Positions 1 through 64,000 of a stretch of DNA of 64,000 nucleotides are shown here, piece after piece; position 1 is the stretch's first letter; every line of letters starts with the position of its first letter. The position numbers and the translations under genes are program-made. Source of the DNA: Cloacibacillus evryensis DSM 19522 (GTDB lineage Bacteria > Synergistota > Synergistia > Synergistales > Synergistaceae); assembly GCF_000585335.1 (NCBI RefSeq), contig NZ_KK073872.1, positions 254,001 through 318,000 of the forward strand, in the 5' to 3' direction. The notes under the pieces were generated by a model. The model ran no database searches and was not told the DNA's origin. It saw only the letters and a list, made by a program, of their open reading frames with translations.

Positions 1-39
1 ATTGAAATAAGTCGTTTGATTTTCTTATCTTATTTCAAT
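1..39. repeat. Perfect 11-bp inverted repeat at the window edge
   Basis: ATTGAAATAAG at 1-11 and CTTATTTCAAT at 29-39 are exact reverse complements, separated by 17 AT-rich bases. There is no GC-rich stem with a U-run, so an operator or a weak mRNA hairpin is likelier than an intrinsic terminator. It lies downstream of the minus-strand gene that ends at 87. What lies to its left is outside the window. Confidence 0.5.
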
Positions 40-86
40 ATCATTGTCACTTCGCCTCCGTACCATTTCGCCCTTTACCGCGTCTC

Positions 87-707
87 TTACTTTTTCTTCT
101 CCTTCGCCCACTCGGCCTCTAGCTTTTCCAGTTCGTCGATGGTGATCTTTTTATAGCCCTTGGGCTCGTTGAAGAGGTTGGGGTCCTGCGGGGCCGTCTT
201 TATTTTTTGGTATTCGTAGGAGGCGGAGCCGTTCAGCGACTCCATCTTTACGGGGATGGGAAAGCCGCTGCGGTGCCATTCGTAGTACTGGTCCTGCGTT
301 TCGCCTTTGTTGTATTTCACCGTCACGAGGAATTTTTTGAGGCGGTAGCTGTCCACCATCTCGTAGCCGAGGTCTTTGCGCGAGAGGTCTCCGGTGTCTT
401 TCGCGGCGTTTGTTTCTTTGACGTCCCCGGGAATGACGCCCCAGAATTCCTCTTCCACGTAGACTCTCTTTTTGGGGAAGATGATCCACATTACCTTCTT
501 GTCGGCGCGCGTGACCTCTATTGAGTCCATGCCCTCCATTTCGAAGCGGGACTTTTGCCCCGTCATGTATATTTTCCCCTTGCGCACGGAGTCTCCGTCT
601 TTTTCAACGAATTCGGCGCTGAAGTCCAGCGCGAGAGCCTGCAGCGCGAGAGCCATGACAAGAATGGCGGCGGCCGCGGCGATCATCGTTATTTTTTTCA
701 GTTTCAT
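87..707 (-). CDS. Secreted/periplasmic protein, LolA- or DUF4412-like
   Basis: 206-residue protein with a clear Sec signal peptide: KLKK, then an alanine-rich hydrophobic stretch ending near ALALD at about residue 28. The mature part has the pattern of LolA/DUF4412-like proteins: extended beta-rich segments (KGKIYMTGQKSRFEM, VMWIIFPKKRVYVE, YYEWHRSGFPIPVKME) and a lysine-rich C-terminus. There is no lipobox cysteine, so it should be soluble in the periplasm. The start is supported by GAGAGGT five bases upstream of ATG 707. It stands alone, divergent from the transporter at 834. The family is judged by eye from the fold pattern, and the specific role is unknown. Confidence 0.7.
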   Translation of the reverse strand: MKLKKITMIAAAAAILVMALALQALALDFSAEFVEKDGDSVRKGKIYMTGQKSRFEMEGMDSIEVTRADKKVMWIIFPKKRVYVEEEFWGVIPGDVKETNAAKDTGDLSRKDLGYEMVDSYRLKKFLVTVKYNKGETQDQYYEWHRSGFPIPVKMESLNGSASYEYQKIKTAPQDPNLFNEPKGYKKITIDELEKLEAEWAKEKKK

Positions 708-833
708 GTTGTACCTCTCTTTACTTTTTGCTCCGCCGTGTTTTTGTGGTGATGACAGCGGCGGTTATTCTGATATTATATAATCGCCTGTGAGATCGCG
801 CATCAATTAAATTTATGATATGCCGGTGATATC

Positions 834-1712
834 GTGCTTTATGGGATTTTTTTGAGTGTCATTACCTGTTTCTGCTGGGGCAGCACGGCGTTTTTATTGC
901 GTGGGATAAGAGGGCTGGACGCTTCTGAGATGTCGCTGATGCGTTCCTGCGGCGGCCTTGTCTGCGCCGTCGGCCTGGTGTCTCTTGTACAGGGCGCGAA
1001 CGTGGAACAGCTTGGGGCTTCGGAGGCGCTGGTATTTATCGCCCTCGTGCTCTGCAACAACGTTATCGGCGACGTCTTTCTCTTCTTCGCGCTGCACCGC
1101 CTCGGCGTCGCGCGCGGCTCCGCGATCGCGAGCTCATATCCGATCCTTGTGGCGTTCGCCTCGCATCTCTTTTTCGGCTCTCCGCTCACGCCGGCGATCG
1201 TGACCGGCACGCTTCTTGTCGTCGCCGGGGTCGCGCTGCTCTGCCGCACCGGCCGGGATGAGGGCAAACTCTCCGCTTCGGGGCTTGTCTATGCCTCCCT
1301 CGCCAGCGTTTTTTGGGCCGCCGGGCTTCTATTTAATAATGAGCTGCTTGTGGAGGGGCTCACTCCCGCGACGGTCGTGCTGGGACGCGGCGTCACCTTT
1401 TTCTCGATCGCCTTTCTGATCTGGTTTTTCCGCCTGTTGACGGTCAAGCGGGATCTCGACGGTTGGCGGGTGTTTCTCAAAAGGGATTCTCTCTACGGGC
1501 TGCTGGCGGGGGCGTGCTCGCTGGGCTTCGGCGCCTGGTTTTATTCAAGCGCTCTGGAATATGTCTCCCCTGCCGTCGCCACGCCGATCGGGGCCTCTAA
1601 CCCGATAATCGCCTCGGTGCTCGCGATGCTGGTTTATAAGGAGCGGCTGCGCCCCGCGCAGTGGGCGGGGATAGCGCTGGCCGTAGGCGGCTCGATCCTG
1701 GTGACTCTTTGA
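834..1712 (+). CDS. EamA/DMT-superfamily permease
   Basis: 292-residue integral membrane protein with about ten hydrophobic helices in two homologous halves, the EamA (drug/metabolite transporter) layout. The N-terminus has the typical FCWGSTAFLLRG signature, and the second half ends in ASVLAMLVYKERLRPAQWAGIALAVGG, where the E-R pair before the last helix is typical of the family. The start is GTG at 834 with only a weak ribosome site. Members export amino acids or metabolites from the cytoplasm; the substrate cannot be told from sequence. It converges on metQ across a shared terminator. Confidence 0.85.
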   Translation: MLYGIFLSVITCFCWGSTAFLLRGIRGLDASEMSLMRSCGGLVCAVGLVSLVQGANVEQLGASEALVFIALVLCNNVIGDVFLFFALHRLGVARGSAIASSYPILVAFASHLFFGSPLTPAIVTGTLLVVAGVALLCRTGRDEGKLSASGLVYASLASVFWAAGLLFNNELLVEGLTPATVVLGRGVTFFSIAFLIWFFRLLTVKRDLDGWRVFLKRDSLYGLLAGACSLGFGAWFYSSALEYVSPAVATPIGASNPIIASVLAMLVYKERLRPAQWAGIALAVGGSILVTL

Positions 1713-1742
1713 CCTGAACGCCTGCCGTTCGCTTGATATGAA

Positions 1743-1780
1743 ACGCGCCCTCCCGTCTTTTCCCGGAGGGCGCGTCCTGT
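1743..1780. terminator. Bidirectional intrinsic terminator between the EamA gene and metQ
   Basis: Perfect 11-bp stem ACGCGCCCTCC (1743-1753) / GGAGGGCGCGT (1765-1775) around an 11-base loop, followed on the plus strand by CCTGTTTT. It sits between the convergent ends of the permease (1712) and metQ (1809). Confidence 0.8.
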
Positions 1781-1808
1781 TTTATTTGTGCGGCGCGGGA
1801 CGGAGGCC

Positions 1809-2588
1809 TTAGAACGCGGCGACGATCCCCTTCGGCACGAGGTTTTTATTGATGTATTCTTTGACTTCCTTGGAGTTGGCGGCCTTTACAAGCGCCTTCA
1901 CCGCGGGGGTGTCTTTATCCGCGCCGCGCACGACGAGGACGTTCGCGTAGGGGGAGTCTTTGCCCTCGATCACGATCGCGTCTTTCGCGGGGATCAGGCC
2001 GGCCTCGACGGCGAAGTTCGTGTTGATGACGGCGGCGTCGACATCCTGAAGGGTGCGGGGCAGCTGGGCGGCGTCAAGCTCGCGGATCTTGAGGTTCTTC
2101 GGGTTCTCGGTGACGTCCTTTGCCGTAACGAGCTCTCCGGCCTTGACCTTGATCAGGCCGCTCTTTTCAAGCAGGCGCAGCGCGCGGGCGCAGTTCGTCG
2201 CGTCGTTGGGGATGGCTACCTGCGCGCCCTTCTTGAGCTCGCCTATTTTCTTGATCTTCTTTGAGTAGAGTCCGAGCGGCTCGATGTGGATCTTCGCGAC
2301 CCAGGCGAGGTCGTAGCCCTTCTCTTTGTTCGTATTCTCAAGGTAGGGCACGTGCTGGAAGAAGTTCGCGTCGAGGGCCTTTTCGGCGAGCGCGGTGTTC
2401 GGCGTCACATAATCGGTGAATTCGACGATCTTGAGGTCATAGCCCTCTTTGGCTACGAGCTGTTTGACGACGTTCATGATGTCCTTATGCGGGAATGGGG
2501 TGACCCCGACCTTGATCTCTTTGCCGGCGGCGAGGGCCGCGGTGGGGATGATCAGTGCTGCTAGCAGTGCGAGTGCGATTTTTTTCAT
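1809..2588 (-). CDS. metQ: Methionine ABC transporter substrate-binding protein (NlpA family)
   Basis: 259-residue NlpA/MetQ-family binding protein. A signal peptide (KKIALALLAALIIPTAALAAG) is followed by the family motifs VGVTPFPHKDIM, FTDYVTPNTALAEKALDANFFQHVPYL and VAIPNDATNCARAL. Unlike many MetQ proteins there is no lipobox cysteine, so it should be a free periplasmic protein, which suits a diderm. It is the last gene of metN-metI-metQ on the minus strand, about 100 bases after metI, with AAAGGAGAG upstream of the ATG. It binds methionine (probably D and L forms) for the MetNI permease. The operon is probably controlled by the leader at 4337-4536. Confidence 0.92.
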   Translation of the reverse strand: MKKIALALLAALIIPTAALAAGKEIKVGVTPFPHKDIMNVVKQLVAKEGYDLKIVEFTDYVTPNTALAEKALDANFFQHVPYLENTNKEKGYDLAWVAKIHIEPLGLYSKKIKKIGELKKGAQVAIPNDATNCARALRLLEKSGLIKVKAGELVTAKDVTENPKNLKIRELDAAQLPRTLQDVDAAVINTNFAVEAGLIPAKDAIVIEGKDSPYANVLVVRGADKDTPAVKALVKAANSKEVKEYINKNLVPKGIVAAF

Positions 2589-2690
2589 GATTTTTTACTC
2601 TCCTTTTTATTTTTTGTCTTGGCGGTTATCAGGGACTTCGGTGCGCGCGGTGCTGAGGATCATCTCATATTCTATCCGACACCACCTCCG

Positions 2691-3326
2691 TTACCTGATC
2701 TTCTCGTAGATGTAATTTCCGGCGTACTGGATCACCTGAACGATCACGATCAGGATCGCGACGGAGTAGACCATGACGTCCGTCTGAAAGCGGTTGTAGC
2801 CGTATTTTATCGCCAGGTCGCCGAGTCCGCCGCCGCCGACGACGCCCGCCATCGCGGAGTAGCCGAGGAGGTTTATCGCGACTATCGCCCAGTTGAGGAC
2901 TATCGCGGGCATCGCCTCTTTGATCATCACGCCGAAGATTATCTGTGCGGTGGAGGCCCCGAAGGATCTCGCCGCCTCGACGACGCCGCGGTCGACCTCA
3001 AGCAGGCTGCCCTCCATGAGGCGCGCGACGAATGGGGTCGCCGCGATCGTCAGCGGTACGATCGAGGCGGTGCTGCCGATCGAGGTGCCGGCGATAAGGC
3101 GCGTCAGCGGGATTATCGCGATCAGCAGGATGATGAAGGGGAAGGAGCGCAGCAGGTTCACCGCCACGTCGAGCACGCCGTAGACGGCCTTGTTCGGCTT
3201 CAATCCGTTGGGGCCCGTTATTATCATCAGGATCGCCACGCCGGAGCCGAATATCCCCGAGAAAAGGGTCGACACCGCCACCATGTATAGAGTTTCCCAA
3301 AGCGCCGCGGCAAGCTCACTGCCCAT
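2691..3326 (-). CDS. metI: Methionine ABC transporter permease
   Basis: 211-residue permease with five or so transmembrane helices. It carries the MetI signature NLLRSFPFIILLIAIIPLTR and the EAA-type loop (EAARSFGASTAQIIFGVMIKEAMP) that contacts the ATPase. Length matches E. coli MetI (about 217 residues). Its start overlaps the end of metN by 11 bases, so the two are translationally coupled. It forms the inner-membrane channel of MetNIQ. Confidence 0.93.
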   Translation of the reverse strand: MGSELAAALWETLYMVAVSTLFSGIFGSGVAILMIITGPNGLKPNKAVYGVLDVAVNLLRSFPFIILLIAIIPLTRLIAGTSIGSTASIVPLTIAATPFVARLMEGSLLEVDRGVVEAARSFGASTAQIIFGVMIKEAMPAIVLNWAIVAINLLGYSAMAGVVGGGGLGDLAIKYGYNRFQTDVMVYSVAILIVIVQVIQYAGNYIYEKIR

Positions 3327-4284
3327 TTTTCATTACCTCCCAGTACATCTTGTTTTCACCAAGCCATTTTTCGATATTCGCCACGTCTTTATCGGCGACG
3401 TTGATGATGAGGAAGCCCATCACCGTCTCGCGGTACTTTTCGATGCGTCCGCCGACGATGGAGAAGTTTATGTTGAGGTCGCGCGCCATATTGGTGATGA
3501 TGCTGTCGTTGGCGACCTCGCGCGGGAACATCAGGCGGATGTTCGTGCCGGAGGGGATGACGGCGTAGTCGTCGGTGATGAGCTTGCGCAGCTCCTCTCC
3601 CGGGGCGAGGAAAAGCTTGTCCGTTTCGCCGGAGGCGACGATCTCGCCGCCGTCGAGGATGATGACCTTGTTGCAGATCATCTTCACGACCTCCATCTGG
3701 TGCGTGACGACGACGATCGTAACGTTGAGCTTCTTGTTGATATCCATCAGCAGTTCGAGTATCGAGATCGTCGTCTTCGGGTCGAGGGCGGAGGTCGCCT
3801 CGTCGCAGAGCAGTATCTCGGGATTCAGCGCCAGCGCCCTCGCGATGCCGACGCGCTGCTTCTGTCCGCCGCTCAGGTTGCGCACCTTCTCGTGCCTTTT
3901 CCCCGTGAGGCCGACCAGTTCGAGCAGTTCGTTCACCCTTGACTCGGCCTCGCTTTTAGGGGTGCCCCATACTTTGAGGGGGAAGAGGATGTTTTCAAAG
4001 ACATCCTTTCTGTTCATGAGGTTGAAGTTCTGGAAGATCATCCCCATGTCGCGCCGCAGCAGCTTCAGCTCTTTTTCGTCGAGGTCCCTTACCTCTTTGC
4101 CGCCCACGCGCACGCTACCCTCCGTGTAGCTTTCGAGCCCGTTGAGACAGCGCAGAAGCGTCGACTTGCCCGCGCCCGAATGGCCGACTATGCCGAAGAC
4201 GTCGCCCTTGTCCACTTTGAGGGAGATATCGGAGAGCACCTTATGGTCGCCGAAGTATTTCCCCAGACTGTTGATTTCGATCAT
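3316..4284 (-). CDS. metN: Methionine ABC transporter ATPase with C-terminal NIL sensor domain
   Basis: 322-residue ABC ATPase. Walker A is GHSGAGKST, the signature is LSGGQKQRVGIARAL, Walker B is ILLCDEATSALDP, and the switch histidine is in VVTHQM. Residues ~245-322 form the NIL domain that in E. coli MetN binds methionine and inhibits transport in trans. I take ATG 4284 as the start because GAAGGA lies about nine bases upstream; an in-frame ATG at 4305 has no ribosome site. It is the first structural gene of the operon, just after the leader terminator at 4337-4367. Expect transcriptional control by attenuation and enzymatic control through NIL. Confidence 0.94.
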   Translation of the reverse strand: MIEINSLGKYFGDHKVLSDISLKVDKGDVFGIVGHSGAGKSTLLRCLNGLESYTEGSVRVGGKEVRDLDEKELKLLRRDMGMIFQNFNLMNRKDVFENILFPLKVWGTPKSEAESRVNELLELVGLTGKRHEKVRNLSGGQKQRVGIARALALNPEILLCDEATSALDPKTTISILELLMDINKKLNVTIVVVTHQMEVVKMICNKVIILDGGEIVASGETDKLFLAPGEELRKLITDDYAVIPSGTNIRLMFPREVANDSIITNMARDLNINFSIVGGRIEKYRETVMGFLIINVADKDVANIEKWLGENKMYWEVMKNGQ

Positions 4285-4336
4285 GCAAAACCATCCTTCG
4301 CACAAAATCTTAAAATTTATAAAAGTTCCTCTTCAC

Positions 4337-4367
4337 AAAAAAAGACCGAGCCGCAGGGCCCGGTCTT
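4337..4367 (-). terminator. Intrinsic terminator (putative attenuator) in the metNIQ leader
   Basis: Read on the minus strand: 11-bp stem AAGACCGGGCC / GGCTCGGTCTT with loop CTGC and then a run of seven U. The only non-Watson-Crick pair is G-U in minus-strand RNA and would be A-C in plus-strand RNA, so the structure fits transcription toward metN. It lies 23 bases after the leader-peptide stop codon and about 55 bases before metN. Leader bases 4415-4422 (CAGGGCTC) can pair with the terminator's left arm and loop at 4354-4361 (GGGCCCTG) as an eight-pair antiterminator. Confidence 0.85.
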
Positions 4368-4389
4368 ATGATTTTACGCACGCGGCGCT

Positions 4390-4476
4390 CTAGGCGTCCG
4401 GCAAATCACAAGAGGAGCCCTGAGTGTACATGCACATCATCATGTTGTTGGCAAAATATCCAGCGCTGAATCTCAT
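4390..4476 (-). CDS. Met-rich leader peptide of metNIQ (28 aa)
   Basis: A 28-codon ORF starting at ATG 4476 and ending with TAG at 4390. It has a very strong ribosome-binding site (AAGGAGGAG, five bases before the ATG). Codons 10-16 read NNMMMCM, giving four Met codons in five positions plus a Cys. Together with the start codon, five of 28 codons are AUG. It lies between a consensus promoter (4508-4536) and an intrinsic terminator (4337-4367) directly upstream of the methionine transporter. The likely role is as a sensor ORF: ribosomes stalling at AUG codons when Met-tRNA is short would favour the antiterminator. The peptide itself probably has no function. The function is inferred; the ORF, Met run, ribosome site, promoter and terminator are all visible. 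Confidence 0.8.
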   Translation of the reverse strand: MRFSAGYFANNMMMCMYTQGSSCDLPDA

Positions 4477-4507
4477 GTCTGCTCCTCCTTCTTCAAATAT
4501 GGGCAAC

Positions 4508-4536
4508 ATTGTAGTAATGATTCGCGCGATTGTCAA
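4508..4536 (-). promoter_or_regulatory. Sigma-70 promoter of the metNIQ leader
   Basis: On the minus strand, TTGACA (4536-4531), a 17-base spacer and TACAAT (4513-4508). Transcription should begin near 4501, about ten bases before the leader-peptide ribosome site. Confidence 0.85.
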
Positions 4537-4626
4537 CCCCGTATTACATGCGGCACAGGGCAGCGGCATTTACTTTTTATGCGGTTAGAGGGAAACTATA
4601 GGCGAGGATAAGGGGGAAGGGGCGGC

Positions 4627-5289
4627 ATGAAGAAACGCATCGTCATAGCGGATGACCATAGGCTCGTCATCGAGGGCATAGCGGGGCTGCTGATTTCGAC
4701 CGGCGAGTACGAGATAGTCGGCCGCGCGGGCAACGGAGCCGAGGCCCTGCGGCTCATAAGGCGGCTCAAACCCGACCTTGCCGTGCTCGACATAACCATG
4801 CCGGAGATGGACGGCATAGACGCGGCGCGGGCGGTAAGGGCCGAACTGCCGGAGGTCAGGATACTCGTCCTCTCCGTACACAAGGATCTGCGCATGATAA
4901 TGGAGGTCATAAAGGCCGGAGCCGACGGTTACGCGCTCAAGGAGGCCGAACCCGATGAACTTATAAACGCCGTGAAGACGGTCCTCGCCGGCGACATATA
5001 CCTGGACTCAAAGATAACGACGCTGCTGGTGCGCGACTATATACGGAAGCTCAACATCCCGTCGATCCCGGAGGCGCGCCGCGGCGACCTTTCACCGAGG
5101 GAGTGCGAGATCGTGGCTCTCGTTGCCGGGGGGCTCGACGCCTACGAGATCGCAAAAAAACTCTGCATCACGCGCAACACTGTCGACGCGCACCGGCGCA
5201 ATATAATGCGGAAGCTCGACTGTAAAAACCTGCGCGAGCTCACGAGTTACGCGCTGTATTCGGGGCTGGTGAATCTTGATGAAGAATGA
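4627..5289 (+). CDS. NarL/FixJ-family response regulator
   Basis: 220 residues. The receiver domain (~1-120) has the acidic pair in IADDH, the phosphoacceptor Asp in LAVLDITMPEMDG and the Lys in ALKEAEPDEL. The C-terminal LuxR-type helix-turn-helix (~150-215) reads LSPRECEIVALVAGGLDAYEIAKKLCITRNTVDAHRRNIMRKL. The ribosome site is GGAAGGGG. The stop overlaps the start of the kinase at 5279, so they form a cognate pair. The target genes are unknown; the MFS gene at 6535 is the nearest downstream candidate. Confidence 0.9.
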   Translation: MKKRIVIADDHRLVIEGIAGLLISTGEYEIVGRAGNGAEALRLIRRLKPDLAVLDITMPEMDGIDAARAVRAELPEVRILVLSVHKDLRMIMEVIKAGADGYALKEAEPDELINAVKTVLAGDIYLDSKITTLLVRDYIRKLNIPSIPEARRGDLSPRECEIVALVAGGLDAYEIAKKLCITRNTVDAHRRNIMRKLDCKNLRELTSYALYSGLVNLDEE

Positions 5290-6334
5290 CGCCATACTCA
5301 ACGCGATCTTTACGAGCATTTACGCTCCCGTGGCGGTCTATCACGTAACGGGAGGCGGTGATGAACCTGTCGACCTTATCTACGACAGGGTCAACAGGGC
5401 TTATCTGGAACTCAACGATTTTGCGCAGGAAGAGATCATTGGCAGGCGGTACACCGAAGTCTGCCGCGACGAGACAGAGGAACCGTGGATGAAGTGTATG
5501 CTTAAAGTCGCGGCGACCGGTACCGCGGATTGCTGCGAAGGGATGTGCGTCCGGCGCACAGGCTATTATGTCAGCCTCCTGGCCTTTTCTCCCGTGGCCG
5601 GAAGGGTGGTGGCCATCGTCCGCGATCTGAGCGAGTGGCATAAAAGCAGGCTGAACCTGATCGAAAAACAGGAACTGCTGCAAAAGCTCACGACGCGGCT
5701 TACCCTCGCGGAGGAACGCACGCGCCGCGACATCGCGAACACGCTGCACGACGGCGTCGGCTTCGAGATGGTAACGATGCTGAACTCACTGCGGTCGCTG
5801 CGTGAAAAAACGGAGGGGCGCGACGCGAAGGAGCTGCTCGCCGACAACATCAGCCGCATGGAGAAGCTCATCGAGAACACTCGCTCCTTCACCTTTGAAA
5901 TAAGCCCGCCGCTGCTCTACGAGGCGGGGCTGGACGCGACGCTTGAGGCGTGCTGCGGCCACATGTTCGGGACGAACGGCGTCAAATGCGACTTCCGTTC
6001 GGAGGGGACCGAGATCCGCATCGCGGAGGATACGAAGGTGCTCCTCTATCAGATGGCGCATGAGATACTCGTGAACGTCGCCAAGCACGCGAAGGCGCGG
6101 AACGTACTCGTCATGACACGCTGGGGAGCGAAGAAGGTCCAGCTTTTCGTCAGGGACGACGGCGTCGGCTTCGACCAGTCCGGGGACAACCTCCCCTCCA
6201 CCACCTCCGGCATGGGGCTCTTCAGCATACGGGAGCGCATGTCGGCCATTGGCGGCCAGTTCAACGTCATATCGGAACCGGGAGCCGGCACGACGGTCAG
6301 CCTTATCGCGCCGATACGCCCCGCCGTGAGGTAA
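5279..6334 (+). CDS. Cytoplasmic PAS-type sensor histidine kinase (HisKA_3)
   Basis: 351 residues with no transmembrane helix. Residues ~8-120 form a PAS-like sensor module. The H-box of HisKA_3 is RRDIANTLHDGVGFEMV, and the HATPase_c domain has its N-box around HEILVNVAKHAKARN and G-boxes VRDDGVGFD and GMGLFSIRERMSAIGG. ATG 5279 is preferred over TTG 5276. The 11-base overlap with the regulator implies coupling. The lack of membrane segments suggests it senses a cytoplasmic signal such as redox state, gas or a small molecule; no cofactor motif is obvious. Confidence 0.88.
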   Translation: MKNDAILNAIFTSIYAPVAVYHVTGGGDEPVDLIYDRVNRAYLELNDFAQEEIIGRRYTEVCRDETEEPWMKCMLKVAATGTADCCEGMCVRRTGYYVSLLAFSPVAGRVVAIVRDLSEWHKSRLNLIEKQELLQKLTTRLTLAEERTRRDIANTLHDGVGFEMVTMLNSLRSLREKTEGRDAKELLADNISRMEKLIENTRSFTFEISPPLLYEAGLDATLEACCGHMFGTNGVKCDFRSEGTEIRIAEDTKVLLYQMAHEILVNVAKHAKARNVLVMTRWGAKKVQLFVRDDGVGFDQSGDNLPSTTSGMGLFSIRERMSAIGGQFNVISEPGAGTTVSLIAPIRPAVR

Positions 6335-6356
6335 CGGCCATCCCCGGACGGCCGTT
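6333..6356 (+). terminator. Hairpin after the kinase gene, weak terminator
   Basis: Seven-bp stem AACGGCC / GGCCGTT immediately after the stop codon at 6334. It is followed by CACATTT rather than a proper T-run, so termination may be weak. Confidence 0.4.
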
Positions 6357-6534
6357 CACATTTCCCCTATTCGGGGTCATTATTTTACCCGACATTTTTT
6401 CATATTTCACCAATTGACTTTAACAGCCGGCGCAATATTCAAAAGCGCGCCCTCTTAATATAATCCACTTAGGTTGAGTGGTTGGTTTTGCCGTAATAAA
6501 TACGGCGCATCTGGAAGGGGCTGGACTGGAACGG

Positions 6535-7689
6535 ATGAGAAAAGACAGAACTGTGATAGGGCTCAATCTTCCGGCGTTTTTGATGATGATAGGCGTGGGC
6601 ATGATAGTCGCTCTTTTTCCGCAGCGTATCATCGACTTTGACGGGGACGGCCGCCGCGTCGGCTACGTGGCCTCGATGTTCGCTCTGTCGTATATCGCGT
6701 TTCAGGTCCCGGTCGGGGCGCTGGCCGACAGGTTCGGGTTCAAGCGGTTTATCGCGCTGGGATACCTGCTCTGCTTTTTCGCGGGACTTGGCTATTATTT
6801 TTCCTCAGGCTCAATAATGATCTTTCTCGGGCGTCTGATCCAGGGCGCGGGAGAGGCTCCCGTCTGGGCGCTGGCCCCGGCTCTGCTCTCGGTGAAATTC
6901 TCATCGGACAAGGGGTCCTCCATAGGCCTCTATAACGCCATATGTTACGTCGGACTTACGGCCGGGCCGATACTTAGCGTCTTCCTGATAAACAGGTGGC
7001 GCTATGAGAATATGTTCCTGCTCTACGCCTTCGCCTGCCTCGCCGGCGCGGTGCTGACGCTCTGGCTTGTGGAGGATGTCCGCCCCAACGGGGAGTCTCC
7101 CGGCAAGGTCGATTTCTCAGGAGTGCGGGAGATGGCGCGGGATGGCGCGGCGCTGCTCACGCTCATCGGCATAACCGTCTACGGGGCCGGCTACGGAGTG
7201 TTCGTAACGGCGCTGCCCGTGTTCCTGATGAGCGAGAAATGTTTTGGACACTCGCTTGTCAGCGCGTTTTTTTCGCTCTTCTACATCGCGATAAGTATCG
7301 CCCAGCTCACGACGGGAAGGGCCTCCGACCGGTTCGGCCCAAGCCGCTTCATGGCGCTTGGCCTTCTCTTCGCCGCGATCGGGACCGCGGCGGCTCCGTT
7401 CCTTTTTTCGATCCGGCTGCTGGCCGCGCTCACGCTGGCGAGCGCGGGACTCGGGGTCTTTTACCTGGCCTCTATGATATTCCTGAACGAGACGGTCGAC
7501 GAGAGGCTCAAAGGTACCATCTCGGGAGCGTACTATCTGTTTTTCGGCGTAGGGCTGTGCTTCGGGCCGCCGCTATTTTCCCTGGTCATGGGCATGGTGG
7601 GATGCGCAAATTCGCTCATCTGTCTCGCCGCCCTCTTTGCCGCGTTTTCAGCGATCATGGCGGCCGGGCTCCGGCGCTTTGGACGATAA
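6535..7689 (+). CDS. Major facilitator superfamily transporter
   Basis: 384 residues and about twelve transmembrane helices. The loop 2-3 signature GALADRFGFKR and its repeat TGRASDRFGPSRF are classic MFS. GRLIQGAGEAPVWALAPALLS matches the helix-5 motif of drug:H+ antiporter-like families. I chose ATG 6535. The same frame is open from GTG 6478, but the extra residues are hydrophilic and unlike an MFS N-terminus. A TATAAT at 6459-6464 could serve as its -10 box. Substrate unknown. Confidence 0.85.
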   Translation: MRKDRTVIGLNLPAFLMMIGVGMIVALFPQRIIDFDGDGRRVGYVASMFALSYIAFQVPVGALADRFGFKRFIALGYLLCFFAGLGYYFSSGSIMIFLGRLIQGAGEAPVWALAPALLSVKFSSDKGSSIGLYNAICYVGLTAGPILSVFLINRWRYENMFLLYAFACLAGAVLTLWLVEDVRPNGESPGKVDFSGVREMARDGAALLTLIGITVYGAGYGVFVTALPVFLMSEKCFGHSLVSAFFSLFYIAISIAQLTTGRASDRFGPSRFMALGLLFAAIGTAAAPFLFSIRLLAALTLASAGLGVFYLASMIFLNETVDERLKGTISGAYYLFFGVGLCFGPPLFSLVMGMVGCANSLICLAALFAAFSAIMAAGLRRFGR

Positions 7690-7772
7690 AGAGACGGGGC
7701 GGCCGGCAGCGCCGTGATCCGCGTTGGCCGTTCCGCACATCGGGCGCGCTGTTTCAACAGACGGTGCGTCCC

Positions 7773-9251
7773 TCACCTGACCCACAGGTAAAACATCGCC
7801 TCCGTGCCGTCCACCGGGGCTCCGCGGCTGTCGAAGGCCTCGACCGTCACGGTGTAGAGGCGTTTTTTCGCGGTTCCCGGCAGCGTTATCGTGTGGCGGA
7901 ATTCATATATCGAGGGCGAGGTCCATTTTTCGTCGCGCGGGTCATAGCAGCGTTCGAGCCCCGTCGGCAGCTCCTTTTCTATCACCTCTCCGAGACTTTT
8001 TTCCTCAAAGCGGTAGCGTATCTTCGCGATACGGTTTTTTATCGTAAAGGTGCCGTCGTCGTTTTGCTCCACCTCGGATAGCGGCGGCTGTATCGGCGGC
8101 GTGACGCCGAAGAACGTCACCGCCTCCCCGGGGGCCGCGGCTACCGAGTCATAGACGTTCCAGTCGACGCGCCCCGCGTTCTCCGTGGGGAAGTATTTCT
8201 CCGGCCTGGAGCCGAGCTCCGCGCGCGTGAAGCGCAGCCGTTCGCCCTCATCGAGCTTCGTTATCCTTCCCTCCTTAACGTGTTCGCCGTCCCAGGCGGA
8301 ATATTTCAGCGACGGTTCGCCGGCGTCGTAAAAATAGAACCAGACTTCGTCGTCGCGGAAGAGGCGTCCTTCAAAGGCGATGCGGCCAAACTCGACCTCC
8401 TGCGAGGCGCTGCGTTTTTCAGGGATGTTGTAGAGCACGGCGTGGACGCGTCCCGAGGCATACTCAAGGCCGTCGTTGAGCCGCCAGCGCAGGGGTATCT
8501 CATAGACACCGTCAAGGTCGCGGAACCAGTAGCCGGGAAAGGGGTCGCCATATATCCGGTAACCCTTTTCATGGGCAAAGTCCGTCACCTTTTTCATGTG
8601 CGCGGCGGGCGAGAAGCGCGCGAGCATCTTGTCCGGCACCGAGCCGAGCATCACGTCGACGTGCCGCTCCGCGAGGACCCTGCCGCCGGATACGGCGGAT
8701 ACGGTCACGCGGAAGTATTTCCATTCGAGGTCGTCTTTGTAGAGGTTTTTATAGCCGCTGTCGAAGTCTTTCGTGCAGCCGCCCTGTATCAGCGCCGCGT
8801 AGCCGTTTTCCGTCACCGCCGCCTTGAGCCGCGGGTCGTAAAAGGACTGCGGATCTCCGTGGCGATAGACGAGGTCCGGCGGCGGCGAGGCCATCAGCTC
8901 GTCGGGCGGGAGCTTGGTCCAGGGGGCCTTGCCCTCGTAGCGGAACCAAATATCGCGGCGCGGCGTCAGGCCGCTCGCCTTATCCACGCGGCTTTCGACG
9001 GCGCGCAGCGGTATCCTGACGCCGTCGCGCATCAGCCCCGCCTCCGCCACCTCGACTCGGATGTCGACGGGCAGCTCGGCGGCGGGAACTCCCTCGCGGT
9101 CGATGCGTCCGGCGACGTAGAAGTCGCGCCCCGAGGCAAGCACGGTCTCGCGCACGGAGGGTATCTCGATGGATATCTTTACCGCCTCGGCGCGCGGAGC
9201 GGCGCAGAGCGTACAGAGCAACAAAAGTGTCAGAAAAAAGCCGCGCTTCAT
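7773..9251 (-). CDS. Secreted protein of unknown function
   Basis: 492 residues with a Sec signal peptide (KRGFFLTLLLLCTLCAAPRAEA). The mature protein is beta-rich and aromatic, with no catalytic motif I recognise. Early residues (~30-75) resemble an extracellular Ig-like or macroglobulin-type strand pattern (SGRDFYVAGRIDREGVP). Two acidic/aromatic segments, FPGYWFRDLDGVYEIPLRWRL and DDEVWFYFYDAGEPSLKYSAWDG, stand out. The start has GGGAAG upstream. It is a single gene, convergent with the MFS gene. Codon use looks native. No function is assigned; a secreted or cell-surface protein is the most that can be said. Confidence 0.75.
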   Translation of the reverse strand: MKRGFFLTLLLLCTLCAAPRAEAVKISIEIPSVRETVLASGRDFYVAGRIDREGVPAAELPVDIRVEVAEAGLMRDGVRIPLRAVESRVDKASGLTPRRDIWFRYEGKAPWTKLPPDELMASPPPDLVYRHGDPQSFYDPRLKAAVTENGYAALIQGGCTKDFDSGYKNLYKDDLEWKYFRVTVSAVSGGRVLAERHVDVMLGSVPDKMLARFSPAAHMKKVTDFAHEKGYRIYGDPFPGYWFRDLDGVYEIPLRWRLNDGLEYASGRVHAVLYNIPEKRSASQEVEFGRIAFEGRLFRDDEVWFYFYDAGEPSLKYSAWDGEHVKEGRITKLDEGERLRFTRAELGSRPEKYFPTENAGRVDWNVYDSVAAAPGEAVTFFGVTPPIQPPLSEVEQNDDGTFTIKNRIAKIRYRFEEKSLGEVIEKELPTGLERCYDPRDEKWTSPSIYEFRHTITLPGTAKKRLYTVTVEAFDSRGAPVDGTEAMFYLWVR

Positions 9252-9403
9252 CGATCCGGTCTTCCCTTCAGCCAGTTTCCCATATTATATATCACGCCTG
9301 CCGCGGCGGCGGGACTGTAAAATTTTATTTATATTTATATATAAACGTATCTGCCGGTTGACACTTATAATGTTTTCAAAATGTTTATCCCGGGGGTGCT
9401 GCT

Positions 9404-10214
9404 ATGCGAAAAATTTTTCTGGCGGCTCTGGATAAGCACCTATTCCGAGAAAGGGCTGATCCGGGTCTCGCCCGACGGAAAGATCAAACGCTACCGCAGA
9501 GCGGATGGAATGCCTGACGACAAGGTCCGCCTCGCGATGGAGCTCTCTAACGGGGACATCGTCGCCGGCACGAACAGCGGCGCGGCCATTATACGCGGTG
9601 AAAAGATCGTCCGGGTCCTGGACGGCAGGTCCGGGCTGGCGAACCTTACGATACTCTCCGCCTGCGAGGACGAAGACGGCACTCTCTATCTCGGCACCGA
9701 CGGCGGGGGGATATTCTCCGTTGCGCGCGGCGGCGTGATGAAAAACTTCACGAAGGCGGACGGCCTTGGCGCCGATGTGATACTTCGCCTGCTCTACGAC
9801 GGGAAACACAACGGCATATGAATAAGCGCCGGCAAAGGTCTCTTCTATATGGACCTGGAGCACGGCGGAGAGATTCGTTCCTTTGGATTGCCGGTCCCGG
9901 TATCGAGCGGCATCTTCGATATAAAGCACGGCCCGCGCGGCAGGCTGATGCTGATCGCCGATACGGGGATACACCTGGCCGACAAGCGAAACGAGGCGAG
10001 GCCGAAACTGGCGGTCAACAAGATCACCGTCGACGGCAAGGTCCATGAGAACCCGGCGCGGCTGGATATTCCGAGCGGCGCGAGGCGCCTCACCTCTGCG
10101 AAGCGGTGAGCTTAAAATATACTGCGGGCAGCCGGATAACGGAGGGAGCGAGGCTCCTCCAGGCGAAAAAGACAGTTAAGAAAACGCAATACTATGTCCG
10201 CTGATTACGTCCGG
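9404..10214 (+). pseudogene. Decayed two-component-propeller (Reg_prop) sensor gene
   Basis: Reg_prop beta-propeller repeats are visible: LWISTYSEKGLIRVSPDGK, GDIVAGTNSGAAII and GTLYLGTDGGGIFSV. Three lesions are seen. First, ATG 9404 opens a signal-peptide-like MRKIFLAAL in a different frame from the propeller, so a deletion probably joined the start to the middle of the gene. Second, TGA at 9819-9821 falls where the repeat expects Trp (GI-stop-ISAGKGLFYMD), after which the same frame continues to 10109. Third, the frame ends soon after the last propeller, with only a short open remnant to about 10214 and no full Y_Y_Y, kinase or GGDEF output domain. The ancestor was probably a membrane or secreted sensor. 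Confidence 0.75.
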
Positions 10215-10300
10215 AGAGCCGATATCTTTGATTTCGCGCGAATCGGCCGGTTTGTCCGTCAAATGCGGCCGCCTGTGGCGCGCAGCTGAAATAGGGAATC

Positions 10301-10332
10301 TGTGACTCCCGTCATCGAAGCTGATAGTCACA
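10301..10332. repeat. Inverted repeat upstream of the FCD regulator
   Basis: TGTGACT (10301-10307) and AGTCACA (10326-10332) are exact reverse complements separated by 18 bases. It sits just before a TATAAT at 10345-10350. It could be an operator. Confidence 0.35.
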
Positions 10333-10339
10333 TCAGATC

Positions 10340-10359
10340 ACGCATATAATCAGCGGCTC
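10340..10359. repeat. 20-bp dispersed repeat, copy 1
   Basis: ACGCATATAATCAGCGGCTC is identical to 28262-28281. Here it lies in the noncoding stretch upstream of the FCD regulator. Confidence 0.6.
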
Positions 10360-10404
10360 CTTTAAACGGGCTTGCAATATACGCCCGTATTAGGTATCCT
10401 TAAC

Positions 10405-10420
10405 TCATCATATTTGATGA
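10405..10420. promoter_or_regulatory. Candidate operator TCATCA-TATT-TGATGA
   Basis: A 16-bp perfect palindrome 48 bases upstream of the FCD-domain regulator's ATG (10468). FCD/FadR-type regulators usually bind short palindromes and often autoregulate. Another inverted repeat, ACGGGC/GCCCGT, lies at 10366-10388. Confidence 0.4.
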
Positions 10421-10467
10421 CCGGCGGCTGTCGCATACTGTCTGCATGGGCCGGATACGTCACGGAC

Positions 10468-11187
10468 ATGGGAGTGTTTGATGTGCTTCAGTCTCACGAT
10501 AACGTAATATACAACATACTTCTCTTCCTCAAGGAGACGAACGAACCGGCCGGAGCCGGGTCGGTGCAGCGCTTTTTGGAGAAGAAGGGCTTTTCCATGG
10601 CCGAGGCGACGGTGGGACGCGTCCTGCGGGACATGGACTGCGCGGGCTATACGGAGAAGAGAAGCAACCAGGGGCGCGCCATCTCCGCAGACGGGGAGAA
10701 GCGGCTGCGCGAGCTGGAGGAGATGCGCTGGCACGATAAGTGGACCGAGGGCTTTCTCGACGTCTTCGAGAGGACCGACAAGAATTATCTGCTGGATCTT
10801 CTCGAGGCGCGCCTGCCGGTGGAGACCACCGTCGCGCGGCTGGCGGCGCGGAGGGCCTCCGCGGAGGAGACCGAGGCGCTGCGCGCAGTTGTGAAAGAGC
10901 AGGAGCGCCTCGCGAAGCGCGGAGCCCCCGTCTCCGCGCTCGACGACGAATTTCACCGCACGCTGGCCGCGGCGAGCCATAACCAGATACTTGAGGCGAT
11001 CGTCGAGCTGCTTCGCAAGAAAGAGGAATACGGCCGGGCCTTTGAGAAGATCCGCCGCGACGCCGGGCATATTTACAACAGCGAGCACCGGAAGATATTC
11101 GAGGCCATCGAGGCGAGAGACCCCGAGCTCGCGGAGCTCACGATGAAGAGGCACATAGCTAACCTCATAGAGAGCGTTTCGCAATAA
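10468..11187 (+). CDS. Winged-helix regulator with C-terminal FCD domain
   Basis: 239 residues. The N-terminal ~85 residues form a winged helix (VIYNILLFLKETNEPAGAGSVQRFLEKKGFSMAEATVGRVLRDM), more like the RNase R/NrpR-type HTH than classical GntR. Residues ~100-235 form an all-helical FCD ligand-binding domain with the usual metal-site pattern: D-x3-H in DDEFHRTLAAASHNQ, EHRKIFEAIEARD, and MKRHIANLIE near the end. The frame is open from TTG 10372, but ATG 10468 gives the family N-terminus. Such proteins repress or activate catabolic genes in response to organic acids. The target is unknown; it may control itself through 10405-10420. Confidence 0.8.
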   Translation: MGVFDVLQSHDNVIYNILLFLKETNEPAGAGSVQRFLEKKGFSMAEATVGRVLRDMDCAGYTEKRSNQGRAISADGEKRLRELEEMRWHDKWTEGFLDVFERTDKNYLLDLLEARLPVETTVARLAARRASAEETEALRAVVKEQERLAKRGAPVSALDDEFHRTLAAASHNQILEAIVELLRKKEEYGRAFEKIRRDAGHIYNSEHRKIFEAIEARDPELAELTMKRHIANLIESVSQ

Positions 11188-11209
11188 AGAGCGCCTCCGC
11201 GCAGAGAGA

Positions 11210-11242
11210 GGCCCGGGCCGGTACGCCCGGGCCCTGTTTTTT
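11210..11242 (+). terminator. Intrinsic terminator after the FCD regulator
   Basis: Perfect stem GGCCCGGGC (11210-11218) / GCCCGGGCC (11225-11233) with a six-base loop, then CTGTTTTTT. Confidence 0.85.
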
Positions 11243-11416
11243 GCCCGCCGCGCGCGCTTGCGCCTAAAGAGCGGGAGCCGGCGCATGAAAGCCGGCCGCC
11301 CGGTGTTTTCATTAAAAGACCTGATGCCCCCGCCCCGCCTAAAGAACATATTTTCTGCCGATTGAATAATTCTTCGCATATAATATGCTAAAGAAAAAGG
11401 ATGGTGGACTGACAAG

Positions 11417-13006
11417 ATGAACAAAATCGGCAAATGGATCGTATGGGCGCTGATCGCGGCCTTCCTGCTCGGCTTCCTGCCGACGATAATAGACACGCTC
11501 GCGGGGTTTTTCGTTCTGACGGAGGAGGGGCTGGGCGTGACGCAGCACTTCACGCGTACGCTTGATACGGTCGTCGCCACGGCGGAGAGCTATATGTGGC
11601 ACATCGTCATCGCCTATTCCATCATTATCGCCTTCATCATCTTCATGGAGGGACAGAACCCCGACCGCACGATACTCTGGATGCTCGTGCTCGTCTTTGT
11701 CCCCGTCTTCGGCGTCATCCTCTACCTCATCCTCGGCCCCGACCTGCAGAGCATACGCAACAGGAGGCTCTTCCGTCCGGCGAAAAAATACGGCTTCGAC
11801 CATTCCCCCTTCAAAAAAGCTACCGAGGACCAGTTCCTCATCGGCAGTATGCTGCACGCCTGCAGCGGCGCCGACCTCCTCGTGCGGAACCGCGTTGAGA
11901 TCCTGATAAACGGAGCCGAGACCTTCCCCGCGATAGAGGCGGCGATCGCGGGCGCGGAGAAATTTATCCACATGGAATTTTTCATCATCCGCGACGACGA
12001 TCTCGGACGCAGGATCGGCGGCATGCTCATGGAGGCGGCGCGGCGCGGCGTGAAGGTCCGCGTGCTCTATGACGCTGTCGGCAGCTGGAGCCTCAAGGCC
12101 CGATTTGTGAAGGAGCTCGAGGAGGGCGGCGTCGAGTGCCGCTCTTTCATGCCGGTCTCGTTGCCTCTCTTCCGCCGCAAGATGAACTTCCGCAACCACC
12201 GCAAGATACTGGTGGCGGACGGCAAGGTGGCCTTCACGGGAGGCATCAACATCGGCGAGGAATACGACGGCAAGGGGCACCTCGGCTTCTGGCGCGACAC
12301 CTTTGTGCGTCTTGAGGGAGAGGCGGTGGCGGCTCTGCATAATATATTCCTCCATGACTGGTGCGTGCGCTCCGCCGACGATCCCGCGGCGATCTGCGAA
12401 GACCTCAACATAACGTTGAACGGCCTGCCGGTCAAAGACGACTACTCCGCTCTGCCGGTCATTCCGCTGCAGGTCGTGGAGAGCGGCGTCGACAGCGTCT
12501 GGCACTCGATCGCCAAAGGTTACTACGGGATGATCTCACGCGCGCAGAAGCGCGTCTGGGTGACCTCACCCTACCTTGTGCCGGGGCCTGAGCTGATGAA
12601 CGCGCTGATCGCCTCTTCGCTCTCGGGCGTCGATGTCCGGGTGATGATGCCATCGGTCAAGGACCATTTTCTCGTCTTCTGGGGCAGCCGCAGCAACATC
12701 GAGCCGCTGCTCCGCGCGGGGGTGCGCGTCTTCCAGTATCAGGACGGCTTCATCCACACGAAGTCGGTCGTCTCCGACAGCTGCATCGCCTCGGTCGGCA
12801 CCTGCAACATGGATGTCCGCAGCCTCGACATCAACTTTGAAAATCAGCTCTTCATCTATGACCGGGAGATCGCGGAATCCTTCGCGCGTCAGTTCGAGAC
12901 CGACATGAAACGCTGCAAAGAGCTTCACATCGGCGAATGGGAGAAACGGCCGCTCTGGCAAAAACTGCTGGAATCCTTCGGACGCCTCTATTCGGCGCAG
13001 ATATAG
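11417..13006 (+). CDS. cls: Cardiolipin synthase (phospholipase D family)
   Basis: 529 residues. N-terminal transmembrane helices include the PLDc_N signature GQNPDRTILWMLVLVFVPVFGVILYLILG. Two HKD catalytic motifs follow: FRNHRKILVADGKVAFTGGINIG (~residue 255) and FIHTKSVVSDSCIASVGTCNMD (~residue 445). This is the ClsA-type layout, condensing two phosphatidylglycerols (or PG with another phospholipid) into cardiolipin at the inner membrane. The next gene begins two bases after its stop, so it heads a three-gene run (cls, metallophosphoesterase, RNase H-like). Confidence 0.93.
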   Translation: MNKIGKWIVWALIAAFLLGFLPTIIDTLAGFFVLTEEGLGVTQHFTRTLDTVVATAESYMWHIVIAYSIIIAFIIFMEGQNPDRTILWMLVLVFVPVFGVILYLILGPDLQSIRNRRLFRPAKKYGFDHSPFKKATEDQFLIGSMLHACSGADLLVRNRVEILINGAETFPAIEAAIAGAEKFIHMEFFIIRDDDLGRRIGGMLMEAARRGVKVRVLYDAVGSWSLKARFVKELEEGGVECRSFMPVSLPLFRRKMNFRNHRKILVADGKVAFTGGINIGEEYDGKGHLGFWRDTFVRLEGEAVAALHNIFLHDWCVRSADDPAAICEDLNITLNGLPVKDDYSALPVIPLQVVESGVDSVWHSIAKGYYGMISRAQKRVWVTSPYLVPGPELMNALIASSLSGVDVRVMMPSVKDHFLVFWGSRSNIEPLLRAGVRVFQYQDGFIHTKSVVSDSCIASVGTCNMDVRSLDINFENQLFIYDREIAESFARQFETDMKRCKELHIGEWEKRPLWQKLLESFGRLYSAQI

Positions 13007-13007
13007 C

Positions 13008-14147
13008 ATGAACGACAGGGTCTTTGAGCGGCGTTTCTCCGAGCATCCCGCCTTCTGGGCGGCCTGTGCCGCCATCGTCACGGTCATCTACATTTACATA
13101 TTCCTCACCATAAACGAGGCGCAGCCCGAGGGCACCGCCGGCGTCATCTGGCTGATGCTCTGCTTCGCGATGACGGGCCTCTCATACCTCGCGCGGAGGA
13201 CGAAGCGCCTCCACCACGCGCAGCTGCGCCGCTGGACGGACAGAGCCGGCAGCCTCTGGCTGCTGTTTGTGCTGTACGCGTTTTTCACCCTCATCGCGCT
13301 TGAAACGGCGGGAAGATTTTTGGGCGGCGGGCTGCCCGCATGGGCGGAGTTGGCGGCCTCGTTCGCCCTCTCCCTCTGCCTCATCGCGCTGGGGGTGAAG
13401 CAGGCGCACACGATACAGACGACTAAAATCACGGTGGAGACGGAAAAGCTGCCGCCCGGCGAAGAGCGGCTGCGCATCGTACAGCTGACGGACCTCCACC
13501 TCGGCCCCTACACCGGCGTCAAGCTGCTGGCGCAGATACTGCGGCGCGTGCGTGAGGCCGATCCCGACATGGTGCTTGTGACGGGCGACGTCGCCGACGG
13601 CTCTCTCGAGGGACGCGGACGCGAAATAGCGATGTTTCGCCGCATCAGGCCAAAATACGGAGTCTATGCCGTCACCGGCAACCACGACTACTACGACGGA
13701 ATAGACAAGGCGCTTGAATTCATGCGCCGCGCCGGGATGCGCGTGCTGCGCGGGGAATCGGTCTGCGCCGGCGGCATCGTCGTCGTCGGAGTGGACGACC
13801 GCGACCATCTCTGCGAGGATAAATGGGGCCTTTCGCGTTCGGAGACGGTCATCGTCAATACGAAGAGCCGTTTCCGCGACAAATTTATCCTGCTGCTGCG
13901 CCACCGCCCCGTCGTCGAGATCGGCACGCAGGGGCTCTTCGACCTGCAGCTGTCGGGGCACACCCACGGGGGGCAGCTTTTCCCGATCATCTCTTCGCGG
14001 CTGTTCTTTCGCGGGCATTCGCGGGGCTTTAAAAAACTGAAAAACGGCAGTATGCTATATACGAGCAACGGCGCGGGATATGTCGGCCCCCCAGTGAGGC
14101 TCATGGCCCCGCCGGAGATTGTGGTGATAGATCTGGTGAGAAAATAA
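13008..14147 (+). CDS. Membrane-anchored metallophosphoesterase (YkuE/YaeI-like)
   Basis: 379 residues. Residues 1-130 hold about four transmembrane helices. Residues ~150-379 form a calcineurin-type phosphoesterase with all metal motifs: QLTDLHLG, VTGDVADG, GNHDYYDG, LLRHRP and SGHTHGGQLFP. Family members hydrolyse phosphodiesters or phospholipid headgroups such as UDP-diacylglucosamine-like substrates. Being adjacent to cardiolipin synthase suggests a role at the membrane, but this is inference. Confidence 0.88.
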   Translation: MNDRVFERRFSEHPAFWAACAAIVTVIYIYIFLTINEAQPEGTAGVIWLMLCFAMTGLSYLARRTKRLHHAQLRRWTDRAGSLWLLFVLYAFFTLIALETAGRFLGGGLPAWAELAASFALSLCLIALGVKQAHTIQTTKITVETEKLPPGEERLRIVQLTDLHLGPYTGVKLLAQILRRVREADPDMVLVTGDVADGSLEGRGREIAMFRRIRPKYGVYAVTGNHDYYDGIDKALEFMRRAGMRVLRGESVCAGGIVVVGVDDRDHLCEDKWGLSRSETVIVNTKSRFRDKFILLLRHRPVVEIGTQGLFDLQLSGHTHGGQLFPIISSRLFFRGHSRGFKKLKNGSMLYTSNGAGYVGPPVRLMAPPEIVVIDLVRK

Positions 14148-15395
14148 TTGGCGCGTCCACAGAGAAATTCTCCTGAAAAATTCGGACGGCTCGACGGACT
14201 TCTGCCGCGGGCGGAGGGAAAGATAGAGCCGGGACCGCAGAACCTTCCGAGAGAGCTCGACATCGACGGGCTGCCGGAGGGACGGTGGATCGCGCGCGGC
14301 GTCTACCGCATGGAGCGGGAGTTTGAATATGGCCGCTGGTACGGCAAGAAGATGCTCGCCTCCCCCGAGGAGAGCGGGCGGGTTCTCTGCCACTGGGGCG
14401 GAAACGCCGCCCCGGTCTTCCTCGATACGGAGACGACGGGACTCTCCGGCGGCACGGGAACATACGCCTTCCTCATCGGCCTCGGACTCTGCGGCGCGGC
14501 CTCTTTCCGCGTCGTGCAGCTATTCCTCGCCGGCCCCGCCTGGGAAAAAAGCTGGCTCGCCGCGATCGAGGCGGAGCTGCCGGAACGTTACGGCCTTGTG
14601 ACATACAACGGCCGCGCCTTCGACCTGCCGCTGCTGCGCACCCGCTACACGCTGGCGCGCGCCGTCCCCTCGTGGAACGGAGCGCAGCACATGGACCTGC
14701 TGACGCTCTCGCGCCATTTCTACAAGGGAAGACTCTCCTCCTGCTCCCTCTCGTCTATCGAGAGAAACGTCCTCGGCCTGCGCCGCGGCGGCGAGGACGT
14801 CCCCGGAAGCGAGATACCGTGGATGTACACCCAGTTCCTCCGTACACAGGACGCCGGGCCGCTGCGCGGCATCTTTTACCACAACACCCTCGACATAGTC
14901 TCGCTCGCGGCGCTGCAGATCCACATCGCGGAGATGGCGCGCGGCGAATGCTCCTGTGCGGCGGATATGATACGCGCCGGCGACCTTTGGGCCGCGAAGG
15001 GCTTTCAGGCGGAGGCGCGCGCGGCCTGGGAGGGCGCGCTGGACTTCAGCCGCGACCGCCATCTCGCTCTGCTGCGCCTGGCGGAGACGGAGCGTGCCGC
15101 GGGAAATTACGAATCCGCCTATCGTTATTACGAAGAATCGCTCGAAACGGAACGCCGTCCCGTGCGCACACTCGAGGCGATGGCGAAGATAGAGGAGCAC
15201 CGCTTCCGCCGCTGCGAAGAGGCCCTGGCCCACGCGACGGAGGCGCTGCGCTGGCTTGAAAGCCACCGCATCTTTAAAGACCGCCAGTGGGAAGAGGACC
15301 GAAAGAACCTCCTGCACCGGATAGAGAGGCTCAAGAGGAAGATCGCCGGTAAAGAGTGCGGCGAAGAGACGCATCCAGACGACGGCGAACTGTGA
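14148..15395 (+). CDS. RNase H-like (YprB-type) exonuclease-fold protein with TPR tail
   Basis: 415 residues starting at TTG 14148, directly after the previous stop codon. Residues ~85-270 are an RNase_H_2/DEDD-fold domain: FLDTETTGLSGGTGTYAFLIGLG carries the DxE pair, followed by TYNGRAFDLPLLRTRY and HNTLDIVSLAAL with the late Asp. Residues ~275-400 are helical TPR-like repeats (AGDLWAAKGFQAEARAAWEGAL, AGNYESAYRYYEESLETE). The arrangement matches the YprB/COG3359 family of predicted exonucleases. Substrate unknown. Confidence 0.82.
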   Translation: MARPQRNSPEKFGRLDGLLPRAEGKIEPGPQNLPRELDIDGLPEGRWIARGVYRMEREFEYGRWYGKKMLASPEESGRVLCHWGGNAAPVFLDTETTGLSGGTGTYAFLIGLGLCGAASFRVVQLFLAGPAWEKSWLAAIEAELPERYGLVTYNGRAFDLPLLRTRYTLARAVPSWNGAQHMDLLTLSRHFYKGRLSSCSLSSIERNVLGLRRGGEDVPGSEIPWMYTQFLRTQDAGPLRGIFYHNTLDIVSLAALQIHIAEMARGECSCAADMIRAGDLWAAKGFQAEARAAWEGALDFSRDRHLALLRLAETERAAGNYESAYRYYEESLETERRPVRTLEAMAKIEEHRFRRCEEALAHATEALRWLESHRIFKDRQWEEDRKNLLHRIERLKRKIAGKECGEETHPDDGEL

Positions 15396-15432
15396 CCCCG
15401 CTTCCGCCGGCACCGCGCGATAGAGGATGCCT

Positions 15433-15468
15433 GTCATTATCCCGGCATGATGATGTATAATTCATGCC
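15433..15468 (+). promoter_or_regulatory. Promoter of argH with an inverted repeat around the -10 box
   Basis: A TATAAT at 15456-15461 has a weak -35 (GTCATT, 15433-15438) 17 bases upstream. GGCATGA (15444-15450) and TCATGCC (15462-15468) form a perfect 7-bp inverted repeat flanking the -10 box, a position suited to repressor binding. The AT-rich TGATGTATAATTCA within it faintly resembles an ARG box, but that is speculative. Confidence 0.5.
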
Positions 15469-15525
15469 AGCTTTATTGAACAGATCAGAGAACTTGCCTG
15501 ATACTTGGAAGGAGAGCTGGCTAAA

Positions 15526-16941
15526 ATGTGGAAGGGCCGTTTTGCACAGGATACGGACGAAGCAGTCATAAACTTTACCCAGTCGCTGGACCTCGACTGG
15601 CGCATGGCCTTCGCGGACATCCGCGGGAGCGTCGCGCACGTGAGGATGCTGGCGCACACCGGGCTTCTCGACGCGAAAGAGGCCGAGACGATAGAAGAGA
15701 ACCTGCGCGGGATCGCGGAGGAGATCAGGAGCGGCGATTTCACGCCGAAGGTGTCGCTTGAGGACGTACACATGAACATTGAGTCGCGCCTCATCGAAAA
15801 GTGCGGCGCCACCGGCGCGCGCCTCCACATGGGGCGCAGCCGCAACGACCAGGTCAACACAACCGTGCGCCTATACCTGCGCAAAGAGCTGCTCGGCATC
15901 TGGGAGGGTCTTGAGTCGCTGATATCCGTGCTTATCAAAAAGGCCGAAGAGCAGGCCGACATCGTCGTTCCCGGCTACACACACCTTCAGCAGGCGCAGC
16001 CGATATCGATGGGGCAATTCTGGATGGCCCACGCGCAGGCCTTTATGCGCGACGCGAAGCGCCTGCTTGCCGCCTATGACTCCGTCGATGAATCGCCGCT
16101 CGGCTGCGGCGCGCTGGCCGGTTCCACCCTGCCGCTCGACCGCGAGTTCACGCGCGCCGACATGGGCTTCTCCCGCCTCACGGAAAACAGCATGGACACC
16201 GTCGCCCACCGCGACCATTTTATGGACATCCTCTACTTCGCCGCGGTCTTCGGAGGCCACGTCAGCCGCCTTTCAGAGGACCTTATCATCTACTTCACGA
16301 CTGAATTCGGCTGGGTCAAACTGCCGGATTCCTTCTGCACCGGCTCCAGCATCATGCCGCAAAAGAAGAATCCCGATGTGCTGGAGATACTGCGCGGCAA
16401 ATCGGGGCAGCTCTCCGGCGCGCTTGTCGACCTGCTGACGATGACTAAGGGCATCCCGCTCACCTACAACCGCGACCTGCAGGACGACAAGCGCAGCCTC
16501 TTCCGCACTCTCGACTGTCTCAACGGGATATTCTCCGTCCTCCCGGCGCTGCTCTCGCGGGTGGAGATCGATGAGGAAAAGGCCAACCGCGGCTTCGCCG
16601 ACGGCCTCATCCTCGCCACCGACGTCGCCGAATACCTTGTGCTGCGCGGCGTCCCCTTCCGCAGCGCCCACGAGAAAGTCGGCCACGCGGTGCGCTGGTG
16701 TATCGAAAACAACAGGCCGATGGACGGGCTGACGCTCGCCGAATGGCAGAGGCTGATACCCGAGGCGGAGGCCGGACTGCTCCCTCTGCTTTCGCCGCGC
16801 AGATCGATGGAACGCCGCGACACCGTCGGCGGCACCTCGCCGCGCCAGGTACGGGCGCAGATCGCGCGCGCGCGCGAAAGGCTCGCGGCATACGAAAGCG
16901 AGATGGCGGAATACGGGGACAAACTCCCCGATATGCTGTAA
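15526..16941 (+). CDS. argH: Argininosuccinate lyase
   Basis: 471 residues, normal for the family. The fumarase/aspartase-superfamily signature GSSIMPQKKNPD is present, with the catalytic-region motifs MGRSRNDQVNT, GYTHLQQAQP and GCGALAGSTLPLDR. It cleaves argininosuccinate to arginine and fumarate in the cytosol, the last step of arginine synthesis. ATG 15526 is preferred over TTG 15505 because GGAAGGAG lies between them as the ribosome site. No other arg genes are nearby. Confidence 0.96.
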   Translation: MWKGRFAQDTDEAVINFTQSLDLDWRMAFADIRGSVAHVRMLAHTGLLDAKEAETIEENLRGIAEEIRSGDFTPKVSLEDVHMNIESRLIEKCGATGARLHMGRSRNDQVNTTVRLYLRKELLGIWEGLESLISVLIKKAEEQADIVVPGYTHLQQAQPISMGQFWMAHAQAFMRDAKRLLAAYDSVDESPLGCGALAGSTLPLDREFTRADMGFSRLTENSMDTVAHRDHFMDILYFAAVFGGHVSRLSEDLIIYFTTEFGWVKLPDSFCTGSSIMPQKKNPDVLEILRGKSGQLSGALVDLLTMTKGIPLTYNRDLQDDKRSLFRTLDCLNGIFSVLPALLSRVEIDEEKANRGFADGLILATDVAEYLVLRGVPFRSAHEKVGHAVRWCIENNRPMDGLTLAEWQRLIPEAEAGLLPLLSPRRSMERRDTVGGTSPRQVRAQIARARERLAAYESEMAEYGDKLPDML

Positions 16942-16960
16942 AAAAACTTCGACATGACGA

Positions 16961-16988
16961 AAGGGGGCCTCGCTGAGGCTCCTTTTTT
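16961..16988 (+). terminator. Intrinsic terminator of argH
   Basis: Stem AAGGGGGCCTC / GAGGCTCCTT around a GCT loop with one bulge, followed by TTTTTT, 20 bases after the argH stop. Confidence 0.8.
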
Positions 16989-17114
16989 GTTCTCCGGCGC
17001 GAGGTCTTGCAAGCTTATGGAAATACAGCTTCTCACGACTGTGCCATATGTGTTGCCTGGTATGCGCTGAATCAAAAATGAAAAGCAAAAATTTATTATT
17101 TCCCTGAGCCGCTA

Positions 17115-17143
17115 TTGACATCTGAAAAGTCAAATGTTATAAG
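17115..17143 (+). promoter_or_regulatory. Sigma-70 promoter of the DUF4198 gene
   Basis: TTGACA (17115-17120), 17-base spacer, TATAAG (17138-17143). The -10 box runs into the 36-bp palindrome that starts at 17141, so repressor and polymerase would compete. Confidence 0.85.
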
Positions 17144-17176
17144 TTATTTAGTTAGCATATGCTAACTAAATAACTT
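17141..17176. promoter_or_regulatory. Perfect 36-bp palindrome, probable repressor operator
   Basis: Every base of 17141-17176 pairs with its mirror about a central GCATATGC. The core is TTAGTTAG-CATATG-CTAACTAA. It covers the end of the -10 box and the expected start site, and ends just before the ribosome site (CAGGAGG, 17177-17183). The half-site resembles DtxR/IdeR-type TTAGGTTAG boxes but with a different centre. A metal-responsive repressor is an inference supported by the downstream DUF4198 protein. Confidence 0.8.
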
Positions 17177-17194
17177 CAGGAGGTATTATATACT

Positions 17195-18118
17195 ATGGAA
17201 AGGCTGTTCAAAATGGCTGCGAAATATAAGTCGGGCGCGGGCGCTCTCGCCCTCATATGCGCGCTGTTCGTCTGCCCCCCGGCGGCGGATGCTCATTATT
17301 TCAGCGTCATACCAAAGGTCTCCCGCACAGGGGTAGGAAATGAACATTCCGTCATCGTCTCTTTTACACACATCACAAAGCAGGCCCAGTATGATTACAG
17401 CTTCATGAAGTTGGATCCCGACGCTGACATGCTGAACGGCAGGCTGATTTATAAGGATGGCACGGAGACAGACCTGACAAACCTCTTTGCCGCCTACGAC
17501 GACCCTGACGGCGACGAGGTCACGGGGATCGACTCCCGCCGCGCGGTCGCCCCGATCGGTAAGGAGGGGACGGTGATCGCCGCCTGCCGCACCAATCTGA
17601 ATATTCCGGGACAGATGGTCTATACGGGTTACAGCAAGCATATCTTCAACACCGCCGCCGACGGTCATTCAACGAAAGCGGCCGGGGGCGGCGAAGTGGC
17701 GGAGATCATTCCCCTGTCCGATCTCGCCATGGCCACAGTCGGCGTGCCGATCAAGTTCAAACTGCTCTATAAAGGGAGCCCGCGCGAGGGGGCGGAGATA
17801 GAATATGGAAATGAGACCACTCCCATCGTTAAGGGCGAGGAGGGGCCTGAAAATCTCAAAAAACTTGAGACGCCCAGCGATAAAGAAGGCATATTTACCT
17901 ATACTCCCGATTCCGCGGGAAGGAACACGGTCGCGGCAATGCTGGACCTGGGAAATAAGACCTATTGCTCGACGACGCTCTCCTTTGAAGCGAAGGAACG
18001 CTCCGGCGGAGGCAGCGGCGGCTGCAACGCCGCGTCGGCCTTGCCGGCCCTTCTTGTCCTCCTGGGGCTTTCCCTGGCGCCCGTGATAAAGAAGAGGATA
18101 AAGAACAACAAAAGGTAG
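17195..18118 (+). CDS. Secreted DUF4198-like protein with Synergist-CTERM tail
   Basis: 307 residues. The signal peptide appears to be cleaved after PPAADA (residue 33), leaving His34 (HYFSVIP) as the mature N-terminus, typical of DUF4198 proteins linked to Ni/Co and other metal uptake. The body (~34-265) is beta-rich: a first domain, then a carboxypeptidase-regulatory-like domain around IKFKLLYKGSPREGAEIEYG. The tail SGGGSGGCNAASALPALLVL, then a hydrophobic stretch and KKRIKNNKR, matches the Synergist-CTERM processing signal. It is probably surface- or membrane-anchored. Expression is likely tightly repressed through 17141-17176. The metal role is inferred. Confidence 0.8.
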   Translation: MERLFKMAAKYKSGAGALALICALFVCPPAADAHYFSVIPKVSRTGVGNEHSVIVSFTHITKQAQYDYSFMKLDPDADMLNGRLIYKDGTETDLTNLFAAYDDPDGDEVTGIDSRRAVAPIGKEGTVIAACRTNLNIPGQMVYTGYSKHIFNTAADGHSTKAAGGGEVAEIIPLSDLAMATVGVPIKFKLLYKGSPREGAEIEYGNETTPIVKGEEGPENLKKLETPSDKEGIFTYTPDSAGRNTVAAMLDLGNKTYCSTTLSFEAKERSGGGSGGCNAASALPALLVLLGLSLAPVIKKRIKNNKR

Positions 18119-18155
18119 GATCTGCCTGGCACAGGATGTTTCTGACGGTATCGCG

Positions 18156-18188
18156 CGGCGTCTCTTTACGTGAGAGGCGCCGTTTTTT
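18156..18188 (+). terminator. Intrinsic terminator of the DUF4198 gene
   Basis: GC-rich stem CGGCGTCTC / GAGA-GG-CGCCG with a two-base bulge, followed by TTTTTT. Confidence 0.75.
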
Positions 18189-18243
18189 GTGCGGCGGCGC
18201 GGTTTCGCCGTCTATATCGGGGGAACTCCCTGTCTCGGATAAC

Positions 18244-18272
18244 AAAAAAAGCGCCCCTCATTTGAGGGACGC
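18244..18272 (-). terminator. Intrinsic terminator of the deaminase gene
   Basis: On the minus strand: GCGTCCCTC (18272-18264), loop AAAT, GAGGGGCGC (18259-18251), then seven T. It lies 13 bases past the stop of the deaminase. Confidence 0.9.
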
Positions 18273-18284
18273 CGATATGCCTGA

Positions 18285-18833
18285 TCACATTCCGGGGTAG
18301 TCGAAGTCCTCCACCCGCATCTCTCCGTAGAGTTTTTCTATCTCCGCGATCTCTTTCCTCAGTTCGGCGGCGTTTTCCTGCTTCGCCGCCTCTTTTTTGA
18401 GGTAGTATTTGCGGAAGAACTTATTATCGTCCGTCGCGCCCTCCGCGCCGAAGAGCTCTTTGTACATCATGAGGTCGACGGGCATGCCGAACTCTTTTTC
18501 AACGTCGTCGTAGCCGAAGAGCACCCATATCTCGTGAAATCCGGCCCATGATATGGCCGAAATGCACATCGAACAGGGGTCGTGGCTGGCGACGAAGATG
18601 CACTTCGCGGGATCGGGGTGGCCCGGGGCGGCGAAGAAGCGCCGGATTGTGTCGATCTCGCCGTGATAGATGGGGTTTTCCCGGCGGTTATTGCTGCCCG
18701 CGGTTATCACCTGGCAGCTCTCCTTATCGAGCACGAGGCCGCCGAATACATGGTTGCCCGCCGCCACCTCTTTCTCCGTGAGCGGTATGAGGCTTTCTTT
18801 GATCGCTTTGAGTATCAGCTGTGGTTTGTTCAT
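18285..18833 (-). CDS. Nucleoside/nucleotide deaminase-family protein
   Basis: 182 residues with the zinc cytidine-deaminase fold. HGEIDTIRRFF gives the H-x-E proton shuttle and HDPCSMCISAISWAG the P-C-x2-C zinc ligands. An extra helical C-terminal stretch (~120-182, KKEAAKQENAAELRKEIAEIEKLYGEM) is unlike TadA or guanine deaminase. ATG 18833 follows AAAGGA by ten bases; the frame upstream to 18890 lacks a site. The true substrate (a free base, nucleoside or other amine) is unclear. It is the last of a minus-strand run with gspG and the cyclase. Confidence 0.82.
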   Translation of the reverse strand: MNKPQLILKAIKESLIPLTEKEVAAGNHVFGGLVLDKESCQVITAGSNNRRENPIYHGEIDTIRRFFAAPGHPDPAKCIFVASHDPCSMCISAISWAGFHEIWVLFGYDDVEKEFGMPVDLMMYKELFGAEGATDDNKFFRKYYLKKEAAKQENAAELRKEIAEIEKLYGEMRVEDFDYPGM

Positions 18834-18901
18834 TTTATCCACGTCCTTTACGTTGGCCGCCTGCCATGATCGGCAAGCTTTTCTGAGCACCGCGGTATTA
18901 T

Positions 18902-19345
18902 TTAATCCCAGTTCGCGATGTCGGCGTTGGCGCCGCTGCCGCCCTCCTGTCCGTCCGCGCCGTAGGATAGGATGTCCACGTCGCCGTGTTCTCCGGGCGC
19001 GGTGTAGACGAATTCGCGCCCCCAGGCGTCCTTCGGGACCTTTTTCATGTAGCCGCCCTTCTTGTAGTTGAGCGGTTCCGGCGGCATCGTCGGTTCTTTT
19101 ACAAGCGCCTCGAGTCCCTGGGAGGTGGTCGGATAGAATCCGTTGTCGAGATAGTAGAGGCCCAGCACCTGCTCTAACTGGGCGATCTGGGTCTGCGTCG
19201 TCTTGCGCTTCGCCTCGTCGCTCTGTCCCATGAGCCGCGGGCCGACGAGCGCCGATAACAGTCCTATGATAACGACTACGACCATTATTTCGATCAGGGT
19301 GAAGCCCCTTCTTTTTTTCATCAGTTTTTTGTTGTGATCTCTCAA
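18902..19345 (-). CDS. gspG: Type II secretion major pseudopilin-like protein (orphan)
   Basis: 147 residues. The prepilin signal is textbook: a basic leader, cleavage in RRG|FTLIE with the conserved Glu5, then a long hydrophobic helix. The globular part has the GspG marks YYLDNGFYPTTSQGLEALV, YMKKVPKDAWGREFVYTAPGEHG and DILSYGADGQEGG (calcium-loop region). I chose TTG 19345 because GGAGGTG lies six bases upstream; ATG 19321 is the alternative. No gspD, E, F or prepilin peptidase is in the window, so partners must be elsewhere. Confidence 0.85.
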   Translation of the reverse strand: MRDHNKKLMKKRRGFTLIEIMVVVVIIGLLSALVGPRLMGQSDEAKRKTTQTQIAQLEQVLGLYYLDNGFYPTTSQGLEALVKEPTMPPEPLNYKKGGYMKKVPKDAWGREFVYTAPGEHGDVDILSYGADGQEGGSGANADIANWD

Positions 19346-19406
19346 TATGTACACCTCCGGAGGTTTTTGGATATCGCCTATCGTCTCAATCTTACCCTTA
19401 CGGCCC

Positions 19407-20060
19407 CTATTTTTCAAGCACGGCCATGACGCGCACGGGCGCGCCGTCGGCTCCCTTGAGCGCCAGCGGCAGCGCGGTGAGGCAGAAGGGTACTTTGAAG
19501 GGGAGCTGGCACAGTCCGCGCAGGTTCTCCATAATGACCATGCCGCCGCCGAGAATTATCTTATGTATCGGGCACTCCTCGCTTTCGACGGGGTCGACCG
19601 ATATCGCGTCCACGCCGATCCCTTTGAGCCCGGCCTCCGTTAGGCGGCGCGCCGTCTCCTGCGAGAGGACGGGAAAATCTTTGAGGTAAGCGCCGCTGCC
19701 CATTTTATCCTCGAAGCCGGTGTGGAGCAGCAGAAAATCCGCCGCCGCCATCTCCTCCTTCGTGAGGCCCAGGTCGGCGCTCTCGATCTCACGGCCCGCG
19801 CGGCCGCTTACGTCCACGATCACCGCGAATCCGAAGAAGGTATCGTTCGGCAGCTCGTCAAGGCGCGCGCCGTCCGCGAGCATGTGGGCCGGCGCGTCCA
19901 TGTGGGTGCCGGTGTGCGACGACATCGTGATCTTTTTCGTGCGGAATCCCGCGTCGGACATCTCCGCGAATTCTTCGACCACGGGAGAGATATCCCCCGG
20001 AAACACCTGCATAGAATCCTCGATCGGCCTGCCTAAGTCTATTACGCGCAAATCGTCCAT
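19407..20060 (-). CDS. Cyclase-family (kynurenine formamidase-like) metal hydrolase
   Basis: 217 residues. It contains the family motif SSHTGTHMDAPAHM (HxGTHxDxPxH), which binds the catalytic Zn/Mn, and a late PCPIHKIILGGG-like segment (ECPIHKIILGGGMVIMENL). Such enzymes hydrolyse N-formylkynurenine, isatin or other cyclic amides. The start is uncertain: ATG 20060 abuts the ribosome site GGGGAGG, and TTG 20051 has better spacing. In an amino-acid fermenter a role in tryptophan catabolism is plausible but not shown. Confidence 0.83.
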   Translation of the reverse strand: MDDLRVIDLGRPIEDSMQVFPGDISPVVEEFAEMSDAGFRTKKITMSSHTGTHMDAPAHMLADGARLDELPNDTFFGFAVIVDVSGRAGREIESADLGLTKEEMAAADFLLLHTGFEDKMGSGAYLKDFPVLSQETARRLTEAGLKGIGVDAISVDPVESEECPIHKIILGGGMVIMENLRGLCQLPFKVPFCLTALPLALKGADGAPVRVMAVLEK

Positions 20061-20220
20061 CCTCCCCTGGGTGAGACGCGGAGTATATAATATGGCTTTA
20101 CCGGACCGTCCGGGACAATATTCGGCCTTTTTCGCATCCGGCAGCATATTTGATAAATCCGCTGACCATAGTATAATTAAAAAGTTATGGCTAAGCTACA
20201 AGAACTTGGAGGAATTTCAG

Positions 20221-22197
20221 TTGCTCACCTTTTTAATCGCTTCACTTATATTTCTTTTGACGATGACGTCGGACAACGCCTTCGCCGCGGACGGCCTGCG
20301 CTTCGACGTGGCGGTGATCGGCGCCGGGACCGGCGGTTCGGCGGCGGCGATCCAGGCGGCGCGTATGGGGATGGATGTCGCGCTCATCGAGGAATCGGAC
20401 TGGATCGGCGGCCAGATGACGGGAGCCGCGGTCTCGACTATGGACGACGTGCGCCGGACGCGCACGGGCATATACAATGAGTTTATCACGCGTGTGCGGG
20501 ACTATTACGCAATGCGCAATACCCCGGTCAACGTCTGTTACTGGGGCTCGGATACGATCGCCTTTGAACCGTGGGTGGGACGGAAGATACTTACGGACAT
20601 GATAAAGGAGAGCGGAAAGGTAACGCTCTTTCTCGAAGCGCGCGTGCTTAAAGTAAAGACCGAGAAGAACCGCGTCGTTTCCGCCGTCATTGAAAGCGGC
20701 GGCGAGAAGACGACGGTGACGGCCAAGGTCTTCATCGACGCCACGGAGACCGGCGACTTCATCCCGCTCACCGGCGCGCGCTACCGTGTTGGCAACAGCA
20801 TCGCGCCGAAGATCGATAAAGAGAGTGTGATCCAGGATATCACCTATGTGGCGGTGGTAAAGAAATATCCCGACGGGCTGCCGCCGGAGCTGAAGCTGAC
20901 AAAGCGCCCCCCAGGATACGAAGACTATCTGCCCCATTTCCGCAAGGTGATAACAAAAGACGGCGACTGGTGGCCCGGAGAGTATCCCTTCAACGTGCCG
21001 GTGCATAACGCCTACCGCGCGATGCCTGATACGACAAACCCGGACCGTGAAAAAATAGACGGCGGGGTTTCATCCACATGGCCGCTCATAACCCGTACCG
21101 GCGTAAACTGGGCGAACGACTATCCCGGCAGGAAGTATGGCGAGGCGGGGATGTCGGTGAAGTACCTTGAAGACAAAAAGTTCCGCCGCGAGGCGGAGCG
21201 TCGGGCGATGGCAGAGACTCTCGCTTTCATATTCTATATGCAGACGGAACTCGGACTGGAGGACTGGTCGGTGGACGACCGGCAGGGGTACGGCAAGTAC
21301 TTCAGCAACAACTGGCAGGAGTGGAAGGAGATGCCAGACGAATTTTCCTCCGTGCTGATACATTTCCCCCCCTTCCCCTATGTGCGCGAGAGCCGCCGCA
21401 TTGTCGGCGTCACGACGATGACGGTCAAGGATGTGGAGCGCGACCGGGTGCTGAGGCGCATGCTCAAGACGAATCCGGACAGTATCGCGCTCGGCGAGTA
21501 CCCGACCGATATCCACGGCCTGCGTGAGCCACAGTATCTTGACAGGGACCTCGGCGAGCGAGCGGATGAGATACCGGCCGACAGCGAATGGAAGGGCGGC
21601 CTTTTTCAGATACCGCTGGGAGTGCTTGTCCCCGAAAAGGTGGACGGACTGCTGGCCGCGGAGAAAAACATCTCCGTATCGCGCATCGTCAACGGCTCGA
21701 CGCGCCTGCAGCCGGTCACAATGCTGACGGGGCAGGCCGCCGGCGCGCTCGCCGCGGAGTCGGTCAGGCAAAATACCGCGCCGCGCAAGGTGCGCCCGCT
21801 CGACGTCCAGTGGCGGCTCCTGGGGGCGAAGGACAAACTCTCCCTCTTCAATTTTGACGACGTGCCGGTGGAATCGCTCTGGTGGCGCGGCGTTGAGCTT
21901 TCGGTGATATATGATTACATGGACCCCGCCTCGGAAACGATATATGGCGTGGATCAGGAGATGCACTGGCTGGAGGTGCGCGACGCCTTCCGCCGCGCCT
22001 TCGGACGGCTGGAGTTCCCGGCGCGCGAATATGAGGCGACGGTGACCCTTGACGAATTCAGCGGTTGGCTCCGCGAGCTCTTCGGAGCGGACGCGGAGCG
22101 GTATAAAAGCGTCCTCGAGCGTTTCAGCGGCGGCGAAGTGATGAAAAAGGGGCAGCTTGCCGCCGCCGTCGCCGAGATCAAACTTCTTAAAGATTGA
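20221..22197 (+). CDS. Exported FAD-dependent oxidoreductase
   Basis: 658 residues. TTG 20221 follows GGAGGAA by six bases and gives a good signal peptide (LTFLIASLIFLLTMTSDNAFAADG). The much longer open frame upstream to 19720 is antisense to the cyclase. The FAD_oxidored Rossmann site is VAVIGAGTGGSAAAIQAARMG with ESDWIGGQMTGA, and IDATETGDFIPLTGARYRVG is the second typical motif. Late motifs (VNGSTRLQPVTMLTGQAAGALA) are also typical. Substrate unknown. It lies directly upstream of a split UxaA-type dehydratase, suggesting one catabolic unit. Confidence 0.85.
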   Translation: MLTFLIASLIFLLTMTSDNAFAADGLRFDVAVIGAGTGGSAAAIQAARMGMDVALIEESDWIGGQMTGAAVSTMDDVRRTRTGIYNEFITRVRDYYAMRNTPVNVCYWGSDTIAFEPWVGRKILTDMIKESGKVTLFLEARVLKVKTEKNRVVSAVIESGGEKTTVTAKVFIDATETGDFIPLTGARYRVGNSIAPKIDKESVIQDITYVAVVKKYPDGLPPELKLTKRPPGYEDYLPHFRKVITKDGDWWPGEYPFNVPVHNAYRAMPDTTNPDREKIDGGVSSTWPLITRTGVNWANDYPGRKYGEAGMSVKYLEDKKFRREAERRAMAETLAFIFYMQTELGLEDWSVDDRQGYGKYFSNNWQEWKEMPDEFSSVLIHFPPFPYVRESRRIVGVTTMTVKDVERDRVLRRMLKTNPDSIALGEYPTDIHGLREPQYLDRDLGERADEIPADSEWKGGLFQIPLGVLVPEKVDGLLAAEKNISVSRIVNGSTRLQPVTMLTGQAAGALAAESVRQNTAPRKVRPLDVQWRLLGAKDKLSLFNFDDVPVESLWWRGVELSVIYDYMDPASETIYGVDQEMHWLEVRDAFRRAFGRLEFPAREYEATVTLDEFSGWLRELFGADAERYKSVLERFSGGEVMKKGQLAAAVAEIKLLKD

Positions 22198-22207
22198 GGG
22201 TAATATT

Positions 22208-22498
22208 TTGGCACAGATAAAGATAGACGCGATCCTCATATCCATCCGCGACTCGGTCGCGACAGTGAACCGCTCCGTGAAGAGGGGCGAAGTGCTGGCC
22301 TACATGAACGGCGGCGACCTGATGGAGATAACCGCCGACGACGACATCCCCATATATCATAAGATAGCGCTGGTGTCCGTTCCAAAGGGAGCGCCCGTCT
22401 TCAAATATGGCGAAAAAATCGGCCGCGCGACGCGGGACATCCCCGCCGGGGCCCATGTACACAGCCACAACCTGACCGACATCGGAGAGGAGCGCTGA
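22208..22498 (+). CDS. UxaA-family dehydratase/lyase, small (SAF-domain) subunit
   Basis: 96 residues, essentially one SAF domain. In single-chain altronate and galactarate dehydratases this is the N-terminal domain. TTG 22208 has GAGGG seven bases upstream. It ends in HVHSHNLTDI, the usual conserved motif of the small part. It overlaps the next gene (stop 22498, start 22500) by frame contact. A separate small subunit is the arrangement of (2R)-sulfolactate sulfo-lyase SuyA, so a sulfonate lyase or another hydroxyacid dehydratase are both possible. Confidence 0.85.
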   Translation: MAQIKIDAILISIRDSVATVNRSVKRGEVLAYMNGGDLMEITADDDIPIYHKIALVSVPKGAPVFKYGEKIGRATRDIPAGAHVHSHNLTDIGEER

Positions 22499-22499
22499 G

Positions 22500-23663
22500 A
22501 TGAAGTTTCTCGGATACCGGCGGCCGGGCGGCCGTACAGGAGTGCGCAACCTCGTGGCGGTCATGCCCGGCGTGCTCTGCTCCTCGGCGGCGGCCCGGAA
22601 GATCGCCGACGCCGTCCCCGGCACGACCTTTCTCTACAACCATAACGGCTGCGGACAATCGCCGTCTGATACGGAACATACTCTGGAGATACTTTCCGGC
22701 CTTATCGCGAACGGCAACGTCTACGGCGCGCTCATCGTCGGCCTCGGCTGCGAGGCGACGCAGCGGGAGCTCTATCTGGCGGCGGTCTCGGCGAAGAGCG
22801 ACAAACCGCTGCATTACATCTCCATCCATGAGGAGGGAGGCATAGGCGGAGCGGTCGCGGCTGGGATAAAAATTGCCGAAAAGCTTGTCGAAGAGGCGCG
22901 GAAGCTGAAGCGCGAAGAGATCGACATCTCGGAGCTGATCGTCGGCCTTGAGTGCGGCGGTTCGGACCCCACCTCGGGCATATCGGCCAACGTGGTGCTT
23001 GGCGACCTCTCCGACCGCCTCGTCGACCTGGGGGCGGCGGTCGTGATAAGCGAGACCTCCGAAGCGATCGGCGCGGAGAATATCCTGCTCGCGCGCGGCC
23101 GGACGCCGGAGATCGGCCGCCGCCTCTGCGAGATGACGGCACGGTGGGACCGTGACATAAAAGAACAGACCGGCGCCGACATCCGGCTGACTAACCCTAC
23201 GCCTGGCAATATCGCCGCCGGGCTCACGACGCTTTCGGAAAAATCCCTCGGCTGCATACACAAGAGCGGCACGCGTCCCTTTGAGGGAGTGCTCGCCGCG
23301 GGGGAATACATAAAGGGGCGGGGCCTCTATTATATGGATACCACGGCCTACGACTGCGGATCGATAACCGCGAAAATCGCGGGCGGCGCTCAGTTGGTGG
23401 CCTTTACCACCGGGATGGGAAACCCCATCGGCAGCCCCGTCGCGCCGGTGATAAAGATCACCGGCAACCACGCCACCTTTGAAAAACACAACGACATGAT
23501 AGATTTCGATACCTCAGCGAGCCTCAGCGGTGAAAAAAGCGTTGAAGAGCTTGGGGAGGAGCTGTTGGATTTCACGCTCTCGGTCTGCTGCGGCAGAGAG
23601 ACCAAGGCTGAGATCAACGAGGCCGGAGTCGTTTTTGTAAATCAGCGCCACAGCTGCGGCTAG
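22500..23663 (+). CDS. UxaA-family dehydratase/lyase, large subunit
   Basis: 387 residues. Motifs of the altronate/galactarate dehydratase core: FLGYRRPGGRTGVRNLVAVMP at the start, YNHNGCGQSP, GLGCEA, GLECGGSDPTSGISANVVLG and GMGNPIGSPVAPVIKITGN. The conserved cysteines suit the iron-dependent lyase centre of this family. With the 96-residue partner it makes a two-subunit enzyme like SuyAB (sulfolactate) or UxaA-type sugar-acid dehydratases. The downstream TRAP binding proteins, which usually carry organic acids or sulfonates, fit such a substrate, but it cannot be named. Confidence 0.87.
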   Translation: MKFLGYRRPGGRTGVRNLVAVMPGVLCSSAAARKIADAVPGTTFLYNHNGCGQSPSDTEHTLEILSGLIANGNVYGALIVGLGCEATQRELYLAAVSAKSDKPLHYISIHEEGGIGGAVAAGIKIAEKLVEEARKLKREEIDISELIVGLECGGSDPTSGISANVVLGDLSDRLVDLGAAVVISETSEAIGAENILLARGRTPEIGRRLCEMTARWDRDIKEQTGADIRLTNPTPGNIAAGLTTLSEKSLGCIHKSGTRPFEGVLAAGEYIKGRGLYYMDTTAYDCGSITAKIAGGAQLVAFTTGMGNPIGSPVAPVIKITGNHATFEKHNDMIDFDTSASLSGEKSVEELGEELLDFTLSVCCGRETKAEINEAGVVFVNQRHSCG

Positions 23664-23730
23664 ATGGGGCGTGCGTGCGCCTCCGGCAGCGCCGCCGGAG
23701 GCCGCGCCCATCCGACGCGGCGTTCGGCGG

Positions 23731-24735
23731 CTAGCGCTCCGCGTCGATCAGAAAATGTTTTCTGGCGTCGTTCATGAGCTGGCGTCCCATCACCGGTTCC
23801 AGCCCCTTCCAATTCTCTACGATCGCCCGGCGCAGCGGCAGCAGCTCCGCGTCGCTGTAGGTAAAGACCCGTATGCCGCTTTGCCTCATCCGCTTGAGGT
23901 TTCTTTTATTGTTATGCTTCGCCTGTTCAAAAGACTTCGCCGAGGCGCGCGCCACTTCGCCGTAGATCACCGCGATATCCCCCTCGCTGAGTCTGTCCCA
24001 GGTCTTGGCGCTCATGAGATAGGACTCCACCGCCTGTGAATAATTCAGCTGATACCAGTATTTCATGATGCCTTTAAGGTTAGCGAGGGCAGCTCCGGAG
24101 GATATTGAGGAGACGGCGTCGCACCTCCCCTCCTGCAGCGCGCGGGCCGTATCGGCGTATGGCATCGTGACGGTCCTGTATCCCTGTGCCTCGATCGCCG
24201 ACTTATAGACGTGCATGGGCGGTATGCGCACGAGAAGCCCCTTGTCGGCTTTAGGGTCCAGAGGGGAGTTTATCGGCTTGACAGAGGCGATGCCGGTGAG
24301 TCCCTCCACATTGAATCCCAGCAGTTTGACGCCCAGCCGCGTGTTGTACTCATCCATCTTTTGAGAGAGCCAGCTGTCAAGCCTGACATTTCTCCGGACA
24401 ACGTTGTGGTCGACGAAGGCATTGAGATAGACCAGCTCAAGGCGCGGGTCGAAATGGCTTGGAATGGAGATCAGCGCCATGTCGATCGCCCCGCGCATCA
24501 GGTCCTCGTATATGATCGTATAATCCCCGAGCAGATTGTCGGGGTAGACCTCTATGTTGACGCGCCCGCGCGTCCTCGTCCGAACGCCCTCGGCGATCTC
24601 CCTCATCAGCTTGGTGGCGCTGTGTTCCTCCGGGAACTGTCCCGCGAAGCGCAATGTGACCTCGGCGGCCGCGGAGGGAGATGAAATAAGCGCAAGCAAC
24701 ATTAAGGAACAGAGTATATTTTTCAGGCATCTCAT
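23731..24735 (-). CDS. TRAP transporter substrate-binding protein (DctP family), copy 1
   Basis: 334 residues. The signal peptide (LKNILCSLMLLALISSPSAAAE) is followed by the DctP pattern VTLRFAGQFPEEHSATKLMREIAEGVR, YEDLMRGAIDMALISIPS and the conserved arginine region around KADKGLLVRIPPMHVYKSAIEAQGYRT. The start is ATG 24735; the frame upstream to 24822 has no signal-like start. It is a close paralogue of the next gene along most of its length. No DctQ or DctM membrane subunit is in the window. It is convergent with the dehydratase genes. Confidence 0.9.
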   Translation of the reverse strand: MRCLKNILCSLMLLALISSPSAAAEVTLRFAGQFPEEHSATKLMREIAEGVRTRTRGRVNIEVYPDNLLGDYTIIYEDLMRGAIDMALISIPSHFDPRLELVYLNAFVDHNVVRRNVRLDSWLSQKMDEYNTRLGVKLLGFNVEGLTGIASVKPINSPLDPKADKGLLVRIPPMHVYKSAIEAQGYRTVTMPYADTARALQEGRCDAVSSISSGAALANLKGIMKYWYQLNYSQAVESYLMSAKTWDRLSEGDIAVIYGEVARASAKSFEQAKHNNKRNLKRMRQSGIRVFTYSDAELLPLRRAIVENWKGLEPVMGRQLMNDARKHFLIDAER

Positions 24736-24955
24736 AACTATATCACTCTTTCTTTTCGTGTTGCGGCGCTCCGAACGGTCCCCCGCAATATGTGATATCC
24801 CTTTTTCTCGCAATAGCGGCAAATTAAAGACGTACTTCGCCTTTATATCATATATACCTGCGTTATGCCAGAGTAATTAAAGGAAAAGCGCCTTCCCGGC
24901 GTTTGCCGCGCGTCGGCTGAACGGCGAACGAAGAAGAGCGCGTGGGCGGACGGCG

Positions 24956-24992
24956 AAAAGCCTCCGCGGCGTGCTGAAAGCGGAGGCTTTTT
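24956..24992. terminator. Intrinsic terminator between the two TRAP genes
   Basis: Stem AAAAGCCTCCGC (24956-24967) / GCGGAGGCTTTT (24980-24991). It lies just past the stop of the TRAP gene ending at 25032. The T-runs on both strands are short but present. Confidence 0.75.
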
Positions 24993-25031
24993 CGCTGACT
25001 CATTTACGGGCGGACGGCCGCCGTGAGGCGT

Positions 25032-26033
25032 CTATTTATCCTTGATCGAAAAATGCTTCCTTGCCTCTTTCATTAGCTGGGCGCCCATCGTGGGGTCGAG
25101 CTGCTTCCAGTTTTCCATCACCGCCCGGCGCAGCGGCAGCAGTTCGGCGTCTGTATAGGTAAAGACCTGCACGCCGTTTTTTCTCATCATCTCAAGGTTC
25201 TTCCTGTCGTTCTGCTGTGCCTGTTCGAATGATTTCGCGGATGCCTTGGCGACCTCGGCGTATATGGCCGCGAGGTCGTCCTCGCTGAGTTTGTCCCAGC
25301 TTTTCGCGCTCATGAGATACGATTCAGTCTCCTGCGAGTAGTTGAGCTGGTACCAGTATTTCATTATCCCCTTGAGCTCCGACAGCGCCGCGCCGGTCGA
25401 TATCGAGGAGACCGCGTCGCAGGTGCCGTCCTGCAGAGAACGGGCTATATCGGAATAGGGCAGCGAGATCGTCCGGTAGCCCTGGGCCTCCGCCGCCGAC
25501 TTATAGACGTTCATGAAGGGGACCCGAGCGAGCACACCCTTATTGATATTTGGATTCAGCGGCTCGCGCACCGGTTTCTTCGAGGCGATGCCGGTGAGCC
25601 CCTCGATATTAAAACCGAGGAACTTTACGCCAAGGCGCGTATTATACTCGTTCATCTTTTTTGAGAGCCAGCTTCCGGGCTTGAACTCCCTTTTTAGTAC
25701 GTCGTAGTTGGCGAAGGCGTTCAGGTAAACGAGCTCCAGCCGCGGGTCAAACTGGCTGGGGACCGAGATGAGCGCCATATCCACCGCTCCGCGCATCAGG
25801 TCCTCATATATTATCGTATAATCGCCGAGCCTGTTGGCGGGAAAGACCTCTATCTCGACGCGCCCGCCGGTCTTCTCCCTCACTCCGTTTGCGATCTCGC
25901 GCATGGACTTTATCGCGCTGTGATCCTCAGGGAACTGTCCGGCAAAGCGCAGCTTCACCTCGGCGGCGTCGGAACAAGGGGCGAGAAACAGAAGCAGCAT
26001 AAGAACACAGAGCGAATTTTTGAAACTCTTCAT
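25032..26033 (-). CDS. TRAP transporter substrate-binding protein (DctP family), copy 2
   Basis: 333 residues, same architecture as the copy at 23731. It has a signal peptide (SFKNSLCVLMLLLFLAPCSDA), then KLRFAGQFPEDHSAIKSMREIANGVR, YEDLMRGAVDMALISVPSQFDPRLELVYLNAFANYD and CDAVSSISTGAAL. The two copies align without large gaps and most residues agree, so they arose by tandem duplication. The substrate-contact segment differs modestly (NKGVLARVPFMNV against DKGLLVRIPPMHV), allowing altered specificity. AAAGGAGAGG precedes the ATG. A TACAAT box on the minus strand upstream suggests its own promoter. Confidence 0.9.
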   Translation of the reverse strand: MKSFKNSLCVLMLLLFLAPCSDAAEVKLRFAGQFPEDHSAIKSMREIANGVREKTGGRVEIEVFPANRLGDYTIIYEDLMRGAVDMALISVPSQFDPRLELVYLNAFANYDVLKREFKPGSWLSKKMNEYNTRLGVKFLGFNIEGLTGIASKKPVREPLNPNINKGVLARVPFMNVYKSAAEAQGYRTISLPYSDIARSLQDGTCDAVSSISTGAALSELKGIMKYWYQLNYSQETESYLMSAKSWDKLSEDDLAAIYAEVAKASAKSFEQAQQNDRKNLEMMRKNGVQVFTYTDAELLPLRRAVMENWKQLDPTMGAQLMKEARKHFSIKDK

Positions 26034-26264
26034 AGCAAAAACCTCTCCTTTATGTCATTTAAATTGCTTGTATGTTGATTGCCTCTCCGCCGCAAAGTCG
26101 GCCCCGTCGGACAGGCAAACTCGCCTAGATCCCTTAGAATTGTAGCATGAATGACAAAGTCACGCCAATATTTGTAAATTCGCCCGCGCCGATGGGCAGG
26201 ACACGTATAATTCGCCGTTTATAAGCGCGGTTTCCGCCGATTTAGCTGGAGAGGAGATTTTGTA

Positions 26265-26294
26265 TGTAAACTAAATAAAAAATTTAAGTTGACA
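26265..26294 (+). promoter_or_regulatory. BirA-type biotin operator
   Basis: TGTAAACT (26265-26272), 14 bases, AGTTGACA (26287-26294). The halves are inverted with one mismatch, and half-site and spacing match the biotin repressor box of the TTGTAAACC-N14-GGTTTACAA type. The right half covers the -35 box of the bioY promoter. Confidence 0.75.
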
Positions 26295-26317
26295 CAAGTT
26301 TGCCGCCGCGTTATTAT
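26289..26317 (+). promoter_or_regulatory. Promoter of bioY, implying a leaderless mRNA
   Basis: TTGACA (26289-26294), 17-base spacer, TATTAT (26312-26317). The expected start of transcription, about seven bases on, coincides with the bioY ATG at 26325. There is no ribosome-binding site before that ATG. Confidence 0.75.
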
Positions 26318-26324
26318 TTTCGGC

Positions 26325-26882
26325 ATGAAGATAAAGGCGATGATCGAGATATCAATATTCGCGGTGCTTACCGCCGTAGGCGCAAGGCTGATGGTGCCGG
26401 TGCCTTTTGTACCGTTCACGCTGCAGACCCTGGTCTGTATGCTTGCCGGGCTTTTGCTTGGCCCGAAGAGGGGAGCCGCCTCGCAGGCGCTTTATATGGC
26501 GATGGGGCTGATCGGCATTCCCGTCTTTACCTCCGCGGCCGGCCCGGCGGCGGTGCTGATGCCCTCTTTCGGCTATATTCTCGGCTTTATCGGCTGCGCC
26601 TGGCTGAGCGGCTGTTTGCGCGACATGTTTTTCAAAAAATATGGTTCGGTGACGCGCCTCCAGTATTTTGCCGCGGCGATGGCGGGAGTCGCGGTCGTCT
26701 ATCTTATCGGCGTCGCCTATCTCTACGTCATTTTGAACTTCTGGGTCAAGTCCGGCGGCGCGACATTTTTTAAAGTCCTCTCGATCGGCTTTTTCAGCAC
26801 TATCGCCGGCGACGCGGCAAAAGCGGCGCTTGCCGCCGTCATCGCCCGCCGGCTTGAGGCCGGCGGCGTATTCCGGAATTGA
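26325..26882 (+). CDS. bioY: Biotin transporter S component
   Basis: 185 residues, six hydrophobic helices. BioY signatures: AVGARLMVPVPFVPFTLQTLVCMLAGLLLGPKRGAASQALYMAMGLIGIPVF and a glycine-rich helix near FGYILGF. It is the membrane component that binds biotin, alone or with an ECF module (bioMN or a shared EcfAAT, not in the window). ATG 26325 is chosen; the TTG at 26289 lies inside the promoter. Control by BirA through 26265-26294 is strongly suggested. Confidence 0.92.
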   Translation: MKIKAMIEISIFAVLTAVGARLMVPVPFVPFTLQTLVCMLAGLLLGPKRGAASQALYMAMGLIGIPVFTSAAGPAAVLMPSFGYILGFIGCAWLSGCLRDMFFKKYGSVTRLQYFAAAMAGVAVVYLIGVAYLYVILNFWVKSGGATFFKVLSIGFFSTIAGDAAKAALAAVIARRLEAGGVFRN

Positions 26883-26910
26883 CCTGCGAAGATAAGAGGT
26901 ATTGGAAATA

Positions 26911-26943
26911 AAGGGGCCTCCCTGTCTCTGCGGGGAGGCCCTT
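26911..26943. terminator. Bidirectional terminator between bioY and the proC homologue
   Basis: Stem AAGGGGCCTCCC (26911-26922) / GGGGAGGCCCTT (26932-26943). On the minus strand it is followed by CCCCTTTATTT, so it serves best for the minus-strand gene ending at 26970. Confidence 0.7.
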
Positions 26944-26969
26944 CCGCGTTCACAGGCCGGCCCGCGCTT

Positions 26970-27833
26970 TTACGCCGCGGAAACGGCGAATTTCCGGCGC
27001 AGTCCGGCGCATAGTTCGTCATTGCGCGAAAGCCCGGCCACGAGGGCTTCGGAGAAGGAGGCTCCCTCTCTCAGCGCAGTCGTCATCGCCTCCGTCACGC
27101 CGCCCTTTGTCGATACGTTTGTGAGCGAAGCCCCGCTTTTCTCGCCGGCATGGGCCGCGGTCACGCGGTCGATCCAGGGGGCGAGCTCGCGGTAGATGGG
27201 GTAACGTTTCGACATATCGAGGAGCGCCGACCGCTTTTCGTCTTCGTCGACTTCGGTGTTGAGCAGTATTGGCGGCAGGCAGATCCCCACGGTGAAGGAA
27301 TCGAGCTCGCTTTCGCAGGATAGGTCGAATACTTTGAGCCCCGCCGCCTTGAGCACCGCGCAGGAGCGCGCCTCGGAGGGGAAGGAGACGCCGAGCCCCA
27401 GTCCGTCGGCTATCGTCTCCGGTCCGCTGCACATGACGCGGCAGAGATCCGCGGAGAATACGCGGTGCAGCGTTTCCAGCGAGATGCCGGCCATGAATGA
27501 GATGATGAAGGCTCCCTTTTTTACGGCCATCCCGCAAAAATCCGTCAGGCTCTGGGGGCGCGCCGCAAGCAGGATGATGTCCGAGCGCCCCATTAGTTCG
27601 GCGGTTTTCGTCATGCAGCGGGCAAGCCCGGCGGCGCGGGCGCGTTCGAGCGTCTCAGCGCGCCCACCGCATGAGATCAGCAGCCGTTCTTTGGGGAAAC
27701 CGTGCGCGAGAAGCGAAGAGACGACTGAGCTTCCAAGGTGTCCGAATCCCGCCACTCCGAGGGTCTTTCCCATGAGCGCCTCGTCTGTGAGGCAGCCGGC
27801 GGTCGCCGTATTGCGGTCATTTATATTTTTCAT
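26970..27833 (-). CDS. Pyrroline-5-carboxylate reductase-like protein
   Basis: 287 residues. Residues ~22-120 form a Rossmann fold with VAGFGHLGSSVVSSLLAHG for NAD(P), then IILLAARPQSL and IISFMAGISLETLHRVF as in ProC. The C-terminal dimerisation domain has TNVSTKGGVTEAMTTALREG, matching the ProC (SPGGTT-type) substrate loop but with substitutions, and the first 20 residues are an extra hydrophilic extension. It probably reduces pyrroline-5-carboxylate (proline synthesis) or a related imine, though as a divergent member it may act on another cyclic imine. AAGGAAG precedes ATG 27833. A leader ORF and terminator lie upstream. Confidence 0.8.
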   Translation of the reverse strand: MKNINDRNTATAGCLTDEALMGKTLGVAGFGHLGSSVVSSLLAHGFPKERLLISCGGRAETLERARAAGLARCMTKTAELMGRSDIILLAARPQSLTDFCGMAVKKGAFIISFMAGISLETLHRVFSADLCRVMCSGPETIADGLGLGVSFPSEARSCAVLKAAGLKVFDLSCESELDSFTVGICLPPILLNTEVDEDEKRSALLDMSKRYPIYRELAPWIDRVTAAHAGEKSGASLTNVSTKGGVTEAMTTALREGASFSEALVAGLSRNDELCAGLRRKFAVSAA

Positions 27834-27972
27834 TTCAATTTCTTCCTTTCAGACAAATAAACAGAGTCCCGGCGCGCCGCCAGCCGCTGACGCGCAGGAC
27901 TAAGCCCGCGCCTGAAGAGGCCGGGCGGCCATGATCGGATATTTCTTTCAATTAAGATAAAAAGAAAGGGGT

Positions 27973-27989
27973 GCGGACCGGAGGTCCGC
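27973..27989 (-). terminator. Intrinsic terminator (putative attenuator) before the proC homologue
   Basis: On the minus strand: GCGGACC (27989-27983), loop TCC, GGTCCGC (27979-27973), then ACCCCTTTCTTTTT. It starts 11 bases after the leader stop codon and 140 bases before the reductase ATG. Leader bases TCCGCC (codons 10-11) could pair with GGCGGA at the foot of the stem as a competing structure. Confidence 0.7.
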
Positions 27990-27999
27990 CGAAGATGCG

Positions 28000-28071
28000 T
28001 TAGAGGGTATACGGTCGAGGTCGGGTGTATCCTGCGCAGGCGGATGCTAAAATTCTGTATTGTCGTAACAT
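28000..28071 (-). CDS. Arg/Pro-containing leader peptide of the proC homologue (23 aa)
   Basis: 23 codons from ATG 28071 to TAA 28000, with AGAAGG eight bases before the ATG. The peptide has four Arg codons, all CGA or AGA whereas neighbouring genes mostly use CGC, and two Pro codons close together (TRPRPY near the end). It lies between a consensus promoter (28111-28139) and a terminator (27973-27989), upstream of a gene for proline-type metabolism. The same layout occurs before metNIQ. Stalling at the Arg-Pro cluster when Arg or Pro is short is the proposed signal. This role is inferred, and the Pro enrichment is modest. Confidence 0.6.
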   Translation of the reverse strand: MLRQYRILASACAGYTRPRPYTL

Positions 28072-28110
28072 GCGGTCACCCTTCTCTCGTGCCAGAAATT
28101 ATTTCCCAGC

Positions 28111-28139
28111 ATATTACCCGCATGGGATAAAAATGTCAA
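28111..28139 (-). promoter_or_regulatory. Sigma-70 promoter of the proC-homologue leader
   Basis: On the minus strand: TTGACA (28139-28134), 17-base spacer, TAATAT (28116-28111). Transcription would start near 28104, about 20 bases before the leader ribosome site. Confidence 0.8.
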
Positions 28140-28261
28140 CAGAGGGATAGTGTGAATTTAGATTTTGTACAAAATAGTGATCTGAATTAAATTTTTTGAT
28201 GAAGGCCCGCCGGCGGAGGCTCAGGAAATACTGATTAATCCACTTTGTCATACAAAACCTG

Positions 28262-28281
28262 ACGCATATAATCAGCGGCTC
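28262..28281. repeat. 20-bp dispersed repeat, copy 2
   Basis: ACGCATATAATCAGCGGCTC, identical to 10340-10359. It abuts the 3' end of the RarD-like gene (stop codon 28283-28285). A TTGTCA sixteen bases before its TATAAT gives a promoter-like arrangement on the plus strand (28247-28272). Confidence 0.6.
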
Positions 28282-28282
28282 T

Positions 28283-29182
28283 CTAAATGTCTTCCAGCCG
28301 CCGCCGTTCTCTCCCGGCGCAGACTACGGTGTCGGCGGAGTAGACGGCGAGCGCGCTCCAGATGCAGGCGAATGTTATTATCCGGTGGATGGAGAGCGGT
28401 TCGTTGTATATGAAGGTGCCGATCAGGAATGTCATTGTCGGGGAGACGTACTGAATAAAGCCGATCGTCGTCAGTTTTATCCGTTGAGCGGCGTAGGCGA
28501 AGAGCAGTAGCGGGACGGAGGTCATTACGCCCGTTCCCGCGAGCAGCAGGTCCGTCGTCAAGCTGTAGGGGAAGTTCGCCGCCCCCGTATGCTGCAGCCA
28601 GCAGAGGTAGGCGAGCGCCGCCGGCGCGGCGGAGAGGGTCTCTATCAGCAGCGCGACGGAGGGCTCGATGGAGACGGCCTTTTTCAGCACCCCGTAGAGG
28701 CCGAATGAGAGGGCCAGCCCCAGCGAGACGAGCGGTATTTCGCGGATGGTGATTATTTGTATGCAGACGCCGGCCGCCGCGATGGCGATGGCGATACGCT
28801 GGGCGCGCCGTAGTTTTTCGCCGAAGAAGAGCATGCCGAAAAACATCGATACAAGGGGATTTATGTAGTAGCCGAGGCTTGTTTCAAGGATGCGCCCGGC
28901 GTTGACCGCCCAGATGTAAAGTCCCCAGTTGAGGGTGATAAGATAGCCGCCGAGGAAGAGCCAAAGGGTCTTTCGTTTATTTTTCACGGCGAAAGCCGTT
29001 GTTTTATGCCATTGTCCCGTGACCGCTATGAGCGCGAAGGTGAAGATGGCGGACCACACGACGCGGTGCCCGAGGATCTCGGAGGAGGATACGGAGGAGA
29101 GCGCCTTCCAGTAGAGCGGCATCGATCCCCACCAGAGATATGAGAGAAAGGCCGCCGCGGCCCCTTTTTGCGGAATTGTCAT
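28283..29182 (-). CDS. RarD-like EamA/DMT-superfamily permease
   Basis: 299 residues and about ten transmembrane helices. The N-terminus SYLWWGSMPLYWKALSSVSSSEILGHRVVWSAIF and GYYINPLVSMFFGMLFFGEKLRRAQ match the RarD branch of the DMT superfamily, originally linked to chloramphenicol sensitivity. The second half contains FIQYVSPTMTFLIGTFIYNEPLS. An inverted repeat CGGAACG/CGTTCCG at 29214-29236 lies upstream. Substrate unknown. Confidence 0.87.
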   Translation of the reverse strand: MTIPQKGAAAAFLSYLWWGSMPLYWKALSSVSSSEILGHRVVWSAIFTFALIAVTGQWHKTTAFAVKNKRKTLWLFLGGYLITLNWGLYIWAVNAGRILETSLGYYINPLVSMFFGMLFFGEKLRRAQRIAIAIAAAGVCIQIITIREIPLVSLGLALSFGLYGVLKKAVSIEPSVALLIETLSAAPAALAYLCWLQHTGAANFPYSLTTDLLLAGTGVMTSVPLLLFAYAAQRIKLTTIGFIQYVSPTMTFLIGTFIYNEPLSIHRIITFACIWSALAVYSADTVVCAGRERRRLEDI

Positions 29183-29349
29183 CAGTATCCTCCTAACAGT
29201 CTCGTGCTCAAACCGGAACGCGGCAAAATCGTTCCGCGGCTTTGAATGCCGTCCTTCACACGCTTTATTTTACACGTTCCCTCTGTTTTGTGATAAACTA
29301 TTCAGATGTATAATTTGTATGTTTTTCTGTGACGGAAGGAAGAACGGGC

Positions 29350-30546
29350 ATGAAGGAACATCTGGAGCTTTCATCTTTAGGCGCTTCGTTGCTTGCGGAG
29401 GCTGAACGGATATCCGGCGAGATACAGGACTGGAGACGTGATTTTCATCAGTTTCCGGAGTTTGCTTTTGAAGAGAATATAACGGCGTCGAAGATCACGA
29501 ACGTTATGCGTTCTATTCCAGGGATGGCGGTGACGACCGGTTTTGCCATTCAGACCTCGGTGATCGGCGTGCTGGGGGCCGAGATACCCGGCCCGGCGCT
29601 GATGTTGCGCGCGACGATGGACGCGACGGCGGCCGAGGAACAGACGGGGCTGCCCTTTTCGTCCTGTATGCCCGGCGCGATGCACGGCTGCGGCCATGAC
29701 GCGGAGATGGCTTCCCTGCTCGGCGCGGCCTCCGTCCTTTCGAAATACCGCGGCGAGCTGAAGCAGAGGGTGGTCTTTCTCTTTCAGCCTGCGGGCGAGG
29801 GGCGAAGCGGCGCGAAGACCCTCACGGAAAATAACATCATCGAAAAGTTTCACATCGGGCGCAGCGTCGCCGTAAACTGGGCCTCCGAGCTCCCATACGG
29901 AGAACTTTTTACACGGCGCGGCGTTATGACGGCTCTCTCTGACCGTATCCATATAGATATCAGGGGAACGGCGGGACATGCCGCCGAGCCGCATATGACG
30001 GTCGACCCCGTTACGATCGCCGCCAACGTGATCATTATGATACAGACGATGCTCTCGCGCGAGGTGGACCCGCGCGAACCCGTGGTCGTCTCCTTCGGGC
30101 AGGTAGAGTCCGGCGAGGCCTATAATATAATTCCCGAACAGGCCAACCTCTGGGGTACGCTGCGCGCCTTTGACCCCAAAGTGCGCGATTTCGTACAGAG
30201 CCGCATCGAAGCGGTGGCCCCGGCTATTGCGAAGGCGTTCCGAGGACTGGCGTCGGTGGAATATACCCGCAACTACGCGCAGGTGGACAATAACCTCGAT
30301 ATGGTGGATGAACTCCTCCGTGTCGGGGTTCCTTTTTTCGGGGAGGACGGGCTCAACATGCTTGAGCGTCCTTTGCTTTCCGGCGATGATTTCGCGTTCT
30401 TCAGCCACCGTGTGCCCTCTCTTTTCATGTTGATGGGCACTGGGCTTGAATACCCGCTGCATCATCCCCGCTATGACGTGCCCGAGAGCATGCTTTCGTT
30501 TTCGGCCGCCTGGGAGGCGTATCTGGCTCTGACGTTTGGCCGCTAG
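29350..30546 (+). CDS. M20-family amidohydrolase (aminoacylase/peptidase-like)
   Basis: 398 residues. M20 marks include RRDFHQFPEFAFEE near the start, CMPGAMHGCGHDAEMASLLGAA as the metal-binding core, FQPAGEGRSGAKTL with the catalytic Glu region, and GTAGHAAEPHMTVDPV in the dimerisation domain. The terminal histidine is in YPLHHPRYDVPE. It likely deacylates N-acyl amino acids or similar amides in the cytosol. ATG 29350 has GGAAGGA nine bases upstream. A TATAAT lies at 29309-29314. Confidence 0.88.
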   Translation: MKEHLELSSLGASLLAEAERISGEIQDWRRDFHQFPEFAFEENITASKITNVMRSIPGMAVTTGFAIQTSVIGVLGAEIPGPALMLRATMDATAAEEQTGLPFSSCMPGAMHGCGHDAEMASLLGAASVLSKYRGELKQRVVFLFQPAGEGRSGAKTLTENNIIEKFHIGRSVAVNWASELPYGELFTRRGVMTALSDRIHIDIRGTAGHAAEPHMTVDPVTIAANVIIMIQTMLSREVDPREPVVVSFGQVESGEAYNIIPEQANLWGTLRAFDPKVRDFVQSRIEAVAPAIAKAFRGLASVEYTRNYAQVDNNLDMVDELLRVGVPFFGEDGLNMLERPLLSGDDFAFFSHRVPSLFMLMGTGLEYPLHHPRYDVPESMLSFSAAWEAYLALTFGR

Positions 30547-30646
30547 ATCCTCCCGGCTCTCAGGCGTCGGGTCTTTTGGTATATGCCGCGTATGATCGGC
30601 GGATCGCATGCGGCCGGTGTTATTGAAAAAGTTGCAGAAATAAACT

Positions 30647-32137
30647 ATGGATGTGATGCAGTTGAGTTCCAGGCTGGATATCATTATCAGGGATAATCTG
30701 AACAGGCTCCCGACGGAGCCTTTTATCTGGTGGCAGAAGACGTGGTGGTCTCGCGGGGCGTTTCTCGAACTGATCGAGGAATGCGAAGAGAGGCTCCGCG
30801 CCAGTAATTTCAAAAGAGGACAGCGCCTGGCCCTGTTGATGCCGAACAGCCCCGTGCTGCTCGCGACGGCGGTCGCGGTCTGGCGTCTTGGCGGTGCGGT
30901 CGTGCTGATAGATTTCCGCTCCGGCTATCTGCCGCTCATCCGGCAGCTGCGGCACGCGGACGTCTTTGCGGCGCTGACTTACCGCGGCTGTGAGGACCTG
31001 GTCCAGCTTATCTCCGAGGAGGGCATCCCCTGCTCCGTGATAAGCCTGGATACCCTTGAGGAGAATATTCCCGGACGCCCCTGCGCGGAGGAGAGCGAAG
31101 AGACCGCGGTCATCTTCTACACCTCCGGCACCACGGGCGAACCGAAGGCCGTGCCGCTTACGCACGATAATCTGCTGTACTGCATAGAGGGCTGCGTAGA
31201 GCATATCGACATGCTCAACGAGGACGACGTTTTCCTGAATGCGCTGCCCAACTCGAACGTCTTCGGGTTCCTGTGCGGCGCGCTGCTCCCGCTGGTAAAG
31301 GCGACGCGGCAGGCGATACTGACCTCGTTCATGCCCGTCGAATCTTCGATGGACGCCATCAAACACGCCGAGGTGACGATCGCGACGGCGGTGCCGACGA
31401 TGATCGCGCTGATGATCGGCGCCGTCTCGCGCGGCGCAACGCTCTCTTCTTCCATGCGCTGCATCCTCTCGGGCGGCGACCGGCTCCCGGCCAGGATCTC
31501 GGCGCGCGCCGAAAGGCTGCTCGGCGTTCCCGTGCTCCAGGGATACGGCCTGACGGAGGCCTCTTCGGTGGTGGCGCTGCCGCCCTCGATCAACGCCGCA
31601 AAGCCGGGCAGCGTCGGCACGCTGCTCTCCTGCGTCGAGGCCGAGATCCGCAGCGACGAGGGGGCGGTGCTTCCCCAGGGACGCGAGGGACATCTGTGGA
31701 TAAGGGGCAGCTCCGTCGCCAAGTGTTATTACCGCAACCCCGAGCTGACGGCCGAACGTTTTGAAAACGGCTGGTTCAACACCTGCGACATCGCGAAGTT
31801 TGACGACGAGGGATACCTCTATCTCGTCGGGCGCGCCTGTGACGTCATCTTTGTCGGCGGCTTCAAGGTCTACGCGCGCGAGGTGGAGAAGACGCTCGAG
31901 GAGCACCCGCTGGTGCTTGAGGCCGCTGTCATCGGCGTGCCGCGTTCAATAAGCGGCGAGATCGTAAAGGCCTTCGTCGTGCTCAAAAAGGGAGAGCGGG
32001 TCTCCGCGAAGGAGCTCATCGAGTATTGCAAGAAGAAGCTCTCTTATTACAAAGTGCCGAGGATCATCGAATTTGTGACCGAGATGCCGCGTTCGGCTAT
32101 CGGGGAGATCGTAAAGAGGAAGCTGTCAAAGGATTAG
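30647..32137 (+). CDS. AMP-forming acyl-CoA synthetase/ligase family protein
   Basis: 496 residues of the ANL superfamily. P-loop-like motif IFYTSGTTGEPKAVPLTHDNL (~residue 163), GYGLTEASSVVALPPSIN (~305), hinge and ATP motif TCDIAKFDDEGYLYLVGRACDVIFVGGFKVYAREVE, and the C-terminal catalytic Lys region SAIGEIVKRKLSKD. The N-terminal TEPFIWWQKTWWSRGAFLELIEE is usual for acyl-CoA ligases. The substrate acid is unknown. It ends seven bases before citC, so it is probably cotranscribed with citC-citX. Confidence 0.87.
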   Translation: MDVMQLSSRLDIIIRDNLNRLPTEPFIWWQKTWWSRGAFLELIEECEERLRASNFKRGQRLALLMPNSPVLLATAVAVWRLGGAVVLIDFRSGYLPLIRQLRHADVFAALTYRGCEDLVQLISEEGIPCSVISLDTLEENIPGRPCAEESEETAVIFYTSGTTGEPKAVPLTHDNLLYCIEGCVEHIDMLNEDDVFLNALPNSNVFGFLCGALLPLVKATRQAILTSFMPVESSMDAIKHAEVTIATAVPTMIALMIGAVSRGATLSSSMRCILSGGDRLPARISARAERLLGVPVLQGYGLTEASSVVALPPSINAAKPGSVGTLLSCVEAEIRSDEGAVLPQGREGHLWIRGSSVAKCYYRNPELTAERFENGWFNTCDIAKFDDEGYLYLVGRACDVIFVGGFKVYAREVEKTLEEHPLVLEAAVIGVPRSISGEIVKAFVVLKKGERVSAKELIEYCKKKLSYYKVPRIIEFVTEMPRSAIGEIVKRKLSKD

Positions 32138-32143
32138 TTAAAA

Positions 32144-33184
32144 ATGTTTGGATTTAACTGCCGCGTAACGCGCAAACTCTGCGGTTATGAAAGAAGAGCC
32201 GTCGAAGGGCTGCTGGAGCGCAGCGGCCTTGTCTTCGAGGGCTCTCCCGACTATACCGCCGTCGCCGAGGACTGCGATGAAAATATCGTCGCCACGGCCA
32301 GCCTCTCCGGCTCCGTGATCAAGATGGTGGCCGCCGATCCGCGGTGGCAGGAGGCGGGGCTCTCTGGCGCGGTCATCTCGGCGCTGATGCGCGCCGCCCG
32401 CGAGGACGGCCTTTATCACCTTTTTGTCTATACAAAGCCAGAGATGGCGGAGCGTTTCGCCGGCCTCGGCTTCCGTGAACTCGCGGCCTCCAGCCGCTCC
32501 GTGCTGATGGAGTGCGGAGCGCCGGGGGTGGAGGACTATCGCCGCTCGCTCGAAGCTCTGCGGCGGGAAAACGGCGCGCCCGCGGCGGCGGCGGTGATGA
32601 ACTGCAATCCCTTCACGCTGGGACACCGTTATCTCATCGAGGAGGCGGCGAAACGTTCGCCGCTCTTCTATGTGATCGTCGTCGAGGAGGACGCCTCCGT
32701 CTTTCCCTTTGCCGACCGCCTGGAACTTGTCCGCGGCGGCACGGCCGACATCGCCAACGTCCGTGTGATATCCAGCTCTCATTACGCCGTTTCGGCGGCG
32801 ACCTTCCCGACCTATTTCCTTAAAGACAGGGGGGAGAGCTCCGTGGCGCGGGCGCAGGCCGAGCTTGACGCGCGGCTTTTCGCCTCCCTGTTCGCGCCCT
32901 CGCTGGGGCTTGAACGCCGCTTTGTGGGCACGGAGCCTCTCTCTTTCGTCACGGCGCTTTATAATTCGGTGTTGAAAGAGACTTTGCCGGGGCTTGGCTG
33001 TGAAGTGACGGAGATCAGCCGCGCGGCGTCGGGAGGAGAGGTCATTTCCGCCTCGCGCGTGCGCGCGATGATCGCCGCCGGCGAAGAGGCGGGACTTGCG
33101 GCGCTGCTGCCGGCGGTGACGCTTGAATATCTGAAAACTCCGCGCGGGGCCGCCGTGGCCGCGAAGCTGAGGGATGCCCGATGA
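32144..33184 (+). CDS. citC: [Citrate (pro-3S)-lyase] ligase
   Basis: 346 residues. An N-terminal GNAT-like domain (~1-125) precedes a nucleotidyltransferase-fold catalytic domain starting at AAVMNCNPFTLGHRYLIEEAA with the HxxH-like TLGHRYL motif. FPFADRLELVRGGTADIANVRVISSSHYAVSAATFPTYFL is diagnostic for CitC, and ISASRVRAMIAAGE closes the domain. CitC acetylates the thiol of the citrate-lyase acyl carrier protein prosthetic group. AAAGGA lies ten bases upstream. It is translationally coupled to citX. No citD, citE, citF or citG gene is in the window. Confidence 0.93.
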   Translation: MFGFNCRVTRKLCGYERRAVEGLLERSGLVFEGSPDYTAVAEDCDENIVATASLSGSVIKMVAADPRWQEAGLSGAVISALMRAAREDGLYHLFVYTKPEMAERFAGLGFRELAASSRSVLMECGAPGVEDYRRSLEALRRENGAPAAAAVMNCNPFTLGHRYLIEEAAKRSPLFYVIVVEEDASVFPFADRLELVRGGTADIANVRVISSSHYAVSAATFPTYFLKDRGESSVARAQAELDARLFASLFAPSLGLERRFVGTEPLSFVTALYNSVLKETLPGLGCEVTEISRAASGGEVISASRVRAMIAAGEEAGLAALLPAVTLEYLKTPRGAAVAAKLRDAR

Positions 33185-33696
33185 CGCCGCTCGAAGAGGT
33201 GCTTGCCGGACGCGACGAGCGCGCCGCCTGGCAGCGGCTTTGGCTGGAGGCGACGGAGGGAAGTTATTTTATCTGCCAGATCGGGCTCAACATTCCCGGC
33301 TATCCGAAACGTATCCCCCGCGATATCGAGATCGTCAGGAAGTGCCGCAAATACCTGATGGACCACGCTCATGCCGTTCCGTCCGAAGAACGGTATCTTG
33401 AGAACGGCGCAGGCGTCTGCTGGCAGGGGGCCTTCGACGCCCTGAAATTTGAGGCCGCGGCGCTGAAAAAATGCGCGGTGGAGGCGGAGAACTCCATGAC
33501 CGCCGGGCGTGTGCTCGATATCGATATTATCACCCGCGAAGGCTCCCTTTCGCGCACGCGGATGGGATTTCCCGAACGCCGCTGCCTGCTCTGCGGCGAG
33601 AGGGCGAAGGTCTGCGCGAGGCTTGGTACCCACTCTCAACCGGAGCTGAGGGAGAAGGTGATCAGGATAATAAACGCCGCCTCACTGGAGATGTGA
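33181..33696 (+). CDS. citX: Apo-citrate lyase phosphoribosyl-dephospho-CoA transferase
   Basis: 171 residues. The CitX motif runs from GRVLDIDIITREG through LSRTRMGFPERRCLLCGERAKVCARLGTHS. It attaches the 2'-(5''-phosphoribosyl)-3'-dephospho-CoA group to apo-CitD. The start overlaps the citC stop (ATGA). Together citC and citX mature citrate lyase, so the lyase subunits should lie elsewhere in the genome, unless the pair matures a different carrier protein here. Confidence 0.93.
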   Translation: MTPLEEVLAGRDERAAWQRLWLEATEGSYFICQIGLNIPGYPKRIPRDIEIVRKCRKYLMDHAHAVPSEERYLENGAGVCWQGAFDALKFEAAALKKCAVEAENSMTAGRVLDIDIITREGSLSRTRMGFPERRCLLCGERAKVCARLGTHSQPELREKVIRIINAASLEM

Positions 33697-34099
33697 TATC
33701 GCGCGGTTTTGGCCTAGAGAGTTATGCTCAGCGTTCTCTTTTTTGAAACATATTAGTTTGATCTCCTGTTTTTTAAGTAAAGCCGCCGTCATGTTGCCGC
33801 TATGCGGCGGACCGGCCTCTATTTCCGGACGGGATTATTGAAATCCCGCCGTTTTACCGCGATAATTTTCTTATTGAATAGGCGGCGCCGGCTGCCGGCC
33901 CCGTTTATTTGCGTAAGGTATCCATAAAAACATAAAGATTAATCAGTAATTTCCTATGTAAAAAACTATCACATGCATATAGATTATATAATTGTCGATA
34001 GAGGGGAATTTACGAGGCGCGCATTCGGTCGCATTAACGGCGGCTGATATATCTGGTAGGTAATTTCCCTTAATATTGATGCTGCGGAGGCATAAAAAA
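33697..34099. other. 403-base noncoding, AT-rich intergenic region with hairpins
   Basis: No gene is supported here. A weak terminator-like hairpin follows citX (AGAGA 33716-33720 / TCTCT, then a T-run to about 33744). Further on are CCGCCG/CGGCGG (33783-33810) and a clean stem CGGGATT/AATCCCG (33830-33848). A TATAAT near 33985 could be the -10 box for the dCMP deaminase gene. No family of structured RNA was recognised. Confidence 0.5.
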
Positions 34100-34579
34100 A
34101 TGACGAACAGGCCCGAATGGGACATATATTTTCTTCTTATGGCGCAGGTGGCGGCAAGCAGGAGCACATGTCTGCGCCGTAAGGTGGGAGCGGTGCTTGT
34201 ACGTGACAGGCAGATATTGAGCACGGGTTACAACGGGGCCCCGCGCGGGGTGAGCCACTGCGAACAGGCGGGATGTCTCCGGGAGCGGCTTGGCATCGCC
34301 TCGGGCGAGAGGCATGAGATATGCCGCGGCTCCCACGCGGAGATAAACGCGATCGCCCAGGCGGCGGCCGCCGGAACGGCGACGGCCGGTTCATGGCTCT
34401 ATTGTACCCACGAACCATGCATCTACTGCACGAAGGCGCTGATAAACGCCGGCTGCGAGAAGGTCTTTTTTCTCTATCCATATCCTGACGAGCTTGCCCG
34501 CGCCGTGATGGCGGAGTCGGGAGTGGAGAGTATTTGGGTCGATCCGCAGACGCTGCCTAAAGATATTTTTTCGATCTGA
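34100..34579 (+). CDS. dCMP deaminase (ComEB-like)
   Basis: 159 residues. Zinc deaminase motifs SHAEINAIAQAA and THEPCIYCTKALINAG; the extra C-x-H-type segment VSHCEQAGCLRER is typical of dCMP deaminases of the ComEB group. It converts dCMP to dUMP for dTMP synthesis in the cytosol. ATG 34100 follows GGAGG by nine bases, so the in-frame ATG at 34076 is rejected. It is probably separate from the two-component genes that start 50 bases downstream. Confidence 0.9.
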   Translation: MTNRPEWDIYFLLMAQVAASRSTCLRRKVGAVLVRDRQILSTGYNGAPRGVSHCEQAGCLRERLGIASGERHEICRGSHAEINAIAQAAAAGTATAGSWLYCTHEPCIYCTKALINAGCEKVFFLYPYPDELARAVMAESGVESIWVDPQTLPKDIFSI

Positions 34580-34628
34580 GAACCAAAAAACAAGTATAAT
34601 AACAAAAGCAGAGAAGGGAGCAATAAGT

Positions 34629-35267
34629 ATGTCTATATCCATCGTTCTTGCCGACGATCATCCGCTGACCAGAGAAGGTATAAAGGGGTATCTGTCAAAG
34701 GAACCGGATTTTGATATCGTTGGGGAATACGCCGACGGCAACTCCACATGGACCGGAATCCAGACGCACAGGCCGCAGGTAGCCCTGCTCGATATCAGGA
34801 TGCCGGGCCTTGACGGCATCGCGCTCGCGCGCAAGGTCAAGGAGGCGGGGATCCCCACGGCGTCGCTGATGCTCACGTCGTACGACGCCAATCAGTATGT
34901 CATGGCGGCCCTCCGCGCGGGGGCGCGCGGATATGTCCTTAAGACAGCCACCATGGACACCCTTTCACGCGCCATCAGGATCGCGGCGCGCGGCGGCTTC
35001 TATCTTGACAGCGACGTCGCGAGCGCGGTCGAAGAGGGTGAGGATTTCGTTCCGGAGCCGGTATCGGTACGCGAACGCGAGGTGCTGCTGCTCGCGGCGC
35101 GCGGTCTTTCGGGAAAAGAGATAGCGTCGCAGCTCTTTATCAGCGAGCGCACGGTCCAGACGCACCTTGCCTCGATCTACGATAAGCTGGGAGCCAAGAA
35201 CAAGACGGAGGCGATGCTGCTCTCCCTCAAATACGGCATCGCCACGATGGAGGAACTTCTTGATTAA
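34629..35267 (+). CDS. NarL/FixJ-family response regulator
   Basis: 212 residues. Receiver domain with VLADDH, phosphoacceptor in VALLDIRMPGLDG and the conserved Lys in YVLKTATMD. The LuxR-type HTH is VREREVLLLAARGLSGKEIASQLFISERTVQTHLASIYDKLGAKNKTEA. AAGGGAG lies eight bases before ATG. The kinase begins on the base after its stop codon, so this is a cognate pair. Confidence 0.92.
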   Translation: MSISIVLADDHPLTREGIKGYLSKEPDFDIVGEYADGNSTWTGIQTHRPQVALLDIRMPGLDGIALARKVKEAGIPTASLMLTSYDANQYVMAALRAGARGYVLKTATMDTLSRAIRIAARGGFYLDSDVASAVEEGEDFVPEPVSVREREVLLLAARGLSGKEIASQLFISERTVQTHLASIYDKLGAKNKTEAMLLSLKYGIATMEELLD

Positions 35268-36665
35268 ATGAGGAAAGAAGGACTCCTCTATCAGCTCATA
35301 ACCGCCCTTCTCGTTCCCGCGCTCCTCGCGCTGGTCCTTGCGTGGGTGGTATACGATCAATTTGAGAAGAGCATGGAGTCCAACGCGAATAATTATGTCG
35401 AGAACCTGGTGGACAGCGTGGCGGCCAGACTCGATTCCAAAAAATGGCACGTCCAGCCCGACGGCACCTACATGAGAAAGCCGCTCGACAAGGATGTGAC
35501 CTCCATCGCCGCGGTACTTAAAGAGACGAACCTTCCCGGGATGTTCGCCGTCTTTCAGAAGGACGGGACGCTCATCTACGGTTCTCCCGGGAAGGTGAAC
35601 TTTCTCGTCGACTGGGTGGATTCCTTTGATTCCCCAACGCCGGTAAAGATCCGCGGCAAGGGGGGCGACTATTTCACGGGGATGTTTTATTCCATTCCCG
35701 ATGAGAACATCTACATAATCGGCGCGGTCTCATGGAAGATGCTCTTCGGTTCCATGGTGCTCCTCGTCACCGTCTGGCCCTTTATCATGGGCACTCTCGC
35801 CATTATCACCATTCTTGCGATATATCTCTTGTATGAAAAGGTCATCCTGCCGCTGCGCGAGCTTGACGACGAGGTCTCGTCGCTGCGCCTCGGATACGAC
35901 CTGCCCGACGCCTCCGCGCCGGAGGCGGTCCCAGAGCTGCAGCAGCTGCGCTCTACCTTCGTGGTGCTCGCGCAGTCGGCGATAGACAAGGAGCAGCTCT
36001 CGCGCGATTACATCACCGACATCGTGAAGGTACAGGAGGAGGAACGGGAGCGTATCTCGCGCGAGATACACGACGGCCCCCTTCAGGACGTCACGGCGCT
36101 GGTCCAGAGACTGCGGCTGCTGGCGCTGGATGTCAGCGACGAGCAGACCATCAACAACCTGGTGAACGCCGAAAAGGTGGCGATGATCGGCGTCAAGGAG
36201 ATGCGCGAATTCTGCAACAACCTGACCCCTCCCTGGCTTGACCTCGGACTGCGCCACTCGCTGGCCGAGCTTTGCAACAGTATGTCCTCACAACTACGGG
36301 TGCAGATAGATCTTGAAGTCGAGAACGGGGACGATTACGACGACGAATCCCTGCCCGCCTCCCTCTGCCTGGCCTTCTACCGGGTGGTGCAGGAATCGAT
36401 AAACAACTCGGTCAACCACGGCGGGGCCACCTTCGTCTCCGTCCAGCTTGAGAAAAGAGACGACCGGATAACCATGCGTATCGAGGACAACGGCAAGGGC
36501 TTCAACATGCCGGATGACGTGAAAGAGCTCCGCGTTCAGGGGCACCGCGGACTGTCGAATATGAAGGAGCGCATACGCCTTGCCGGAGGCTCTCTGGAAA
36601 TAACGTCCGCATTGGGAATCGGCACAATTATAAGTTGTGAAGTACCGCTCCAGAATGTAGAATAA
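35268..36665 (+). CDS. Membrane sensor histidine kinase (NarX/DesK-like HisKA_3)
   Basis: 465 residues. TM1 is ~9-28, then an extracytoplasmic sensor of ~130 residues and TM2 at ~165-190 (MVLLVTVWPFIMGTLAIITILAIYLLY), followed by a HAMP-like linker. The HisKA_3 H-box is EEERERISREIHDGPLQDVTALV. The HATPase has VVQESINNSVNHGG (N-box), IEDNGKGFN and GHRGLSNMKERIRLAGG. The periplasmic signal is unknown. The downstream beta-CASP gene is separated by ~110 bases. Confidence 0.9.
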   Translation: MRKEGLLYQLITALLVPALLALVLAWVVYDQFEKSMESNANNYVENLVDSVAARLDSKKWHVQPDGTYMRKPLDKDVTSIAAVLKETNLPGMFAVFQKDGTLIYGSPGKVNFLVDWVDSFDSPTPVKIRGKGGDYFTGMFYSIPDENIYIIGAVSWKMLFGSMVLLVTVWPFIMGTLAIITILAIYLLYEKVILPLRELDDEVSSLRLGYDLPDASAPEAVPELQQLRSTFVVLAQSAIDKEQLSRDYITDIVKVQEEERERISREIHDGPLQDVTALVQRLRLLALDVSDEQTINNLVNAEKVAMIGVKEMREFCNNLTPPWLDLGLRHSLAELCNSMSSQLRVQIDLEVENGDDYDDESLPASLCLAFYRVVQESINNSVNHGGATFVSVQLEKRDDRITMRIEDNGKGFNMPDDVKELRVQGHRGLSNMKERIRLAGGSLEITSALGIGTIISCEVPLQNVE

Positions 36666-36775
36666 TAGCAGGAGCGGAATGTCTGCCGACAGCTTTTCTG
36701 CGCTGTTGTTTTATTGGCAAGTGTTCTTATCTGTTACTTTTATTTTGAAAGGTGGGAGCCTCCGGGCGAGCTACA

Positions 36776-38431
36776 GTGAAGCTGCGAATCTTGGGCGCCG
36801 CCGGTGAAGTTACCGGTTCCAACTATATGATAGAGACGGATGGTTACAAAGTTTTAGTCGACTGCGGCACGCACCAGGGGATGGACGAGGAGAAGCACGA
36901 GGAAGAAAAATTCCCCTTCAGCCCCGCCGATATCGACGCCGTCCTCCTGACCCACGCGCATATCGACCACAGCGGCAAAATTCCTCTCCTCGTGAAGCAG
37001 GGCTTTAAAGGAAAGGTCTATTGTACCCACGCCACTTCGCAGCTGATCGAAATACTGCTGCGCGACTCGGCGCATATCATGCGTGAGGACGCGGAATGGC
37101 GCTCGCGCAAAAACGCCCGCAAGGGGCTGCCGAAGGTCGAGCCGCTTTACAGCGAAAGCGACGTGGAAGACGCGCTGGCCTTCCGCCATCCGATCCCTTA
37201 TGACGAGATGGTGGAGATATATCCCGGGCTAAAGGTGCGTTACCGCGAAGCGGGGCATATCCTTGGAAGCGCGATAATCGAGACCTGGATCTCGGAGGGA
37301 GAGGGGCAAAAACCCGTCAAAGCAGTCTTCTCCGGGGACCTCGGCCAGTTTGACGGCGTCATTGAGAAACCGCCGGCAATCGTCGAAGAGGCCGATTTTG
37401 TCCTCATCGAATCGACCTACGGCGACAGGCTCCATAAATCGCTGGAAGATACGCGCGCCGAGTTCCAGAGCGCGATGGAAGACGCCATCCGTTCGGGCGG
37501 CAAGATGCTTGTGCCGACCTTCGTCGTTGACCGCGCGCAGCGTATGCTTTACGAATTCAAGCTGCTCCAGAAGAAGCTGCCCGATCTCAAAATGCCCAAC
37601 ATATATCTCGATTCTCCGATGGGAGTACGGACGACGGAGATATATTCGGCGCATACGACGCTGCTCTCGCGCGAGCTCAAAGAGCTGCTTATGAACGGAG
37701 AGGACCCCTTCGAGCCGAAGGGCTTCAGCTTCGTCCGCAGCGCCGACGAGTCGCGCGCCATCAATGACATGGCGGAGGGCATCGTGCTCGCGGGAAGCGG
37801 CATGTGCTCCGGCGGGCGCATCATGCACCACCTGAAGCACAACCTCTTCAAGAAAGATACGCATGTGTTCTTTGTCGGCTACCAGGCCTACGGCACCCTC
37901 GGACGCCGCCTTGTCGACGGAGCCAAGAGCGTGCGCATCGCGGGAGAAGAGATATCGGTCAAGGCCAAGTTCCACACGCTGAACGGATTCTCCGCCCACG
38001 CGGACCGCGACGACCTGCTGAAATGGGCCGGCCATTTTCCGAAAAAGGCCCAGTTCATCATCGTCCACGGCGAACCGAAATCGGCGGAATCGCTGGCCCT
38101 CGGGCTCAAGGACAGCGGCTATTCGACGCGGATACCGGCGATCGGAGACGAGATAGACCTCCTGGCCCCCGCTCCCGAGAAGATCGCGATGCCCGTCATC
38201 TCGCCGCGCATCCTCGACCGCATCCAGTTCAACTCCAAAGATGTGGAGGACCTGCTGAACCTCATCTCGGCGCGCACGGCGCGGATGCAGCAGACCGTCA
38301 TCCAGAACGAGGAACAGTACAAAAACATAATGCCGCTGCTCATTTCAGCAAGGACGCTGCTTGAAGCGGCGGCCGCCTTGAGCGACAATAGGATAGAATA
38401 CAAAGAAGAAAAAAGAGAAGAAAAGAGATAA
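36776..38431 (+). CDS. MBL-fold/beta-CASP RNA-processing nuclease
   Basis: 551 residues. Metallo-beta-lactamase motifs: LLTHAHIDHSGKIPLL (HxHxDH), AGHILGSAI and SGDLGQ. Beta-CASP motifs: VLIESTYGDRLH, MLVPTFVVDRAQRMLYEF, VLAGSGMCSGGRIMHHL, and the late histidine in FSAHADRDDLLKW plus IIVHGEP. It resembles the CPSF73/YSH1-like bacterial branch rather than RNase J, and probably cuts RNA. The C-terminal ~90 residues are helical. The start is uncertain: GTG 36776 gives the family N-terminus KLRILGAAGEVTGS, while GTG 36752 is also open. Confidence 0.87.
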   Translation: MKLRILGAAGEVTGSNYMIETDGYKVLVDCGTHQGMDEEKHEEEKFPFSPADIDAVLLTHAHIDHSGKIPLLVKQGFKGKVYCTHATSQLIEILLRDSAHIMREDAEWRSRKNARKGLPKVEPLYSESDVEDALAFRHPIPYDEMVEIYPGLKVRYREAGHILGSAIIETWISEGEGQKPVKAVFSGDLGQFDGVIEKPPAIVEEADFVLIESTYGDRLHKSLEDTRAEFQSAMEDAIRSGGKMLVPTFVVDRAQRMLYEFKLLQKKLPDLKMPNIYLDSPMGVRTTEIYSAHTTLLSRELKELLMNGEDPFEPKGFSFVRSADESRAINDMAEGIVLAGSGMCSGGRIMHHLKHNLFKKDTHVFFVGYQAYGTLGRRLVDGAKSVRIAGEEISVKAKFHTLNGFSAHADRDDLLKWAGHFPKKAQFIIVHGEPKSAESLALGLKDSGYSTRIPAIGDEIDLLAPAPEKIAMPVISPRILDRIQFNSKDVEDLLNLISARTARMQQTVIQNEEQYKNIMPLLISARTLLEAAAALSDNRIEYKEEKREEKR

Positions 38432-38462
38432 TCGCAGTGGAACAAAAAGGATGGGATGCTCT

Positions 38463-40034
38463 ATGACGGAAAGGGTCAAATACGCCGCGGGCACAGCCGC
38501 AGCGGCGGTGATACTTGCGGTTCTGTTTTTCACATACACGCTGTGGAATTCTTCTGGCATCCTGACGATGATCCCCAAGCCCGAAGGATCGCGCCCCTAT
38601 GTGCTGACGGAGACAAAAGAAGGCAGTTATCCGAAGGCGCTTTCGGCGCTGCTGACCGACGGCGTTTACGCTCTGCTCAAGGGAGGCACGCCGCGAAACG
38701 CGCTGCTTTCGGCCACTTCGGCGGCAAAAGAGGCCGCGCTGCTTGTCGAAGACGGCGGCGAGGGGATGACGGAGGTCTACGCCTCCTTCCGTTTTGCGCC
38801 GTCAGACACCTCGGCGCTTAAAAAAGGTTCCCTGCCCGAGGCCTTGAAAACGGTCTTCAAGGGAGCGTCCGTGCGTGCCGGCAGCGAGAAGGGAGTCTTC
38901 ACGATAGAGGCGGAGGGGCTCTCCTCTCCCGTCTATTACACGGTAAAAGGCAAGAATGTCCTGATGGCGGCGGAGCTTTCCGCGCTGCGCCGTATGGAGG
39001 ATGCCTCGAAAAAATCTTCCGCTAACCTCGGCGGCAAAAAGTGGCGGCAGGAAAAGAGCTGGCCCGCGCATATCGAGGTATCGGACGGCGGCGTCATCAC
39101 GGCGGGCGCCGAGCATAAGTTCCCGATAATGATCGAAGCCGCCTGGCACAGCCTTGAACCAAAGAACCCGTCCGACCCGGCCGGCGAGATCCGCTGGGCG
39201 CTCGTCGACCTTGGAAAGCCCGTGGAGGCTTACCTCTCCTCGTCTTTGAAGGCGAAAAAGTGGGATACGGCGGACTGCATCATCCCGGAGCCGCTCCTTC
39301 TCTCAATGGGGATTAACCTGCCTCCGCTTGGCGGCGACCCGCGCGACTGGCCTTTTCCGCTCTCGTCTCTCGGAGAGATCGCGGAAAACCTCGACATGAA
39401 AGAAGCTCAGATCCGTGAGATACTTTCGGGGCAGACGGTATTCTCTCTTGGCGGGCAGAACCGCATTCTCTGGTTTTCGCTCCCCGGCTTCCTCGTGGAA
39501 TTCTCCGGACGCACCGAACTTATGAACGAGCTTGTGGATTCATTCTGGAAAAACCTCTTTTTCGGCGCGGAGCCGAAGCCTCTGCCCGGTTTTACCTTCG
39601 GCGGGACCACCAATGTGCCCTTCTCCGTGATCGGCGCGGGCCGCGACGGCATCGCGGTGTTGGGATTGACCACGCCCCAGTCCATCAACGCCAAAAACAG
39701 GCTTGGCAAATTCCTCAAAGAGGATGAGGCGGTCGTCGGATGGATGCTGGCGGACCTGCCGCGCATCGGAGGCGCGTTGTCCGAAATGACGAAGATGAGC
39801 AGCTTCCTTGAAGAAGAGGGCATGGAGGACTCCGGGCCATACGGCGATTACCAGGGATACGGGGATAACGAGCAGTTGGCGGAGCCGCTGCAGCCGGACC
39901 TCTCGCTGTCGCCCTTCGACCAGGGGATCACCGACTCGTTCGGCAGCGTCCTCAAACAGCTCGGACGCGTGCTGATCGTATGGGAGAAACCACTCTCAGG
40001 CCGCATCAACTGGTACAAAACGGCGGCGAAATAG
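38463..40034 (+). CDS. Membrane-anchored protein of unknown function
   Basis: 523 residues. One N-terminal transmembrane or uncleaved signal helix (~10-30, AAGTAAAAVILAVLFFTYTLW), then a large extracytoplasmic part. The repeated pattern of short beta strands and the segments SLGGQNRILWFSLPGFLVEFSG and FTFGGTTNVPFSVIGAGRDGIAV give no known domain by eye. Near the C-terminus there is an acidic, Gly/Tyr-rich stretch (EEEGMEDSGPYGDYQGYGDN). ATG 38463 is chosen over 38451, which abuts its own ribosome site. No function assigned. Confidence 0.75.
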   Translation: MTERVKYAAGTAAAAVILAVLFFTYTLWNSSGILTMIPKPEGSRPYVLTETKEGSYPKALSALLTDGVYALLKGGTPRNALLSATSAAKEAALLVEDGGEGMTEVYASFRFAPSDTSALKKGSLPEALKTVFKGASVRAGSEKGVFTIEAEGLSSPVYYTVKGKNVLMAAELSALRRMEDASKKSSANLGGKKWRQEKSWPAHIEVSDGGVITAGAEHKFPIMIEAAWHSLEPKNPSDPAGEIRWALVDLGKPVEAYLSSSLKAKKWDTADCIIPEPLLLSMGINLPPLGGDPRDWPFPLSSLGEIAENLDMKEAQIREILSGQTVFSLGGQNRILWFSLPGFLVEFSGRTELMNELVDSFWKNLFFGAEPKPLPGFTFGGTTNVPFSVIGAGRDGIAVLGLTTPQSINAKNRLGKFLKEDEAVVGWMLADLPRIGGALSEMTKMSSFLEEEGMEDSGPYGDYQGYGDNEQLAEPLQPDLSLSPFDQGITDSFGSVLKQLGRVLIVWEKPLSGRINWYKTAAK

Positions 40035-40095
40035 AAGAACTTTATATCAAGGCCGGGAGAAAAATAAGTACTTTCTAAACTCTGGAGGTTTTTTT

Positions 40096-41373
40096 ATGTA
40101 TACGAACGCACTTAAGGTTTTGAGGGAACGCGGTTTCGTCGAGTGGAGCAGCCATAATGAAGAGCTTGAAGAGCACTTCATGAAAAATATGGTGACGGGC
40201 TATATCGGCTTCGACCCGAGCGCCGACAGCCTCCACGTCGGGAACCTCGTCGCCATCATGGGGCTCGCGTGGCTCCAGCGCCTGGGGCACAGGCCGATAG
40301 CCATCGCCGGCGGCGGCACGGGGCGCATCGGCGACCCCTCGGGGAAGAGCGCCGAGCGAAACCTGCTCTCCGAGGAGCAGATACTCCACAATGTTTCCTG
40401 CATCGCGGAACAGCTCAAGCATTTCCTTGATTTCGAAAGCGGAGATAACAGCGCCCTGCTCGTCAACAACAACGATTGGCTCAAAAATGAAAACTACATC
40501 GAGTTCCTGCGCGATACCGGAAAATACTTTTCGGTCAGTTTCCTCGTCAACCGCGAATATGTGCGCAGCCGCGTGCTCGACCCTGACAAATCTATCACCT
40601 ACACGGAGCTTTCGTATATATTGCTTCAGGCCTTTGACTACAACCACCTCTACAACGAATACGGCTGCACCCTGCAAATGGGCGGCAACGACCAGCAGGT
40701 GAACATCATCGCGGGCATGGACCTCGCGCGCAAAAAATCCGGCGGCCAGTGCTACGGCATCACCTTCCCCTTGCTTCTCAACGCGCAGGGGCAGAAGTTC
40801 GGCAAGTCGGAGAGCGGCGCGGTCTACCTCTCGTCGAAGCGCACGAGCATCTACAAATTCTACCAGTTCTGGATAAACGTCGATGACAAGGACCTTGAAA
40901 AGCTCTACAGGCTCTTCACCTTCCGCGAACTTGACGAGATAGAGGCGCTGCTCGAGGAGCATAACAAGGCTCCCCACCTTCGCAAAGCCCAGAAAGAGCT
41001 TGCCTGGGAGATGACCTGCCGCGTACACGGCGAGGAGGCCGCGAAGCGCGTGCTTGACGCGAGCGCCGTCCTCTTCGGCGAAACGGAGATCAAAAAGGCA
41101 CAGGCGGACGTCCTTGAGACCCTCGCGGCGGAAATACCCTGCGCCGAGGCGGACCTCGCCGAAGCGAACGGCGTCACCGACCTCCTGGTCCTCTGCGGAG
41201 CCTGCGACTCCAAGGGCAACGCGAAGAAGAAGATCAAAGAGGGCGGAGCATACCTCAACGGCGAGAAGATCGCCGACGCCGGACGCCAGATAACGGAGGA
41301 AGACCTGCTCGCGGGCCGCTACCTCCAGCTCAACGTCGGCAAAAAAGACTTCCGGCTGCTCAAGTTTAAATAG
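40096..41373 (+). CDS. tyrS: Tyrosyl-tRNA synthetase
   Basis: 425 residues, normal for bacterial TyrRS. Class I signatures: YIGFDPSADSLHVGNL contains the HIGH equivalent (HVGN) and KFGKSESG the KMSKS equivalent. NDQQ in GGNDQQVNIIAG is part of the tyrosine pocket. A C-terminal S4 RNA-binding domain includes KKKIKEGGAYLNGEKIAD. CTGGAGG precedes the ATG. I saw no T-box leader in the short upstream gap. Confidence 0.96.
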   Translation: MYTNALKVLRERGFVEWSSHNEELEEHFMKNMVTGYIGFDPSADSLHVGNLVAIMGLAWLQRLGHRPIAIAGGGTGRIGDPSGKSAERNLLSEEQILHNVSCIAEQLKHFLDFESGDNSALLVNNNDWLKNENYIEFLRDTGKYFSVSFLVNREYVRSRVLDPDKSITYTELSYILLQAFDYNHLYNEYGCTLQMGGNDQQVNIIAGMDLARKKSGGQCYGITFPLLLNAQGQKFGKSESGAVYLSSKRTSIYKFYQFWINVDDKDLEKLYRLFTFRELDEIEALLEEHNKAPHLRKAQKELAWEMTCRVHGEEAAKRVLDASAVLFGETEIKKAQADVLETLAAEIPCAEADLAEANGVTDLLVLCGACDSKGNAKKKIKEGGAYLNGEKIADAGRQITEEDLLAGRYLQLNVGKKDFRLLKFK

Positions 41374-41400
41374 GCGCGCAGACAGAGATATAGAGCCAAG

Positions 41401-41440
41401 AGACGGAGGAACGCGGCAGACTGCGTCGCCTCCGTCTATT
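41401..41440 (+). terminator. Terminator hairpin after tyrS
   Basis: AGACGGAGG (41401-41409) / CCTCCGTCT (41429-41437) with further pairing inside, followed by ATTATTT. Confidence 0.65.
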
Positions 41441-41505
41441 ATTTGGCGGCGGGAACGGCCGAATTTCCGCCGCGCCACTTTCGCATCCGGCGCGGTGGCA
41501 TTAAA

Positions 41506-42456
41506 ATGGTCCCAATAATATCCGGCCCCCGCTATGATGGGCGGCCGCATTACGGAAGGCTGAAACATTTGAAAGAAGAGACAAGAAAAAAAATAACCGA
41601 TCATCAGGTCCGCGCCTTCATGGCCTTTGCCAGGAGCATCCGCCCCGGCTGGCGCGCGAACCTGCTCGCCGGCGCGTTCATACCGTTGCTGAGGCTGATC
41701 GGCGTGCGCAAGGATGTGGCGCGCCGCAATATAATGCTCTGCTTCCCGGAAAAAGAGAAGGCGGAACGCGAGAAAATACTTGCCGAATCCTACGAAAGCA
41801 TGATCTGGACCGGCGTTGAAATGCTCGCCTGGCAGCATGACCCCTCGCTGATCGACCGCATGGTCTTGGAGGTAAGGGGCATAGAGCATGTGGAAAAGGC
41901 GCTGAAAGAGGGCAGGGGTGCGGTGTTGTTTTCCGCGCATCTGGGCAGCTGGGAGCTCGGCGCCGCCTGGTGCTCGCGCCATTTCCCCTTTTATGGGCTC
42001 GTGCGGCATTCGGACAGCCCCTTCCAGCGGCGGCTGATAGAAACTTTGAGGGAAAATTCCGGCCTGCGGACGATATCAAAAGACTCCTCGATGAAACATG
42101 TCGCGACGCTGCTTAAAGACAACACGATGATAGGCTTTCTCGCTGATCAGCACTGGGGCGACGATGGCATGTCCGTGCCCTTCTTCGGGCAGAACACGTC
42201 GACGGCATCCGGCCCGGCGGCCTTTTCCATGCTTACCGGCGCGCCGATGATCCCGGTGGCATTCACCCGCATTGAGCCCTTTAAGTTTTACCTTTCATTC
42301 GGAAAACCTATCGAACATCCCCAGAATATGAAACGCGGCGAGGCTGTGCGCAGCCTCACGATCCGGATGAATGAGGAATATGAGAGGATGATCCGCGAGA
42401 ATCCAGGGCAATGGCTTTGGCAGCACCGGAGATTCCGCGAAATGATAACGGACTGA
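41506..42456 (+). CDS. Lysophospholipid acyltransferase, LpxL/HtrB-like
   Basis: 316 residues. Acyltransferase motif SAHLGSWELGAAW (HxxxxE), GFLADQHWGDDGMSVPFFG and AFSMLTGAPMIPVAFTRIEPFKF, as in lipid A late acyltransferases. It probably adds an acyl chain to a lipid A precursor or related glycolipid at the inner-membrane face. Start is uncertain: ATG 41506 has a weak site, while TTG 41570 has GGAAGG nine bases upstream and would remove 21 residues. The helix near ANLLAGAFIPLLRLIG may anchor it. Confidence 0.83.
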   Translation: MVPIISGPRYDGRPHYGRLKHLKEETRKKITDHQVRAFMAFARSIRPGWRANLLAGAFIPLLRLIGVRKDVARRNIMLCFPEKEKAEREKILAESYESMIWTGVEMLAWQHDPSLIDRMVLEVRGIEHVEKALKEGRGAVLFSAHLGSWELGAAWCSRHFPFYGLVRHSDSPFQRRLIETLRENSGLRTISKDSSMKHVATLLKDNTMIGFLADQHWGDDGMSVPFFGQNTSTASGPAAFSMLTGAPMIPVAFTRIEPFKFYLSFGKPIEHPQNMKRGEAVRSLTIRMNEEYERMIRENPGQWLWQHRRFREMITD

Positions 42457-42531
42457 ATAACTGAATAAATGTAAGCCGTCCGCTCCCGAAACAGAAGATA
42501 TGGTTTTGTTCGGAAGAAGAAAACGGCCCCG

Positions 42532-44070
42532 TCAAATTACATCCTTGTCTCTGACCCCCGCCATCAGCAGGCCGATCTTTTCGATGTCGGCGCTTCGCGG
42601 GTCGTCCACAACGCCGCTTATCTCCCCGCTGTACATGACGGCTATGCGGTCGGAAAGGGCGGTGAGCTCCTGCAGGTCCTTGGAGATGAGAAGCACTGCC
42701 GCTCCCGCCTCGCGCGCCTCTATCAGCCGCTTATGGACAAATTCCGCCGCGCCGACGTCGAGTCCCCAGGTGGGCTGCATCGCGATGATGACCTTGGTTT
42801 CCTCGGATATCTCGCGTGAGAGCATCAGCTTCTGGAGATTTCCGCCCGAGAGCACGCGCACCGGCGCGAAGAGATCCGGTATCTGGACGTCGTAATCCTT
42901 GACGCGTTCCGCCGCGAAATCCGTGATATATGCCCAGTCCATGAAGAATTTGTTCTTCTCCATCGGCGGCCGGCAATAGCCCTTGAGGGCGATGTTCCCG
43001 ATTATGCTCATGTTGGCGACGAGCCCCACTCCCTTACGGTCGGCGGGAATGTAGCTGATACCCTTTTCTATGCAGCCGCGCGTTCCCTCCGAGGTAATGT
43101 CGTTTCCTTCGAGAGATACCGAACCGGAATCCGGGGAGCGCAGTCCGGCGAGGACCTCGCAGAGCTCGTCCTGCCCGTTTCCGTCGACGCCGGCGACGCC
43201 GAGGATCTCGCCGCCGCGTATTGCGAGCGAGACGCCCTTCAACGCCTCCGTGCCGCGCTCGTCTTTCAGCGTCAGGCGGGAACATTCGAGCACCGTCCCT
43301 CCCGGCTTCCTGCGGTCTTCCGGCAGCGAGGTGCCTTCGAGGCTGTGGCCGACCATCATCTCCGCGATCTCCGCCTTTGAAACGCCGGCGGCCTCTCGCG
43401 TCGCCACGCGCACGCCTTTGCGGAGCACTGTGAGGCGGTCGGATATTTCCATTATTTCTTCGATTTTATGGGATATGAGGATGATGCCGTGTCCGGCGGC
43501 GACCATGTCCTTCAGCGTCTTGAAGAGCTCCCGCGTCTCCTGCGGCGTAAGGACGGAGGTCGGCTCGTCGAGTATCAGCACCTTCGTGCCGCGGTAGAGC
43601 ATTTTTAGTATCTCGACGCGCTGCTGTTCGCCGATGGAAAGCTGCCACACCTTCGCCTCCGGGTCCACCGCGAGGCTGTAACGGTCGGATATTTCACGAA
43701 TGCGCGCGATGATTTTTTCTTTATTTATAACGAGCGGGATGTCGCCGAGCCCGAGAATGATGTTCTCCCAGACGGTGAAGACGGGGACGAGCATAAAATG
43801 CTGATGGACCATGCCGACCCCGTGGCCGATGGCCGCCTTGGGGTTGGGAAGAAAGACCGGCTCGCCCTCGATATATATCGACCCGGCGTCGGGAAGATAT
43901 ATCCCCGCGAGGCAGTTCATAAGCGTAGTCTTGCCGGCGCCGTTCTCTCCGAGTATGCTGTGCACCTCGCCGGCGAGCAATTCAAAATCGACGCCCTTGT
44001 TGGCGTGCTTCCCGTAAAAAATCTTATCCACGCCACGCATTGAAACAAGCGTTTTTTTAGTCTCAGTCAT
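42532..44070 (-). CDS. Nucleoside/simple-sugar-type ABC transporter ATPase (double domain)
   Basis: 512 residues with two ABC domains. The first has GENGAGKTTLMN and LSIGEQQRVEILKMLYRGTKVLILDEPTSVLTP. The second has the degenerate Walker A GVDGNGQDELCE and LSGGNLQKLMLSREI. This is the RbsA/YufO-like arrangement, and the closest theme is the basic-membrane-protein (BMP)/nucleoside importers. Two permease genes usually follow but none is here. The BMP-family binding protein at 45223 on the other strand is the natural partner. ATG 44070 lacks strong support but gives the family N-terminus. Confidence 0.88.
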   Translation of the reverse strand: MTETKKTLVSMRGVDKIFYGKHANKGVDFELLAGEVHSILGENGAGKTTLMNCLAGIYLPDAGSIYIEGEPVFLPNPKAAIGHGVGMVHQHFMLVPVFTVWENIILGLGDIPLVINKEKIIARIREISDRYSLAVDPEAKVWQLSIGEQQRVEILKMLYRGTKVLILDEPTSVLTPQETRELFKTLKDMVAAGHGIILISHKIEEIMEISDRLTVLRKGVRVATREAAGVSKAEIAEMMVGHSLEGTSLPEDRRKPGGTVLECSRLTLKDERGTEALKGVSLAIRGGEILGVAGVDGNGQDELCEVLAGLRSPDSGSVSLEGNDITSEGTRGCIEKGISYIPADRKGVGLVANMSIIGNIALKGYCRPPMEKNKFFMDWAYITDFAAERVKDYDVQIPDLFAPVRVLSGGNLQKLMLSREISEETKVIIAMQPTWGLDVGAAEFVHKRLIEAREAGAAVLLISKDLQELTALSDRIAVMYSGEISGVVDDPRSADIEKIGLLMAGVRDKDVI

Positions 44071-44206
44071 GCTGATTCCCCCGTTCGTCAGGTAAATAGT
44101 AACAGCAAATATCTTTCAAGACAATAAGTCGGAGTAAGTATATAGTTGAATGACGGAGAAAGGGTATACAATATTTGGGATTAGATATGTGGAAGAGGTA
44201 GATAAC

Positions 44207-45088
44207 ATGCGGGCATGGACTAAAGACGGAAAGATGATGAGTTATGGGCTGGCAGCGGTCGTTACGATGATATGGAGTATTACCTTCGTCTCGACGAAAT
44301 TCCTCCTGAATTATCTTTCACCGGCGGAGATACTGCTGTACCGTGTCATTCTGGCCTATTTCATTTTTGTTATGATGGACCCGCGTTTTATCCGGCCTGT
44401 CAGCCTGCGGGAAGAGTGCCGCTTTGCCCTGATGGGATTTTTGGGGACGACCCTCTACTTTCTTGGCGAAAATTTTGCCCTCGAATATGGAACGGCCTCG
44501 AATGTCTCGCTGCTGGTATCCACGGCTCCGCTTCTAACGGGGATAGTCGCCCACTTCTTTGTGAAATCGGAGCGGTTGACGAAGAGGTTCGCGATCGGAG
44601 GCCTCTTTTGCCTCGGAGGAGTGTCTCTCATCATCTTCAACGGGCACTTTATCCTGAAATTGAGCCCGGTAGGCGACTTTTTCGCGCTCGCGGCGGCGCT
44701 CTCATTCGCCTTCTATTCTGTCACCGTGCGTAATATGAGCCGTGGTTATGCGATGACGGTGATCACGCGCAAGAGTTTTTTCTACGCGCTCCTGACGCTG
44801 CTGCCTCTTACTCTTACGCCGCTGATCAACTGGCATCCGCAGGATCTTTTTCGCGTAGACGTATTGCTGAACCTGCTCTTCCTGGGGGCGTTAGCCTCGG
44901 CGTTCTGTTACCTTGCCTGGAACAAAGTCATATGGGCCCTGGGCGCGGTCAAAGCCAACAACCTTATATACCTCACGCCGCCGTTGGTAATTATAAACGC
45001 CGCCGTCATCCTCCGCGAACGCATCACCCCTTTCGCCGTCGCCGGCGGTTTGCTGATTTTGGTGGGAGTCTACATTTCGCAAAAGTAG
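44207..45088 (+). CDS. EamA/DMT-superfamily permease
   Basis: 293 residues, ten hydrophobic helices in two EamA halves. VTMIWSITFVSTKFLLNYLSPAEILLYRVILAY opens the first and ALSFAFYSVTVRNM the second; WNKVIWALGAVKANNLIYLTPPLVIINAAVILRERITP is typical of the final part. ATG 44207 has GAGG eight bases upstream, so the 19-residue extension to 44150 is rejected. Substrate unknown. It is not obviously part of the flanking BMP-type system, though it lies between its two genes. Confidence 0.87.
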   Translation: MRAWTKDGKMMSYGLAAVVTMIWSITFVSTKFLLNYLSPAEILLYRVILAYFIFVMMDPRFIRPVSLREECRFALMGFLGTTLYFLGENFALEYGTASNVSLLVSTAPLLTGIVAHFFVKSERLTKRFAIGGLFCLGGVSLIIFNGHFILKLSPVGDFFALAAALSFAFYSVTVRNMSRGYAMTVITRKSFFYALLTLLPLTLTPLINWHPQDLFRVDVLLNLLFLGALASAFCYLAWNKVIWALGAVKANNLIYLTPPLVIINAAVILRERITPFAVAGGLLILVGVYISQK

Positions 45089-45222
45089 CGGCGCTTTGAG
45101 CCGGGTTATTTATTTTGCCGCGGCGGTTGAAAAATATGGAAAATTTGATTCCACTGTGCTATTCTAAGCAAATGTTAGCCATTGGTCCTAACTGAAAAAA
45201 TATCATGGGAGGAAACTTTGCA

Positions 45223-46302
45223 ATGAAAAAGGGCATTTTGCTTGCGCTGCTGCTTGTGACGGCCTTCGCCGCCTCGGCTTTCGCCTTGGCTCCGATCAAG
45301 CCCGAGGATCAGAAACCGGTATTTATCTATGTGGGGCCCGTCGCGGACGGCGGCTACAACTACATGCACGACCTCGGACGTCAGGCTATGGAGAAGGCCA
45401 ATCCGGGAGTCAAGGGATCGATAGTGGAATCGGTTCCCGAGGGGCCGGACGCCGAGCGCGTCATGGAGACGGCCATCCGCAACGGCGCGAAGGTCGTTTA
45501 CGCTAACTCCTTCGGCTATATGGACCACGTGATCAACGTTGCGAAAAAGTATCCCGACGTCTACTTCAACCACTGCTCTGGATACAAAGTCGCCCCGAAC
45601 GCCAGCACCTACTTCGGACGCATGTATCAGCCGCGCTACCTCTCCGGCCTCGTCGCCGGCAAAGCGACAAAGTCGAACCTCATCGGTTATGTCGCCGCCT
45701 ATCCGATCCCCGAAGTCATCCGCGGCATCAACGCCTTCACCCTCGGCGTGCGCAAGGTGAACCCGAACGCGAAGGTCAAGGTCGTTTGGATCTACACGTG
45801 GCATGATCCCGCGAAGGAAAAGGAGGCCACGAAGGCCCTTTTCGACGCAAAGTGCGATACGATAGCGATGCACGCAGACACTGGCGGAGCGCCGCAGGCC
45901 GCGGAGGAGCTTGGCATGTGGGTCATCGGCTACAACTACCCGATGGACAAGTACGCGCCGACCCGCCATCTCGTTACCCCCGTCTGGAACTGGGGCAAGT
46001 ACTATGACTACTCGACAAAGGCCATTGCCAACGGCACCTGGAAGTCGCAGCAGGTATGGTGGAGCATGAAGGACGGCATGGTCGACCTCTCGAAGTTCGG
46101 CAAAGATGTCAAAGAGGATACGAAAAAGCTGGTCGCCTCTGAGAAGAAAAAGATCATTGACGGCAAATGGGACGTTTTCACCGGCCCGATCAAGGGACAG
46201 GACGGCAAGGTAGTCGTGCCGCAGGGCAAGAAGCTCAACGACGGCGAGATGCTCTCGATGAACTGGTTCGTGGAGGGCGTAGAGGGAACGATCCCGAAAT
46301 AA
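45223..46302 (+). CDS. BMP-family ABC transporter substrate-binding protein
   Basis: 359 residues. The signal peptide KKGILLALLLVTAFAASAFA has no lipobox cysteine, unlike the Med/BmpA lipoproteins. BMP-domain motifs: VFIYVGPVADGGYNYMHDLGRQAM, YFGRMYQPRYLSGLVAGKATKSNLIGYVAAYPIPEVIRGINAFTLGVRKVNP and AMHADTGGAPQAAEELG. It should bind a nucleoside or similar purine-type ligand in the periplasm and feed the ATPase at 42532. GGAGG lies ten bases before ATG 45223. Confidence 0.9.
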   Translation: MKKGILLALLLVTAFAASAFALAPIKPEDQKPVFIYVGPVADGGYNYMHDLGRQAMEKANPGVKGSIVESVPEGPDAERVMETAIRNGAKVVYANSFGYMDHVINVAKKYPDVYFNHCSGYKVAPNASTYFGRMYQPRYLSGLVAGKATKSNLIGYVAAYPIPEVIRGINAFTLGVRKVNPNAKVKVVWIYTWHDPAKEKEATKALFDAKCDTIAMHADTGGAPQAAEELGMWVIGYNYPMDKYAPTRHLVTPVWNWGKYYDYSTKAIANGTWKSQQVWWSMKDGMVDLSKFGKDVKEDTKKLVASEKKKIIDGKWDVFTGPIKGQDGKVVVPQGKKLNDGEMLSMNWFVEGVEGTIPK

Positions 46303-46330
46303 GATCTTAGACAAATAAAAAAGCTAAACG

Positions 46331-46369
46331 AAAAATCCGGCCTTTTATGGGCCGGATTTTTTTATTTTT
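46331..46369 (+). terminator. Strong intrinsic terminator of the BMP gene
   Basis: AAAAATCCGGCC (46331-46342), seven-base loop, GGCCGGATTTTTTT (46350-46363), then ATTTTT. Confidence 0.92.
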
Positions 46370-46392
46370 CACTTTAACGAGGCCGCAGTTTT

Positions 46393-46737
46393 TTAATATC
46401 CGAACCTGTTCCGGCCGCGGCTTGCCTCCGCCAGGCAGCAATAGGCGACCAATACGATATTCAGTACGGGAAAGAATGCCGCGAGCGCCCACCAGCCGCT
46501 CTTGTCCGTGTCGTGCAGCCGCCGTACCGTCATCGTCAGCACCGGCACGACGGCGGCGATGCCGTAGATATAGTTCAGGATGCCTAACATCGGCAGCAGC
46601 CGGCTCAGCGTCACGAGGACGGCCCCCACGACGATATTTACCGCGAACGCCTGCCAATAATCGCTGCGCGGCGTCCTTCCCTCGAAGACGAAATAATTCG
46701 CGAACATTTTTTTGTAGGAATAGATAAAATCTTCCAT
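46393..46737 (-). CDS. DUF805 small membrane protein
   Basis: 114 residues with four hydrophobic helices. The N-terminal pattern FEGRTPRSDYWQAFAVNIVVG and VRRLHDTDKSGWWALAAFFPVLNIVLVAYCCLAEASRGRNRFG are characteristic of DUF805. GGAGGAACGGCG precedes ATG. Inner-membrane, function unknown. Confidence 0.9.
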   Translation of the reverse strand: MEDFIYSYKKMFANYFVFEGRTPRSDYWQAFAVNIVVGAVLVTLSRLLPMLGILNYIYGIAAVVPVLTMTVRRLHDTDKSGWWALAAFFPVLNIVLVAYCCLAEASRGRNRFGY

Positions 46738-46775
46738 CGCCGTTCCTCCTCCGGTCTTATATTCGTCTTATAATT

Positions 46776-47855
46776 CTAGCCGAATATCTCTCCGAGCGCC
46801 ATTTCGACCTGCCGGTTTTCTTCCGGCAATCCTACGGAGATGCGCATGACGCGTTCTTTGCGCAGCGAGAGGCCGCGCACGGCGATACCCTTTTGGGCGA
46901 ATGCCGCGGCGAGGCCGTCGTATCTTTCCCGCGGAAATATCAGCACGAAATTTGCCCGCGAGGGGATATATTCCACCCCGCAGCGGCGCAGCGCGGCGCA
47001 GAGTTTGCCGCGTTCCGCGGCGACCGCCGCGCATGTCTTCCCGAGATGTTCTTTTTCGTCAAGCGCCGCGATGGCGCCGGCTTCGGCCACAGAGGTGACG
47101 CAGTAAGGCTCGCGCACCCGGTAGAGGTAGTCGAGCAGTCCCGGATGGGCCGCCGCCCAGCCGACACGCAGCCCCGCGAGGGCGAAGAGCTTTGAAAAGG
47201 TGCGGCAGATAATGAGATTGGGGAACTCTTCAAGGAGTTTGAACGACTCCGAGCCGTCCTCTCCCGTGAAGTCAAAGTAGGCCTCGTCGAGGATCACGGC
47301 GACCCTCGGCGGTATATCTTCCAGCATCTTGCGCAGGGAGGCGGCATCAGCCAGCGTGCCGGTTGGATTATTGGGGTTGCAGAAGAAGAGCATCTTTGTC
47401 GCGGGGCCTACGGCGGCGGCGAAATCAGCCGGTATCTGTCCGTATCCCTCGCCGAGCGGGATTTTTTTCACCGAAGCGCCGGCGATGAGCGCGGTATCGG
47501 CGTAGACGCCGAAGGTGCATTCTCCGCAGATCACCTCGTCTCCGGGGGCGAGGAAGGCGCGGCCGAGCATCGTGAAGAGGCCGTCGAGGCCGTTGGAGGT
47601 CATTATCTGCTCCGGCCTCAGAGAAAAACAGGCGGCGAGCTTTTCACGCAGCGCCGTATTCCTGCTGTCGGGATAGCGGTTGCCCCCGGCGAGCGCCCTC
47701 CGCATCGCCGCAAGGACCGAGGGCGGGAGCCCCTCGTTGTTTTCGTTGGCCGAAAGCCGGATCTTCGGCTCTTCTATGGTCGAGGCGTCGTATGGCTCGA
47801 TCCCCCATATCGCCGGACGGGCCATGGAACGGAAGAGTTCTTCTGTCTCCTGCAT
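46776..47855 (-). CDS. hisC: Histidinol-phosphate aminotransferase
   Basis: 359 residues, fold type I PLP enzyme. The HisC pattern includes NENNEGLPPSVLAAMRRALAGGNRYPD, FFCNPNNPTGTLAD, VAVILDEAYFDFTG and ICRTFSKLFALAGLRVGWAAAHP, where the Lys in FSKLF holds PLP. It converts imidazole-acetol phosphate to histidinol phosphate. It follows the HAD phosphatase by 15 bases, with the pair diverging from hisZ. AAAGGAG precedes ATG. Confidence 0.92.
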   Translation of the reverse strand: MQETEELFRSMARPAIWGIEPYDASTIEEPKIRLSANENNEGLPPSVLAAMRRALAGGNRYPDSRNTALREKLAACFSLRPEQIMTSNGLDGLFTMLGRAFLAPGDEVICGECTFGVYADTALIAGASVKKIPLGEGYGQIPADFAAAVGPATKMLFFCNPNNPTGTLADAASLRKMLEDIPPRVAVILDEAYFDFTGEDGSESFKLLEEFPNLIICRTFSKLFALAGLRVGWAAAHPGLLDYLYRVREPYCVTSVAEAGAIAALDEKEHLGKTCAAVAAERGKLCAALRRCGVEYIPSRANFVLIFPRERYDGLAAAFAQKGIAVRGLSLRKERVMRISVGLPEENRQVEMALGEIFG

Positions 47856-47870
47856 GATCTGTTTTCTCCT

Positions 47871-48677
47871 TTACCGGGCGTCTGTGAGGAGGCCCGCCGC
47901 GACAGACGCGCGCACGGCCTCCTCCGTAGTGTCATAGCGGAACTCGGCCTCCGGCAGCAAGTGACCTACCGCCGCGAAGCGTCCCCTGCCGAAGGCCGCC
48001 TGCGCCTGCATGTCGCTCGCCGTGTCTCCGAAGAATACCGGCGAAGCGGCGCCGAGGCGGCGGCAAAGTATCTCAAGTCCCTCCGGCGACGGTTTGGTGA
48101 TGCCGCTGTCGGAATTTATTATCAGCTCGTCGGGAAAATCTTCCCACCCGAGACTCTCCTTGCCCAGCTCCCATTCGAGATCGTTGCGCCCAGAATATAT
48201 CGCTGCGGGCAGCCCCAGCTCCTTCCAGTGCATCTTTATCATCGGCTTTTCGAGCAGATGCAGGCCGTATCCTTTGCCGCCGTAGAGTTCGGCGCATAGT
48301 TCCCGCACATCGCGGCGCGGGACGAGGGCGCCGTATCGCGCCGCCGCCCATTCGTGGGACGGCGCGCGGCAGTCCTCCAATTCCGAATAGAGCCTTTCGG
48401 GGGAGGGAAGCGCCTTTGAGAGAAGTTTCTCGCCGCTCGCCGCGGCCATTGAAAGTAGCGTCCAGGCGATGTCATAGTCGTCGTTGAAAGCGCCGTGACG
48501 CTTCAATACGCGTTCATGTCCCGCGTTGTAGCCGGGCGTGTCGGATATGCCGCCGCAGAATTTCTCCCAGCCGCCGAAGACCGCCTGCCGTATCACCTCT
48601 GGAAACGACCGGGCCACGTCGAGCAGCACTCCGTCGATATCAAATATCAGGGCGTCCGCTTTAAAATTTGTCTCCAT
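47871..48677 (-). CDS. HAD-family phosphatase, candidate histidinol-phosphate phosphatase
   Basis: 268 residues, HAD subfamily IA. Motif I is DALIFDIDGVLLDVARSF (DxDGVLxD); motif II is AIYSGRNDLEWELG; motif III is around KPSPEGLEILCRRLG; motif IV is VFFGDTASDMQAQAAFG. It resembles the HAD-IA group often found beside histidine genes. Because it is the operon partner of hisC and no other hisN- or hisB-type phosphatase is here, it probably dephosphorylates histidinol phosphate. This is inference. ATG 48677 has AAGGAG nine bases upstream. Confidence 0.8.
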   Translation of the reverse strand: METNFKADALIFDIDGVLLDVARSFPEVIRQAVFGGWEKFCGGISDTPGYNAGHERVLKRHGAFNDDYDIAWTLLSMAAASGEKLLSKALPSPERLYSELEDCRAPSHEWAAARYGALVPRRDVRELCAELYGGKGYGLHLLEKPMIKMHWKELGLPAAIYSGRNDLEWELGKESLGWEDFPDELIINSDSGITKPSPEGLEILCRRLGAASPVFFGDTASDMQAQAAFGRGRFAAVGHLLPEAEFRYDTTEEAVRASVAAGLLTDAR

Positions 48678-48768
48678 TTCTACCGGCTCCTTCAGTCTCT
48701 TGTCAGCCTCCCTTCGGGGGGCATGACTCAATATTATATGTTTTTGCCGGACTTATTGTGTTTCACAT

Positions 48769-48797
48769 TTGCAAAAGCGGCAAACGAGTGCTATTAT
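48769..48797 (+). promoter_or_regulatory. Promoter of the hisZ operon
   Basis: TTGCAA (48769-48774), 17-base spacer, TATTAT (48792-48797). It implies a leader of about 70 bases before hisZ. Confidence 0.7.
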
Positions 48798-48820
48798 ATA
48801 TCCCGCTTACGAAATTATCA

Positions 48821-48852
48821 AGCTATCACTTTAGCTAAGTAAAATGATAGCT
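48821..48852 (+). promoter_or_regulatory. Inverted repeat in the hisZ leader
   Basis: AGCTATCA (48821-48828) and TGATAGCT (48845-48852) are exact reverse complements, with a near-palindromic ACTTTAGCTAAGT between them. It lies between the promoter and the ribosome site (AAAGGA) and may be an operator or RNA hairpin. No His-rich leader ORF was found. Confidence 0.5.
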
Positions 48853-48875
48853 GGAACAGTGAAAGGATGAAGACG

Positions 48876-50081
48876 ATGAACAGGAATCCGAAGGGGTGCA
48901 GCAACATTGGCGGAGCGATCGCGGCCAATATGGAATATTGCAGAGGCGCGGCGATGCATCTATTTTCCCTTTACGGATACCATCCGTTCAGCCCCGCTGA
49001 GTTCCAGCTTGTGGAGGACGTCTGGAGCAAGATCGCTCCGGCGCGCGCGCGCCGCCTCATTCCCCTGATGTCGCCGCTCGGCGAGCCCTGCGTGCTGCGC
49101 GGCGACCTGACGCTTACGGCGGTCGCCTATCTGGGCAGCCACCACACATGCAGCGAGAGGCCGCTGCGCCTTTCGTATGCCGACCGTATCTTTTCCGTGC
49201 CGCAGCCGCCAAAGGATAACCTTGAGGAGAATCAGGTCGGCGTGGAGCTGATCGGCTGGGAGGATACGGGGGCCGACGCGGAGACGGCGGTGCTGCTGCT
49301 GCGCACGCTCGACCTGCTCAGCATCGAGCGGTCGGCGCTGGTGCTCGGCGACGTCTCCGTCCTCGCGGGGATATTCGGCGGCCTGCCGGAGAGCCGCGCG
49401 GGGAAACTGATAGAGGCTTTACAGGAACGGGCCTATACGAAATACAATATGCTGCTCGACGGGCTCGCGCTTCCGGAAGATAAGACGCTGCTGCTCCGGC
49501 GGCTGCCGTCGTTAAAGGGCGACGTTTCGGTGATCGGCGAAGCGATGGGATTGTTTGAAGATCCATCGGTGCTGATGCCGCTCAAGCGTCTCTGCGACAG
49601 CCTCTGCAAGCTCGGCTATGCGGAGCGGCTGCGTGTCGACCTGAGCTTCGTGCGCGACCTCGGATACTACAGCGGCCCCATATATAACGCCTATTCGTCT
49701 GTCGACGGCGTTCTGCTCGGAGGCGGCGGGCGCTACGACGGGCTGCTCGCGAAAGAGGGGATAGAGGGACAGGCCGCGGGCTTCGCCCTCAATCTTAAGG
49801 AGCTTGCCGCGCACTGCGCCTCCCCCGCCCCCGCGCCGCTGATGATGCTCTGGGGCGGCTCCTGCGCCAACGCGGAGGCGCTGCGTTACGCCGACGCGCT
49901 TTCAAAGAAAAACATCGCCTTTGAGCTGAGCTGGACGAAAGACAGGAAAGAGTCCCTCTCGACCGCCTCCCTGCGCGGCTACAAGTGGTGGATAGACTTA
50001 GGCGGCAGGCGGGTGACGCTGCTCCCCGGCGGCCGCGAGATCTCGTTGAACGAGTTTGAATCGGAGGTACTCTCATGCTGA
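48876..50081 (+). CDS. hisZ: ATP phosphoribosyltransferase regulatory subunit
   Basis: 401 residues, a histidyl-tRNA-synthetase-like protein without the anticodon-binding end. Class II-like motif regions are seen in LMSPLGEPCVLRGDLTLTAVAYL, DLSFVRDLGYYSGPIYNAY and GGGGRYDGLLAKEG. It associates with short-form HisG to give active, histidine-sensitive enzyme. ATG 48876 is preferred over ATG 48867 because AAAGGA lies eight bases upstream of the former. It heads hisZGBA-IE-H-F. Confidence 0.92.
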   Translation: MNRNPKGCSNIGGAIAANMEYCRGAAMHLFSLYGYHPFSPAEFQLVEDVWSKIAPARARRLIPLMSPLGEPCVLRGDLTLTAVAYLGSHHTCSERPLRLSYADRIFSVPQPPKDNLEENQVGVELIGWEDTGADAETAVLLLRTLDLLSIERSALVLGDVSVLAGIFGGLPESRAGKLIEALQERAYTKYNMLLDGLALPEDKTLLLRRLPSLKGDVSVIGEAMGLFEDPSVLMPLKRLCDSLCKLGYAERLRVDLSFVRDLGYYSGPIYNAYSSVDGVLLGGGGRYDGLLAKEGIEGQAAGFALNLKELAAHCASPAPAPLMMLWGGSCANAEALRYADALSKKNIAFELSWTKDRKESLSTASLRGYKWWIDLGGRRVTLLPGGREISLNEFESEVLSC

Positions 50082-50713
50082 CATTCGCACTTCCCACGGG
50101 CCGTTCGCTCGACAGCTGCGTGGATATTCTGGAGCGGGCGGGACTGCCTACCGCGAAATTAAAGGACGCTGGGCGCAACCTCGTGATAGAGGAGACCAGT
50201 TTCCGTTATCTGCTGTCAAAGCCCTCCGACGTCCCCGCGATGGTGTACTACGGCGCGGCGGATCTGGCGCTCGCCGGCAGCGACGTGATAGAGGAGGCCG
50301 GCATCGAGCTCACCGAACTTCTCGATACCGGCAGGGGCCGCTGCGTGATGGCGGTCGCCGGCCCGGAGGAGATGGCGGAAAAATTCGGCGGCCATGTCTC
50401 CGGGCTCATGGGGCTTAAGGTGGCGACGAAATACACGCGCCTTGCCGAAAAGACCTTCGCGGAATGGGGCGTTCAGATAAAGCTGCTGAAGCTGAACGGC
50501 TCGGTGGAACTCGCGCCGGCGCTGGGCCTTGCCGACTGCATCTTCGACGTCGTGCAGACGGGCGGCACGCTGAAGGCCAACGGCCTGCGCGTGATCAAGG
50601 AGACGATGCCCGTCTCGCTGCGCCTCGTCGCCGGCATCTCATCCGTACAGCTGCGGTGGGGCTCGCTCTTCGGCGTGGTGGAGGCGATAGACTCGGCGGT
50701 GAGGGCGGCCTGA
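50075..50713 (+). CDS. hisG: ATP phosphoribosyltransferase, short form
   Basis: 212 residues, which lacks the C-terminal regulatory domain, so it depends on HisZ. Motifs LTFALPTGRSLD, GAADLALAGSDVIEEAG, KVATKYTRLAEKTFAEWGV and the PRPP loop DCIFDVVQTGGTLKANGL. It catalyses the first committed step of histidine synthesis. It overlaps hisZ by seven bases, with CGGAGG upstream. Confidence 0.94.
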   Translation: MLTFALPTGRSLDSCVDILERAGLPTAKLKDAGRNLVIEETSFRYLLSKPSDVPAMVYYGAADLALAGSDVIEEAGIELTELLDTGRGRCVMAVAGPEEMAEKFGGHVSGLMGLKVATKYTRLAEKTFAEWGVQIKLLKLNGSVELAPALGLADCIFDVVQTGGTLKANGLRVIKETMPVSLRLVAGISSVQLRWGSLFGVVEAIDSAVRAA

Positions 50714-51282
50714 TGATAGCGGAGATAATACGCAATACCAAGGAGACACAGATAGAACTGACGCTGAGCGATGAGAGCCGCGAACGCTCGATCGATATAA
50801 ACTGCGGCTTTCTTTCGCACATGCTGGACCTGCTCTGTCACCGCACGGCCCTGGGCCTTGTAATAAAAGCCCGCGGTGATGTCGAGGTCGACAGCCACCA
50901 CCTCGCGGAGGATGCCGGCATCGCTCTGGGACAGGCGCTGCGCAAGATAGCGGCCGCCGCGCCGATACGCCGCTACGGCTCCGCGCTGCTGCCGATGGAC
51001 GGCTCGCTCGCGCGCGTGGCGCTTGATTTCAGCGGCAGGGGCGGCCTCTGGTGGAAGGGGGAGTTTCCCTCCCAGAAGTGCGGCGATTTCGATATGGAGC
51101 TGGTCCCCGAATTCTTCGCGGGTTTTGCGCGCGAGGCGGGGCTGACCCTCCACATCGCCCTGCTTGAGACAGACAACTCACACCACGCGGCCGAGGCGGC
51201 CTTCAAAGGCGTGGGGCTGGCGCTTAAAGAGGCGCTCGCTCCCGCGCAGACCGCTCCCAGCACGAAGGGGCTGTGGCTGTGA
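50713..51282 (+). CDS. hisB: Imidazoleglycerol-phosphate dehydratase
   Basis: 189 residues, the monofunctional dehydratase. Histidine-rich metal motifs FLSHMLDLLCHR, DSHHLAEDAGIALGQAL and DNSHHAAEAAFKGVGLALKEAL. The phosphatase half of E. coli HisB is absent, which is why the HAD protein at 47871 is needed. It starts by ATGA overlap with hisG. Confidence 0.95.
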   Translation: MIAEIIRNTKETQIELTLSDESRERSIDINCGFLSHMLDLLCHRTALGLVIKARGDVEVDSHHLAEDAGIALGQALRKIAAAAPIRRYGSALLPMDGSLARVALDFSGRGGLWWKGEFPSQKCGDFDMELVPEFFAGFAREAGLTLHIALLETDNSHHAAEAAFKGVGLALKEALAPAQTAPSTKGLWL

Positions 51283-51989
51283 AGATATTTCCCGCGGTGG
51301 ATCTATACGAAGGCAAAGTTGTCCGCCTCACGCAGGGCGACTACTCGCGCCGCCGCGTCTATGAGCTCTCGCCCCTCGACGCGGCGAAAAGCTTCCGTGA
51401 CGCCGGCTGCCCGCGCATCCACGTCGTAGACCTAGAAGGGGCGCGGACGGGGGAGCCGAAACATCTGAAAGAGCTCTCCGCGATAGCCTCCCTCGGACTC
51501 TTCGTCCAGTACGGCGGCGGCCTGCGCAGCGCCGAAGCGGTGGCGCGGGCGGTATCCGCCGGCGCCGGGCGCGTGATGGCGGGAAGCCTCATATTCAAGG
51601 ATTTGGGGCGCGCCTCGGAACTCAGCGCCCGCTTCGGAGACAAGATAATGGCGGCGGTAGATATAAAAAACGGCAAAGTAGTGCACTCGGGATGGCTTGC
51701 CGCCACGGAATTCAGCGCCGCCGAGGCGGTGGACAAGCTTTTCGCGATGGGCTTCTCGTCGTTTCTCGTGACCCAGACGGAGCGTGACGGAATGATGTCC
51801 GGAACGGACGCCTCCGTATACGGATCGCTCGCGGCCCGGGGCCGTTTTATCGCCGCCGCCGGCGGCGTGACGGACCTGCACGACATCCGCGCGCTCGCCG
51901 CGGCCGGCGTTGACGCGGCCGTGGTCGGAAAAAGCTTGTACGAAGGCGGCATAACGCTCGCAGAGGCCCTGGATGCCTGCTCTGAATAG
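51279..51989 (+). CDS. hisA: ProFAR isomerase
   Basis: 236 residues, (beta-alpha)8 barrel. FPAVDLYEGKVVRLTQGDYS carries the first catalytic Asp; AAVDIKNGKVVHSGW the second. The phosphate motif is FIAAAGGVTDLHDIRALAAAG. It isomerises ProFAR to PRFAR. GTG 51279 is preferred (AAGGGG eight bases upstream) over GTG 51273. It overlaps the hisB stop. Confidence 0.93.
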   Translation: MKIFPAVDLYEGKVVRLTQGDYSRRRVYELSPLDAAKSFRDAGCPRIHVVDLEGARTGEPKHLKELSAIASLGLFVQYGGGLRSAEAVARAVSAGAGRVMAGSLIFKDLGRASELSARFGDKIMAAVDIKNGKVVHSGWLAATEFSAAEAVDKLFAMGFSSFLVTQTERDGMMSGTDASVYGSLAARGRFIAAAGGVTDLHDIRALAAAGVDAAVVGKSLYEGGITLAEALDACSE

Positions 51990-52010
51990 ATGAAAAAGAG
52001 GAAAAGATAA

Positions 52011-52646
52011 ATGATGAATATAGACCTTTCATTGATAAAATTTGACGAAAAGGGACTTGTTCCCGTAGTCGTTCAGGACGCCGTCACCGCCGAAGTGCTT
52101 ATGACCGCCTGGGCGAACGCCGAGGCGCTCGCGGAGACGGCGCGGTGCGAAGAGATGGTCTTCTGGAGCCGCTCTCGCGGCGAACTTTGGCACAAGGGCG
52201 AAACGAGCGGCAGCCGGATGTGCCTGCGCGAGCTGCGTGTCGACTGCGACGGGGATACGCTGCTGGCGATCGTCGAGCCGCTGGGCCCGGCCTGCCACAC
52301 GGGCGAGCGCAGTTGTTTTTACCGCAGCCTCTGCGGAGAGGCGGATTCGACGGAGGCCACCTTCCTCGGCCGTCTCTGGCGATACCTGAACGTCAGGAAG
52401 GACGACGATCCGAAAGAGAGCTACACGGCGCGGCTCCTGCGGTCCGGGCTTTCGCGCGTAGCCCAGAAGGTCGGCGAGGAGGGCGTTGAAACGGCGCTTG
52501 CCTGCGCGACCGGCGACCGCGATGGTTTTCGCTACGAGGCGGCCGATCTGCTCTACCACCTGCTTACGGCATGTATCGCGGCCGGCGTGCCCTTTGACGA
52601 AGTGCTTCGCGAGCTCGCCTCGCGCCACAAGGGGGCGAAGAAATAA
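52011..52646 (+). CDS. hisIE: Bifunctional PR-AMP cyclohydrolase / PR-ATP pyrophosphatase
   Basis: 211 residues. Residues ~1-110 are HisI (LMTAWANAEAL, FWSRSRGELWHKGETSG, DCDGDTLLAIVEPLGPACHTGERSCFY with the zinc-binding Cys and Asp). Residues ~115-205 are HisE (SYTARLLRSGLSRVAQKVGEEGVETALA, then EAADLLYHLL). It performs steps 2 and 3 of the pathway. AGAGG precedes ATG. Confidence 0.95.
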   Translation: MMNIDLSLIKFDEKGLVPVVVQDAVTAEVLMTAWANAEALAETARCEEMVFWSRSRGELWHKGETSGSRMCLRELRVDCDGDTLLAIVEPLGPACHTGERSCFYRSLCGEADSTEATFLGRLWRYLNVRKDDDPKESYTARLLRSGLSRVAQKVGEEGVETALACATGDRDGFRYEAADLLYHLLTACIAAGVPFDEVLRELASRHKGAKK

Positions 52647-53263
52647 TGATCGCGGTGATAGACTACGGAGCCGGAAACCTGAAAAGCGTTAAAAACGCCC
52701 TCGACCACCTCGGTGCTGCGAACATGCGCGCCTCCACGGCGAAAGAGATATTGCTCGCCGACGCGGTGATACTGCCCGGCGTCGGCGAATTCGGCACCGC
52801 GATGGCGGAGCTTGAACGCCGCGGGATAAAAGAGGCGGTCATAGAGGCGGCGAACGGAGGCCGGCCCCTGCTGGGGATCTGCCTCGGTATGCAGCTGCTC
52901 TTTGAGGCGGGCGAGGAGAGCCCCGGGGCGAAGGGGCTCGGCATCCTGCCGGGGCGCGTGCCCCGCTTTCCCGCGGAGATGGGGCTCAAGATACCCCACA
53001 TGGGCTGGAACTCCGTCATGCCACTCAAAGAAAACCGTCTGCTTGACGGGCTGCCCAAAGGTTCATACATGTACTTCGTACACTCATTCTATGTAAAAGC
53101 CGCCGAGCGCGCCGACGTGAGCGCCATTTCGGAATACGGCCTCATATTCGACGCCGCAGTCGAGCGGGGGAACATCTTTGGCTGCCAGTTCCATCCTGAA
53201 AAGAGCGGGGCGGCCGGGCTTGTGATATTGAAAAATTTTATAGAAATAGCGAAGGGAGAATAA
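52646..53263 (+). CDS. hisH: Imidazole glycerol phosphate synthase, glutaminase subunit
   Basis: 205 residues, class I glutamine amidotransferase. The nucleophile elbow is LLGICLGMQLLFE (Cys) and the His-Glu pair is GCQFHPEKSG. It starts by TAATG overlap with hisIE and supplies ammonia to HisF. Confidence 0.95.
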   Translation: MIAVIDYGAGNLKSVKNALDHLGAANMRASTAKEILLADAVILPGVGEFGTAMAELERRGIKEAVIEAANGGRPLLGICLGMQLLFEAGEESPGAKGLGILPGRVPRFPAEMGLKIPHMGWNSVMPLKENRLLDGLPKGSYMYFVHSFYVKAAERADVSAISEYGLIFDAAVERGNIFGCQFHPEKSGAAGLVILKNFIEIAKGE

Positions 53264-53269
53264 ACGAAA

Positions 53270-54104
53270 ATGTTTGCGAAGAGAATAATACCATGCCTTG
53301 ATATAAAAGAGGGAAGAGTCGTCAAGGGAGTGAACTTTGTCGGACTGCGCGACGCGGGCGACCCCGTGGAATGCGCGAAGGCCTATGAAAAGGCTGGGGC
53401 CGACGAGATCGTCTTCCTTGACATCACCGCCACCAGCGACGACCGTAAGACCGTAGTCGACCTTGTGCGCCGCGTCACCGCCGAAGTCTTCGTGCCGATC
53501 ACCGTCGGCGGCGGGATTCGGAGCGTCGGCGACATCCGCGAAATACTGCGCGCCGGGGCCGATAAAGTCTCGCTGAATTCAGCGGCGGTAAAAAATCCCG
53601 CCCTCATCAGCGAGGCGGCCAAAGTTTTTGGCAGCCAGTGCGTGGTTGTCGCGATAGACGCGAAACGCAAAGGCGACGGCTACTGGGAGGTCTATACGGC
53701 GGGAGGAAGACGCCCCGAGCACATGGACGCCTTCTGCTGGGCTGTTGAGGCCGAGCGGGCTCGGCGCGGGCGAGATACTGCTGACGAGCATGGACCGCGA
53801 CGGCACAAAGGCGGGCTATGACCTCGAGCTGACGGAGCTTATCAGCGGATCGGTGAACATCCCCGTCATCGCCTCCGGCGGCGCCGGCGGATATTCGCAT
53901 TTTTACGACGCCCTGACGCGCGGCCGCGCCGACGCGGTACTGGCGGCCTCGCTTTTCCACTTCAACGAAATACCGATCCCCGCGCTGAAAGAATACCTGG
54001 CCGGACGCGGCATCCCTGTAAGAAAGAACGCGGAGGGGCGGCGCGCGCCCTACGAAATGTCGCAGGAGGAAGTTGGGTTCTTTGGGATCTGCGGCGAAGC
54101 GTAA
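53270..54104 (+). CDS. hisF: Imidazole glycerol phosphate synthase, cyclase subunit, with an apparent +1 frameshift
   Basis: The N-terminal part (53270 to ~53757) reads [23 protein letters not shown] and [21 protein letters not shown], and the C-terminal part (~53758-54104) reads [21 protein letters not shown] and [19 protein letters not shown]. Together they make a complete HisF barrel. They are in different frames: at 53757-53759 the sequence has GGG where CGG-CTC-GGC-GCG (R-L-G-A) would need only GG. One extra G explains the break exactly. A sequencing error is plausible, because a lost hisF in an intact operon is unlikely. About 25 extra residues ([18 protein letters not shown]) extend the usual C-terminus. 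Confidence 0.85.
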
Positions 54105-54201
54105 ATCGGCGTTTAGACGTGCGAGTTGCTAAATAAAACGGGGTCTGCGGTCCTGCGGTAAACGCATCCGCATGCCGCGGCAATTTGGATAATTTGAAAG
54201 A

Positions 54202-54224
54202 GTTCCCCGCCATTGGCGGGGAAC
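54202..54224. repeat. Perfect 10-bp hairpin resembling a type I-E CRISPR repeat core
   Basis: GTTCCCCGCC (54202-54211), loop ATT, GGCGGGGAAC (54215-54224). It lies after hisF and may act as its transcript end, though no T-run follows. The GAGTTCCCCGCC start resembles type I-E repeats, but only a single copy is seen. Confidence 0.6.
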
Positions 54225-54350
54225 ATTGCCTTGCAACGGCACACACGTTCTTACGTCTTGCTATTTACTTCCAGGGACTGTTGTTCCTGTGTACAGCCCT
54301 GGCTCTTCAGTTCAGCCGGCAAAAGAAGCGTCCCTCAGTCTTCTGCCAGG

Positions 54351-56258
54351 TTATTCCAGCTCCGCGAGCCACAGCGCCGCGGCGGCGTCCGAGGGCATGC
54401 GCCAGTCGCCGCGCGGGGAGAGGGTGACGGAGCCGACCTTGGGGCCGTCGGGCATACAGGAACGTTTGAATTGCTGGGCGAAGAAGCGGCGGTAGAAATT
54501 TTTCAGCCATTTGTCTATCGTTCCGCCGTCATAGATTCCGGCGAAGGCGGCATTTGCCAGCCGGCGCACCTTGCGCGGCGAAAAACCGCAGCGCACGGCG
54601 TGGTAGAGGAAGAAGTCGTGCAGCTCGTAGGGGCCGACGAGGTCTTCCGTTATCTGCGAGATCTCGCCGTCCTTCGCCGGCAGCAGCTCCGGGCTCACCG
54701 GAGTGTCGAGGATGTCCAGCAGCGCGCGGCGCAGCGGTTCGTTTTCCGCGCTGTCGGCGGCGTAGCGCACGATGTGGCGCACGAGCGTCTTCGGCACGGA
54801 GGCGTTGACGCCGTACATCGACATCTGATCTCCGTTGTAGGTCGCCCAGCCGAGCGCGAGTTCCGAGAGGTCGCCGGTGCCGACGACGAGGCCCCCCTCT
54901 TTATTGGCGATGTCCATCAGCACCTGCGTGCGTTCGCGCGCCTGCGCGTTTTCAAAGGTCACGTCATATTCGTCCTCTTTATGGCCGATGTCGCGGAAGT
55001 GGAGTTTCACCGCTTCCGTTATGTCGACGCATCTGAAATCGACGCCGAGCGCCTCGCAGAGCAGTTCCGCGTTGCCCTTCGTCCTTGCCGTGGTGCCGAA
55101 GCAGGGCATCGTCACGGCGAGGACGCCGGTGCGCGGGCGCTTCATCAGGTCCGACGCCCTGACGGCGACGAGCAGCGCCAGGCAGGAGTCGAGGCCGCCC
55201 GAAACGCCGATGACGGCCTTTTTCGCGCGCGCGTGTTCAAGCCGTTTTTTGAGGCCGTGAGCCTGCATCGTGAGGATCGCCGCGGCGCGCCTGCCGCGCT
55301 CCGCGCCGTCGTCGGGGACGAAGGGCCGCCTTGGGATGAGGCGCTCCGCGAGGTCCGTATCCGATGCCTCCATTTCAAACGTTATGGTCTGGTATCCCGC
55401 CGTCCCTTCTTCGGGATAGGTCGTCAGCCGTTTGCGTTCCTGTGCGAGCAGCTGCGCGTCAGTGACCGCGGAACTGTGTCCCGCAGTGAAGGGCTCGCAT
55501 TCGGACAGCAGACGCCCGTTCTCCGCGACAATGTCGTGTCCGCCGAATACCATGTCGGTCGTCGATTCTCCCCGGTCGGCGTCGGCGTAGACGTAGGCGC
55601 AGACAAGGCGCGCCGATTGTCCCAGGACGAGGGCGCGGCGGTATTCCGCTTTGCCGACCGTTTCGTCGCTCGCGGAAAGGTTGGCGATGATTCGCGCCCC
55701 CGCGAGCGCGTGGCGGACGGACGGAGGTTCCGGCACCCAGAGATCCTCGCATATTTCGGCGGCGAAGCTGAAATCCCGCATACCGGCGCACCGGAAGAGC
55801 AGCTTGCTGCCGAATGGGACCTCCTCCCCGCAAAGCCACGCCGTCGCGTTTTCCTCTGGAGCGGGGGAAAACCATCTCTTTTCATAAAATTCGCCGTAGT
55901 TGGGGAGGTTCTTTTTCGGGACGAGGCCGAGCAGCGCGCCCCTGTAGATGACGGCGGCGCAGTTATACAACTTTCCTCCGTGCGCTACGGGAAGGCCGGC
56001 GATGATCACGACGGAGAGATCCGACGCGGCGCGCATTACCTTTGAAAGCGACCGTTCTGCGGCCTCCGTCAGCGTCGGCTGAAAAAAGAGGTCGCCGCAG
56101 GTGTAGCCCGTGAGGCAGAGCTCCGGCAAAACGAGCAGGCGCACCCCATCGCGCGCAGCGCGCGCGGCCGCGTCGACGATCATTTCCGCGTTATAATCGC
56201 AGTCCGCGACGCGCATCTCCGGCGAAACAGCGGCGACCTTTATAAATCCGTCCCTCAT
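54351..56258 (-). CDS. nadE: Glutamine-dependent NAD+ synthetase
   Basis: 635 residues. The N-terminal ~270 residues are a nitrilase-type glutaminase: PELCLTGYTCGDLFFQ has the catalytic Glu, LVPKKNLPNYGEFYEKRWF the Lys, and AAEICEDLW the Cys. The C-terminal synthetase has the PP-loop VIGVSGGLDSCLALLVA and VVGTGDLSELALGWATYNGD. It amidates deamido-NAD+ with ammonia from glutamine. GGAAAGGAG precedes ATG 56258. It follows the HxlR regulator on the same strand. Confidence 0.95.
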   Translation of the reverse strand: MRDGFIKVAAVSPEMRVADCDYNAEMIVDAAARAARDGVRLLVLPELCLTGYTCGDLFFQPTLTEAAERSLSKVMRAASDLSVVIIAGLPVAHGGKLYNCAAVIYRGALLGLVPKKNLPNYGEFYEKRWFSPAPEENATAWLCGEEVPFGSKLLFRCAGMRDFSFAAEICEDLWVPEPPSVRHALAGARIIANLSASDETVGKAEYRRALVLGQSARLVCAYVYADADRGESTTDMVFGGHDIVAENGRLLSECEPFTAGHSSAVTDAQLLAQERKRLTTYPEEGTAGYQTITFEMEASDTDLAERLIPRRPFVPDDGAERGRRAAAILTMQAHGLKKRLEHARAKKAVIGVSGGLDSCLALLVAVRASDLMKRPRTGVLAVTMPCFGTTARTKGNAELLCEALGVDFRCVDITEAVKLHFRDIGHKEDEYDVTFENAQARERTQVLMDIANKEGGLVVGTGDLSELALGWATYNGDQMSMYGVNASVPKTLVRHIVRYAADSAENEPLRRALLDILDTPVSPELLPAKDGEISQITEDLVGPYELHDFFLYHAVRCGFSPRKVRRLANAAFAGIYDGGTIDKWLKNFYRRFFAQQFKRSCMPDGPKVGSVTLSPRGDWRMPSDAAAALWLAELE

Positions 56259-56314
56259 AGGTACTCCTTTCCACGGCCCCTTGGCCGTTTAACGATCTGC
56301 TATGCACGCTGTTT

Positions 56315-56647
56315 TTAAGACTGGCGTTCAAGCGTCTCCTTATAGCTCTCTCCCCAGCTTACCATCGCGTCGAGTATCGGTTTCAGGCTGCGGCCGGTCC
56401 CGGTCAGGGTGTATTCGACGCGCGGCGGGACTTCGGCGTAGACTTTGCGGGTCAGCAGGCCGCTCTCTTCCATTGCGCGGAGCTGCTGCGTGAGCACCTT
56501 CTGCGTGACGGTGCCGATCGATTTTTTCAGCTCTCCGAAACGTTTCGTCCCCGGCATGAGGTCGCGCAGGATGAGCACCTTCCATTTATCGCCGATCAGC
56601 GTCAGCGTGGTCTCCACTGGGCAGGGCGGCAGCTCTTTTTTCGGCAT
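56315..56647 (-). CDS. HxlR-family transcriptional regulator
   Basis: 110 residues, one winged helix. The HxlR pattern includes CPVETTLTLIGDKWKVLILRDLMPGTKRFGELKKSIGTVTQKVLTQQLRAMEESGLLTRKVYAEVPPRVEYTLT, with the N-terminal Cys typical of redox- or electrophile-sensing members. ATG 56647 follows GGAGG by seven bases. It may regulate nadE downstream or the gene divergent from it; neither is proven. Confidence 0.9.
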   Translation of the reverse strand: MPKKELPPCPVETTLTLIGDKWKVLILRDLMPGTKRFGELKKSIGTVTQKVLTQQLRAMEESGLLTRKVYAEVPPRVEYTLTGTGRSLKPILDAMVSWGESYKETLERQS

Positions 56648-56854
56648 ATCGTTTCCTCCGTTAGTATCATTAAGGTAACTACAATACAAAATAGTGCTTA
56701 CTTTATATTATATCCCAATATTTTTTATTATATGTCCGCAGAGAGCGCAAGGCAAGCTCGGCCATATAAGATTGAATTGCGGGAGTGGAGGCTCTGTGGT
56801 TTTGCACCAACTCCACGAAAGCGGCCATTGCCGGGCCGCTGCCGGCTAAACAAA

Positions 56855-56878
56855 GGGCCCTCCCGCGCGGGAGGGCCC
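56855..56878 (-). terminator. Terminator of the efflux operon
   Basis: A 24-bp perfect palindrome GGGCCCTCCCGC / GCGGGAGGGCCC. On the minus strand it is followed by TTTGTTTAG. It ends 29 bases before the stop of the outer-membrane factor gene. Confidence 0.8.
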
Positions 56879-56906
56879 TACGTGTGCCGCCGTGTTTACG
56901 CGGACG

Positions 56907-58406
56907 TTACTTTTTAGCTTTTTTCGCCGCTTCGGCAAGGGCCCGTTCGGCCTCTTCCATCGGCTGCCAGCCGCCGCCGAGGGCTTTGAAGAGCGCCACG
57001 GCGTTGGCCGATATCTGCCCCTGGCTGATGACGTACTCTTCCGAGAGCGACGTCAGCGAGCGCTGGGCGTTGATGACGTTCGTGAAGTCGACGAGGCCGT
57101 TCGCGTATTTGTCGTTGGCCACGTCAAGCGCCGCCTGGGCCGCCTCGACGCCGCGCTTGAGCGATTCGCTGCGTTCGTATTCCTTCACGTTGGAGGACAG
57201 CGAGTCGCGCACCTCGCCGACGGCGGAGAGCACAGTCTGTTCGTATGACGCGAGCAGCTGCTCGGCGATCGCGCCCTGCGCTTTGATGTTGCTGCGTATA
57301 GCTCCCGCGTGGAAGATCGGCCAGCTTATCTGCGGCATGAAGCTGTAGAGCTTCGCCGGGCCTCCAAAGAGCGAGCCCCAGTTGCCGGCCTCGGTGCCGA
57401 TCGAACCGGTAAGGTAGAATTTGGGCCAGAGGTCCGCCTGCGCGGATTTCTTACGCGCGAGCTGGGCGACGAGCAGCCGTTCGGCCTGGCGGATGTCGGG
57501 GCGCTGGCGGATGGCGTTCGCGGGGATGCCGAGGAATCGCGTATCGGAGATCTTCGGTATCGGCTGTTTGGCGGCCAGCTTTTCCGCAAGGGTGCCGGGC
57601 ACCTCGCCCACGAGGATCGCGAGCGCGTTCATCGTCTGCTCTATTGAGGATTCGATGCTCGGTATGCCGGCCTTTGTCTGTTCCATCGTGTACTGCGCCT
57701 GCTTCAGCGCGAGCGAGTCGGAGAGGCCGGAGTCTACCTTTGACTGCTGGATGTCCACGGTATTCTGCTGCAGGCTGAGGTTGTACCTGGCGATCGCGAG
57801 GCGTTCCTGCAGGGTGCGCAGCGAGATATAGTTCATCGCCACCTCGGAGGCGAGGCTCGTCCAGGCGGAGTAGAGCGCGGCGTACTGCGCCTCGAGCGTC
57901 GCGCGCTGGGCTTCCACCTTCGCGCGCTGTCCTCCGAAGACGTCTATCTCCCACGAGGCGTCCAACCCGAGCTTGTATAGGCTGCCGCCGTTCCCGCTGC
58001 CCCCCGCCTCGACCGGCGTTCTTCCGTTGTTCCAGAAGTCTGTCGAGCCGAGCCACGGAAGCAGCGCCGCCCTGCTGACGCCGAGCGAGGCGCGCGCCTC
58101 CGTCACCCTGGCGCGGGCCGTCGCGAGGGTGCGGTTGTTTTCGAGCGACCGTTTGACGAGGGCGGTCATCTGCGGATCGCCGAACGCGTCCCACCAGCTA
58201 GCGAGCCGCTCAGGCGTCAGCGCCGGGGAAATATCCGGCGAGACGGCGGGGATGGGATAGGCCCCGGCCAGCTCCGTCCAGCTCACCTCTTTGAGCCTGA
58301 TATCGGCCGAGGGCAGTTCGTTCTTTGCTCCCGGCGCTGCCATGGCCGCGCCCGCTGCCGCCGCCATCAACATCACGGCTGCCGTGCATTTGCTGAGAAA
58401 GTTCAT
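56907..58406 (-). CDS. Outer-membrane efflux channel (TolC/OprM, NodT type)
   Basis: 499 residues. A signal peptide (TAAVMLMAAAAGAAMAAPGAKN) is followed by two OEP repeats. Family motifs: WWDAFGDPQMTALVKRSLENNRTLATARARVTEARASLGVSRAALLPWLG, ASWEIDVFGGQRAKVEAQRATLEAQYAALYSAWTSLASEVAMNYISLRTLQERL and the repeat-two segment around ARKKSAQADLWPKFYLTGSIG. It has no obvious lipobox cysteine, unlike OprM. It forms the outer-membrane pore of the tripartite pump. AGGAGG precedes ATG. Confidence 0.92.
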   Translation of the reverse strand: MNFLSKCTAAVMLMAAAAGAAMAAPGAKNELPSADIRLKEVSWTELAGAYPIPAVSPDISPALTPERLASWWDAFGDPQMTALVKRSLENNRTLATARARVTEARASLGVSRAALLPWLGSTDFWNNGRTPVEAGGSGNGGSLYKLGLDASWEIDVFGGQRAKVEAQRATLEAQYAALYSAWTSLASEVAMNYISLRTLQERLAIARYNLSLQQNTVDIQQSKVDSGLSDSLALKQAQYTMEQTKAGIPSIESSIEQTMNALAILVGEVPGTLAEKLAAKQPIPKISDTRFLGIPANAIRQRPDIRQAERLLVAQLARKKSAQADLWPKFYLTGSIGTEAGNWGSLFGGPAKLYSFMPQISWPIFHAGAIRSNIKAQGAIAEQLLASYEQTVLSAVGEVRDSLSSNVKEYERSESLKRGVEAAQAALDVANDKYANGLVDFTNVINAQRSLTSLSEEYVISQGQISANAVALFKALGGGWQPMEEAERALAEAAKKAKK

Positions 58407-58419
58407 CTTCGCGCGCCTC

Positions 58420-61400
58420 CTATCCTTCCCTCTTGACGCTGCCCATGCGCCCTTTGATCTTCTCCCGCGCGCCCTGGAATATTACGTAGAGGGCGGGTAT
58501 GACGAAGATGCCCAGAATGCTTGCCGCGCTCATACCGAAGAACATCGTCGTGCCGACCGCCTTGCGGCTTGCCGCGCCGGCTCCCGAGGCGAAGAGCATC
58601 GGGAGGACGCCGAGGACGCAGGTGAAGGCCGTCATGAGGACGGCGCGGAAACGTTCGCTTGCCGCGGTGGCCGCCGCCTGGATGAGCGGCAGTCGGTGCT
58701 CTTCGCGCTGTTCTTTCGCGAACTCGACGATGAGGATCGCGTTCTTCGCGGCGAGGCCGATAAGCAGCAATATCCCCAGCTGGGCGTAGACGGAGAGGGA
58801 GAGCCCCATCATCCGCAGGCCGCCCAGGGCGCCGAACATCGCGACCGGCAGCGAGAGCATGACTGGCACGGGAACGGTCCAGCTCTCATACTGGGCGACG
58901 AGGAAGAGGTAGGCGAACACGAGCGCTATGATAAGCACTAAAAGTATCCCCCCGCGCGAATCCTGTTCCTGATAGGTCATCCCCGACCATTCATAGGTAT
59001 AGCCTTCGGGGAGGCTCTTCGCGAGCCCCGCGACGCGTGCGATGCCCTGCCCCGTCGAGTAGCCGGGCTTCATCACGATCGTAATGCCGGCGCTCGGATA
59101 GAGATTGTAGCGGTCTATCGTTCTCGGCGCGAGGGTCTTTCTCACCGTCGTCAGGCTCCGCACGGGAACCTGCCCGCCGGAGGCGTTTTCCACGAAGATG
59201 CCGCCGATGCTGTCAATATTGCTTCTATAGCCCCAGTCCGACTGGAGCATGACCTTGTTGACCTGCGTGCCGATGTTGACGTCGTTGATGTAGGCCGAGC
59301 CGAAGTAGGTCTGGAGCGTCGAGAATATCGACGAGACTGGAACGTCCATCATCTCCGCCTTTTCGCGGTCGATATCGAGGTAGAGATGGGGCGTGTTCGC
59401 CGTGTATGTGCTGAAGGCGTAGAGAAATTCCGGAGCCTTGTTGATCTCGGCGAGCAGCTTCTCCATCACCTCGGCCAGCTGTGCGGGGTCGTTGTCCTTA
59501 GCGGACTGGAGCCTCATATCAAGGCCGGAGGCCATACCGATCCCGCTGATCGCGGGCGGAGTGAAGACGCTTATTTTAGCGCCGCGGTATTTCGCGGCGA
59601 TCTCGTTTGTGCGGGAGACAAGATAGCCGAGCTGTGTATCCTTTGTCTTGCGCTGGTCCCACGGCTTGAGCGAAAGGATGAGCGAGGCCACGTTTTCTCC
59701 GTCTCCGCCAAGAAGGTTGCGTCCCTCGATATTCATGACGTCACGGACTCCGGGAAGCGCCAGAGCCTCTTTTGCCATCGCGCGCGAGATCTTCTGCGTG
59801 CGCGGCATCGTGGCGCCCTCCGGCAGCTGGATCGTGGCGAAGACCGCACCCTGGTCTTCGTCTGGGATGAACGAGGTCGGCGTCGTCACCGTTATCGCCC
59901 AGCAGGCCGCGATGACGGCGGCCAGCGCGCAGAGCGATACCGTGACGCGGCCCGCAAGCCATACGGAGCCGGCCACATAGCCGCGCGTCGCGCCGGCCAG
60001 CGCGTTGTTGAACCATTTGAGCGGGCCGCGCCGCGCGGGTTTTACCTGACGCAGCAGATAGGCGCACATCGCGGGCGAGAGCGTGAGCGCCACCACGAGC
60101 GAGAAGACGACGGCGAATGAGATCGTCACGGCGAACTGTTTGTATATCTGGCCGGTGATGCCGCTCATGAAGCCGACGGGCACGAATATGGCGAGGAATA
60201 CGAGCGTCGTCGCCGCCATCGGTCCGGTGACGTCGTCCATGGCCTGGAGCGTAGCCTCCCGTGGCGTGCAGCCGTCGCGGTCCATAATGAACAGGACGCG
60301 CTCGACGACGACTATCGCGTTGTCGACGACCGTGCCGATGACCAGTACGAGCCCGAAGAGCGAAAGTATGTTGATGCTGTATCCCATCGCGGCGAGGCCG
60401 ATGAAGGTGGCGAGCAGCGATATCGGGATGGCGGCGACTGGGACCAGCGTCACGCGCCAGTCCTGCAGGAAGAGGTAGCAGACTAGGACGACGAGGATAA
60501 AGGTGAGCACCAGAGTTGTGAGTATCTCCTTTATCGTCGCCTGAACGTAGAGAGTCGAATCATAGGGGAGGCGAAGCTCCATGTCCTTCGGCAGCGTCGC
60601 CGATATTTTAGCCATCGTTTTTTTAACGCCGGCCATGACGTCGAGGGCGTTTGAGCCCGCGGCCTGCGAGAGCATCATCGCCGCCGCGGCGCCTCCGTTT
60701 TCGCTGGAATTCATATTGTAGGATTCCGCGCCCAGCTCGATGCGCGCGACGTCGCGGAGCTTTACCAGGCCCCCCTGCGCCGTGGTGCGGACGATGATGT
60801 TTTCAAAATCACGCACATCCGAAAGCCGTCCCTTCGCCTGCAGCGAATAGACGAGCGGACTGTCCGAATTGCCGGGCGCAGCGCCGACGGAACCTATCGA
60901 AGCCTGCTTGTTCTGGCTCTGGATGGCGGCGGCGACGTCGCCTGTCGAAAGGCCGAGCGCCGCGATGCGCGCCGGGTCCAGCCAGACGCGGATGCTGTAC
61001 TTGGAGCCGAAGACCACGACCTCGCCCATCCCGTAGACGCGTTTCATCTGATTCTTTATATTCGAATGGGCGTAATTGTTGAGCTCAAGTTCGCTGTAGG
61101 TGCCGTTCGGCGACGACAGCGCAAGCAGCCCCAGCGTATCGGAAAAGGCCGTTACGACGGTAATGCCCTCGTCTATGACCTCTGAGGGCAGCTGCGGCGT
61201 CACCTGTGAGACGCGGTTCTGTACGCGCACGAGCGCCATGTCGGGGTCGGTGCCGGTGGCGAAGGTCACGTATAATGTGTATTGGCCGTTGTTGCTCGAG
61301 GTGGAGTTCATGTAGATCATACCTTCGACGCCGTTTACCATCTCCTCAAGGGGGACGCCGACGGTGTTTGCGATCGTCGAAGCGTCCGCTCCGCGGTAGG

Positions 61401-61545
61401 TGGTGTTTACGCGTATCTGGGGCGGCGTGACGTCCGGGTACTGCGCGACCGGCAGCGAGAAGGCCGCGATCGTACCGGCGAGGCCCAGCAGTATGCAGAT
61501 GACCATTGCAAAACGCGGGCGTTCTATAAAAAATTTCGCGAACAT
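58420..61545 (-). CDS. RND multidrug efflux transporter (HAE1/AcrB type)
   Basis: 1041 residues, full AcrB length. Motifs: [42 protein letters not shown] at the start; central [20 protein letters not shown] with the paired Asp of the proton relay region; [44 protein letters not shown]; and [11 protein letters not shown] near the end. Periplasmic porter and docking domains occupy the two large loops. It starts just after the membrane-fusion gene and exports hydrophobic drugs or metabolites by proton antiport. Confidence 0.95.
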
Positions 61546-61548
61546 CTT

Positions 61549-62754
61549 TTAATTTGCCTCTTTCCCGTCGGGGTCGGCCTGCGCCGCGACGGCGTCGCCG
61601 ACCCTCACCTTTACACCGGGGCTGAGGCTCTGTATTCCGGAAACGACCACCTTTTGTCCCGCGGATAGTCCCTCTTTGACCTCGCGCATCTGCCCCATCT
61701 CGCGCCCCAGCGCGACGCGGGCCGCGCGTACCGTGTCGTCGGCGTTCAGGAGGTAAACATAATCGCCCTCCCCGTCGGCCATGACCGCGGACTGCGGGAC
61801 GACCGCCGCCGCGCGGCTCTTGGCGGGCCGCGCGAAAACGCGCACCATCCCGCCGGGGATCAGCATGCCGTCTCCGTTCGCGTAGCGCAGGCGCACAAGG
61901 ACGGTGCCGGTCTGCCGCTCTACGACGTTGTCCTCGAAATCACGCTCGCCGGCGGCCTCGAACGAAGTCCCGTTGCTCAGCACGAGCTTGGTCTTATATA
62001 CCGGTCCCTGTTTCTTAAATAGTTCGAGCTGGTCGAGGTAATCCCTGTCCGGCAGCGAATAGGAGACGCGTATCGGGTCCATCTGCACGATCGAGGCGAG
62101 CGCCCCGCTCTGCGGCGTGACATAATTGCCCTTTGTGAAGGCTGCGGCCCCGATCTTTCCCGTGATCGGCGAGGTGATGCGGCAATAGCCGAGATCTATC
62201 TCCGCGAGGCGCAGTGAGGCCTTGGCCTGCGAGAGGGCGGCCCTTCCCTGAAGAAGATTGCTCTCCGCCGTGTCCCTGTCCGCCGCCGAGACCGCGCGCG
62301 CATCCGCCGCCGTTACGCGGGCGTGATACTTCTCCGCCTCCGCAAGCGTCGCCCTCGCCCGTTCGAGCTCCGCGCGGCGCAGCTCCACCGTCGCCTGATA
62401 GGGCGCCGGCTCTATCTGAAAGAGCAGGTCACCGGCGCGTACGAGGGCGCCCTCTTTGAAGCAGACCTTCGCGATCTCTCCGGATATCTGCGGCTTTACC
62501 TGAACATACTGGATCGCCTCCACACGTCCCACGTACTCGGAAGGCTGGGAGGAGACATCCGCCGTCCCGACGGATGTGACCGTTACAAGCGGCTCCCCCG
62601 CCGGAGCCTGCCCCCCGGCGGTCGTTTCTTTCGCCGCTATTTTGCAGCCACAGGCCGCCGCCGCGACCACCGCCGCGACGAGCGCGATCTTGATCCAGGC
62701 GGATCGCGGCCTGCCGGTCAATTCAAAATTCTTTTTGTCACCCGCGTTTTGCAT
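61549..62754 (-). CDS. RND efflux membrane-fusion protein (lipoprotein)
   Basis: 401 residues, AcrA/MexA type. The N-terminal VAAVVAAAACGC contains a probable lipobox cysteine. Then comes the hairpin, lipoyl and barrel order: YVGRVEAIQYVQVKPQISGEIAKVCFKEGALVRAGDLLFQIEP, coiled coil (~105-175, ELRRAELERARATLAEAEKYHARV), ITSPITGKIGAAAFTKGNYVT, and C-terminal VVPQSAVMADGEGDYVYLLNADDTVRAARVALG. It bridges pump and channel. AGAAGG precedes ATG. Confidence 0.93.
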   Translation of the reverse strand: MQNAGDKKNFELTGRPRSAWIKIALVAAVVAAAACGCKIAAKETTAGGQAPAGEPLVTVTSVGTADVSSQPSEYVGRVEAIQYVQVKPQISGEIAKVCFKEGALVRAGDLLFQIEPAPYQATVELRRAELERARATLAEAEKYHARVTAADARAVSAADRDTAESNLLQGRAALSQAKASLRLAEIDLGYCRITSPITGKIGAAAFTKGNYVTPQSGALASIVQMDPIRVSYSLPDRDYLDQLELFKKQGPVYKTKLVLSNGTSFEAAGERDFEDNVVERQTGTVLVRLRYANGDGMLIPGGMVRVFARPAKSRAAAVVPQSAVMADGEGDYVYLLNADDTVRAARVALGREMGQMREVKEGLSAGQKVVVSGIQSLSPGVKVRVGDAVAAQADPDGKEAN

Positions 62755-62828
62755 TTTTCTACCTTCTCTTCCATATATATTTTATAAACGCTGTCTGGCC
62801 CCGCAAAAACAGAACGGCCCGGATCGCC

Positions 62829-63461
62829 TCACAGAGCGCGCCGGCCTCCGCAGGCGCTTAGTTCTCTGTCAAAGGCGTCGAAGAGGATGTCCGTGTATTC
62901 GGGGAATTCACCCGGCAGTTTGCCGCATAGCTGTATCGCGTAAAGCCCATGAAAGATGGAGCTGATCAGCAGAGCGACCTTACCGGCGGAGACGTCCTTT
63001 CTGATCTTTCCCTCCCTCTGCCCTCTGGCGATAAGCCTCTCCGCCATCTGCCTGTCGCGTTCCATGGAATCCGAAACGAGCTGCCGCACCTGTGTCTGTA
63101 CCTCCTCCGGCCATTCATAGCGCCGTCTCAGCATCATCCCGTGGATCTTTTTGTATCTCGCGTCCTCAAACAGCCTTGCGAGCGCTCTCTTGTAATAGCC
63201 GCGCAGGGCGTCGCCGCAGTCCCGCTCTTCAAAAAGGCCGAGGAAGGCCTCCCCGTCCTCGCGGCAGGTCGACTTCACCAGCTGGATCAAAAGGTCGTTC
63301 TTATTTTTGAAGTGCCAATAAAGGGCTCCCTTTGAAAGCCCGGCGTTCTGGGCGATCTCCAGGAGCGACGTGCTGGCGAAGTTTTTAACGCTGAAAATGT
63401 CGAGCGCCGATTCGAGAATACGCGCTTTGGTCTCAAGCGCCTCCACCTTTGTCCTTCTCAT
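62829..63461 (-). CDS. TetR-family regulator of the efflux operon
   Basis: 210 residues. N-terminal HTH (~10-55): RILESALDIFSVKNFASTSLLEIAQNAGLSKGALYWHFKNKNDLLIQLV, the usual TetR/AcrR pattern with GALYWHF. The C-terminal helices resemble the AcrR/TtgR ligand domain (MMLRRRYEWPEE, RDVS-type segment). It is the first gene of the minus-strand efflux operon, suggesting autorepression together with the pump. GGGAGGTG precedes ATG. Confidence 0.92.
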   Translation of the reverse strand: MRRTKVEALETKARILESALDIFSVKNFASTSLLEIAQNAGLSKGALYWHFKNKNDLLIQLVKSTCREDGEAFLGLFEERDCGDALRGYYKRALARLFEDARYKKIHGMMLRRRYEWPEEVQTQVRQLVSDSMERDRQMAERLIARGQREGKIRKDVSAGKVALLISSIFHGLYAIQLCGKLPGEFPEYTDILFDAFDRELSACGGRRAL

Positions 63462-63500
63462 TTTTTCACCTCCCCGCCATGCGCAAAATCGATTCTGCGG

Positions 63501-63531
63501 ATTATAACATGCCTGTAAGTATGTAAGTCAA
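63501..63531 (-). promoter_or_regulatory. Promoter/operator of the TetR-RND efflux operon
   Basis: On the minus strand: TTGACT (63531-63526), 19-base spacer, TATAAT (63506-63501). The spacer TACATACTTACAGGCATGT has inverted ACAT/ATGT halves, reminiscent of AcrR-type operators. The long spacer suggests activity is not maximal or is regulator-dependent. Confidence 0.6.
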
Positions 63532-64000
63532 CGCCTGTGAAGTATCGTAGGCAATATGCAAGACGATTTGAATGATTTTAAATATGTGAATAACTTTGTG
63601 TGAGACGCGTGGAAAATCATATCCCAGGCGTCTGCCCGCGGGCGGAAAATGCATAAATGCCCTTATACATTCGGGCGGCCTCTATTGCACGGGACTTAAA
63701 AATCATTTTTACCCTAAAAAAGATAACAAACAGATTGTTTTTTATCATCGAAGATAAATATATAAATGCGGGAAAACTTGTGCTTTTTAAAGGCCGGTTT
63801 TTGCGGCATCGGGTTTTTCTAGCATGTATAAGTTCTATACGTGGAATATGTTAAAAATAACTGTAATTTGCGGTTAATTAGTATTTTTATTATCGAAAAG
63901 AAAGTATGTATAATCGCGATGGGTATTAGGACCCATACAACAAACGCCCGTCCGATAATATAATTAAAAATGGTATCAGAGATATGTTCTCGCGGTATCG
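63532..64000. other. AT-rich region at the window end, no supported gene
   Basis: Base composition turns AT-rich here. A 65-codon open frame at 63657-63854 has no convincing ribosome site and no known family. A TATAAT at 63909-63914 with a 6-bp inverted repeat ATGGGT-ATTAGG-ACCCAT at 63919-63936 looks like a promoter plus operator for a gene beyond the window. Confidence 0.5.

Follow-up and report, generated by a model that had tools for sequence, protein, structure and literature searches.

A putative leader-peptide attenuator with a methionine-codon run upstream of metNIQ, conserved in Synergistota

Control of methionine genes in bacteria is usually ascribed to SAM riboswitches, to T-boxes or to a repressor, MetJ for example. 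In Firmicutes, the T-box leaders found at such genes respond to uncharged tRNA-Met. The classic ribosome-mediated attenuators are the trp, his, thr, leu and ilv leaders of Proteobacteria. Like these, the element considered here combines a leader ORF carrying a run of cognate codons with mutually exclusive antiterminator and terminator structures, and stands before an operon for that amino acid. Unlike them, it concerns methionine (perhaps with cysteine), its segment 1 is apparently the Shine–Dalgarno (SD) sequence of the leader itself, and the leader stop codon falls within the apical region of its antiterminator, a long hairpin. The general features of ribosome-mediated attenuators are also covered in PMC8079986.

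The closest system that our literature search returned is the metL leader peptide (MSTTSDRTPATEATTTPGARCMCRRMCAF) proposed upstream of metNIQ in Streptomyces lividans (PMC8079986). It too is a Met-containing predicted leader peptide before metNIQ, but it has a leaderless start, no recognisable terminator and only a few scattered Met codons, and is described from one genome (PMC8079986); compared by eye, the two share no sequence resemblance beyond Met and Cys codons. The cysteine leader peptides of Actinobacteria are likewise short ORFs with runs of sulfur-amino-acid codons before sulfur genes, but the runs are of Cys, not Met, and no conserved terminator hairpin accompanies the Mycobacterium cases (PMC1262725). 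A Flavobacterium study describes leader-peptide attenuation at amino-acid operons, methionine not being named in its main text (PMC9723704). As to sensors made of RNA, the SAM-I (S-box) riboswitch (RF00162) resembles the present element in controlling methionine genes through transcription termination but differs in sensing SAM by an aptamer, and is absent from the window analysed here and from its genome. A T-box is noted before a methionine transporter in Lactobacillus sakei (PMC2965389). Methionine T-boxes differ in binding tRNA directly, without translation, and the leader described below has no T-box match. The original prediction knew of no such attenuator in Synergistetes, and none for Synergistota was found in the literature searched, although most subscription papers were beyond reach.

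Parts of the leader upstream of metN

The window (the whole stretch of 64,000 nt that was analysed, G000:C1:254001-318000) lies in a single-contig genome of 3.49 Mb. The promoter, ribosome site, 28-codon ORF with a Met run, terminator and metN that had been read from its minus strand are all present there, in the following arrangement.

4508..4536, minus strand: sigma-70-type promoter, TTGACA-N17-TACAAT, matching 11 of 12 consensus positions
4481..4490, minus strand: SD of the leader ORF, AAGGAGGAGC, also the candidate segment 1 (anti-antiterminator)
4390..4476, minus strand: 28-codon leader peptide ORF, read by translation as MRFSAGYFANNMMMCMYTQGSSCDLPDA and a stop codon; leader ORFs are conserved in Synergistota
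4429..4443, minus strand: regulatory codons ATG ATG ATG TGC ATG (MMMCM), of which MMMC is invariant in relatives
4410..4422, minus strand: segment 2 (B), CAGGGCUCCUCUU, 5' strand of the outer helix of the antiterminator, complementary to the leader SD too
4355..4421, minus strand: antiterminator hairpin, 4421-4415 with 4361-4355, then 4413-4403 with 4374-4364
4337..4367, minus strand: intrinsic terminator, stem 4367-4342, then a U tract to 4337
3316..4284, minus strand: metN, methionine ABC transporter ATPase with NIL domain (PF00005, ABC_tran; PF09383)
2691..3326, minus strand: metI, permease (PF00528)
1809..2588, minus strand: metQ, substrate-binding lipoprotein (PF03180)

The leader SD is read as AAGGAGGAG at 4490-4482 (minus strand); metN starts at the ATG at 4284 and has its own SD, GAAGGA, at 4299-4294. 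A TTGACA...TACAAT-like sequence is also found upstream in the relatives L007, L008 and L010. The criteria of an attenuator that are met here are a leader ORF equipped with an SD, a run of cognate codons, a terminator between the ORF and the first gene, and an antiterminator that is exclusive with the terminator and begins just downstream of the regulatory codons. Genes resembling a response regulator and a histidine kinase (window 4627-6334, plus strand), recognised only by reading their translations, diverge from the metNIQ promoter.

When the leader was folded, the terminator stem was found to consist of 11 pairs including one G-U (-18.6 kcal/mol, z = -5.0), and the antiterminator hairpin reached -32.7 kcal/mol (z = -4.1), with none of 200 shuffles equally stable. 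The antiterminator of eight pairs that had been proposed is real, but it is just the outer end of this longer hairpin. Segment B sits just after the Met run and pairs with the 5' arm of the terminator (T5). In the minimum-free-energy structure of the whole leader, the SD (4489-4481) pairs with 4418-4410, and on the strength of this predicted pairing with B the leader SD can, in the folding model, act as an anti-antiterminator; the 80-nt fold joining SD and B reaches only z = -1.5, and both segments are under constraints of other kinds.

Over the whole window no Rfam family attains its gathering score, and a relaxed threshold gave, for the leader region, only sub-threshold sRNA and snoRNA matches, with no riboswitch or T-box. 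The covariance models of the SAM riboswitches (RF00162 and others) and of the T-box had no match over the leader.

Conservation, spacing and regulated genes in Synergistota

The expectation that a Met-codon attenuator would be unusual does not hold inside Synergistota. We searched 188 Synergistota genomes with the pattern ATGATGATGTGYN{3,15}GGNYCYYC, which joins the Met run to segment B, and obtained 70 matches in 54 genomes and 32 of 63 genera; the reversed pattern, used as a control, had no match in the same 188 genomes, which puts the element far outside what chance would give. With the exception of L183, the 67 distinct loci examined are all short ORFs with an upstream SD-like match. Terminators were found for nearly all loci, within about 110 nt of the run and at about -15 to -32 kcal/mol; at L178 the ORF continues through the terminator. 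L183 is the sole locus of the 67 that looks like chance. Since the pattern itself fixes MMMC, the invariance of MMMC in this broad set is partly a matter of ascertainment. The leaders obtained by anchoring the search on the MetN protein are free of this bias of pattern choice, and there most close relatives of MetN within the family have a leader upstream, all with MMMC and GS and with a variable fourth Met. Conservation of the Met codons and of the terminator, on which the original prediction had staked itself, thus extends, as does that of the antiterminator, to leaders found through MetN alone. The other condition that would have refuted the prediction, a riboswitch hit in Rfam over the same bases, did not arise either. 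Among the exceptions are two MetN relatives (L020, L024) with no leader in the 330 nt inspected upstream, and L025, where metQ precedes metN and the leader is located before metQ. The fifth codon of the run varies across relatives (M, A, I, G and others) and the residues that follow, GS(S/P), hardly vary. The named loci carrying the leader of the window belong to Synergistota. The genome of the window itself holds a second MMMC leader (G000:C1:895163-895191, minus strand, L200), MYLINCSSIMYMMMCAHCGSSPEMAGA, before a metQ-like gene.

The spacing of these parts was measured in 65 distinct leaders. Between B and the final Met of the run lie 12 nt in 38 leaders and 15 nt in 23, two cases of 13 nt being an effect of pattern register (GGG TCC read one base late), and from B to the stop codon it is 19 nt in 50, 22 nt in eight and 16 nt in three. 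Both distances change in steps of three, so that the reading frame is kept, while the length of the N-terminal part lies anywhere between 8 and 20 codons. Substitutions in this N-terminal part show no codon-position bias (25/29/32), and the case for translation therefore rests on the SD, the open frame and the in-frame spacing. Outside the fixed MMMC, Met makes up 6.5% of residues before it and 5.5% after it, against an assumed background of 3%, and Cys 3.6% and 4.5%, against 1.5%; several leaders have a second MMMC run.

The genes that first follow the leaders were classed by similarity clustering, and only representatives were put through family searches. They begin metNIQ at 24 loci, metQ-first operons at 18, metY (O-acetylhomoserine sulfhydrylase) at about 16 and metX at two; two further loci have a binding protein of the cystine-like or polar-amino-acid type. 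Single cases comprise a gene resembling a cysteine desulfurase, one resembling an acyl-CoA ligase, and unknowns. A phenylacetate-CoA-ligase-like gene stands behind an MMMC leader at L064:489-2000 (plus strand). At L164:1637-2923 (plus strand) an MMMC leader is followed by a 429-aa protein without a Pfam or NCBIfam match, possibly an unknown methionine gene.

Base pairing, the proposed decision and other explanations

The 5' arm of the terminator changes along with segment B, which occurs in the classes GGCUCC, GGAUCC, GGAUCU, GGGUCC, GGCCCU and GGUCCC. The duplex of B with its own T5 averages -14.6 kcal/mol, against -11.8 ± 0.33 kcal/mol with permuted partners, and none of 5000 permutations, uncorrected for relatedness, was as low. 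This gain is large in the GGCUCC, GGAUCC and GGAUCU classes and small or absent in some others, and it is on such contrasts among the classes of leader that the support for pairing depends. The SD:B duplex is similarly stronger than with permuted partners (0 of 5000). When 56 diverse leaders were aligned with MAFFT, RNAalifold predicted no pairs, the likely cause being the poor quality of the alignment; a clade of 14 sequences was used instead, along with the energy permutation test. For these 14 metN leaders RNAalifold yields the same long antiterminator, with 94.7% of its cells paired compared with 35-48% in slid versions; covariation within the clade is weak when set against column shuffles, 14 to 150 of 500 being equally high.

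Equilibrium folding of the full-length leader gives preference to the terminator whatever the state (mean 0.90-0.96). The choice therefore has to be kinetic, made by folding order and polymerase pausing, as is accepted for the classic attenuators. Because the full leader at equilibrium shows no switch, we analysed transcripts ending before the 3' arm of the terminator. With a ribosome masked on the Met run, the median probability of B:T5 pairing was 0.97 and exceeded 0.5 in 51 of 65 leaders; with the ribosome masked at the stop codon it fell to 0.00 (above 0.5 in 15 of 65), and B paired with the SD in 38 of 65. Such transcripts without a ribosome tend toward the antiterminator (median 0.75), from which it follows that untranslated RNA would partly read through and that the coupling of transcription to translation matters.

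We propose that, where methionine is ample, the ribosome would clear the MMMCM run and reach the stop codon, covering the 5' strand of the antiterminator just downstream of B. Behind it B would re-pair with the leader's own SD, and the freed 5' arm of the terminator could then pair with the 3' arm, ending transcription before metN. Where methionine is scarce, the ribosome would stall on the ATG run just upstream of B, so that B and the nucleotides after it may form the long hairpin with the terminator 5' arm ahead of synthesis of the 3' arm; with this antiterminator formed, RNA polymerase would continue into metN. Translation of the ORF, stalling on methionine starvation, and the actual termination and readthrough are inferred in this scheme. 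What is observed are the parts of the element, how they are conserved and how constantly they are spaced, the matched pairing of B with T5, and a fit of the codons to the genes regulated. The element is very probably a leader-peptide transcription attenuator that reads charged tRNA-Met, possibly tRNA-Cys too, and controls metNIQ; there are no expression, term-seq or ribosome-profiling data. Comparison between genomes supports the ribosome-mediated attenuation by methionine originally put forward, in that the codons match the genes regulated, the response to methionine being inferred and not demonstrated.

As the invariant unit is MMMC, cysteine may be sensed as well, and it could be argued that the element is chiefly a sensor of cysteine or of sulfur amino acids in general, the Cys codon being decisive and the Met codons secondary. 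The invariance of the Cys codon after the run and the enrichment of Cys elsewhere in the leader peptides would agree with this, as would the mixture of Met and Cys in Bacteroidota leaders and the position of the L178 and L195 leaders, which precede a gene resembling a cysteine desulfurase or one for a cystine-like binding protein, but we hold it to be unlikely, with three or more Met codons per Cys in most leaders and with methionine uptake and homocysteine synthesis as the main regulated functions. That same Cys, which methionine sensing alone does not explain, and the near invariance of MMMC and of the following GS(S/P) could also point to arrest by the nascent peptide, in which the peptide with MMMC would halt the ribosome once a small molecule, for example methionine or SAM, occupies the exit tunnel, in the manner of TnaC or SpeFL, and not when charged tRNA-Met runs short. 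The residues before the run, which would occupy the tunnel, differ among leaders, and the lack of N-terminal codon-position bias argues against a peptide read in this way, so that the criterion of conserved tunnel residues is not met; moreover, the conservation after the run is accounted for by the base pairing of B, and extra Met codons gather around the run, as codon counting would favour. Nascent-peptide arrest is on these grounds improbable.

A leader that is structured and placed before methionine genes, a common setting for SAM-I riboswitches and T-boxes, might instead be a sensor made of RNA only, a new SAM or methionine riboswitch or a T-box that contains an ORF by chance. We give this very little credence given that no Rfam match covers the leader, the distances from run to B and from B to stop vary almost only by multiples of three, and the SD, start and open frame are kept while the sequence drifts; in seven loci, besides, a true SAM-I riboswitch is a separate element upstream of the leader. 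No experiment shows regulation, and one might see in the element no more than a small terminator and a decoy ORF that regulate nothing, but its conservation across 32 genera with matched pairing and agreement in gene function makes such an arrangement hardly credible. An attenuator reading charged tRNA-Met is the explanation that we retain.

SAM-I loci, other phyla and significance

SAM-I is present in 113 of the 188 Synergistota genomes and was found neither in the genome of the window nor in its congener. In seven loci (L162, L163, L169, L170, L193, L194 and L209) a SAM-I aptamer lies directly upstream of an MMMC leader; the six whose sequence was read have an aptamer-leader gap of 77-115 nt holding a terminator-like hairpin and a T tract, weaker in L170. 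The tandem loci show a promoter-like sequence upstream of the aptamer and a terminator belonging to the MMMC leader itself. SAM-I precedes a metN-like gene in another Synergistota genome (L032).

Outside the phylum, Bacteroidota and a Clostridia MAG have sporadic MMMCM leaders that are accompanied by a terminator and by a segment complementary to its arm; the downstream genes of L071, L082, L097, L128 and L076 were named by reading the sequence, without a family search. In the Bacteroidota loci L071:5479 and L082:3855, MMMCMC leaders (..NMMMCMC[CR]GSFLQKERS and a stop codon) precede sulfite-reductase-like genes, and the segment after the run matches the terminator arm. A Gramella locus (L097:400-950, plus strand) has two tandem Met leaders before metY, the second of which (MRTRVIVNMMICRMMMHMCMRYMESYYQNRRI and a stop codon) is equipped with a terminator of its own and with a 10-nt complement of the terminator arm, and in Butyricimonas (L128) an MMMCM leader precedes an aspartokinase-like gene. 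In the Clostridia MAG (L076, minus strand, near 1069-1093), MLHIAVNNMMMCMRRGRALRTDQVF with its stop codon and a terminator stand before a metF-like gene, and in a Vampirovibrio MAG (L061:2770, plus strand) an ORF with MMSMMMCMPGSSGG, a Synergistota-like motif, is accompanied by a terminator.

In the regions upstream of 30 Bacteroidota metY genes the sense strand holds 11 short ORFs rich in Met (3 or more Met within 9 codons), distributed over seven loci; the other strand has none, and the expectation from shuffles is 0.05. Met/Cys-rich short ORFs (e.g. MNNTVVNKMMMCCKMPMCIPIYCCRK and MKNNNKMCCMMMMCMCAPP) and terminators are found upstream of metY at L245-L250 and L268. These Bacteroidota leaders differ in sequence from those of Synergistota, and to judge from this difference a separate origin is likely. 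In 247 genomes of one Bacteroidota order the exact MMMCM pattern gave mostly background matches and one real leader, so the exact motif is not general there.

The mechanism is known; the amino acid, the phylum and the tandem arrangement with SAM-I appear to be new. A broader proposition, the chances for and against which we judge to be even, is that these leaders form a widespread undescribed class of Met (and Cys) attenuators across Synergistota, separately arisen in Bacteroidota, with the SD as anti-antiterminator, and that in some lineages they lie behind SAM-I so that SAM and charged tRNA-Met gate one promoter. The element corresponds to no Rfam family, and with it many short ORFs now without annotation could be named. 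A phylum-wide Met-codon attenuator fills a gap among the amino acids known to use leader peptides, and Synergistota, which are genetically little studied, gain a clear methionine regulon. Loci at which SAM-I is followed by a Met leader are natural candidates for RNA gates with two inputs, telling SAM, the end product, apart from charged tRNA-Met.
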